Source: an uncultured Alphaproteobacteria bacterium
GTDB taxonomy: Bacteria; Pseudomonadota; Alphaproteobacteria; CAAHEQ01; UBA3637
Length of the DNA: 37,587 nt
Direction of reading: 5' to 3'
NCBI GenBank assembly: GCA_944391565.1
Contig: CALXUB010000031.1
Coordinates: 1-37,587, forward strand
A program made the position numbers and the translations under genes. Below the pieces are notes generated by a model that was not told the DNA's origin, ran no database searches, and saw only the letters and a list, made by a program, of their open reading frames with translations. Each line of letters opens with the position of its first letter. Within the stretch, counting starts at the first letter, position 1. This document shows, one piece after another, positions 1 through 37,587 of the stretch.

Positions 1-71
1 AAAAAAAGAAAAAAAAAAACTAATTTCAAACATTTAAAAAAAACAAAAAAAAAAAATAATTAAAAAAACTC

Positions 72-100
72 TTGCTTTACCCCCCCCCCCCCAATATACT
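72..100 (+). promoter_or_regulatory. Candidate phase-variable promoter of the pilin-like gene
   Basis: A -35-like TTGCTT (72-77) and a -10-like TATACT (95-100) are separated by exactly 17 nt, and 13 of those 17 are an uninterrupted run of C (80-92). Poly-A and poly-T tracts upstream (1-70) resemble an UP element. The start codon of the pilin-like gene follows at 200, leaving a leader of about 90 nt. Homopolymer C tracts between -35 and -10 switch surface-protein promoters on and off by changing the spacing, as known for Bordetella fim genes and Neisseria opc and porA. The boxes are read directly from the sequence; the switching is inferred. Confidence 0.65.
80..92. repeat. Poly-C homopolymer tract, 13 C
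   Basis: Thirteen consecutive C residues lie in an otherwise extremely A/T-rich region. It is the only C or G run of this length noticed in the window. Its position inside the promoter spacer makes tract-length variation likely to alter transcription of the downstream gene. Confidence 0.9.
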
Positions 101-199
101 ACAAAAAAAGAATAAAAAAATATGTAAAATAACCAAGAAACTCCGTTATTTTGCTTGCGAAAAATATTTAGAATACAAAAGATAAAACAGGGTATACAC

Positions 200-1822
200 A
201 TGAGAAAAAAAATTCTAGCAGCTTCTTTTACAGATCAAACCGGCAGAACGATTTTAGAAATGTTGAGCATACTTGTGATTGTCGGTGTCCTCAGTATTAC
301 AGCGTTAGTTGGTTTTACCTATGCCATGAATCGGCACAAGGCCAATGAAACCGTTCATGATGTGATGCTGCGTGCTTCCAATGTTCCCATGATTGATGAG
401 TTTTATGCCAAACGTACAGGTGATTACGAATGGACTTTTGCCGGATTGCCCGAAAATGGAAAGCAAGGCACTTTTTACACAATGCAGACACTGGTCTCTG
501 ATTTACCGGATTATTTATTTCGCGTAGTAGTTTCCGATGTGCCGAAACGTGTATGTTCTCAAATTATTCGTTTAAATCCGTCACATGTTGATGCTATTTA
601 TGTTGAGGCCGATGAAATAACAGATGAAATTTGTCCAAATGAAACAAACTCCATGGCCTTTTATTTCAAAGGTTTCAGTGATGAAACACAAAGCGATTTA
701 CCTGAAATACCGTCTTGTGAAAATATTGATTGCGGTCTTGGTTCTACCTGTGTTGAGGGTATCTGTGTTCCATGTACTGACGGCAGTGTATGCAACTGTC
801 CCAGCGGCACATGGAATACAACGGCACACTTATGCTGTGAGGAAGCGAACGAACCATCCGAAAGTGTTTGTTATACCTATGCTTTAGCTGATGCAGCGGA
901 TGGACAGTGCCCCGGCTATACCTTCACTTATCTTTCTGGACTTTGCGGAACAAACGGTTATTGCAATAATGGTGTCTGTACAGAATGCTCGGAAGACGAA
1001 CTTGCTTCTGAAGACGGATGTGAGATGATTCCATGCGAGCTGACCGATGATAATATTGCTTCAGCGACAACAGAATATTGCTGCACAAGCTTTGGAGGCG
1101 TATGGGAAAATGAAACATGCGCTTGCCCGGAAGGATACATATTTGACGCCGAAACGGATCAGTGCATCGAATCGGATGGACAATGCATCTATAACTATAA
1201 CAATCCGAACAGCATTCAAGTTTCTTATGCAGATTGTACTTACACAAATGTTATTATGGATGCCTCTCAAGAATCGTACGCGGATTGTATTTACAGCAAT
1301 GCCGACCCGGCAAGTGGAGAAACCTTATCCATGTCATCACAAATGTCATGCCCGTCCGGTCAATACTGTTATTTGAAATGGACAACGGACAGCTGTTCGT
1401 CTGAAACAGGAGCTTCAGGAGCAACCACGTTATACGGACGGTGTTTGCCACTGGATTCAACGAATGCATATTGTAAAAAACGGTCCGACGATAACCTGAA
1501 TATGTCAGCGACTCAATCCTGTCCGTCCGGTCAATACTGTTATTTGAAATGGACAACGGACAGCTGTTCGTCTGAAACAGGAGCTTCAGGAGCAACCACG
1601 TTATACGGACGGTGTTTACCACTGGATTCAACCAGCGCCTCTTGCCGAATTACATACAGCGCAAGTTTGGAATTAACAGCGATCCAATCATGCCCATCTA
1701 ATCAGTATTGTTATCTCAAATGGGCCGGAGAAAACTGTACGTCGGAGGTTAGTGCCAGCGGCGCAAATCCGTTCTATGGTGTTTGCCTGGAGTTGGATTC
1801 GACAAACGCGGTTTGTCCGTAA
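200..1822 (+). CDS. Pilin-like, cysteine-rich repeat surface protein
   Basis: This is a 540-residue protein. The ATG at 200 is preferred over the upstream ATG at 155 because it has AGGG about 8 nt upstream and starts directly with a type III (prepilin) signal. The leader MRKKILAASFTDQTG is followed by RTILE, so a prepilin peptidase would cut after Gly15 and leave Glu at +5, then a hydrophobic helix to about residue 40. Residues to about 170 look pilin-like. Residues about 175-320 are rich in Cys with EGF-like spacing (CGLGSTCVEGICVPC). Residues about 370-540 hold three 57-residue repeats with the pattern C-x5-C-x8-C-x15-C-x9-C. The protein is probably exported and anchored or assembled by a type IV pilus or type II secretion-like machinery; no such machinery is in the window. 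The ligand is unknown. Expression is probably phase variable. Confidence 0.8.
   Translation: MRKKILAASFTDQTGRTILEMLSILVIVGVLSITALVGFTYAMNRHKANETVHDVMLRASNVPMIDEFYAKRTGDYEWTFAGLPENGKQGTFYTMQTLVSDLPDYLFRVVVSDVPKRVCSQIIRLNPSHVDAIYVEADEITDEICPNETNSMAFYFKGFSDETQSDLPEIPSCENIDCGLGSTCVEGICVPCTDGSVCNCPSGTWNTTAHLCCEEANEPSESVCYTYALADAADGQCPGYTFTYLSGLCGTNGYCNNGVCTECSEDELASEDGCEMIPCELTDDNIASATTEYCCTSFGGVWENETCACPEGYIFDAETDQCIESDGQCIYNYNNPNSIQVSYADCTYTNVIMDASQESYADCIYSNADPASGETLSMSSQMSCPSGQYCYLKWTTDSCSSETGASGATTLYGRCLPLDSTNAYCKKRSDDNLNMSATQSCPSGQYCYLKWTTDSCSSETGASGATTLYGRCLPLDSTSASCRITYSASLELTAIQSCPSNQYCYLKWAGENCTSEVSASGANPFYGVCLELDSTNAVCP
1341..1822 (+). repeat. Tandem coding repeats, 171-nt period, three copies
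   Basis: Three in-frame copies of a 57-codon unit begin near 1341, 1512 and 1683. Copies one and two are almost identical at DNA level: 1352-1461 and 1523-1632 differ at one position in 110. The third is diverged in both DNA and protein but keeps all five Cys positions. A shorter degenerate 51-nt repeat (SYADCTYTN then SYADCIYSN) precedes them around 1220-1300. The near identity of copies one and two indicates a recent duplication or gene conversion. Confidence 0.9.
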
Positions 1823-1848
1823 TAAACATTTTCTTGTTCAATTAAAAA

Positions 1849-1876
1849 ATTCAGCTTCGATCAATCGAAGCTGAAT
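1849..1876 (-). terminator. Intrinsic terminator of the lectin-like gene
   Basis: A perfect 12-bp stem (1849-1860 with 1865-1876) has a 4-nt loop. On the minus strand it is followed directly by TTTTTT, so it serves the minus-strand gene ending at 1898. On the plus strand it is followed by A-rich DNA, so it is a poor terminator for the pilin-like gene. Confidence 0.8.
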
Positions 1877-1897
1877 AATAAAAAAGCTGCTAGAGGT

Positions 1898-2293
1898 CTA
1901 ATAACAAAAAGCGCAACGAGGAAAATCCCGGGTATGATCATTATAAACGGAACCGTTACTTAAATTGAGATAAAAAAAGTTAGAATTTCCGTAGGCTAAG
2001 CTCGACAACACCTCCCCGGATCCAACGCCGTTCAAGTTAGCACATTTTCCACTCCCCGTTGAACCGTCCCAAGCATTATTCGATCCGGTGTCCGGACACA
2101 TTTCTTCCATTGAAGCCAAATGACGGCCTTGTGCTTCACACCAAGTAGCCGCAGACCACCAATTCATAGTATTATTGCTTTTACAATAAACATGCCCGTT
2201 TTTGCCGGTAATTTCTGTCCCGGCTTCACACGCCGCCATGGCAGCAGATGCAAAAAAAAGACAAGTGCATGTTAAAAATAAAATTTTTTTCAT
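1898..2293 (-). CDS. Small secreted lectin-like protein
   Basis: This is a 131-residue protein. The start at 2293 is chosen over 2350 because AAGGAGAGGG sits just upstream and the protein then begins with a typical signal peptide (MKKILFLTCTCLFFASAAMA, cleaved before AC). The mature part opens with a C-type-lectin-like pattern, GHVYCKSNNTMNWWSAATWC then EAQGRHLASM, and has six further Cys or aromatic-rich positions including a terminal RCAFCY. The WWSAxxWCEAQ module is shared with the pseudogene at 23595-24247, where it sits behind a pilin-like leader. The present gene is therefore a stand-alone version of a domain that elsewhere is fused to a pilin-like stalk. Adhesin or carbohydrate binding is inferred, not shown. 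It has its own promoter and terminator. Confidence 0.7.
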   Translation of the reverse strand: MKKILFLTCTCLFFASAAMAACEAGTEITGKNGHVYCKSNNTMNWWSAATWCEAQGRHLASMEEMCPDTGSNNAWDGSTGSGKCANLNGVGSGEVLSSLAYGNSNFFYLNLSNGSVYNDHTRDFPRCAFCY

Positions 2294-2322
2294 ATTCCCT
2301 CTCCTTTTTATTCGTTTTTTCC

Positions 2323-2350
2323 ATTTTACAAAAAAGTATTTTCCTGTCAA
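2323..2350 (-). promoter_or_regulatory. Promoter of the lectin-like gene
   Basis: On the minus strand, TTGACA (2345-2350) and TAAAAT (2323-2328) are separated by 16 nt. This lies about 30 nt upstream of the chosen start at 2293, which supports that start over the one at 2350. Confidence 0.7.
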
Positions 2351-2437
2351 TGGGGCTTTTTCTTCTTTTATGAAAAAATTGAAAAAGCAATCATTTGACG
2401 CTTGCCTCTTTTTTCACAGAAACATATATTAAAATCA

Positions 2438-2466
2438 TTGACATTTTTTTTAAAAAAGTGTATAGA
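2438..2466 (+). promoter_or_regulatory. Promoter of rpoD
   Basis: TTGACA (2438-2443) and TATAGA (2461-2466) are separated by 17 nt, 36 nt upstream of the rpoD start. This is a near-consensus housekeeping promoter. Confidence 0.75.
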
Positions 2467-2502
2467 AAGGCGTTTAAGTACAACAACTATATATAAGGCA
2501 CC

Positions 2503-4596
2503 ATGATGAACTCAGAAGACGAAGATGATTTGATGACAGCCTATGACGAAGATGATGACGCACCGGCTGCGGAACAATCTTTAGGACCTGCTTTTGAAAA
2601 ATTGCTTGAAAAAGCAAAGGAACGCGGCATCGTCACTGTGGACGAAGTTGGCGACGCCATCCCTCCCGACATGGGGCCGGAAGCGATTGAAGAAGCTATG
2701 GCTATTCTGTCCAGCCATGAAATCACCGTCTCGGATAAAGAAGATTTAGAAGACACAATCGTCGAAAAAGAACCCGGGGATGAAGAAGAAACCGAAGAAG
2801 ATGCTTTGGCTTTGGGCCGCACTAATGATCCTGTGCGCATGTACTTGCGGGAAATGGGAATTGTTGAGCTGTTGACTCGCGAAGGCGAAATTGCCATTGC
2901 AAAACGAATCGAAGCCGGTTGGAATGTCATGATGGGCGGTCTGTCCGAAAGCGCCATGACAATGAAAGCTTTAATGGGGTGGCATAACGCTTTGTTGACC
3001 GGCGATATGTTGTTGCGTGACATTATTGACTTAGAAGCAACCTACGAAGCCGACCCTTCCAAAAAAGCTTTGTTAGCCGCAATTGAAAAAAAAGAAGAAG
3101 CGGCTCTTGAAACCCCTGCTCCGGTCAAAGCTCAGCCTGAAGAAGAACAACAGGAACCGGTAGTCGAAGAGGATGAAGAAGAATTCGAAGATGAAGATTT
3201 TGAAGACGAAGAAAACGACGATGATGAGGAATTAGGCGAAGAGGATACCGAAGATCCTATCGACGATGAAGAAGAGGAAGAAACCGTCGAAGAAGAAGAA
3301 TATGATGAAGAAGAAGACGGTAGCTCTTACTCTTTGCGTCAAATGGAAGAAGCTTTACTGCCTCAGATTCTTGAAACACTTGAAAAAATCACAAAAACAT
3401 ACGCCAAGTTAAAAAAGCTGCAAAATATCCGAATCGATTACTTGTTGAAGGGGAAAGACGTCCCTGTAGAGACCGAAGACAAATATCAAAAAATTCACTT
3501 GGAAATGATTGAATTGTTGAAAGAAATTCACTTCAATCCTTCCCGCATTGAACAACTGATCGAACAAATCAATGACGTCAATAAACGCTTAATGATGCTG
3601 GAAGGCAAACTTTTGCGCCTGGCGACGAATTCTAAAATTAAACGTGAAGATTTCCTGGATTTTTATCGTGAAACCGAAATGAACCCCGACTGGCGCAAAG
3701 CTGCAGCCAAACGTTCCGGAAAAGCTTGGAAAAACTTTATTGAAAAATATGCGGATGAAGTCGATGATATTCGCTTTGCCATCTCCAGTCTGGCTTCTGA
3801 AACTCAAATGCCCATTGTTGAATATCGCCGAATTGTCAATACTGTCAAGAAAGGTGAACAAGAAACGAATCGAGCCAAACGAGAAATGATTGAAGCTAAC
3901 TTGCGGTTGGTGATTTCCATTGCAAAAAAATATACAAACCGCGGACTTCAATTTCTGGACCTTATTCAAGAAGGGAATATCGGATTAATGAAGGCGGTTG
4001 ATAAATTTGAATATCGTCGTGGATATAAGTTTTCAACTTATGCTACCTGGTGGATCAGACAAGCTATTACCCGTTCCATTGCGGATCAAGCCAGAACGAT
4101 TCGTATTCCGGTTCATATGATTGAAACAATTAATAAATTAGTCCGTACGGGACGACAAATGCTTCATGAAGGTGGACAAGAACCAACACCGGAAGAATTA
4201 GCTGCAAAACTGAACATGCCACTTGAAAAAGTTCGTAAAGTGATGAAAATTGCCAAAGAACCTATCAGTTTGGAAACACCCGTCGGAGATGAAGAAGACA
4301 GCCACTTAGGCGATTTTATTGAAGATAAAAGCACGATTCAACCTCTGGATGCTGCAATTCAATCTAACCTGCGCCAGGCTTGTTCGGCAGTTTTATCAAC
4401 ATTAACGCCTCGTGAAGAACGTGTTTTGCGTATGCGATTCGGTATCGGAATGACATCTGACCACACTTTGGAAGAGGTCGGTCAACAATTTTCTGTGACA
4501 CGCGAACGTATTCGTCAAATTGAAGCAAAGGCTTTGCGGAAACTTAAACATCCGAGTCGTTCCAAAAAATTACGGACGTTCCTGGATAATTCATAG
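2503..4596 (+). CDS. rpoD: RNA polymerase primary sigma factor (sigma-70)
   Basis: This is a 697-residue protein, longer than most RpoD proteins. Region 1.1 (about residues 28-80), region 1.2 ([20 protein letters not shown], about 108-127), a long non-conserved region, then regions 2, 3 and 4 are all present. Region 2 shows the core-binding and -10 recognition helix ([20 protein letters not shown]). Region 4 shows the -35 recognition helix-turn-helix ([20 protein letters not shown]). Within the non-conserved region, about residues 205-275 are almost continuous Glu/Asp, which accounts for the extra length. The start at 2503 follows a weak AAGG; Met2 is equally possible. Several promoters in the window match the TTGACA / TATAAT specificity expected of this factor. 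Confidence 0.97.
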
Positions 4597-4687
4597 TGTT
4601 GTCTTGGAGACATTTTAAAAATAAGTTTTAATTAAAATAAAAAAGTTGCTTTTTTATAAAATTTGATTAAAATGTTGTCAATTTATT

Positions 4688-4764
4688 GGGTCTGTAGCTC
4701 AGTTGGTTAGAGCTGGGTGCTCATAACACTCTGGTCGGGGGTTCGAGTCCCTCCGGACCCACCA
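4688..4764 (+). tRNA. tRNA with CAT anticodon (Met elongator or lysidine-type Ile)
   Basis: This is a complete 77-nt cloverleaf with encoded CCA. The acceptor stem is GGGTCTG with CGGACCC (one T-G pair), the D arm is GCTC/GAGC, the anticodon stem is GGGTG/CACTC with loop CTCATAA (anticodon 4722-4724), and the T arm contains GTTCGAGTC. The 1-72 pair is a normal G-C and the anticodon stem lacks the GGG/CCC run, so it is not the initiator. A CAT anticodon can be Met or, after lysidine modification, Ile (AUA); the sequence alone does not settle this. A possible promoter (TTGCTT, then TAAAAT near 4669) lies just upstream. Confidence 0.93.
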
Positions 4765-4771
4765 AACAAAA

Positions 4772-4797
4772 AAAACACTCCGTTTGCGGAGTGTTTT
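4772..4797 (+). terminator. Terminator of the tRNA gene
   Basis: A perfect 11-bp stem (4772-4782 with 4787-4797) has the 4-nt loop TTTG, and the U-rich 3' arm ends in TTTT. It lies 7 nt after the CCA end of the tRNA. From here to 4975 no gene or clear structure was found. Confidence 0.85.
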
Positions 4798-4975
4798 CTG
4801 CTTATAGTCCTTTGAACGTCTCCCCTTCTCAGTTTTTTAATCAAGGCCTCCAGTTGTATTTTACCCTCTTTCTCGGGCCTTTTTTAAAAAACTTTAAATT
4901 TGGTTTGTTCTTTGAAATGCCTGTTTCGAACACCCCCCAATAAAAAATTTTCTAACTGACAGTTTTTAAAAAAGA

Positions 4976-5003
4976 TTGACAAATAACTTAAAAAATATAT
5001 GAT
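4976..5003 (+). promoter_or_regulatory. Promoter of the proline-rich secreted protein
   Basis: TTGACA (4976-4981) and TATGAT (4998-5003) are separated by 16 nt, with the start codon at 5029 preceded by a strong AAAGGAGG. It implies a short leader and excludes the upstream ATG at 4999 as a start. Confidence 0.7.
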
Positions 5004-5028
5004 TAAAATACATTTAAAGGAGGTTTTC

Positions 5029-5433
5029 ATGAAACAAAAAAATACTTTATTATTAACCGGCTTAATGGCCTTAGCAGCATTAGCTCCGCTTTCGGCTCAA
5101 GCACATGATCCAAGGTATCATGACGGTGTCCGATTAGCAACAGACATCGTCAATTTAATCGGCACGTCTTTGTATTGGACGACAAGAGTTATTGACACAA
5201 GACCGCCAGTTGTCATTCGGACCGCTCCTATTGTGGCGCCAGCGCCTGTTATCATTCAAGAACCTGTTGTTATTTTACCACCTCCGGTTTATGTTCCTGT
5301 TCGTCCGCGTTATATGCCACCGCCGCCGCGCTACATTCCTCCCAGACCTCGGTTTGAGCCACCACGCCGCGGACCGCATCATGCTCGACCGATGATGCCT
5401 TATGGTGGTCGTCTTGGTCGTGGCGGTTGGTAA
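5029..5433 (+). CDS. Secreted proline-rich protein of unknown function
   Basis: This is a 134-residue protein. The start at 5029 has the best Shine-Dalgarno sequence in the region (AAAGGAGG, 7 nt spacing). The signal peptide runs to about residue 22 (LSAQA, cleaved before HDP). The next segment (DGVRLATDIVNLIGTSLYWT) may form a short amphipathic helix. The C-terminal half is Pro/Arg rich with runs such as PPPRYIPPRPRFEPPRRGP and ends in a Gly/Arg tail. This composition suits a periplasmic or envelope-spanning extended protein with positive charge. I do not recognise a family. It is monocistronic, with its own promoter and terminator. Confidence 0.65.
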   Translation: MKQKNTLLLTGLMALAALAPLSAQAHDPRYHDGVRLATDIVNLIGTSLYWTTRVIDTRPPVVIRTAPIVAPAPVIIQEPVVILPPPVYVPVRPRYMPPPPRYIPPRPRFEPPRRGPHHARPMMPYGGRLGRGGW

Positions 5434-5434
5434 A

Positions 5435-5459
5435 AAAGAGGGAGCCATTCCCTCTTTTT
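5435..5459 (+). terminator. Terminator of the proline-rich protein gene
   Basis: A 9-bp stem AAAGAGGGA (5435-5443) pairs with TCCCTCTTT (5449-5457) around loop GCCAT, followed by TT. It ends 10 nt before the next start codon, so the YjbR-like gene depends on readthrough or on a promoter I could not identify. Confidence 0.8.
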
Positions 5460-5469
5460 ATGCAATAAA

Positions 5470-6138
5470 ATGTTTGAGTCGTTTTTTTACAATAAAAAGG
5501 TTAATCAAGAAAAACTAAATCGGTTTGGTTTTGTTTTTCATGATGGTCGATACTCATACTCAACACTGCTTTTGGATAATCAGTTTCGATTGGAGATCAT
5601 CATTACAGAGCAAGAAAAAATTGACACCCGTTTAATTGATCTTGAGACAAATGAGGACTATATCCTTTATAAAATTGAAAACACTACCAGTTCTTTCATA
5701 GTTAAAATCAGGCAAGAAATTCAAAAAGTTTTACAAGAAATCAGCAATTTTTGTTTTGAAACAAGCGTCTTTAAAAGTGAACTTTCTACACGCATTATCC
5801 AATATATAAATGAAAAATACGGTGACACATTGGCTTTTTTGTGGGAACGCTTTCCGAATAATGCTGTTTGGCGCAGAAAAGATAATAAAAAATGGTATGG
5901 AGCTCTCTTAACTATTCCTAAGTCAAAGCTAGGCTTTAAAAACAATAATCTTATTGAAATCCTCGATCTAAGAGCTCATCCTGAAGATATTATTCGACTT
6001 GTGGATAAACAAAGATATTTTCCGGGTTATCACATGAATAAAAAACATTGGATAACGATTTGTTTAGACAATTCTCTTCCTTTTGAAGAAATTTGTTTTC
6101 GAATTGATGAGAGTTATCGTCTTGCCGGCCGAAAATGA
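5470..6138 (+). CDS. MmcQ/YjbR-family protein with an N-terminal extension
   Basis: This is a 222-residue protein. The C-terminal half (about residues 115-218) matches the MmcQ/YjbR fold: NAVWRRKDNKKWYGALL, then LDLRAHPEDI, then PGYHMNKKHWITICLD and a final DESYRLA helix. These are the characteristic positions of this CyaY-like DNA-binding-type family, and single-domain members are about 110-120 residues. The first 110 residues form an additional domain I cannot name. There is no good ribosome-binding site before the ATG at 5470, so the true start is uncertain. The physiological role of the family is poorly defined. Confidence 0.75.
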   Translation: MFESFFYNKKVNQEKLNRFGFVFHDGRYSYSTLLLDNQFRLEIIITEQEKIDTRLIDLETNEDYILYKIENTTSSFIVKIRQEIQKVLQEISNFCFETSVFKSELSTRIIQYINEKYGDTLAFLWERFPNNAVWRRKDNKKWYGALLTIPKSKLGFKNNNLIEILDLRAHPEDIIRLVDKQRYFPGYHMNKKHWITICLDNSLPFEEICFRIDESYRLAGRK

Positions 6139-6193
6139 TCATTTTTAAAATAAACCTCTCCTTTTGTTTAAATTGTTAAAAGAACTTGTTATG

Positions 6194-6219
6194 CCCATTT
6201 AAAAAAGTGGGTCTTTTTT
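6194..6219 (+). terminator. Terminator after the YjbR-like gene
   Basis: CCCATTT (6194-6200) pairs with AAGTGGG (6205-6211, one T-G pair) around a short A-rich loop, followed by TCTTTTTT. It is a modest stem but has a good U tract and separates the YjbR-like gene from the GNAT gene. Confidence 0.6.
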
Positions 6220-6238
6220 AAAAATAAGGGAGAATAGA

Positions 6239-6730
6239 ATGGAAATCAGACAAATTAAACCTTCAGATAGCAAAGCTTTTGTTCAATTTTATCAAGAGCT
6301 GGTATCACAAACCGACTATTTATTGTTTACACCGGAAGAAACAAGCCAAAAAGCTTCACAAGAAGCCTCTTTTATAAAAAAATACGATGATTATAAACAG
6401 GTATTTGTCGCTTTGGAAGAAGATAAGATTGTCGGTTATTTAGGTATTGGCAGAAGCCATTTATCAAAGCTCAGCCATGTGGCCAAGTTTACTGTCGGTG
6501 TTTTAGAAGATCATAAACGCCAAGGTATTGCGACAAAACTTATTCAGTTTGCTGAAAAATGGGCAAAAGAGAGAGGTATTAAACGATTGGAATTAACTGT
6601 AATAACAAAAAACAAACCGGCTGTTGCCTTATTTCAAAAGACCGGTTTTAAAGAAGAAGGAACTCGAAAAAAATCTATGAAATTAGAAGAAAAGTATTTT
6701 GATGAGTTTTTAATGGCAAAAACTCTTTAA
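6239..6730 (+). CDS. GNAT-family N-acetyltransferase
   Basis: This is a 163-residue protein, a normal size for a GNAT enzyme. Motif A is clear: FTVGVLEDHKRQGIATKLIQ, with the acetyl-CoA pyrophosphate-binding R-Q-G-I-A-T at about residues 94-99. The following strand (RLELTVITKNKPAVALFQKT) and GFKEEGTR are the typical motif B region. The general layout resembles the RimI/RimL-like or YhhY-like acetyltransferases; the substrate cannot be told from sequence. The start at 6239 has AGGGAGA upstream. It is flanked by terminators on both sides, so it is probably monocistronic. Confidence 0.85.
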   Translation: MEIRQIKPSDSKAFVQFYQELVSQTDYLLFTPEETSQKASQEASFIKKYDDYKQVFVALEEDKIVGYLGIGRSHLSKLSHVAKFTVGVLEDHKRQGIATKLIQFAEKWAKERGIKRLELTVITKNKPAVALFQKTGFKEEGTRKKSMKLEEKYFDEFLMAKTL

Positions 6731-6745
6731 GTTTTAAAATGATAA

Positions 6746-6770
6746 AAAAGCCGGTTTTAAACCGGCTTTT
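6746..6770. terminator. Bidirectional terminator between converging units
   Basis: A near-perfect palindrome with arms AAAAGCCGGTTT and AAACCGGCTTTT lies between the plus-strand GNAT gene and the minus-strand yfdV remnant. It has U tracts on both strands, so it can end both transcripts. Confidence 0.85.
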
Positions 6771-6773
6771 CCT

Positions 6774-7097
6774 TTATCCTGCGATTAAGCGAGATAACCA
6801 AATCCACAAAGGTGCCGTTGCCATAAATAAAAAAGTGCTGACAGCCAAAGAAGATGTTCCCGTTCTGACATATGTCTGAAATCGGCTGCCGATAATAATT
6901 CCCGAAAATACCGGAGGCAATGCACCGCACAAAACCAACATTTGCAGTTTTTGAGCGCCAACACCAAATAAAAGGCCGATTATAAGCATGGCGGCCGGCA
7001 TTAAAATTAACTTCATAAATGTATTAAAAAAGATTTCCGTGTTAAATTCGAACTTATTGGCCGACAAAGTTATGCCGGCGGCAAAAACGGCTATCCG
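6774..7097 (-). pseudogene. yfdV: 3' remnant of a yfdV-like AEC-family transporter gene
   Basis: The last ~106 codons of an auxin-efflux-carrier-type permease remain, beginning at [17 protein letters not shown] and ending [13 protein letters not shown]. The segment [24 protein letters not shown] and [10 protein letters not shown] closely resembles the C-terminus of E. coli YfdV as I remember it (about 314 residues). Roughly the first 200 codons are missing. The reading frame joins the oxc remnant out of frame at about 7091-7100, so no functional fusion is made. A TTG at 7065-7067 could in principle start a 97-residue membrane peptide but has no clear ribosome-binding site. In E. coli yfdV lies directly downstream of oxc, which fits a local deletion rather than a chance junction. 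Confidence 0.85.
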
Positions 7098-7303
7098 CTG
7101 ATGGCTGCTGCATTACCGGCAGACTGTTCATGACGAAATCCGATATAACGTATGCCCTCTTCTTGTGCATGACGCGCTAAATCCGTCACCGGAATACCGA
7201 CAACACCGTATATCGTGTCGATGTGATTACGCTTCAAAGCTTGAACCATCAAACGCATGCCATCCGTTAAATTGGCATTAGATTGTGTTTGCTCTGGTGT
7301 CAT
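7091..7303 (-). pseudogene. oxc: 5' remnant of oxc, oxalyl-CoA decarboxylase
   Basis: Only 70 codons remain of a gene whose family length is about 565 residues. The fragment has a good start (ATG with AGGAGAAGG upstream) and the conserved N-terminal thiamine-diphosphate-enzyme segment: NHIDTIYGVVGIPVTDLARH, then [17 protein letters not shown], including the Glu of HEQSAG that activates the cofactor. It stops at TAG right after AISG, where sequence switches to the yfdV remnant in another frame. It lacks the oxalyl-CoA-binding and most cofactor-binding parts, so it cannot be active. It lies 26 nt downstream of frc, the normal operon order for oxalate catabolism. Confidence 0.9.
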
Positions 7304-7329
7304 TTGTGTCCTTCTCCTATCTAAGTCAG

Positions 7330-8598
7330 TTAAGCAACAACTTGTGCATCGCGCAGCTGCACAATTTCTTCATCTGAATAACCCAAGCTTTTCAAAATCG
7401 GATCCGTGTCTTGTCCCAATAAAGGCGCCCCTTTAATTTGCGGCGTAAAATCAGAAAATTTCATAGGCATACCGACAGTCAAATATGAACCGCGCTCAAT
7501 TTGCGGCACTTCAACAATCGTGCCGTTTTGCCGCAAAGAAGCATCATTTTCGATTTCTTTCATGCTCAAAACCGGACCGCAGGGAACACCATATTTGCTT
7601 AAAGTTGCCACAACATCTTTTTTATCTTTGTCTATTGTGAACTTTTCAATTTCAGCATAAATTTCTTCCTTGACTTTATCACGTGCCTCAGCCGTATTAA
7701 ATTTAGGATCCGTCACCCATTCTGGTTTTCCAATTCCCTGACAGAACAAAGCAAAAGATTTCGGTTCATTTTGGATGACAATATACACATAAGCATTAGA
7801 ATCCGTTTCCCAACCTTTGCACTTATAACACCAACCGAGAACGCCGCCGCCCTCAATGTTTCCTGACCGCGGAACAGAATCGCCAAAACGATCATTCGGA
7901 TATTGAGGATAATTTGTCAAACGGCCAGTATGTTCCAAAATCTGTTGATCACGCAGCTTAACTCGGCAAAGGTTTAAAACCGACGCTTGCATGGACTGAC
8001 GAACCCACTGCCCCTGTCCTGTTTTATCTCGCTGGAGTAAGGCTGCCAACAATCCGATCAACAAATGCATGCCGGTATTACTGTCTCCGAGTGCGGCACC
8101 GGACTGTGTCGGCAGTGCATGTTCTCCTGTCCACCAACCTGTCGTCGAAGCGGCTCCGCCCGCACATTGGGCTATCGGTTCATAGCACTTCACATTAGCA
8201 TACGGAGAGTTTTCATCAAAACCAGTAATTGAACCATATACAATTCTGGGATTGATTTTATGCACCTCATCCCAAGAAAAACCAAGTTCCGCAGCAGCAC
8301 CGGGATGTAGATTTTCAACGAAAACATCAGCATCCTTTAACAGTTTTGTTAAAATCTCTTTTCCTTGAGCTGTTTTAACATTCAATCCCATAGAACGTTT
8401 GTTGCTGTTTAACTGCAAATAATAAAGCCCATCTAACCCCGGCATATCCAACAGTTCATGCCGGGTCGGATCTCCGCCACCGGGTCGTTCGATTTTAATA
8501 ACTTCCGCCCCAAACCAGGCCAACATTTGTGTACAAGAGGGACCTGATTGAACTTCCGTCATATCAATGACTTTAATTCCTTCTAATGGTGATGCCAT
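7330..8598 (-). CDS. frc: Formyl-CoA:oxalate CoA-transferase
   Basis: This is a 422-residue class III CoA-transferase that moves CoA from formyl-CoA to oxalate, the first step of oxalyl-CoA-dependent oxalate breakdown and acid resistance. It is full length and very similar along its length to E. coli YfdW/Frc: [20 protein letters not shown] at the N-terminus, the catalytic Asp at about residue 172 in [14 protein letters not shown], the glycine loop [11 protein letters not shown], and [14 protein letters not shown]. The ribosome-binding site is AAGGAG. The partner decarboxylase gene downstream is destroyed, so unless another oxc exists elsewhere the pathway is broken. Promoter and operator-like dyads lie upstream. 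Confidence 0.96.
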
Positions 8599-8665
8599 TT
8601 TTTTCTCCTTTTTTTGAGTTGCTCTTCTTAATTGAAATAAGGAGAAAATAGGATTTTAAAAGATG

Positions 8666-8711
8666 TATCAAAGTTGATATAAACGCATTTTAGGTGACAT
8701 ATCAAAGTTAT
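8666..8711 (-). promoter_or_regulatory. frc promoter with operator-like dyads
   Basis: On the minus strand a -35-like TTGATA (8700-8705) is followed after 17 nt by TTATAT (8677-8682). The ten bases TATCAAAGTT occur twice on the plus strand, at 8666-8675 and 8700-8709. The first copy is part of a perfect dyad TATCAA-AG-TTGATA (8666-8679) that overlaps the -10 region; the second overlaps the -35. This layout suggests control by a dimeric regulator whose gene is not in the window. Confidence 0.5.
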
Positions 8712-8712
8712 G

Positions 8713-8740
8713 AAAAAGCCCCTCTGAAGAGGGGCTTTTT
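8713..8740 (-). terminator. Terminator of adhE
   Basis: A 12-bp perfect stem (AAAAAGCCCCTC with its complement) has a 4-nt loop and a U tract on both strands. It abuts the adhE stop codon and separates adhE from frc. Confidence 0.9.
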
Positions 8741-11386
8741 TTACTTCTTTTTGCTGTTTGCAATTTTAATCGGTTCACCATAGTATGCTTTTCGATAAAT
8801 TTCTTTTATTTCAGAAATCAACGGGTACCGTGCATTACCGTTGGTGCATTGATCGTCAAAAGCTTCTTCTGACAGTTCATCCAAACGATCGAAAAATTCT
8901 TTTTCGTTAATACCAACTTCCTTCAGAGACATGGGAACATTCATTTCTTTTTTCATTTGTTGAATGGAAGCAATTAAACGACGAACTTTTTCGTCCATAT
9001 CATCCGGACAATCATCAGCCAGCCGCAAAAAATCAGCCAAACGCCCATAGCGTCCCTTTACAAAAGGGTACTTATATTGGGGCATTAAACCTTGTTTAAC
9101 CGGATTATCCGTTGCATTAAACTCGATGACATAAGGCAGCAACACGGCATTGGCAAGTCCGTGCGCCACATGGTACATTGCTCCGATCTTATGTGCCATC
9201 GAATGACAGACACCCAAGAACGCATTTGCAAAAGCCATTCCAGCCAAAGTAGCAGCATAATGCATTTTTTCCCGTGCGATAGGATCGTTGGCACCTTCTT
9301 TGTATGAACGAACCAAATATTTATAAACCAATCGAATCGCCTCACATGCACTTCCATCAGTTAAATTCGTAGCAAAAACAGAAGTGTAAGCCTCAATTCC
9401 GTGCGTCAAAACATCCAATCCGGAAAAAGCCGTCAACCCCTTCGGCATGCTCATGACAAAATCAGGATCCACAATGGCCATATCGGGCGTTAATGCATAA
9501 TCCGTAATCGGATATTTTTGTCCGGTTGTATCGTCTGTAATCACTGTAAAAGGAGTCACTTCGGAACCGGTACCGGACGTTGTCGGTATCGCAACCATTA
9601 TTGCTTTGTTGCCAAGCTTCGGCACTGTACAAATCCGTTTTCGAATATCCATAAAACGCATGGTAATGTCATCGAATTTCAATTCTGGCTGCTCATACAT
9701 CAACCAAATAATCTTGGCTGCATCCATCGGAGAACCACCACCCAGTGAAATAAACACATCCGGTTGATAGTTGCGCACCATTTCCAACGCCTCATGCACA
9801 TTAGACAAATCCGGATCGGGTCGAACATTGCTATAGACTTCCACCTGCATATCCAAATCTTCCAAAATCTTTTCAAGACGCGCGACATGCCCGATGTCTT
9901 CCATTGTCTTGTCCGTGACCAAAAAAGCCTTTTTACGCCCCTTTAATTCAGCCAACGCTTGGCTGACACAGCCCGGTTTAAAGTAGATTTTAGGCGGTAC
10001 TTTAAACCACAACATATTTTCACGTCTTTCCGCCACTGTTTTTGTATTCATCAGATGTTTCACCCCTATGTTTTCACTGACTGAGTTTCCGCCCCAAGAT
10101 CCGCAGCCCAATGTCAAAGACGGCGGCAATTTAAAGTTATAAACGTCTCCGATGGCGCCTTGCGCTGCCGGCATATTAATTAACGTCCGCCCTGTTGTCA
10201 TAGTCTTTTGGAACAATTCAATATGCGGATGATTTAATTCACTCGTATATAAAACAGATGTATGACCGGCTCCCCCCAGCTCAATCAATTTCTGCGCTTT
10301 TTCAACAGCTTCTTCAAAAGTTTTTGTTTTATAAAAAGCCAAAACAGGCGACAATTTTTCATGTGCAAACGGATTGGAAATATCAACAACATCCGTTTCA
10401 GCAATCAAAACTTTTGTCAACGGATCAACTTTAAAACCAGCCAACTCAGCAATTTTTGCTGCCGATTGTCCGACAATCTGGTTATTCAACTTACCGTCTT
10501 TAAACAAAACTTTTTTCAATTTTTGTTTTTCAGCTTCCGTCACGAAATAGCAACCTCTTTTGATAAACTCGGCCTTAGCAGCTTCATAAACCGGTTGTTC
10601 CACCAAAACAGCCTGTTCAGAAGCACAAATCATTCCATTATCAAATGTCTTGCTCATAATAATAGACGAAACAGCCATTTTCATATTAGCCGTTGTATCA
10701 ATCACGACAGGCGTATTGCCCGCACCGACTCCGATGGCCGGATTACCGGAACTGTACGCGGCTTTCACCATTCCGGGGCCACCTGTTGCCAAAATCAAGG
10801 CAATATTTTTATGTTTCATCAAATAACCGGTCAATTCAGGCGTCGGTTCGTCAACCCAAGAAATGATATCTTGAGGAGCACCAGCCGCAACGGCAGCCTC
10901 CAAAACAATTTTTGCAGCCTCGTTTGTGCACTTTTTAGCCCGAGGATGAGGTGCAAAAATAATCGCATTTCGGGTTTTCAATGCCAAAAGAGATTTAAAA
11001 ATAGCCGTCGAAGTCGGATTCGTTGTCGGAATGATACCGGCAATAATACCGATCGGTTCTGCGATTTGACGATAACCGGAGGCTTCATCATCGCATATGA
11101 CTCCGCATGTTTTTGTATCTTTATAACTGTTATAAATATATTCGGCAGCAAAATGATTTTTAATCACCTTATCTTCAACAATACCCATCCCCGTCTCTGC
11201 TACCGCCATTTTAGACAAAGGAATACGAGCTGCTGAAGCTGCTTTCGCTGCTGCTTGAAAAATAGCATCCACTTGTTCCTGTGTATAGTGTGCAAATTTT
11301 TCTTGTGCCGCCTTGGCTTTAGCCACCAGCGTATCTACAATTTTCTCTGCTTTTAACAAAGCCTCATTCGTTTCTTTTTCTGACAT
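8741..11386 (-). CDS. adhE: Bifunctional aldehyde-alcohol dehydrogenase
   Basis: This is an 881-residue protein that reduces acetyl-CoA to acetaldehyde and then ethanol, regenerating NAD+ in fermentation. The start at 11386 is chosen over 11446 because GGAGGAG lies just upstream and MSEKETNEALL matches the family N-terminus. The N-terminal acylating aldehyde dehydrogenase domain (about 1-440) has the catalytic Cys at about residue 254 (NGMICASEQAV). A linker (ENMLWFKVPPKIYFKPG) leads to the iron-dependent alcohol dehydrogenase domain, with metal-binding positions in GLDVLTHGIEAYTS and GVCHSMAHKIGAMYHVAHG. Length and order match E. coli AdhE (891). It is monocistronic with its own promoter and terminator, and indicates anaerobic mixed-acid-type metabolism. 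Confidence 0.97.
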   Translation of the reverse strand: MSEKETNEALLKAEKIVDTLVAKAKAAQEKFAHYTQEQVDAIFQAAAKAASAARIPLSKMAVAETGMGIVEDKVIKNHFAAEYIYNSYKDTKTCGVICDDEASGYRQIAEPIGIIAGIIPTTNPTSTAIFKSLLALKTRNAIIFAPHPRAKKCTNEAAKIVLEAAVAAGAPQDIISWVDEPTPELTGYLMKHKNIALILATGGPGMVKAAYSSGNPAIGVGAGNTPVVIDTTANMKMAVSSIIMSKTFDNGMICASEQAVLVEQPVYEAAKAEFIKRGCYFVTEAEKQKLKKVLFKDGKLNNQIVGQSAAKIAELAGFKVDPLTKVLIAETDVVDISNPFAHEKLSPVLAFYKTKTFEEAVEKAQKLIELGGAGHTSVLYTSELNHPHIELFQKTMTTGRTLINMPAAQGAIGDVYNFKLPPSLTLGCGSWGGNSVSENIGVKHLMNTKTVAERRENMLWFKVPPKIYFKPGCVSQALAELKGRKKAFLVTDKTMEDIGHVARLEKILEDLDMQVEVYSNVRPDPDLSNVHEALEMVRNYQPDVFISLGGGSPMDAAKIIWLMYEQPELKFDDITMRFMDIRKRICTVPKLGNKAIMVAIPTTSGTGSEVTPFTVITDDTTGQKYPITDYALTPDMAIVDPDFVMSMPKGLTAFSGLDVLTHGIEAYTSVFATNLTDGSACEAIRLVYKYLVRSYKEGANDPIAREKMHYAATLAGMAFANAFLGVCHSMAHKIGAMYHVAHGLANAVLLPYVIEFNATDNPVKQGLMPQYKYPFVKGRYGRLADFLRLADDCPDDMDEKVRRLIASIQQMKKEMNVPMSLKEVGINEKEFFDRLDELSEEAFDDQCTNGNARYPLISEIKEIYRKAYYGEPIKIANSKKK

Positions 11387-11417
11387 CTCTTGTCTCCTCC
11401 TTCTTCTTATGAGATTT

Positions 11418-11446
11418 ATTATAAAAAAGCGGAGCAAAAAGCGCAA
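11418..11446 (-). promoter_or_regulatory. Promoter of adhE
   Basis: On the minus strand TTGCGC (11441-11446) is followed after 17 nt by a perfect TATAAT (11418-11423), about 32 nt before the adhE start. Confidence 0.6.
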
Positions 11447-11488
11447 GCAAAAAGATAAAAAAATATCCGAAAATAAAAAGAATCCTTT

Positions 11489-12652
11489 TTAATCAGCAAC
11501 AAAGCTGAAGTCATGTGTTTTTTCGCGTTTTTCTTCCCACTCGCCGGCTTTGTTTAAGTCGTCCAATGGTGTTTCCTTGTCTTCCAGCACCAATCGAGCA
11601 TTCAACTCATTGCGCTCCATAAAAGCCCGCATATAGGCTTTCCGCGGATCTCCCCACAAAATCATTTGATCATAATTGGGTTTGCCATATTTTTCAAACA
11701 CAAGTTTCCAAAAAATATCGCGCCGATTCGTTTTTTTGACAATGTCTTTATAGGAAGTTCCCAAAGAGTTGTCTCCAAATCCCGTATAATCTACCTTAAA
11801 AGCTTTGTTTCCTGTCAACGGTGAACCAAATAAAACGGTTATTTTTTCTTTCGAATCAACTTTATCAAATGTTAATTCGGAAACATAATAGACTTCATCC
11901 TGTTTCGCACGATCGCGAACACATTCATGAATCAAACGTGTTTGATATAATCCTCCGGCCCGACATTCGTTTTCAAAGTTAGCTGTCATAAAAGCTGGAA
12001 TAGCATAAGAAATATTTGCCAAAACAAATCCATTTTCCTGAGCAGCATCAATCGCTTCTTGCGGTTCCATATAAAGCTTTAAACCAGCAATGTTAAACTT
12101 AGAAACATCCGGAGCAGACGATAAAACCGTAGGCACCAGCTGTGCCATAGAAGGCTGTTGAACCGGAGCAATCACTGGAGAGGGCGCAATCGAAGATGCA
12201 GTAGTCCTTGCAGGTGTTGTTTCTTTGGGGGCTGAAGGAGCTGAAGTGTTATTTTCTTCGGCATTTTCTTGTTCTTCAGCAACAGGCTTTTCATCTGTTT
12301 CAATCGGTACAATATCAATCTTGCGTTCTGAAATGGGCATCAATGGTGTCACAAGAGGCTCATTTTTTTTAGGAAGTGGACGAAGCCCCTGAACCTGCAT
12401 CGGCTGAGTAAAAGGAGCAGACACTTGTCCCGACGATGTTGACATTCCGACCGGCACCTGCACGGCCGGTGCCAACTTTAATGAATCGACAGGTCTGGCT
12501 TCGGAACCGACATTAGGTCTTAATGCAGTCCTCGTTTGTGAAGCAGCCGGTGTTTCTTCTGCTGCAAACAAAGGAATATCAAGCTCTTGAGCGGCGACAG
12601 CCCCTACAGAAGCACAAAAAAGCGAAAGAATAAAAAAAGGTATCCGTTTCAT
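11489..12652 (-). CDS. Secreted protein of unknown function with a Pro/Ala-rich linker
   Basis: This is a 387-residue protein with a signal peptide (MKRIPFFILSLFCASVGAVA, cleaved before AQE). Residues about 25-180 are low-complexity, rich in Pro, Ala, Thr, Ser and Glu, as in a periplasmic spacer. Residues about 190-370 form a compact domain beginning FNIAGLKLYMEPQEAIDAAQ, with two Cys (NECRAGG and HECVRD) that could form a disulfide, and a later KYGKPNYDQMILWGDPRKAY. The 'G-L-x-L-x-M-x-x-x-E-A' opening is common in periplasmic domains that start with a paired helix, but I cannot name a family. It is divergent from the LOG-mla operon, from which it is separated by about 100 nt. Confidence 0.7.
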   Translation of the reverse strand: MKRIPFFILSLFCASVGAVAAQELDIPLFAAEETPAASQTRTALRPNVGSEARPVDSLKLAPAVQVPVGMSTSSGQVSAPFTQPMQVQGLRPLPKKNEPLVTPLMPISERKIDIVPIETDEKPVAEEQENAEENNTSAPSAPKETTPARTTASSIAPSPVIAPVQQPSMAQLVPTVLSSAPDVSKFNIAGLKLYMEPQEAIDAAQENGFVLANISYAIPAFMTANFENECRAGGLYQTRLIHECVRDRAKQDEVYYVSELTFDKVDSKEKITVLFGSPLTGNKAFKVDYTGFGDNSLGTSYKDIVKKTNRRDIFWKLVFEKYGKPNYDQMILWGDPRKAYMRAFMERNELNARLVLEDKETPLDDLNKAGEWEEKREKTHDFSFVAD

Positions 12653-12753
12653 GGTTGTCTTTTCCGTTTTTTAGTGTTATTTATACTTTATATTTGTATC
12701 ATATAAGCAAAAAATGAACAAACAATAAATATTTTTAAGAAAAAAGAGAAAAA

Positions 12754-13347
12754 ATGAAAAATTTAAAAAAATTATGCGTTTTTTGTGGAACTCGTCCCGG
12801 AAATACGCCCATTTATGAAGATACGGCTCGTGAGCTAGGTGCAAAAATGGCACATAACCATATTGAACTTGTTTATGGCGCAGGGGGCACCGGTGTCATG
12901 AAAGCTGTTGCGGAGGGCTGCAAAATGGCCGGCGGCCGTGTCACAGGGATGACGATTCAAAAATTATTTGACATTGAGCGCCCTGATTTGATGAAAAATA
13001 AATTGGATGATTTAAAAGTATATGAAAAGCTGTTCGCTCGCAAAGTCGCTATGACCGCGGTCTCAGATGCTTTTTGTGTTTTGCCGGGCGGATTGGGAAC
13101 ACTGGATGAACTCTTTGAACTGATGGTTTTAAAGCAATTGGGCATATTAGATAAACCGATTGTTATCCTAAACGTCAATGACTTCTTTGATGGTTTAAAA
13201 TTTTTGCTTCATCAGTTTATTCGCGATGGTTTTATCAAACCGCATCATGCAGAAACCATTATTTTTGTTAAAACGGTTGATGACGTTTTAACGACAATTG
13301 AAAATGAGCTGCAAAAAATAACTTGTCAAAAAGAAAAAAGCTTTTAA
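12754..13347 (+). CDS. LOG-family nucleotide 5'-monophosphate phosphoribohydrolase
   Basis: This is a 197-residue Rossmann-fold protein of the LOG (TIGR00730) type, long misannotated as lysine decarboxylase. Members cleave the N-glycosidic bond of (cytokinin-like) nucleoside monophosphates. The signatures are FCGTRPGNTPIYEDTARELG at the N-terminus, VYGAGGTGVMKAVAEG, ARKVAMT, and the hallmark LPGGLGTLDELFEL. It starts the plus-strand operon with mlaA (23 nt gap) and mlaC. The physiological substrate in bacteria without cytokinins is usually purine nucleotide turnover; this is family knowledge, not visible here. Confidence 0.88.
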   Translation: MKNLKKLCVFCGTRPGNTPIYEDTARELGAKMAHNHIELVYGAGGTGVMKAVAEGCKMAGGRVTGMTIQKLFDIERPDLMKNKLDDLKVYEKLFARKVAMTAVSDAFCVLPGGLGTLDELFELMVLKQLGILDKPIVILNVNDFFDGLKFLLHQFIRDGFIKPHHAETIIFVKTVDDVLTTIENELQKITCQKEKSF

Positions 13348-13370
13348 AGTAGGCTAAAAAGGAAAAAGAA

Positions 13371-14180
13371 ATGCAGTTTAAAAGCTTTGATATACGAAAA
13401 AGTCTTTTGTTTTTATTGATGGCTTGTGTTTTAACAGGCTGCATGACCCCGAAACCGACCGATCCGGAGGCACTCAAAGCTTATGAAGAACTCAACGATC
13501 CTTTGGAACCATATAACCGAGCCGCAACGGATTTTAACTTTTTCCTGAATACGTATTTGTTCCGACCTTTTGATAAAATCTACCGCTTTATTTTACCGGA
13601 GCCTGTTCGGACCGGTATATCTAATTTTGCCGACAACTTAAAACAGCCCTATATCTTTGTAAATGCTTTGCTGCAGGGAGATTTTGATGACAGCGCGCAG
13701 ACATTTGGACGTTTTTTTACAAATACAACTTTGGGAATCGGAGGGTTGTTTGACGTTGCTACATATTTTGAAATCAAAGCACCCAAAAAAGATTTCGGAC
13801 AAACGCTTTATAAATGGGGGGTCACGAATGACGGCCCATACCTGGTTTTACCGGTCATAGGTCCTTCCAATGCACGAGACACGATTGGAATGGGTATCGG
13901 TTTCTTCATCGATCCACTTGATTGGGCTTTGCCGAAAGCCAAGGATCACTTGCTATGGTATCGTTATGGTATTCAGCTTGTAGACAGTGCCGATAAGGCA
14001 ACCGATTTGCTGTGGAATATTGAACAAACCTCAATTGATCCTTATGTGACGCTCAGAACTTATTATCGACAAAATCGCAATAAGTTCCTGCGTGGTGAAG
14101 AAGCTGCTAAAGAAAGTTATAATTTCAGCTTTGATGATGATGACGATTTTGAAGACGTCGAAGAATACGAACTTGAGTAA
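13371..14180 (+). CDS. mlaA: MlaA/VacJ-family outer-membrane lipoprotein
   Basis: This is a 269-residue protein with a lipoprotein signal peptide whose lipobox LTGC places the acylated Cys at about residue 24. The family signature NDPLEPYNRA follows at about residue 42, then FRPFDKIYRF, FTNTTLGIGGLFDVA, DFGQTLYKWGV and GPYLVLPVIGPSNARDTIG. MlaA extracts mislocalised phospholipids from the outer leaflet of the outer membrane and passes them to MlaC. The next gene is mlaC, as expected. It ends in a strongly acidic tail (DDDDDFEDVEEYELE) that is not part of the core fold. Confidence 0.95.
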   Translation: MQFKSFDIRKSLLFLLMACVLTGCMTPKPTDPEALKAYEELNDPLEPYNRAATDFNFFLNTYLFRPFDKIYRFILPEPVRTGISNFADNLKQPYIFVNALLQGDFDDSAQTFGRFFTNTTLGIGGLFDVATYFEIKAPKKDFGQTLYKWGVTNDGPYLVLPVIGPSNARDTIGMGIGFFIDPLDWALPKAKDHLLWYRYGIQLVDSADKATDLLWNIEQTSIDPYVTLRTYYRQNRNKFLRGEEAAKESYNFSFDDDDDFEDVEEYELE

Positions 14181-14191
14181 GAGGAATGAAA

Positions 14192-14797
14192 ATGAAAAAA
14201 ATTTTATTGGTTTTATGTGGTTTAGTATGGATGATCACTTCCGCTCATGCAGCAGAAACACCATCAACGGCTTTTGTACATCAGCTGGCAGATGAAATCA
14301 TTACGAATGTTCTGACTTCCAAAGACACACAAGCTCAAAAAACAGAACGTTTTGAAAAATATTTCTTAAAAGCATTAGACACTCAAACAATCGGTAAATT
14401 CGTGCTGGGACGGTTTTGGAGGACAGCTTCCCCTGAAGAAAGAAACGCTTTTATCAATGCTTTTACGGACATGGCCCTGAAAAGCTGGGCTGACAAGTTT
14501 AACTTGTATACCGGTCAGCAGATTACTTTCCTGAGTGAACAGCCTGCAGAAGGGAAAAACCAAGTCTATGTTGTCAGCCAAATCCAAAACGATCCCAACC
14601 CGGTGCAAGTTTTATGGCGTGTCCAGGAAAAAAACGGAACTTATCAAATTGTTGATATTATCATTGAAGGCGTCAGCATGGTTCTGAGTTATCGGAATGA
14701 ATACACCTCTTTCCTTCAGAATCATACTCTTACCGAATTGACGGATAAGCTTCAAAAACAAGCGGATTCTTTTGTCGTTTCAAGCGGAAAGAAATAA
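14192..14797 (+). CDS. mlaC: MlaC-family periplasmic phospholipid-binding protein
   Basis: This is a 201-residue protein. Of two in-frame ATGs (14186 and 14192) the second has the better spacing from GAGGA. The signal peptide MKKILLVLCGLVWMITSAHA is cleaved before AE. The mature part fits the MlaC/Ttg2D family: FVHQLADEIITNVL, FVLGRFWRTASPEERNAFIN, and YQIVDIIIEGVSMVLSYRNE near the C-terminus. It shuttles phospholipids between MlaA and the inner-membrane MlaFEDB complex, whose genes are not in this window. It lies 11 nt after mlaA. Confidence 0.93.
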   Translation: MKKILLVLCGLVWMITSAHAAETPSTAFVHQLADEIITNVLTSKDTQAQKTERFEKYFLKALDTQTIGKFVLGRFWRTASPEERNAFINAFTDMALKSWADKFNLYTGQQITFLSEQPAEGKNQVYVVSQIQNDPNPVQVLWRVQEKNGTYQIVDIIIEGVSMVLSYRNEYTSFLQNHTLTELTDKLQKQADSFVVSSGKK

Positions 14798-14801
14798 TTT
14801 T

Positions 14802-15095
14802 TCAAGCATCTATTGTCGGAAGTTGTTGAAAATGCCCCTCAAGTATAGACGGTTCAACCGTTGAAAGGGGCATTATTTTTATATCAGACACGGAAGAAAA
14901 CAAGGATCCATTTCGACAAGCGTTAATTAAATCAATGAGATGAGAAGCTTCTCCACGAGCTGCAACTTCCACACGACCGTCTCGTACATTTCTAACCCAT
15001 CCGGAAAGTCTCAACGCAAAAGCGCGTTTCATTACATAATGCCGAAAGCCGACACCTTGAACATGCCCTTCAACAAAAAAGTGAACTGTTTCCAT
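14802..15095 (-). CDS. acyP: Acylphosphatase
   Basis: This is a 97-residue protein, the usual size for this enzyme, which hydrolyses acyl phosphates. It has both signatures: the phosphate-binding loop EGHVQGVGFRHYV with the catalytic Arg, and LSGWVRNVRDGRVEV with the catalytic Asn. It is the last gene of the minus-strand rarA-rlu-asmA-acyP unit, 11 nt after asmA. Its 3' end contains a long inverted repeat that appears to end the converging plus-strand mla transcript. Confidence 0.95.
   Translation of the reverse strand: METVHFFVEGHVQGVGFRHYVMKRAFALRLSGWVRNVRDGRVEVAARGEASHLIDLINACRNGSLFSSVSDIKIMPLSTVEPSILEGHFQQLPTIDA
14831..14879 (+). terminator. Terminator of the LOG-mlaA-mlaC operon inside acyP
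   Basis: AATGCCCCT (14831-14839) pairs with AGGGGCATT (14866-14874), enclosing a second stem ACGGTT/AACCGT (14849-14861). On the plus strand it is followed by ATTTTT. It lies within the last codons of the convergent acyP gene, 33 nt after the mlaC stop. Confidence 0.6.
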
Positions 15096-15106
15096 AAAAA
15101 AGCCTG

Positions 15107-17434
15107 TTAACGCAGTGTGCTTCCCGAGGGCGGAATCGGCTGTGTCAAAACATTCGATAAACTTTTTAACAGCTGTGTACCAAAATCCACTGCCGCACTT
15201 GGTGTTGATTGAGGTTCTTGCGTTTTCTGAGGCTCTTGCACAGGCTCAGGTGTTGCCGGAACGCGACCGTAATAATCATCAATCGTTTGAAAGCGAGTCC
15301 CCTGCAAGGCTGTTTCACTAGGAGAAGTGTCTTCACCGACTTTACGTAAAACCTGACCGGCAGGGATAGAAATACCTCCAGTCATCATGGCTGCCCCGAC
15401 AGTTTTCATGGTGTTCAAAGTATCGATTTGAATTTGCGGCTTGGTAAACGGCCCTTTAATCAAAACAAATTGGCTCATTAAATTGGCCAGCTCGGATGTT
15501 TTTCCTTTTGGGGCCATTGGAATCAATTGAACATTCAACTGTTCGTTCTTCAGATTGATCGTACCATCCAAAACCAAATTCAACAGATTGGTTTCCATTG
15601 CCGCTTTTTTATCTAAATAAATAATCCCATCCTGAATGGTTAGATTCAAAACCGCACTTTTCAAGTATAAAAATTGTCGATCATACTCGGCGCGAGGAAT
15701 AAGTTTTTCACCCAACGCCAAAGTATTCAACGGCAATGAATCAAGCCAACGGCTGAATAATTCGCTTTCATGTGCGATCATCAAGAAATGACCGTCCAAT
15801 GTCGATGCCAAGTCATGAGCTGTTTTCCCTTCCGCCGTCAAATTCAGATTAAAATGAAACATGCCTTCTTTCATATCATCCTGAAGCGCCTTAATTTGAT
15901 TGATTTCAAGCCCCTGACCAATTAACTTTAACTCTGTTTTCAAAGCGCCATTTTGTTCGGACGACAAACTCATTTGGCCGACAACGCCTCCCTCAGCAAC
16001 TTGCGTACCTTCATTTAAAGCGACATTTAATGCGCCATCCTGAAGACGAATCGTTGCCGCAATCGCCGGATATTTTTGAATAACATTTTTGACATACAGA
16101 TTATCAATTATAACCTGTAGATTTAAATTGACTTTTTTCAACGCCTCTGTATTCAAAGGTGCTGTTGAAAACACCAATTTTTCAGCAGTTTTTGTTTCTG
16201 ATGAAGCTGTCTCTGACAACGTTTTACTGTCTTGTGCCAAGACATTTGTTAAGTTAAAATAACGAGAACGCAGACTGCCAGTTAAAGAAGGAACGTCTCC
16301 CATCGTTATTGTCAGCTGTCCATCGATATCAGTTTCGTCTGCCATCATGTTAATGTTGGAGAAGGCCAATGTGTTCTTATTTTTAAAAGAAAACGAAGAT
16401 TCAAATGTGAAAGGACGAATACCATATGTCTTTAAAAAAGCCGCATCAGCTGCATCAATAGAAATTCTGCCTTCGGTCTCCATCGTTTTGCGGTTTTTCA
16501 CTTCACCGGAGAACGATGTTTTCAAACCGCCTTTTAAAAACGACATCGCGCCTTCTGCCAATAATTGCTGAGGAGAAATACGTAAAGCTGTCTGCAACTC
16601 GAAATCAACAGGCGGAACAGCTGCCGCGTCCATAAAATATTGAGCAGTTTTTTGCAAATTTTTTCCGCTGGATCGAATATTCAGCGTCATGTTGTTCCAT
16701 TTTTTCAAATCACGCAAATCCCCGGAAATTGTCGATTTTACCCCATATGCCGTCACGTCAAAGGTAAAATTAAACGTGCGTGGATTTTTAATAACATCCA
16801 TTAGATTTTTAATAGACCCCTTGAGGATAAAGGGCTCATTTTTATAGGTAAAAGCGGCATCCAGGTTAATTAAATGAGCTAAAGACAACTCACTGAAATG
16901 GACATCTTCATTAACCCCGTCCACAGGATCTGAATAATTTAGGTCCACATTCTTTAAAACAATGCTGTCCACACGCACCTGAATATCTTTTGTCACTTTT
17001 TTAGACAATGTCGGACGAGCTGCTGCTGCTTGTTTGGACTGTGTCTCCTTTTGAACTGTCCAATTATTTTGTCCGGATTTGTTTTTTTCCAAAAAGACTC
17101 TGACATCCCGCAATTCTACACTATCAACTTGAAAAACATCCTGAAATAATGCTTGAAGGTTCAAACGAACCTCGGCATTCTTAATAATTGCCAGGTTGGG
17201 AGATTGAAATCCTTCACCACTGGAAATTTCAACGTCTCTCAGCTCCAGTGTCGGTGTTAAGGATTTTTTCAGGCTCATTTTACCGACCAACTTGACATCA
17301 TGTCCGATGGCCTGCGATGCGTATTTTTCAATTTGACCTTTATAAGAATTAATATCGAACGTTAAGAAATAAAGACCTGCCCCAATAATGATTACCAAGA
17401 TAACAATTAAAAAAATCAAAATAAACTTTTTCAT
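15107..17434 (-). CDS. AsmA-family inner-membrane-anchored protein
   Basis: This is a 775-residue protein. One N-terminal membrane segment (about residues 4-26, FILIFLIVILVIIIGAGLYF) is followed by the typical AsmA start DINSYKGQIEKYASQAIGHD and LELRDVEISSG. The rest is beta-rich periplasmic sequence with repeated short hydrophobic strands. The C-terminal AsmA_2-like part contains GTINLKNEQLNVQLIPMAPK and IKGPFTKPQIQID, followed by a low-complexity Pro/Gln tail. AsmA-like proteins are bridge-like lipid carriers or modulators of outer-membrane assembly. Sharing the region with mlaA and mlaC is suggestive, but this gene is in a separate, convergent operon with rarA and rlu. Confidence 0.9.
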   Translation of the reverse strand: MKKFILIFLIVILVIIIGAGLYFLTFDINSYKGQIEKYASQAIGHDVKLVGKMSLKKSLTPTLELRDVEISSGEGFQSPNLAIIKNAEVRLNLQALFQDVFQVDSVELRDVRVFLEKNKSGQNNWTVQKETQSKQAAAARPTLSKKVTKDIQVRVDSIVLKNVDLNYSDPVDGVNEDVHFSELSLAHLINLDAAFTYKNEPFILKGSIKNLMDVIKNPRTFNFTFDVTAYGVKSTISGDLRDLKKWNNMTLNIRSSGKNLQKTAQYFMDAAAVPPVDFELQTALRISPQQLLAEGAMSFLKGGLKTSFSGEVKNRKTMETEGRISIDAADAAFLKTYGIRPFTFESSFSFKNKNTLAFSNINMMADETDIDGQLTITMGDVPSLTGSLRSRYFNLTNVLAQDSKTLSETASSETKTAEKLVFSTAPLNTEALKKVNLNLQVIIDNLYVKNVIQKYPAIAATIRLQDGALNVALNEGTQVAEGGVVGQMSLSSEQNGALKTELKLIGQGLEINQIKALQDDMKEGMFHFNLNLTAEGKTAHDLASTLDGHFLMIAHESELFSRWLDSLPLNTLALGEKLIPRAEYDRQFLYLKSAVLNLTIQDGIIYLDKKAAMETNLLNLVLDGTINLKNEQLNVQLIPMAPKGKTSELANLMSQFVLIKGPFTKPQIQIDTLNTMKTVGAAMMTGGISIPAGQVLRKVGEDTSPSETALQGTRFQTIDDYYGRVPATPEPVQEPQKTQEPQSTPSAAVDFGTQLLKSLSNVLTQPIPPSGSTLR

Positions 17435-17445
17435 TAGAATCCCCT

Positions 17446-18420
17446 TTATTTCTTTTCAAAGGCCTCAAACGGTTCTTTATTATCTTTATCACTAAATCCG
17501 AAAAAATCAAAACTATTTTTCATGTGTATCGGCATTTGTGCCGTAATTTTCAATATTTTACCTGTTGGAAGAGGTATTTGAAGTGCTCGCGCATGCAAAT
17601 GCATGAATTTGGAAAAAGACTCTAATCCATCCAAAGTCTCATTTTTCCCATATTTTTTATCCCCCAAAATAGGTGTTCCCATTGACTGGCAATGCACACG
17701 CAGCTGGTGTGTGCGTCCCGTCAAAGGCATCAAAGCAAGCCAGCTGACTTTATTGCCGGCCGAATCAATAAGTTGATAAAGTGATTGCGCTTTTTGCCCT
17801 TCAGGATCCACAAAAACCATTTCTCCGCCGTCGCGACCTGATTTTTTCATCAGCGGCGCGGTTATTTTCCCGAAACTTTTTTCAGGTTTTCCGACAACTA
17901 AAGCCCAATACACCTTTCGAGCCGCTTTTGTTTGAAAGGCTTCTGCTAAAAAAGCCGCCACTTTGGCCGTACGCGCCAAAACAAGAACACCGCTTGTTTC
18001 CTTATCTAACCGATGAACAAGCCGCGGACGTTCTCCGTTAAACGTTAATGCATCCAACATACCATCGATATGTCTGTCCGTTTTTGTCCCACCCTGAACG
18101 GCTAATCCGGCCGGTTTGTTTAAAACAACAACGTCTTTATCCTGATAGATTACAAGAGAGCGGATAAATGCCGCATCCTTTTCGGAAACAGCTTTGTGAA
18201 GAGACACTTCTTCCTGAAACGGAGGAATTCGGATTTCATCACCGATATGCAGGTGTTGATCGGATGTCGCTTTTTTCCCGTTTACCCGAATATTCTTTCC
18301 CCGAAGCAAACGTTCCAGTGTTCCATGACGCAGACTGGGATAATACCGTTTAAACCATCGGTCTAAACGAATATCGGAATCTTTTTCTTCCACTCGAGCA
18401 AAAGTCACTTTTTCTGGCAT
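17446..18420 (-). CDS. rluC: RluA-family 23S rRNA pseudouridine synthase (RluC-like)
   Basis: This is a 324-residue protein. The start at 18420 is preferred over 18444 because AAGGAAAC precedes it and the protein then begins MPEKVTFARVEEKDSDIRLD. The N-terminal S4 RNA-binding domain (RLDRWFKRYYPSLRHGTLER) is followed by the catalytic motif HRLDKETSGVLVLARTAKVA with the essential Asp. GRTHQLRVHCQSMGTPILGD is the other conserved motif. S4 plus catalytic domain fits RluC or RluD; RluC is my preference from general similarity. The start lies inside the last codons of rarA (16-nt overlap), so translation is probably coupled. Confidence 0.88.
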   Translation of the reverse strand: MPEKVTFARVEEKDSDIRLDRWFKRYYPSLRHGTLERLLRGKNIRVNGKKATSDQHLHIGDEIRIPPFQEEVSLHKAVSEKDAAFIRSLVIYQDKDVVVLNKPAGLAVQGGTKTDRHIDGMLDALTFNGERPRLVHRLDKETSGVLVLARTAKVAAFLAEAFQTKAARKVYWALVVGKPEKSFGKITAPLMKKSGRDGGEMVFVDPEGQKAQSLYQLIDSAGNKVSWLALMPLTGRTHQLRVHCQSMGTPILGDKKYGKNETLDGLESFSKFMHLHARALQIPLPTGKILKITAQMPIHMKNSFDFFGFSDKDNKEPFEAFEKK

Positions 18421-19703
18421 TTTTGTTTCCTTAATTCTTCCCAATAGGCCAACCGCTTTTTTATTTCGCGCTCAAAGCCACGTTCAATAGGTCGATAAAA
18501 ACATCGCCGACCCATTTTTTCAGGAAAATAATTCTGTCCCGAAAAACCATCTTCTGTTTCGGGATCATATTGATAATCTTTACCGTATCCCAACTCACCC
18601 ATCAATTTAGTCGGCGCATTCAGAATATGCATCGGAGGCGACAAAGAACCCGTTTCTTTCGCAGCCCTCAAAGCCTGCCCCCATGCTTTATATACGCCGA
18701 TTGATTTAGGAGCAGTTGCCAAATAGACAACTAACTGCGCTATGGCCAAATCACCTTCGGGAGAACCTAACCGATCATAAGCTTCCCAAGCCGCAATTGC
18801 CTGTGTTAAAGCATGCGGATCGGCAAGGCTAACATCTTCTACGGCAAAGCGTGTTAAACGACGCAAAATATATTTCGGATCCTCACCGCCTTCAATCATT
18901 CGAGCCGTCCAATAAAGCCCGGCATCCGGATCAGAACCCCGCAAAGATTTATGAAGCGCGCTAATAAGGTTATAATGTCCTTCTCGATCTTTATCATACA
19001 AAGGCATACGCTGCTGAACGATTTTGGAAATATGTTCAACCGTTAACAAATCCTCATCCGAAGCGTATTGATCGATTGCTTCAATCATATTGATAAAATA
19101 TCGACCATCCCCGTCTGACAATCCCAAAAGATATTCCCTGGCCTCGGGGGTTAACGGTAAAGCATGTCCCAGTTCTTTTTCTGCTCTGTCCAAAATAGTG
19201 GCAAGTGAATCCTTTTCCAAACTTTTCAAGACAAAAACTTTACAACGCGATAATAACGCACTGTTTAATTCAAAAGAAGGATTCTCGGTCGTCGCGCCGA
19301 CCAAGATAACAGTTCCATCCTCAACATAGGGTAAAAAGCCGTCTTGCTGAGATCGATTAAATCGATGAATTTCATCGACGAACAACAATGTTCGTTTTCC
19401 CATTGCTTTGCGGCTTTTTGCATCTGCAAAAATCTTGCGCAGCTCTGCTACACCGGAAAATACGGCTGAAATTGGTTCAAAATAAAGATCGGCAATACTG
19501 GCGAACAATCGTGCAATCGTCGTTTTGCCACACCCCGGCGGTCCCCATAAAATAAACGAAGAAACTTTCCCGGTTTCCAACATCCGCCCGATTGGCGCAT
19601 CCGGCGCCAACAAATGCTCCTGTCCGACAATTTCTTTCAAAGTTTGAGGCCGCAACCTGTCAGCCAAAGGCCTGTCTGTCTTTTTCTCAAATAGTGTTGT
19701 CAT
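18405..19703 (-). CDS. rarA: Replication-associated recombination protein A (AAA+ ATPase)
   Basis: This is a 432-residue protein of the RarA/MgsA/WRNIP1 family, acting at stalled replication forks. Walker A is ILWGPPGCGKTTIAR (about residue 51), Walker B is LLFVDEIHRFNRSQQDGFLP, followed by sensor 1 GATTENPSFELNSALLSRCK. The C-terminal part has the family tetramerisation region with KSLRGSDPDAGLYWTARMIE and the conserved end EDGFSGQNYFPEKMGRRCFY. It leads the rarA-rlu-asmA-acyP operon and is divergent from the RNHCP gene across about 66 nt. Confidence 0.96.
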   Translation of the reverse strand: MTTLFEKKTDRPLADRLRPQTLKEIVGQEHLLAPDAPIGRMLETGKVSSFILWGPPGCGKTTIARLFASIADLYFEPISAVFSGVAELRKIFADAKSRKAMGKRTLLFVDEIHRFNRSQQDGFLPYVEDGTVILVGATTENPSFELNSALLSRCKVFVLKSLEKDSLATILDRAEKELGHALPLTPEAREYLLGLSDGDGRYFINMIEAIDQYASDEDLLTVEHISKIVQQRMPLYDKDREGHYNLISALHKSLRGSDPDAGLYWTARMIEGGEDPKYILRRLTRFAVEDVSLADPHALTQAIAAWEAYDRLGSPEGDLAIAQLVVYLATAPKSIGVYKAWGQALRAAKETGSLSPPMHILNAPTKLMGELGYGKDYQYDPETEDGFSGQNYFPEKMGRRCFYRPIERGFEREIKKRLAYWEELRKQKCQKK

Positions 19704-19769
19704 TTTTTATTTCCATTTTTCTTTAATCTAGCATAAACTACACTAAAAAAACAATGAAAAAGAGGAAAA

Positions 19770-20111
19770 ATGGCAAAACAATTTACGCGAGTTCAGGAAG
19801 ATTTCATTTGTGATGTCTGTGGATCCGTCGTTCATGGCAATGGGTATACAAATCACTGCCCGCATTGTCTGACCAGCAAACATGTCGACATTTACCCGGG
19901 AGACCGATCTTCTCCATGCCAAGGTACCATGCCGGCTGTTTCTATGGAAATCAAGGGCAGCACCTATGTCTTGACACAAAAATGCGTTAAATGCGGCCAT
20001 ATCCGCAAAAACAAAACTGCCGAAAATGACAGCGCAAAAGCGCTGCGTGCTCTTTCGAAAGGTGAACTCCCTGAATTTATCGCCGAAATGCGTAATAAAA
20101 AACCTTCTTAA
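19770..20111 (+). CDS. RNHCP-domain zinc-ribbon protein
   Basis: This is a 113-residue protein of the RNHCP family, named for its conserved motif, here YTNHCPHCLTSKHVDI. Cys at about residues 14, 17, 30, 33, 50, 72 and 75 (CDVCG, HCPHC, CVKCGHIRKN) could bind one or two zinc ions. The function of the family is not established; a nucleic-acid-related role is plausible from the zinc ribbon. The start has AAGAGG upstream. It is monocistronic with a terminator directly after the stop. Confidence 0.88.
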   Translation: MAKQFTRVQEDFICDVCGSVVHGNGYTNHCPHCLTSKHVDIYPGDRSSPCQGTMPAVSMEIKGSTYVLTQKCVKCGHIRKNKTAENDSAKALRALSKGELPEFIAEMRNKKPS

Positions 20112-20133
20112 AAAGGCTCCTAACGGAGCCTTT
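20112..20133. terminator. Bidirectional terminator
   Basis: AAAGGCTCC (20112-20120) pairs with GGAGCCTTT (20125-20133) with loop TAAC, directly between the converging RNHCP gene and the unknown minus-strand gene. Confidence 0.8.
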
Positions 20134-20138
20134 CAAAA

Positions 20139-20840
20139 TCAGCGTGTTCGACTAAATCTTATTGGCAACCGCATAATTCGACGACTGACACGATGAAACC
20201 ACAATTCACATTTCGATAAATGATACCGTTGTTTATTGCGTACAATTTTTTCAATTTGAACAACTTTATTTTCTTGCTTGCTTTCATTGATAAATTGAAC
20301 AATTTTTTCAATGTTTTGCCCGCCGGTTTCTAACGTTTGCGGATATTTAACGGCCAAAGAACAATACTTTGCCATTTGTTCTTTTGTTAAAAAAAGTGTG
20401 GGATCAAAATCTTTGTTCCTACGTTGCTTAGGCATAATTCGCGTTTCTTTAAACAAATCATCCATATAATAATGCGGCAGTATTGTTCTAAGCAACATTA
20501 ACCGGTCCTGAGGTAAAATCCCCGAAAAGTCTTTTGTTAAGTCCTTTTGTTCTTTTGTCGGAATATCATAACCATCAAAAATGTAATCAAAGACGTTTTT
20601 ACCCTGCGCATCTTTTGTCAGCAAATTAGGAGAAAAACGCGTAAAATAATAAATAGCATGTTTAAATGCTCCCTGACGCAGGCAATCAAAAAAACCGCTG
20701 TCAATCACTTTTTGTTCTGATGCCGTCCGTTCTGACGGAGCGAAAAATTCAAAGAGTCGACTATGATTTTCTTTTTTCTCTTTTGTGTCTTCTGATAACA
20801 GCATTCGACTAAGGCCGTCATCACTACTCGACATACTCAT
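20139..20840 (-). CDS. Hypothetical protein, cytoplasmic, possible single ankyrin-like repeat
   Basis: This is a 233-residue protein with no signal peptide or membrane segment. A Ser/Lys-rich N-terminus (about 1-35) is followed by FFDCLRQGAFKHAIYYFTRF and LLTKDAQGKNVFDYIFDGYD, which resembles one degenerate ankyrin repeat. The C-terminus is very basic (RRIMRLPIRFSRTR). The start has AAGGAAAGG 8 nt upstream. I do not recognise the family. It follows the alpha operon terminator, so it is not part of that operon. Similar short-ankyrin proteins occur in host-associated alphaproteobacteria, but the match here is too weak to assign. Confidence 0.6.
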   Translation of the reverse strand: MSMSSSDDGLSRMLLSEDTKEKKENHSRLFEFFAPSERTASEQKVIDSGFFDCLRQGAFKHAIYYFTRFSPNLLTKDAQGKNVFDYIFDGYDIPTKEQKDLTKDFSGILPQDRLMLLRTILPHYYMDDLFKETRIMPKQRRNKDFDPTLFLTKEQMAKYCSLAVKYPQTLETGGQNIEKIVQFINESKQENKVVQIEKIVRNKQRYHLSKCELWFHRVSRRIMRLPIRFSRTR

Positions 20841-20864
20841 TTATATATCCTTTCCTTTCATATA

Positions 20865-20897
20865 AAAACGGGACAACACCATGTCATCCCGTTTTTT
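20865..20897 (-). terminator. Terminator of the alpha operon (after rplQ)
   Basis: AAAACGGGA (20865-20873) pairs with TCCCGTTTT (20887-20895), with an inner GACA/TGTC extension. On the minus strand the U-rich arm is followed by further A/T-rich DNA. It lies 18 nt after the rplQ stop. Confidence 0.8.
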
Positions 20898-20914
20898 AAA
20901 CGTGTTATTAAAAA

Positions 20915-21403
20915 CTATTCTGCGTCAGCAGCCTTCTTGGCAGCTTTCTTAGATGTTTTTTTAACTTCTTCTTTCTTCTCTTCCTCAACAGGCGTTTCTT
21001 CGGTCACAACCGGAGCAGCTCCTGAATCTTTTCCTTTTGCGGAGACATCTCTGTCAACCAGTTCGATAATCGCCATCGGCGCCATGTCTCCATAGCGGAA
21101 ACCAGCCTTCAGCACACGTGTATAACCACCGTTGCGTGTCATGTAGCGATCAGCCAAAACAGTCATCAGCTTTTCAACCATTGCAGCATCGCGCAAGAAT
21201 GAAAGGAGCTGACGGCGATTGTGTAAGTCCTTCACACGAGCGGCTGTAATCAATTTTTCAACAATAGGACGCAATTCTTTGGCTTTCGGCAAAGTCGTCT
21301 TAATTTGTTCATGTTTAATCAAAGAGACAGCCATATTCGCAAACATACTTCTGCGATGAGCAATGCTCTTGTTTAATTTTCTTTTAGAATCTCCGTGACG
21401 CAT
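20915..21403 (-). CDS. rplQ: 50S ribosomal protein L17
   Basis: This is a 162-residue protein. The core (about 1-118) is typical L17: [40 protein letters not shown] and [21 protein letters not shown] roughly 40-residue tail of acidic then Lys/Ala repeats ([15 protein letters not shown]) extends beyond the usual ~120 residues; such tails also occur on L15, S5 and L3 here. It is the last gene of the rpsM-rpsK-rpoA-rplQ unit, separated from rpoA by 113 nt that hold two predicted hairpins. Confidence 0.97.
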
Positions 21404-21454
21404 TTTTTATCCTTTCATTTTTGCTTGGTCTTGCGCACAAAACCGATCACGTTG

Positions 21455-21505
21455 ACTTTCGAACCACCCGACGGATGAGCCCGAAAGGTGTCTGACAATC
21501 AGACA
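21455..21505 (-). promoter_or_regulatory. Structured rpoA-rplQ intergenic RNA
   Basis: A perfect 7-bp hairpin, TGTCTGA-TTG-TCAGACA on the minus strand (21489-21505), lies just after rpoA. It is followed by a larger stem pairing CTTTCG with CGAAAG (21456-21487 region). Neither has a U tract, so these are not terminators; they could be an RNA processing or ribosomal-protein binding site. Role unknown. Confidence 0.4.
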
Positions 21506-21516
21506 ATGCTTATCGA

Positions 21517-22530
21517 CTAAAACGGTTCCTCGAACCCTTTAGCTAAAACATCAATATTTTCAGGAGGCCAACCTTCAACCTGCATGCCAAGGTGCAACCC
21601 CATATTTTCCAATACTTCTTTGATTTCATTCAAAGATTTCCGGCCAAAGTTCGGTGTCCGAAGCATATCGGATTCTGTTCTTTGTACCAAATCGCCGATG
21701 TAAACGATGTTGTCGTTTTTCAAACAGTTTGCCGAACGAACGGATAATTCCAACTCATCGACTTTTTTCAACAAAGCAGGCGGGAACGGCAAAATAACCT
21801 TTTGTTCTTCTTCGGTTGTTTCTTCCGGATCTTCAAAATTGATAAATGTTTTCAGTTGATCTTGCAAGATACGTGCTGACAAAGCAACTGCATCTTCCGG
21901 GCTGACGACACCATTGGTTTCAACCGTTAAAGATAATTTATCATAGTCTGTTTGTTGACCGACACGCGCATTTGTCACTTTATAGACAACTGTTTTAACC
22001 GGACTAAAAATACTGTCAATCGGCAACAAACCGATCGGGCAGTCTTCCGGACGATTTTGAACAGCTGGAACATAACCTTTACCCGTTCCAACAGTCATTT
22101 CAATTTTAATGGAAGCACCTGCATCTAATGTGCAGATAACCAAATCTTTATTCAAGACTTCAACACTTTGATTTGTCTCAATTTGACCTGCTGTCACGAC
22201 CCCAGGACCCGTTGCAGTTAATGTCATGCGGTGAGGTCCTTCAGATTCGACTTTAAGCGCCAACATTTTAATGTTCAAAATGATATCCGTCACGTCTTCA
22301 CGCACACCGGAGATCGAAGAGAACTCATGCAAAACTCCGTCAATTTTAATAGCTGTGACGGCACCGCCCTGTAAAGAAGACAACAGAACACGACGAAGAG
22401 CATTTCCCAACGTTGTACCGAATCCCCGTTCCAGCGGTTCAACCACAATGGTTGATTTCATACCGGGAATGATATGTTCTACAGATAATGTTGACGGCTT
22501 AATCAATTCTTGCCAATTTTTTTGTATCAC
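21517..22530 (-). CDS. rpoA: RNA polymerase alpha subunit
   Basis: This is a 337-residue protein with the standard two-domain layout. The N-terminal assembly domain (about 1-235) includes [20 protein letters not shown] and [15 protein letters not shown]. The C-terminal domain (about 260-325) has [20 protein letters not shown] and [20 protein letters not shown], which bind UP elements and activators. The presence of the alpha C-terminal domain makes the A-tract UP-like element at the pilin-like promoter meaningful. It is encoded between rpsK and rplQ; rpsD, which precedes rpoA in E. coli, is not here, as is usual in alphaproteobacteria. Confidence 0.99.
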
Positions 22531-22557
22531 AGTAAGGCTCCTATTTTTTCAGGAACT

Positions 22558-22592
22558 GGTGCCAAGCACCCGTTTAGCCGCCCCGAAGGGCG
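22558..22592 (-). promoter_or_regulatory. Two stable hairpins between rpsK and rpoA
   Basis: On the minus strand, CGCCC-TTCG-GGGCG (22579-22592) carries a UUCG tetraloop. It is followed by GGTGC-TTG-GCACC (22558-22570). Both lie in the 72-nt rpsK-rpoA gap and have no U tract. They may set differential rpoA expression by processing, pausing or translational control; no regulator is identified. Confidence 0.45.
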
Positions 22593-22602
22593 ACCACTCA
22601 AA

Positions 22603-23001
22603 TTAAACCCGACGACGTTTCGGCGGACGGCATCCGTTGTGCGGAACGCTGGTCACGTCTTTAATCGACGTAATGGTAAATCCCAATGCTTGGAAAGCAC
22701 GCAAACAGGATTCGCGACCGGCACCAGGCCCGGCAACCAAAACTTCCAATGTTTTCATGCCGTGTTCCATTGCTTTACGACCGGCCTCTTCTGCCGTCAC
22801 TTGGGCAGCATACGGAGTCGCTTTCCGAGATCCTTTAAAACCTTTCACACCGCCGGAGCACCAAGAAATTGTATTTCCCTGTGCATCCGTAATGGTCACC
22901 ATAATATTATTGAATGTAGAATTCACATGAGCAACGCCCGAAATGATATTCTTTCTATCGCGATTCTTTGTGCGAGCGACTTTAACTTCTGTTTTTGCCA
23001 T
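22603..23001 (-). CDS. rpsK: 30S ribosomal protein S11
   Basis: This is a 132-residue, full-length platform protein of the small subunit. It shows [20 protein letters not shown], the [20 protein letters not shown] block and the C-terminal [18 protein letters not shown]. It lies 11 nt after rpsM in the same unit. Confidence 0.99.
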
Positions 23002-23012
23002 GATTTAATTCC

Positions 23013-23390
23013 TTACTTTGTCACTTTTTTCTTACCGGCAATAGGAACAGCTTTTCCTTTGCGTGTGCGCGCATTTGTGTGTGTCCGCTGACCGCGAACA
23101 GGCAACCCCTTACGATGGCGCAAACCTCTGTAGCAACCCAAATCCATTAAACGTTTAATATTCAAAGAAACTTCGCGACGAAGGTCTCCTTCTACATGAT
23201 ACTCACTATCAATCAACTCACGAATTTTCAAAACTTCATCATCTGTCAACGCGTGAACGCGCTTATCTTCTGAAATCCCTGTCTTTTGACAGATTTCTTC
23301 AGCTTTTTTCCGGCCAATGCCATAGATATACGTCAATCCAATGACGACTCTTTTTGCTGTCGGAATATTTACACCTGCAATACGTGCCAA
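23013..23390 (-). CDS. rpsM: 30S ribosomal protein S13
   Basis: This is a 125-residue protein that starts at TTG (23388-23390) giving [14 protein letters not shown], the family N-terminus, with TAGGAGAG about 6 nt upstream. An in-frame ATG at 23420 would add ten non-homologous residues and overlap the ribosome-binding site. Conserved features are [34 protein letters not shown] and [11 protein letters not shown]13 forms the intersubunit bridge B1a in the head and contacts S19. It is the first gene of its transcription unit here, driven by a promoter 70 nt upstream, instead of being read from secY-adk. Confidence 0.97.
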
Positions 23391-23461
23391 GGCTACTCTC
23401 CTACATAAAATTAAAAACAATCTTCTCTGTCCACTCGGGCAGAAAAGGACTTAGGGTTGCG

Positions 23462-23489
23462 ATTATATAGGATTTTCTTTTCCTGTCAA
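23462..23489 (-). promoter_or_regulatory. Strong promoter of the rpsM-rpsK-rpoA-rplQ operon
   Basis: On the minus strand a perfect TTGACA (23484-23489) is followed after 16 nt by a perfect TATAAT (23462-23467). The leader to rpsM is about 65 nt and contains a short hairpin (TCTGCCC...GGACAGA). This promoter separates the alpha operon from secY-adk. Confidence 0.8.
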
Positions 23490-23594
23490 GAAAAATTTAT
23501 AAAAAATTTACTTTTATTCAAAAAGATCTTTTCAGATCATTTTAGAAAATACAAAAAATCTTTCATTTTTTTATAAAAAAGGCTTGTCAATCAT

Positions 23595-24247
23595 AAACAT
23601 CATCAATTCGGCAGATCTATACTTGAGATGCTGAGTGTCCTAGCGATTGTCGAAGTTCTGTTCATCACGGCCGTCGTTGGTTTTAAAACGGCAATGAATA
23701 AAAACCGAACAAACCTTTTAATCAAAGATGTTTGATTAGCTGCTTTTACTGTTTTAGACGAGATGTTTGAAGTCTTAACAGAAGAAAAAACAGCGATTGC
23801 ATCAGCGGTGAAGAATTTTGTTTCTACCCGGTGGGGAAACCTAAAATGACTGGTAGACTACCGGCTGTTCAGTTCGCTAACTACGGTCAACGTAGTTCAC
23901 TTAAAGAAAGCGACAAAAAGATTATTCCTGTCGAAGATATTTTTCTTACGGCCGGTAATACCAAAATGAATTGGTAGAGTTGTATGAACTGGTGTGAAGC
24001 CCAAAATTTAATATTAGTTGACATTCCGAAAGTTTGTAATGGCGGAATGACAAAAGAAGACTGTATGACATCAGTAATTTATGATGTACTGATTACTCAA
24101 ATTGAGACTTTTTGGACACGTCGAGAAAATGTCGGTTGGTGGGGAGACGATGCTTGCATAATTGACAGAAGAAGCGAAAAAATCGTTAATTGTGGTGCCC
24201 CCGAAGAGCATTGGTCCTATGGCTTTATACCTTTATGTATTAAGTAA
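23595..24247 (+). pseudogene. Decayed pilin-like protein with lectin-like C-terminus
   Basis: Translation of 23604-23732 gives QFGRSILEMLSVLAIVEVLF then ITAVVGFKTAMNKNRTNLLI, clearly the same prepilin-type leader and helix as the gene at 200-1822 (QTGRTILEMLSILVIVGVLS). No start codon remains. There is an in-frame TGA at 23733, a frameshift near 23800, and a TAG at 23975 replacing the second Trp of MNWW. The second half (LTAGNTKMNW-stop-SCMNWCEAQ) matches the MNWWSAxxWCEAQG module of the secreted protein at 1898-2293 and ends ...FIPLCIK. The segment from ATG 23984 is therefore only the tail of a broken gene. It lies between adk and rpsM, antisense to both. Confidence 0.85.
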
Positions 24248-24507
24248 TAAATAAAAAGCTTTTTCAGTTATTTATAAGCAAGTCAGAAAATATTTTCTAT
24301 TCCAAACTTGACTTCTACCGACTGCAAAATAGGAATCAATAGCAACCATGTGTTGGTCACTCCGAAGAATGTGTCCCTTAAAGACTGACAATCTTTTATC
24401 ATTCTTGGATAATTTTGATAAGCCTTCACCCTTTTTCATCTGTTTCTATCAGTGTCAGTTTTCAAACATTGTCTCAGGCATAATCATTTCAAATTGTTAA
24501 AAGTGCA
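24248..24507. other. Intergenic stretch with nothing recognised
   Basis: About 260 nt lie between the pilin-like pseudogene and the adk terminator. No open reading frame with coding character, repeat or clear structure is seen apart from a short AAAAAGCTTTTT palindrome near 24255. It may be decayed sequence belonging to the same insertion as the pseudogene. Confidence 0.5.
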
Positions 24508-24543
24508 AAGGACGGGTTAAGAAATCCTTTTTAACCCGTCCTT
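24508..24543 (-). terminator. Terminator of secY-adk
   Basis: A perfect 13-bp stem, AAGGACGGGTTAA (24508-24520) with TTAACCCGTCCTT (24531-24543), has a 10-nt loop, 17 nt after the adk stop. On the minus strand only a weak U tract follows (TTTGCACTTTT). Confidence 0.75.
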
Positions 24544-24559
24544 ACTCAATAATCCGAAC

Positions 24560-25222
24560 CTAACAACCGACAACTTTTTTGATTTTTTCAGCGACGGTTT
24601 CTATAGACCCCGTCCCGTCAACACAAACTAAAAGCCCCCGTTCTTCATAATAAGGCAAGACCGGCGCTGTCACAGCACGATATTTGCGCAGCCTGGAAAC
24701 AACCGTTTCATAGTTATCATCCATTCGACGCACGAAATTCGTTCCGCCACAAACGTCACAACGTCCATAAACCTTCGACTTTTTGAACTTATCATGATAC
24801 ATCGTGCCACAATCCGCACACATATAACGTCCCACAATCCGCTCAATCACATATTCATCAGGAACCTGAATCTCAATCACAATATCCAGTTTCAAATCCC
24901 TATCTTTTAAAAGTTTATCCAATGCTTGAGCCTGCGGAACCGTTCTTGGAAAGCCATCCAGAATAAAACCATCTTTTGTTTCTTCACTATCCAGTTTGCC
25001 GGCAATCAAAGAAATACTCATTTCATCAGGCACAAAGTTGCCTTTATCAATTAACTCTTTAATTTTCAGTCCGAGTTCACTGCCGGAACGCGCTTCTTCC
25101 CGAAGCATCTCTCCTGTCGACAAGTGCGGAATATGCAGTCTGTCATGCAAAATCCGTGCTTGTGTTCCTTTTCCGCCCCCCGGAGGGCCCATCAAGACGA
25201 TGTCTTCGTGTTTTAAAGCCAT
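24560..25222 (-). CDS. adk: Adenylate kinase with zinc-type LID domain
   Basis: This is a 220-residue protein that interconverts AMP, ADP and ATP. The P-loop GPPGGGKGTQAR is at about residues 12-23. DGFILDGFPRTVPQAQ is the AMP-binding region. The LID has CADCG and CDVCGG (Cys at about 135, 138, 155, 158), the four-Cys zinc-binding form, instead of the zinc-free LID common in Gram-negative enteric bacteria. Four or five residues at the N-terminus (MALKHED) precede the usual start. It overlaps the secY stop by one nucleotide (TAATG), so the two are co-translated. Confidence 0.97.
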   Translation of the reverse strand: MALKHEDIVLMGPPGGGKGTQARILHDRLHIPHLSTGEMLREEARSGSELGLKIKELIDKGNFVPDEMSISLIAGKLDSEETKDGFILDGFPRTVPQAQALDKLLKDRDLKLDIVIEIQVPDEYVIERIVGRYMCADCGTMYHDKFKKSKVYGRCDVCGGTNFVRRMDDNYETVVSRLRKYRAVTAPVLPYYEERGLLVCVDGTGSIETVAEKIKKVVGC

Positions 25223-26571
25223 TACAGTCTCCCCTTTAACTGTGCTTTCCTGATTAAACTTTCATACTGATAGGCAACCAAATGCGATTGAATTTGGCTC
25301 ATTGTATCCATAATAACGGTCACGACGATCAATAACGTCGTTCCGCCTAAGAAGAACGGAACAGACAACTCCGCAATCAATATTTCCGGAAGCACACAAA
25401 GCGCAGCCAAATAAAAAGCCCCTAAAACGGTCAATCGCGTGACAACATAGTCTAAGTACTCAGCCGTGCTTTTACCCGGACGAATCCCAGCAATGAAACC
25501 GCCGTTCTTTTTCAAATTGTCTGCCGTATCTGCCGGATTAAACACAACGCCCGTATAAAAGAACGTAAAGAAAATAATCAGCAACGCATATAAAGCCATA
25601 TACAAAACACCCCCGCGGCCAAGCCAAACCGACAAATCCTGTGCCCATCCGGATTTGGAACTGTCAGACATAAACTGCAGAACCGTTAAAGGCAACATTA
25701 ACAATGCCGAAGCAAAAATCGGAGGCATAACGCCTGTAGGATTAATTTTCAACGGGAAATAAGAATTTTTTGCTGATAAAATTCGTCCTCCCATTTGACC
25801 TTTCGGATATTGGATAACAATACGACGTTGAGCGCGTTCAACAAACACAACAATATAAATCAGTGCAACCACCATCACTAAAATCGTCAACAACATCACA
25901 TTCGATAGTTGACCAACCCGTCCCAATTCAAAAGTTCGAGCAAAAGCACTTGGAATCTCAGCAATAATACCAGCCGTAATGATTAAAGAAGTACCATTAC
26001 CAACACCCCGACTGGTAATTTGTTCACCCAGCCAAACTACAAACAACGTACCGCCAAGAAGCGAAACAACCGTTGTAATTCGGAAAAGCCAAGCCGATTC
26101 CATCAAAACGGCAGATGCACCGTTAGCACCCGTCATATTTTCCAAAGCAACGGCCAAGCCATATCCTTGCAATACAGTAATCAAAACCGTTAAATAACGC
26201 GTGTATTGATTCATCTTGCGATGACCGGCTTCCCCCTCTTTTTTCAAAGCAATCAAAGACGGGAAAATCGCCGCACCTAACTGAATAATAATAGAAGCCG
26301 AAATATAGGGCATAATATTCAAGGCTAACAATGTCATACGAGATAACGCACCTCCGGCGAAAGTATCAAACATTCCCAACAAACCGGAAGCATTTCGATT
26401 AAAAACCTCTGTCAACACATCAGGATTGATCCCGGGCAACGGAACAAATGTTCCAAAACGAAAAACAACCAATGCGACCAACGTAAACAGAATTCGCTTT
26501 TGCAAATCCCCCGCTTTTGCAAATGCACCCATAGCAGATGCTTGCGGTTTTTGGACTCTTGTCAATGCCAT
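25222..26571 (-). CDS. secY: Protein translocase subunit SecY
   Basis: This is a 449-residue polytopic membrane protein with the expected ten membrane segments. It forms the SecYEG channel. Clear landmarks are FVPLPGINPDVLTEVF, LGMFDTFAGGALSRMTLLAL, NIMPYISASIIIQLGAAIFP, RGVGNGTSLIITAGI and the cytoplasmic loop KKNGGFIAGIRPGKSTAEYL. The start follows a GAGG. Unlike the usual spc operon it is cut off from rplO by a strong terminator and has its own promoter. Confidence 0.98.
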   Translation of the reverse strand: MALTRVQKPQASAMGAFAKAGDLQKRILFTLVALVVFRFGTFVPLPGINPDVLTEVFNRNASGLLGMFDTFAGGALSRMTLLALNIMPYISASIIIQLGAAIFPSLIALKKEGEAGHRKMNQYTRYLTVLITVLQGYGLAVALENMTGANGASAVLMESAWLFRITTVVSLLGGTLFVVWLGEQITSRGVGNGTSLIITAGIIAEIPSAFARTFELGRVGQLSNVMLLTILVMVVALIYIVVFVERAQRRIVIQYPKGQMGGRILSAKNSYFPLKINPTGVMPPIFASALLMLPLTVLQFMSDSSKSGWAQDLSVWLGRGGVLYMALYALLIIFFTFFYTGVVFNPADTADNLKKNGGFIAGIRPGKSTAEYLDYVVTRLTVLGAFYLAALCVLPEILIAELSVPFFLGGTTLLIVVTVIMDTMSQIQSHLVAYQYESLIRKAQLKGRL

Positions 26572-26610
26572 TTCTTACCTCGTTTTCAAAAAGACTAAAA
26601 ATCTGCGAAG

Positions 26611-26639
26611 AACATAAACTTTTTTTTAATTTTTTGCAA
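26611..26639 (-). promoter_or_regulatory. Promoter of secY-adk
   Basis: On the minus strand TTGCAA (26634-26639) is followed after a 17-nt A-rich spacer by TATGTT (26611-26616), 40 nt upstream of secY and downstream of the rplO terminator. Confidence 0.5.
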
Positions 26640-26712
26640 GCTTTTTTTTCTAAAAAGTTCCTTTTCTCAACATATTTTCAACATTTCGTTCGAATGTGCA
26701 TAAAGAACATTA

Positions 26713-26739
26713 AAAAAGGCAGGTCATCCCTGCCTTTTT
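26713..26739 (-). terminator. Terminator of the S10-spc operon (after rplO)
   Basis: AAAAAGGCAGG (26713-26723) pairs perfectly with CCTGCCTTTTT (26729-26739) around a 5-nt loop, with U tracts. It lies 17 nt after the rplO stop and makes secY a separate unit or strongly reduced readthrough product. Confidence 0.85.
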
Positions 26740-26755
26740 CTTTTGTTAAAAGCAA

Positions 26756-27304
26756 CTAAGCTTCTTTTTTAGTTGATTTTTTTGTAGCTTTTTTAACCGT
26801 TTTCTTTTCCGTTTTCGGCTCTTCGGATTTTTCAGAACCAGGACGGGTTGTATCGATAATCAGCTCTCCGCCAACCTTTTCAATAGCTGCTTTTGCAGAA
26901 GCTGTCGCACCGACCGCACGGATCGTCAGCTTAGCTTTTAACTCGCCTTTGCCCAAAATCCGGACACCGTCTTTCGCACGACGAATGACACCTGCTTCCA
27001 TCAAAGAAACAGCGTTGACTTCTTTACCGGCATCCAGAGAACCGGCATCGACAGCCGCCTGCAAACGATCCAAATTAACTTCAACGAAATCCAAACGGAA
27101 AACATTATTAAAACCGCGCTTCGGCAAGCGACGGTAAATCGGCATTTGACCGCCTTCAAAACCGTTGATTGCTACACCGGAACGGGAGGTTTGTCCCTTA
27201 ACGCCGCGACCGGCTGTCCGACCTTTGCCGGAACCCAGCCCGCGAGCCACACGCGTGCGGTTCTTTGTCGCGCCATCATTATCGCGAATTTGATTCAGTT
27301 TCAT
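26756..27304 (-). CDS. rplO: 50S ribosomal protein L15
   Basis: This is a 182-residue protein. The N-terminal Gly/Arg-rich arm ([20 protein letters not shown]) and [19 protein letters not shown] identify L15, which binds 23S rRNA late in assembly. The C-terminal ~30 residues ([20 protein letters not shown]) are a Lys-rich extension beyond the normal ~150. It begins 4 nt after rpsE, so the rpmD gene that normally lies between them is missing. Confidence 0.98.
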
Positions 27305-27308
27305 CCTC

Positions 27309-27905
27309 TTATTCCTTTACTTCTTTATCGGCTGCAGCTTCTTTTTCCGAAGCTCCATCTCGACGGGAAACAATATCTCCGACTTTTTTACCGCGTTTCG
27401 CTGCAACAATCCGAGGAGAGTTGACAGATGTTAAAGCGGCAAAAGTTGCTCTAATCATATTATGCGGGTTGGCAGATCCAGTCGATTTGGCAACGATATC
27501 CTGAATACCCATCGTTTCAAATACGGCACGCATCGGACCTCCGGCAATGATACCCGTACCGGGAACAGCCGCGCGCAAAACAACCTTACCGGCGCCGTAA
27601 TGTCCCATCACATCATGATGCAAGGTACGTCCTTCTCTTAAAGGCACACGAATCATGGCATGTTTTGCCGATTCAGTCGCTTTACGAATAGCCTCAGGCA
27701 CTTCACGCGCCTTTCCGGTACCGAAACCGACACGGCCTTTTTGGTCTCCCACAACGACAAGCGCTGCAAAAGCCATCCGACGACCACCTTTAACAGTCTT
27801 CGCAACACGATTGACATGAACGAGCTTATCGACGAACTCTTCTTGAGTTTTTTCGAGTTTTCCGTCTTCGTTCTTGCGGCGACCTTGTGTATTTTCTCTA
27901 GCCAT
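27309..27905 (-). CDS. rpsE: 30S ribosomal protein S5
   Basis: This is a 198-residue protein. The double-stranded RNA-binding part contains [16 protein letters not shown] and [20 protein letters not shown]. The C-terminal part has [20 protein letters not shown] and [18 protein letters not shown]5 acts at the mRNA entrance and affects decoding fidelity. It has a short charged C-terminal tail ([11 protein letters not shown]). Confidence 0.99.
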
Positions 27906-27914
27906 CTTCTTCTC

Positions 27915-28268
27915 CTAGAATTTCAAGCCGTTTTCACGAGCCGCATCTGCCAAGGCCTTCACACGCCCATGATAGATGTAGCCGCCACGGTCAAATACAA
28001 CTTCACTTACGTTTGCTTTCAACGCACGTTCGGCAATCAACTTGCCAACTGCCGCGGCTCCGGCAACCGTAGACCCTTTTTCTGTAATCTCTTTATTCAA
28101 AGAAGAAGCAGAAACGATTGTTTTTCCGGCTTTATCATCAATGATTTGCACAGAGATGTTTTTTTCGGAACGATACACCGACAAACGAAGTCTGTCTGAT
28201 GCATTCTGTCTTAAGCCGTAGCGTGTACGAGCTTTGCGACGTTCAAATTTCTTATCAGATTGTTTCAT
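27915..28268 (-). CDS. rplR: 50S ribosomal protein L18
   Basis: This is a 117-residue protein of normal size that binds 5S rRNA with L5 and L25. Landmarks are [36 protein letters not shown] and the C-terminal [20 protein letters not shown]. It is 9 nt from both neighbours' reading frames. Confidence 0.99.
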
Positions 28269-28277
28269 CTTTATTTC

Positions 28278-28811
28278 CTATTTCTTCTTGCCTTCTTTGC
28301 GGCGGACAGTTTCTTCCACATACTTCACACCTTTTCCCTTATAAGGTTCTGGCGGACGATAGGAACGAATCTTCGAGGCAACTGCCCCCACATCGCGCTT
28401 GTCACATCCCGAAATTTCAATTTCGGTCTGAGACGGACAAGCAATCTTAACACCTTGAGGCGCATCAAAATCAATGTCGTGGCTGAACCCCAAAGAAAGT
28501 TTAATGCCTTTGGCTGTTGCCTGAGCTCTGTAGCCGACACCGATCAGTTCCAATTTGCGCACAAAGCCTTCAGAAACGCCCTTCACCATATTATTCAGGT
28601 TAGCGCGAACCGTTCCCCACTGCATGCGATTGTTTTTGCTCTGCGTATGTGGAGTCACAACGACTTGGTCATTTTCGACTGTCACTGTCACATCACTCGG
28701 CAAAGCACATTTTAATTCGCCTAACTTACCTTTGACGACAGCTTCACCGTTTGCCACATTAACCGTGACGCCTTGCGGAAGTTTAACAGGATATTTTCCA
28801 ACACGAGACAT
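28278..28811 (-). CDS. rplF: 50S ribosomal protein L6
   Basis: This is a 177-residue protein built of two similar domains, located near the sarcin-ricin loop and L12 stalk base. It shows MSRVGKYPVKLPQGVTVNVA, the linker GVSEGFVRKLELIGVGYRAQ and the C-terminal signature RSYRPPEPYKGKGVKY. Confidence 0.99.
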   Translation of the reverse strand: MSRVGKYPVKLPQGVTVNVANGEAVVKGKLGELKCALPSDVTVTVENDQVVVTPHTQSKNNRMQWGTVRANLNNMVKGVSEGFVRKLELIGVGYRAQATAKGIKLSLGFSHDIDFDAPQGVKIACPSQTEIEISGCDKRDVGAVASKIRSYRPPEPYKGKGVKYVEETVRRKEGKKK

Positions 28812-28823
28812 GCTTTCCTCCTA

Positions 28824-29222
28824 TTAAAACACTTTGCACAAAACTTCGCCGCCGACATTGGCTTGACGCGCTTCGTGATCAGACATCACACCTTGCGGCG
28901 TGGATAAAACAAAGATTCCCAATCCGTTATAGAACTTAGGTAAATCTTTCACCTTGGAATAAACGCGGCGGCCAGGGACCGATACACGTTCAATTTCGTT
29001 AATCACAGGGCGTCCTTCATGATATTTCAATTCAATTTTAAATTGTTCAACGCCAGGACGAACAGTTTCCCGTTCAAACCCTCTGATATACCCTTCGCGC
29101 TTTAACACATCCAACACATTTGCACGTAAGTTGGAAGCCGGTGCCACGATGTGGCTTTTGCGCGCTTGCTGACCATTGCGAATACGTGTCAGCATATCTG
29201 CTAAAGGATCTGTCATAGACAT
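28824..29222 (-). CDS. rpsH: 30S ribosomal protein S8
   Basis: This is a 132-residue protein. [20 protein letters not shown] at the N-terminus and the C-terminal [20 protein letters not shown] are diagnostic. S8 binds the central 16S domain; in E. coli it also represses the spc operon by binding mRNA near rplE, which I could not test here. Confidence 0.99.
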
Positions 29223-29235
29223 CGTCTAATTCTCC

Positions 29236-29541
29236 TTACCAACTGGCTTTCGTCATACCGGGAATTTGACCTTCCGAGGCCAACTCACGCAGTTTGATAC
29301 GACTGAGCTTAAATTTACGATAATTTCCTCTCGGACGACCTGTCAATTCACACCGATGGTGTATTCTAACAGACGCACTGTTGCGAGGAAGCTTGGCAAG
29401 TTTCATCACAGCTTGAATAATCTCTTCCGGTGATGAAGCTTTGTTGTGAATAATTGCATTCAAAGCATCGCGTCTTGCTTTGTACTTTTGAGCAAGCTTT
29501 TCACGCTTTTTATTCCGTTCAATAGAACTTGTTTTTGCCAT
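29236..29541 (-). CDS. rpsN: 30S ribosomal protein S14 (zinc-independent form)
   Basis: This is a 101-residue protein. [20 protein letters not shown] begins it and [20 protein letters not shown] with [11 protein letters not shown] ends it. The long form without the two CxxC pairs is the zinc-independent type usual in proteobacteria. It binds the 16S 3' major domain in the head. Confidence 0.99.
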
Positions 29542-29551
29542 GGTTTACTCC

Positions 29552-30091
29552 TTACTTTGTAAACGGCATATTGAAACCGGACAGCAAAGCTTTCGCTTCT
29601 TTGTCTGTTTTCGCAGACGTACAAATAATGATGTCAAGACCTCTGATTTTATCGACTTCATCATAGTTGATTTCCAAGAAAACGATTTGTTCTTTCAAAC
29701 CCATCGCGAAATTACCATGACCATCAAAGCTCTTACCAGAAATTCCGCGGAAGTCGCGAATACGCGGCATTGCCATCGTAATCAGACGATCCAAAAATTC
29801 ATACATCTTTTCTTTACGCAAAGTCACTTTACAGCCGATCGGCATGTCTTCACGCAGTTTAAAAGATGCCACAGACTTTTTGGCTTTCGTCAAAACAGGC
29901 TTTTGACCTGCAATCGCCGTCATATCTTTCAAAGCACCTTCCAAGGCTTTTCTGTCTTCAGTTGCCTCTCCGACACCCATGTTCAAGACGATTTTCTCAA
30001 GACGCGGAATTTCCATCTCATTTTTATATCCGAACTCTTTTTGCAAAGCAGGACGGATTTCTTTTTCATATAAATCTTTTAATCGAGACAT
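29552..30091 (-). CDS. rplE: 50S ribosomal protein L5
   Basis: This is a 179-residue protein of normal length. It shows [20 protein letters not shown], the P-loop-like [20 protein letters not shown], and [21 protein letters not shown]5 carries 5S rRNA into the large subunit and contacts S13 at bridge B1b. Confidence 0.99.
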
Positions 30092-30101
30092 AATTCACTC
30101 C

Positions 30102-30419
30102 TTAACCGTCAATCACTTCGCCGGAACGTTTAGCAATACGTACTTTGCGTCCGCCTTCTAAAACCTTGCTTCCCATACGAGAAGCCTTTCCGGTTTTCGG
30201 GTCAACAATCGCCACGTTGGAAACATGAATCGGGGCTTCTTTGTTAACGATACCACCAGCGTTTTCCTGTGTCGGTTTTTGATGACGCTTTACCATATTC
30301 ACCCCGGAAACAATAACTTTGTTTTCTTTGGGCATGGCTTTTGTCACTTCGCCCGTTTTACCTTTATCTTTTCCGGTAATAACGATGACTTTGTCACCTT
30401 TTTTAATTTTCATAGCCAT
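30102..30419 (-). CDS. rplX: 50S ribosomal protein L24
   Basis: This is a 105-residue protein. The N-terminal KOW motif ([20 protein letters not shown]) is followed by [20 protein letters not shown]. It is an assembly-initiating protein. Its ATG overlaps the rplN stop by one nucleotide (TAATG). Confidence 0.99.
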
Positions 30420-30787
30420 TATAAGACCTCCGGAGCCAAAGAAATAATTTTCATATAATTCTTAGCTCTTAATTCACGAGTCACCGGGCCAAAAATACGG
30501 GTTCCGATCGGCTCGCCATCTTTGTTAATCAAAACAGCGGCATTGCTGTCAAAACGAATGGCACTTCCGTCAGGACGACGAATTTCTTTTTTCGTCCGCA
30601 CAATAACGGCACGATGCACATCACCTTTTTTGACGCGACCGCGTGGTATTGCTTCTTTAATGGAAACGACAATAACATCGCCCACGGAAGCAACCTTACG
30701 CTTCGAACCGCCTAAGACCTTAATGCAGTAGACACGCCGAGCACCGGAGTTATCTGCTACGTCCAGGTTAGTACTAATTTGAATCAT
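30419..30787 (-). CDS. rplN: 50S ribosomal protein L14
   Basis: This is a 122-residue protein, exactly the usual length. [20 protein letters not shown] and [20 protein letters not shown] are family ends. It forms part of bridges B5 and B8 to the small subunit. Confidence 0.99.
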
Positions 30788-30811
30788 TAGGTTATTCCTT
30801 CCCTATTAACT

Positions 30812-31054
30812 CTATTGTTCTGCCGCTTCGGTCACCACTTCCCAAGTTTTGGTCTTGGAAACCGGACGGCACTCTTGAATCCGCACAACGTCACCGACTT
30901 TGTGCTGATTGCTTTCATCATGAGCATGATATTTTTTACTGCTCTTAATGTATTTCTTATAAACGGGGTGCATAACACGACGTTCGACCTGGACAACAAC
31001 AGTCTTATCCATTTTGTCGGAAACGACAACACCTTGTAAAATACGTTTAGGCAT
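30812..31054 (-). CDS. rpsQ: 30S ribosomal protein S17
   Basis: This is an 80-residue OB-fold protein. [20 protein letters not shown] and [20 protein letters not shown] are diagnostic. It is a primary 16S 5'-domain binder. It starts one nucleotide after rpmC ends. Confidence 0.99.
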
Positions 31055-31055
31055 C

Positions 31056-31262
31056 TTATACCCCTTTCTTTGCTAAACGCTCTGTTTGAAGCGTTTTGAT
31101 TTTTGCAATTTCACGACGCACCTGACGACGGCGATTCGTATTCGCCAACTGACCGGTTGCCTGTGAAAAACGCAAGTTGAGAGACTCTTTACGCAGCTCT
31201 TGAACCAAATCTTTCAGCTCTGCGTCAGTTTTTGCTCTTAAATCTTTAATTTTCAACATCAT
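31056..31262 (-). CDS. rpmC: 50S ribosomal protein L29
   Basis: This is a 68-residue two-helix protein. [20 protein letters not shown] and the basic [19 protein letters not shown] match the family. Located at the tunnel exit next to L23. Its first ATG overlaps the rplP stop (TAATG); the second ATG at 31259 is an equally possible start. Confidence 0.98.
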
Positions 31263-31684
31263 TAAACCTCTTCACTTGCAGAACGCGCAATGAATTTCGT
31301 TTTAATCGGCAGCTTAGCAGCAGCCAATGCAAACGCTTCACGAGCGACCTCTTCCGACACGCCGTCGACTTCGAACATAATCCGTCCGGGTTTCACACGG
31401 CAGACCCAGAATTCAACCGAGCCTTTTCCTTTCCCTTGACGAACTTCAGGCGGCTTTTTGGAAACAGGAACATCCGGGAAAATACGAATCCACATTTTTC
31501 CCTGACGCTTCATGGCACGAGAAATCGCACGACGTGCTGCCTCAATTTGACGCGCAGTCACACGTTCCGGCTCCAACGCCTTCAGGCCGTAAGACCCAAA
31601 GTCCAGGGTCGCAGCCCCTTTCGTCAGGCCATGGATACGACCTTTAAAGGCTTTACGAAATTTTGTTCTTTTAGGAACTAACAT
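31262..31684 (-). CDS. rplP: 50S ribosomal protein L16
   Basis: This is a 140-residue protein. [20 protein letters not shown] opens it, with the conserved [20 protein letters not shown] and [21 protein letters not shown]16 positions A-site tRNA and is the bacterial counterpart of eukaryotic uL16. Confidence 0.99.
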
Positions 31685-31699
31685 AATCTAAACCCTTTC

Positions 31700-32371
31700 T
31701 TACCGTTGTTCAGCCAAGCGCTTGTCTTGAGCCATCGGGTCATGAGCCATGATTTCACCTTTGAAAATCCAGACCTTAATCCCGCAGCAGCCGTAAGCCG
31801 TATGCGCCGTTGCTGTTCCATAATCCACATCAGCACGCAAAGTATGCAAAGGCACACGACCTTCACGATACCATTCAACCCGAGCGATTTCAGCACCACC
31901 CAAACGACCACCGCATGTGATGCGAATGCCTTGAGCGCCCAAACGCAGTGCTGTCTGCACAGCACGCTTCATCGCGCGACGGAAAGAAACACGGCGTTCC
32001 AATTGCTGTGCGATTCCGTCTGCAACCAAAGTTGCATCCAATTCAGGTTTGCGAACTTCTACAATATTTAAATTCACTTCACCGCCCGTAATCTTTTGCA
32101 AGTCATTACGCAAAGCGTCAATATCCTGACCTTTTTTGCCAATGACAACGCCCGGACGCGCAGAATAAATCGTCACTCTGGCTTTTTGAGCCGGTCGTTC
32201 GATTACAACACGAGCAACCCCGGCCATTGCCAGTTTTTCCATGATATATTCACGGATTTTCAAGTCTTCATGCAACAGCTTGGCATAATCTTTCTTACCG
32301 GCGAACCACCGAGAATCCCAAGTTTTATTGATGCCTAACCGAAGACCATTCGGGTTAACTTTCTGTCCCAT
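31700..32371 (-). CDS. rpsC: 30S ribosomal protein S3
   Basis: This is a 223-residue protein with [20 protein letters not shown], a KH domain with the GKKG loop ([20 protein letters not shown]), and [21 protein letters not shown]3 forms the mRNA entry helicase with S4 and S5. Start overlaps the rplV stop by one nucleotide (TAATG). Confidence 0.99.
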
Positions 32372-32742
32372 TAGACTTTCTCCTCTTGTTCACGAACGAC
32401 AATCGTCAGATTTGAAAAAGCTTTCAAAATCTTTCCGGCGCGACCTTTGGCCATCGCATGAAATCTTTTCATAACCATTGCTTTTCCAACATAGGCTTCC
32501 GCCACATAGAGACGATCCACATCCAGGTTATGATTGTTTTCTGCGTTCGCAATAGCGGACATCAGAACTTTTTTCACATCCCCGGCAACACGGCGATTGG
32601 AAAAAGCCAATTCCGACAAAGCCTTATTCACCGCCAATCCACGAATGGATTGTGCGACCAAATTCAGCTTGCGGGGGCTGGTACGAATAGCCCGAGCTCT
32701 TGCTGTCACCGCTTTTACTTCTTTCTTTTCAACCATCGTCAT
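32371..32742 (-). CDS. rplV: 50S ribosomal protein L22
   Basis: This is a 123-residue protein. [20 protein letters not shown] and the beta-hairpin region PTH-equivalent [20 protein letters not shown] identify it. Its extended hairpin lines the exit tunnel opposite L4. Start overlaps the rpsS stop (TAATG); Met3 is an alternative start. Confidence 0.98.
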
Positions 32743-33029
32743 TAAACCTTTTTCACTGCTGCTTTTTTATCGCCTGCGGTATGGCCGGCAAATGTTCTTG
32801 TCGGAGCGAACTCCCCAAGCTTATGACCAACCATATTCTCCGTCACCAGAACAGGGATAAACTTCTTACCATTATACACGCCAAAAGTCAAGCCCACAAA
32901 ATCAGGCAGAATTGTTGAACGACGAGACCAGGTTTTAATCACTTCATGACGACCTGCCGCCTTTGCTTTTTCAGCTTTGGCTAACATATAACCGTCAACA
33001 AAAGGACCTTTCCAAATTGAACGAGTCAT
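32742..33029 (-). CDS. rpsS: 30S ribosomal protein S19
   Basis: This is a 95-residue protein. [40 protein letters not shown] and [20 protein letters not shown] match S19. It forms the head complex with S13. Confidence 0.99.
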
Positions 33030-33039
33030 TTAGTCTCTC

Positions 33040-33867
33040 CTATTTCTTTTTACTCAAATGACGAGAACGCATAATCATACGATCTGTCTTCTTATTCGTG
33101 CGGGTCTTAGCCCCACGTGTACACTTACCCCAAGGCGTTGCCGGAGCACGTCCGCCATTGCCGCGGCCACCATGCGGGTGGTCAACAGGGTTCATGGCAA
33201 TACCGCGCGTTTGAGGTCTGATACCGAGCCAACGAGAACGACCGGCTTTAGCCAATGTCGTATTTTGTTTATCGGCATTCGATACCGCACCGATCGAAGC
33301 AAGACATTCCCCGCGAACCATTCTCAGTTCTCCGGAGTTCAAACGCAACTGAGCATAACCGCCGTCTTTACCGATTAATTGGGCATAACAACCGGCCGAA
33401 CGAGCCAACTGGCCGCCGCGTCCCGGCTTTAATTCAACGTTATGAACAATCGTTCCGACGGGCATATTTTTCAGGGGCATTGTGTTGCCCGGTTTGATGT
33501 CCACCTTTTCGGCTGACAGAACAACATCACCGGCCTTCAACCGTTGTGGAGCAACAATATAGGCTTGTTCCCCGTCTTCGTATTGAATAAGCGCAATAAA
33601 CGCTGTTCTGTTCGGATCATATTCTAAGCGTTCAACGGTAGCAGGCATATCCATCTTCGAGCGTCTGAAATCAATCACTCGATAAGAACGTTTATGTCCA
33701 CCGCCCCGATGACGGCTGGTGATATGTCCATGATTATTACGACCGCCTGAGCTTTTCAGCCCTTCAGTCAAAGACTTAACCGGCGCGCCTTTAAACAACT
33801 CGCTGCGATCAATCGCAATCAAGTGTCTTGTCGAAGGAGTAACCGGACTGTATGTTTTTAAAGCCAT
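33040..33867 (-). CDS. rplB: 50S ribosomal protein L2
   Basis: This is a 275-residue protein. [20 protein letters not shown] and the C-terminal [20 protein letters not shown], with the conserved His near the peptidyl-transferase centre, identify L2. L2 is needed for subunit association and peptidyl transfer. Confidence 0.99.
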
Positions 33868-33871
33868 AATC

Positions 33872-34198
33872 TTAAATTCCTGTCGTCACATCAATATTTT
33901 GACCGTTTTCCAACGTCACGATTGCTTTTTTCATATCGCTCCGTTGTCCTTTTGTGTTGCGGAACATTTTCACTTTTCCACGAACACAAGAAGTATTCAC
34001 AGCCTTTACTTTCACCCCGAACAACCCTTCAACAGCCTTTTTAATTTCAGGCTTTGTAGCGTCCATGGGCACAACAAAAGTCACTTGCCCTTGTTCGGAA
34101 ACCTTCATTGCTTTTTCCGTAATGAGCGGACGACGCAGCACTTCGTACAAACGTTCCGTCATTTTCGTTTCAGCATTTTTTACTGTCGTTTTCTTCAT
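33872..34198 (-). CDS. rplW: 50S ribosomal protein L23
   Basis: This is a 108-residue protein. [20 protein letters not shown] and [20 protein letters not shown] identify it. L23 is the tunnel-exit docking site for trigger factor and SRP. The ATG at 34198 overlaps the rplD stop as ATGA; the internal Met13 ([12 protein letters not shown]) aligns better with shorter family members, so the first twelve residues may be an extension. Confidence 0.98.
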
Positions 34199-34815
34199 TT
34201 TAACAGAGCCTCCAAGTAAGCAACAGCCTCTTTCGATAACACGAGTGTGTCACGACGGAGAATGTCATAGACATTGGCCCCTTGTTGAACAAGAACATCA
34301 ATGCCGACAATATTTCCGGACGCTTTTGCAAAATTATCATCCACCGAAGCACCGCTTAAAATCAGCGCCGATGTCCAACCCAGTTTATCAAAGTTGACTT
34401 TCAGATCTTTTGTCTTAGGAGAAGCGGCTTTCACTTCATCTAAAACAAACAATTTACCGTCTTTTACTTTTGCAGACAATGCACACTTCAGACCCAATTT
34501 ACGAACCTTTTTATTCAGGTCATGTGCATGATCGCGAACTACTGGTCCGAAAGCAACCGCACCATGACGGAATTGAGACGCACGCAAAGTTCCTTGACGT
34601 GCACGACCAGTTCCTTTTTGTCTGAACGGTTTTTTGGTTGTACCGGAAATTGTACTTAAATTTTTAACCGAGTGCGTACCAGCACGGCGTTTCGCCAACT
34701 GCCAATTCACAACTCGTGACAAAATGTCGGGACGAACTTCAACGCCGAAAACGGAGTCCATTAAGTCAATCGAACCGACTTTCTCATTTGCGAGATTGAT
34801 AACGTCGTACTTCAT
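34195..34815 (-). CDS. rplD: 50S ribosomal protein L4
   Basis: This is a 206-residue protein. The tunnel-lining loop [20 protein letters not shown] and [20 protein letters not shown] is present, then [21 protein letters not shown]4 in E. coli represses its own S10 operon by acting on the leader mRNA; a terminator-like hairpin exists in the leader here. Its stop overlaps the rplW start. Confidence 0.99.
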
Positions 34816-34820
34816 CGCCG

Positions 34821-35585
34821 TTATTCCTTTACTTCTTCAGACGCTGTTGTTTCAACAACGGGAACGTCAGCAGCCACATCAGCAACAACCTGTTCGGCAT
34901 GAGCTTCCGCTTTTGCTTTCAACCCAGCGGGCATCGGCACATCAGCCGGCACGGGACGTTTCACAGCATCTTTAATAATCACAACATTCCCGTCAAAACC
35001 GGGAACAGCTCCTTTAACCATAATCAGGCCTTTTGCCTCATCCAAGTCAACAACCTGCAAGTTTTGAACCGTCACTTGAGCAGCACCCATATGGCCTGGC
35101 ATTTTCTTATTTTTGAAAACGCGACCCGGATCTTGACATTGACCGGTTGAACCGCCGGAACGATGTGTCAAAGAAACACCGTGAGAAGCGCAGTCACCGC
35201 CGAAATTATATCTTTTCATCACACCGGCGAAACCTTTACCGATAGACGTTCCTGTCACATCGACATATTGACCTTTGACAAAGTGATTGACACCCAATTC
35301 CGAACCGACAGGAATGACACAGTCATCACTGACACGGAACTCCATCACCGTTTTTTTGTTTCCTACATTGGCTTTAGCAAATTGTACGCGTTGTGCTTTA
35401 GCAACATTTTTTTCTTTAGCCTTGCCAGCTCCCAACTGTACAGCTACGTATCCGTCCTTTTCCAAGGAACGGACACCGACAACTTCACAATTATCCACCT
35501 TCAGGACTGTCACGGGAACGTGAACGCCCTCATCGGTAAACAACCGTGTCATGCCTACTTTTTCTGCGATAATACCTGAACGCAT
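34821..35585 (-). CDS. rplC: 50S ribosomal protein L3
   Basis: This is a 254-residue protein. The ATG at 35585 has AAGGAAAA upstream and gives [20 protein letters not shown]; the ATG at 35621 would lie inside rpsJ. Core signatures are [20 protein letters not shown] and [20 protein letters not shown], plus [17 protein letters not shown]. The last ~40 residues ([19 protein letters not shown] then acidic) extend beyond the usual ~210. L3 is an early-assembly protein near the peptidyl-transferase centre. Confidence 0.98.
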
Positions 35586-35595
35586 GACTTTTTCC

Positions 35596-35904
35596 TTATA
35601 ATTTAATCTCAACATCGACACCGGCAGCCAAGTCCAGCTTCATCAGCGCATCAACTGTTTGCGGAGTCGGATCAACAATGTCAAGCACTCTTTTATGAGT
35701 ACGGATTTCAAACTGTTCCCGAGATTTTTTATCCACGTGAGGGGAACGGTTCACAGTAAACTTTTCAATGCGTGTCGGCAGAGGAATCGGTCCTTTGACT
35801 TCCGCACCCGTTCTTTTCGCTGTATTGACAATCTCCCGCGTCGATTGATCCAACAAGCGGTGGTCAAAAGCCTTTAAGCGAATTCTGATATTTTGACTAT
35901 CCAT
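35596..35904 (-). CDS. rpsJ: 30S ribosomal protein S10
   Basis: This is a 102-residue protein of standard size. [40 protein letters not shown] and [20 protein letters not shown] are diagnostic. Besides its place in the 30S head it acts as NusE in transcription antitermination with NusB. First gene of a twenty-gene run ending at rplO, preceded by a 200-nt leader. Confidence 0.99.
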
Positions 35905-36103
35905 TTTTTAAACCTTATCTTTATATATACTCGAAACGATACCTAAATATCTCTTTTTCATAATAATAAAAAAACCTTTTAGCGACCATTTCGAGCAGCT
36001 AAAAGCACCTTGCTCCGACTCTGATGGAACTCGGCCCATCCGCCGGAACCCTTAAGAACAAGACGGTAGGAAGGTCGTTTTCACCTTCGCCGGCTTGGAA
36101 AGT
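35905..36103 (-). promoter_or_regulatory. S10 operon leader with terminator-like attenuator
   Basis: The leader from the promoter to rpsJ is about 200 nt. On the minus strand CTTTTAGC (35998-36005) pairs perfectly with GCTAAAAG (35976-35983) and is followed by G then TTTTTTT (35968-35974), an intrinsic terminator shape lying inside the operon before its first gene. An upstream arm CUUGUUC near 36055 can pair with GAGCAAG near 36010, forming a larger stem that may control the terminator. In E. coli, L4 causes premature termination in the S10 leader. The analogous role here is inferred. Confidence 0.55.
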
Positions 36104-36109
36104 GGGGTT

Positions 36110-36137
36110 ATTATGACACAATGCCGTTTTTTGTCAA
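36110..36137 (-). promoter_or_regulatory. Promoter of the S10 operon
   Basis: On the minus strand a perfect TTGACA (36132-36137) is followed after 16 nt by CATAAT (36110-36115). It lies between the tuf terminator and the rpsJ leader. The stretch from 36138 to 36320 upstream holds no gene. Confidence 0.7.
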
Positions 36138-36332
36138 GCGATTTTTTTAAGTTTTTTACAAAAAAGAACTTAACCCTCTTTTCAAGTCGCAAAAAACCGA
36201 CAAAAGCCACCTTCTTAACAACTTTAAGCACTTTTTTAGAATTACCGTTCACCGAAAACTGTCCATAACAAAATTTGATCCGAAACTCGTCGTATACCAA
36301 TCGACAGAACTTTTTTTCAAAAAAATAAAAAA

Positions 36333-36360
36333 AAGAAGAGCTCATTGGAGAGCTCTTCTT
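36333..36360 (-). terminator. Terminator of tuf
   Basis: AAGAAGAGCTC (36333-36343) pairs perfectly with GAGCTCTTCTT (36350-36360) around a 6-nt loop. On the minus strand it is followed by TTTTTTTT-A-TTTTTT. It lies 22 nt after the tuf stop. Confidence 0.9.
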
Positions 36361-36381
36361 ATATTTTTTGTGAGGCAAAAG

Positions 36382-37572
36382 TTATTTCAAAATCTTCGAA
36401 ACAACTCCGGCTCCAACCGTATGGCCGCCTTCGCGAATAGCAAAGCGTAAGCCTTCATCCATCGCTACTGGAACAATCAACTTAACCGTCATCTTGATAT
36501 TGTCCCCAGGCATAACCATCTCTACTCCTTCAGGCAACTCTATCGTACCCGTCACATCCGTCGTCCGAAAATAAAACTGCGGACGATAGTTGCTGAAAAA
36601 CGGTGTATGACGCCCACCTTCCTCTTTCGTCAAAATATAGCATTCCGCCGTAAAGTCCGTGTGCGGCGTAATCGTCCCTGGCGCTGCCAATACTTGACCG
36701 CGCTCAACTTCCTCACGCTTCGTCCCACGCAACAATACTCCAACGTTGTCTCCCGCTTCACCTTGGTCCAACAACTTACGGAACATCTCTATCCCAGTAC
36801 AGGTCGTCTTCTGCGTCGGACGTAAGCCAACAATCTCAACTTCGTCTCCAACCTTAATGATACCACGCTCAATACGACCCGTCACAACCGTTCCTCGACC
36901 TGAAATCGAAAATACGTCTTCTATCGGCATCAAATACGGCTTATCCTTCGGACGCTCCGGTTGCGGAATATAACTATCCACCGCTTCCATCAATGCCAAT
37001 ATGCTTTCCTTACCTAACTTCGCATCACCGTCTTCCAAGGCTACCTTCGCTGATCCCTTCACTATCGGTATCTCATCTCCAGGAAATTGATATGAACTCA
37101 ACAGTTCTCGTATCTCCATCTCTACCAATTCCAATAACTCAGGATCATCAACCTGATCGCACTTGTTCATGTAAACAACTATCGCTGGAACTCCTACTTG
37201 ACGGGCCAACAATATGTGCTCACGCGTCTGAGGCATCGGACCATCCGCCGCACTAACAACCAAAATCGCTCCATCCATCTGTGCCGCTCCGGTTATCATG
37301 TTCTTCACATAATCCGCATGGCCCGGACAGTCTACGTGCGCATAGTGACGCTTATCCGTCTCATACTCTACATGCGACGTGCTGATCGTAATCCCTCGAG
37401 CTCGCTCCTCAGGAGCCTTGTCTATGTTCGCATAATCTACAAACTGCGCCCCTCCCTTCTCCGCTAATACCTTCGTTATCGCTGCTGTCAACGTCGTCTT
37501 ACCATGATCCACGTGACCTATCGTCCCTATGTTGCAGTGCGGCTTGCTCCGCTCAAACTTCTCCTTCGACAT
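36382..37572 (-). CDS. tuf: Elongation factor Tu
   Basis: This is a 396-residue complete protein that delivers aminoacyl-tRNA to the ribosome. G motifs are GHVDHGKTT (about 19-27), [20 protein letters not shown] (about 81-100), NKCD and [24 protein letters not shown] and [18 protein letters not shown] are alphaproteobacterial-type. The start has AAGGAAG about 8 nt upstream, at the very edge of the window; fusA and the str operon would be expected beyond it. Codon choice is odd: in the parts I read codon by codon every Lys is AAG and ATA is frequent for Ile, whereas neighbouring ribosomal genes and rpoD favour AAA. Confidence 0.98.
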
Positions 37573-37587
37573 CCTTATCGCTTCCTT

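Follow-up and report, generated by a model that had tools for sequence, protein, structure and literature searches.

Putative poly-C and poly-G phase-variation switches in the promoters of a type IVb-pilin-like family of an uncultured alphaproteobacterium

The best-known cases of phase variation by homopolymer runs come from a few pathogens, among them Neisseria, Campylobacter, Helicobacter, Treponema and Bordetella. In Bordetella, the promoters of several fimbrial paralogues carry a C-stretch. These fim genes encode the major subunits of a chaperone-usher fimbria and work with an activator, whereas the genes described here encode type IVb-like pilins with no known activator.

Three further systems come close to the present case. 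In Neisseria meningitidis, the porA promoter has a poly-G run between its -35 and -10 boxes, with an optimum of 17 nt (PMC7864442). At opc of the same species, a run of 12 C gives more protein than a run of 11 C, and run instability is higher in a mutS mutant (PMC3447861). Treponema pallidum tp0126 also has poly-G between -35 and -10, again with an optimum of 17 nt, and in the tpr genes several paralogues of one surface family each carry a poly-G run (PMC7864442). In Campylobacter, the number of G/C runs has a median of about 20 in C. jejuni and reaches 81 putative repeats in one doylei strain; 77% of the runs lie inside ORFs and the modal length is 9–10 (PMC6321876).

Like porA and opc, the locus studied here has a G/C homopolymer in a surface-protein promoter. 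It differs from them in lineage and protein family and in the many paralogues that carry the device. Unlike the Treponema genes, the paralogues are alphaproteobacterial type IVb-like pilins, and their coding strands carry either C runs or G runs. What is shared with Campylobacter is a small genome holding G/C runs by the dozen, which there control surface structures; here, a large share of them sits in the promoters of one pilin family. The mechanism itself is already known. In the open-access literature, we found no description of it for an entire family of type IVb-like pilins in this lineage, and what is notable is the scale and the lineage. Open-access literature on phase variation and alphaproteobacteria, combined with metagenomes or homopolymers, yielded nothing relevant. 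The initial annotation of this DNA knew of no description for this pilin-like family in gut Alphaproteobacteria.

A poly-C run between dnaG and rpoD

Position 1 of the analyzed stretch of 37,587 nt (the window) coincides with the left end of contig C31 in the source assembly (1.27 Mb, 37 contigs, 94% complete). The source genome is a short-read MAG, so run lengths carry error and may be off by one or more. A direct count bears out the 13 C residues reported at positions 80–92 (plus strand), our presumed slippage switch. This is the only C/G run of at least 9 in the window, where 0.06 matches are expected. The predicted -10 box TATACT follows at 95–100 (plus strand), with a spacer of 17 nt at n = 13; the window letters are as described in both respects.

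The -35 box did not fare as well. It was reported as TTGCTT at 72–77 (plus strand), which is what the window letters give, and proved to be a misreading of TTGACT, found in a cleaner copy of the junction at the end of contig C15. This contig end (L057) aligns with window positions 1–131 on both sides of the run, with scores of 53 and 49 against 36.5 and 31 for the best of 300 shuffled controls; the second pair of values belongs to positions 1–79. Toward its end, C15 carries uvrA-like, GatB/YqeY-like and dnaG ORFs, followed by ACTTCTTGACTTT-C14-AAATACTTC. The names uvrA-like and GatB/YqeY-like are our own reading of the translations. The dnaG ORF is intact up to its junction with the run. The window in turn contains rpoD, the gene of the primary sigma factor (2503–4596, plus strand; Pfam Sigma70 regions 1.1–4), and in both sister species dnaG lies directly next to rpoD. 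From the two-sided alignment and this conserved neighborhood, we take the end of C15 and the start of C31 to be one locus, with the apparent order dnaG, run, pilin, minus-strand ORF, rpoD.

Both contigs are clean as far as the run and degraded past it. Comparable degradation is found at other contig ends (for example, L058:4571 compared with L054). The letters of window positions 1–79 are low-quality read-through past the poly-C, not to be trusted as they stand. What had been taken for a region almost devoid of C or G corresponds, in degraded form, to the 3′ end of dnaG together with the promoter's -35 region.

With the -35 box taken from C15 and the -10 box from the window, the composite promoter TTGACT-TT-C13-AA-TATACT (n = 13, 17 nt) has p = 0.006 against shuffled sequences, and p = 0.011 at n = 14 and 18 nt. 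The promoter as read in the window, with TTGCTT, is not significant (p = 0.23). The run thus stands between predicted -35 and -10 boxes at near-optimal spacing.

Between the pilin gene and rpoD, the minus-strand ORF at 1898–2350 encodes a small, apparently secreted Cys-containing protein (CEAGTEITGKNGHVYCKSNNTMNWWSAATWCEAQGRHLASMEEMC), for which a Pfam search gave no match. A scan of the contig collection for same-species copies returned only two relatives, 56% and 29% identical, and no same-species copy was found among viral contigs. In another genus (G039), a pilin gene lies downstream of dnaG without a run.

The pilin-like protein and its family

The gene downstream of the run had been called pilin-like, and this reading holds. 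A prepilin-like ORF extends from an ATG at 200 to a stop codon ending at 1822 (plus strand) and encodes 540 aa; ORF, family alignments and a structural model together point to a type IVb-pilin-like protein, presumed to be phase-variable. TTG at 155 was considered as a start codon and is less likely than ATG at 200. The prepilin motif is QTG followed by RTILEMLSILVIVGVLS (QTG-RTILEML...). It has the form G-xxxxE, with a hydrophobic helix, and its G and E are invariant in sets of 12 and 42 aligned relatives. The C-terminal part is Cys-rich, with near-identical repeats. Three of these stand in tandem at 1320–1820 (CPSGQYCYLKWTTDSCSSETGASGATTLYGRCLPLDST), a possible site of changes in repeat number.

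The window protein has no match in Pfam. Several of its paralogues score 12.9–16.5 bits with N_methyl (PF07963), below the cut-off of 21.2. An AlphaFold2 model of residues 13–202 (pLDDT 87) consists of a helix at 3–53 (51 residues) followed by a beta-sheet head, and the PDB chains closest to it are type IV pilins, mostly of the IVb class. The top structural match is 9iuf, an ETEC pilus (Z 10.2, 142 aligned, 3.5 Å); others are 3fhu (PilS of S. typhi, Z 9.7), TcpA and CofA. The Foldseek E-value of the pilin match is modest (6.7e-3). The model thus predicts a pilin fold, with its long N-terminal helix and beta-sheet head.

A profile of the pilin family finds 34 loci in the source genome and has matches in 43 of 43 family genomes examined. 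The genome also encodes a PilB/GspE-like protein of 566 aa (E-value 1e-30 to E. coli HofB), and its gene adjoins a PilC/GspF-like ORF of 373 aa. The pilin gene at the end of this PilB/PilC-like operon has no run. A pilin-family fragment at window positions 23589–23807 is interrupted by an in-frame TGA, lacks an upstream run and is probably a decayed paralogue.

G/C runs in the genome and its relatives

The genome holds 65 C/G runs of at least 8, of which 61 are of at least 9; a first-order Markov model predicts 3.6 of the latter. A/T runs of at least 9 are fewer than expected (27 versus 65, in 316 kb read). The lengths of the G/C runs cluster at 11–16 (54 of 65) and peak at 12–15, above the 7–11 reported for tprL and the modal length in Campylobacter. 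Many runs stand at surface-structure genes, among them the pilins and a secreted Cys-rich family, as in a phasome of contingency loci.

A TTGA(C/T) box lies within 3 nt of the run at 22 of the 65, compared with a mean of 1.4 and a maximum of 7 in 1000 shuffles. The coding strand has C in 6 of these runs and G in 16, and such indifference is expected if only spacer length matters. After poly-G runs there is often an extended -10 box, TGnTAnnnT. Nearly all promoter-spacer runs precede members of the window gene's own pilin family: about 15 paralogues have a run of their own between a TTGACA-like -35 box and a -10 box. Counted by locus, a run lies no more than 420 bp upstream at 21 of the 34 pilin-type loci, mostly in promoter spacers and on either strand. 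Upstream of the pilins on C22, C30 and C33, runs are present and no good promoter pair was found around them. Some of the inferred spacers are 19–20 nt long; these may be OFF states or wrongly assigned boxes.

Elsewhere, the run touches a reading frame. A few pilins have it inside the start of their ORF. In a second secreted family, which is Cys-rich and without a match in a Pfam search, the run falls within the first codons (AAGGAG...ATGTTCACTTTAACCAAA..A-Cn) and precedes a signal-peptide-like stretch. As assembled, the reading frame is kept in seven copies of this family and lost in at least three, a mixture that frameshift switching would give. The remaining genes adjoining runs include a GT2 glycosyltransferase and an ORF (L040) with what we read as ankyrin-like repeats. 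Members of the Cys-rich family without a poly-C run occur in the sister species next to mutS (L254:5130-5756 and L255:1967-2593).

Across the family genomes, G/C runs are common and mostly low in number. Runs of at least 9 number 8 and 11 in the two sister species; a genome of a third group, G017 (genus g8), has 74. The sister-species pilin promoters, which we read directly, have the form TTGACA-N16-TAGGGT or similar, with TGn before the -10 box and no run, whereas in the source species G12–G15 fills most of the corresponding spacer. The sister species, with their related promoters lacking runs, offer a before-and-after comparison for the birth of such a switch. In G017, TTGACA is followed by G9–G14 before pilins, which suggests that promoter runs were gained independently. 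Four genomes from other genera (G003, G020, G048 and G049) have 70–81 pilin-family matches and few G/C runs; if their pilins switch, they would need another device.

A slippage switch and its alternatives

The best explanation, which we hold with good confidence, is that slipped-strand mispairing causes transcriptional phase variation across the pilin family, in the manner of porA and tp0126. In this model, a type IVb-pilin-like surface protein would be transcribed from a sigma-70 promoter (TTGACT-TT-Cn-AA-TATACT) in which the poly-C run acts as the spacer. Mispairing of slipped strands during replication would add or remove single C residues, and the resulting shifts of the -35/-10 distance around 17 nt would turn transcription up or down. 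Where the run lies inside the start of the reading frame, as in a few pilins and the Cys-rich family, slippage would instead shift the translation frame. We infer that slippage takes place in the living population, that it changes expression, in a graded or an ON/OFF manner, and that the products are displayed on the surface. Probably, a whole family of surface proteins is flipped on and off by DNA slippage. The initial annotation had proposed a promoter-spacer switch from the window alone. This is still the best reading, with the arrangement recurring before about 15 paralogues and before the pilins of another genus; the appeal to a known Neisseria architecture was also apt, given the match with porA and that with tp0126 (PMC7864442).

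Run lengths differ between otherwise similar copies. The two contig copies of the window junction have 13 C (C31) and 14 C (C15), in a short-read MAG whose lengths carry error. Pairs of paralogues with near-identical flanks have runs of 14 and 13 (80 of 80 adjacent bases identical), 15 and 12 (78 of 80), and 14 and 13 (79 of 80).

Homology between paralogues often breaks off at poly-C runs, with about 95% identity on one side and unrelated sequence on the other (flanks of L041, L043, L045, L048, L054, L055 and L085). L041 and L085:2428 agree at 97 of 100 positions on one side of the run and at 34 of 100 on the other; for L054 and L082 the counts are 39 of 100 and 95 of 100. Such boundaries reflect either cassette exchange or assembler chimeras. 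The runs might, on this evidence, mainly be recombination boundaries at which pilin or secreted-protein cassettes are swapped behind different promoters, and the absence of a pilin between dnaG and rpoD in both sister species fits. We consider this unlikely as the main role of the runs: repeats misjoined during short-read assembly could look like mosaics, and exchange leaves the placement between -35 and -10 unexplained. It is also compatible with the switch model. A tentative synthesis would be a combinatorial pilus coat, evolved separately in at least two genera, in which about twenty type IVb-like pilin paralogues each have a promoter switch made of a G/C run, and in which promoters and pilin bodies are also exchanged between paralogues at the runs.

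Rather doubtful is an action of the run in the promoter by means other than spacing, such as shifting a regulator site, bending the DNA or hindering its melting. Precedent exists in opc and tprL, whose mechanisms have been contrasted with porA-like spacing (PMC7864442), and the spacers of 19–20 nt seen at several promoters would be less puzzling. Against it, many copies have the run between recognizable boxes with either C or G on the coding strand, and the corrected window promoter has a spacer of exactly 17 nt.

It is very improbable that the runs are neutral and regulate nothing, having arisen by slippage or mutational bias. Their occurrence throughout the family, mostly in small numbers, would suit this view, as would the fact that MutS was not found in the source assembly (G000), where MutL is present. 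Yet their placement is non-random, at 21 of the 34 pilin loci, at TTGAC boxes and at the ORF starts of one secreted family, and A/T runs are depleted rather than expanded. The mutS gap, moreover, looks like missing assembly. A block of about 16 kb around the sister mutS is missing from the source assembly, including neighbors on both sides (YifB, AmpG, and lipase-like, histidine kinase, MMPL-type and acyl-CoA ligase genes). We therefore take the block to be probably an assembly gap and possibly a real deletion, and reject loss of MutS as the cause of the runs. In G017, the genome with the most runs in the family, MutS is present and no MutL match exceeds the cut-off in the assembly.

A sequencing or assembly artefact (poly-G dark-cycle tails or collapsed repeats) is hardly credible. 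It is true that 40 of the 65 runs are found no farther than 1 kb from a contig end, with degraded sequence beyond the run at such ends. The other 25 are more than 1 kb from any end, have clean unique flanks and so are not read-tail artefacts. Run lengths cluster narrowly, the flanks joined across the run make sense as promoters or ORFs, and the window junction is validated by dnaG-rpoD synteny.

Slipped-strand switching thus stays the preferred reading. In its number of G/C runs, this uncultured alphaproteobacterium with a small genome equals the run-rich strains of Campylobacter, and the runs are concentrated on one pilin family. Short-read assemblies break at such runs, so pilin repertoires are probably undercounted. 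If the switching is real, the set of large pilin-like proteins on display would differ from cell to cell, which would suggest that host immunity, phages or changing attachment sites exert strong pressure.
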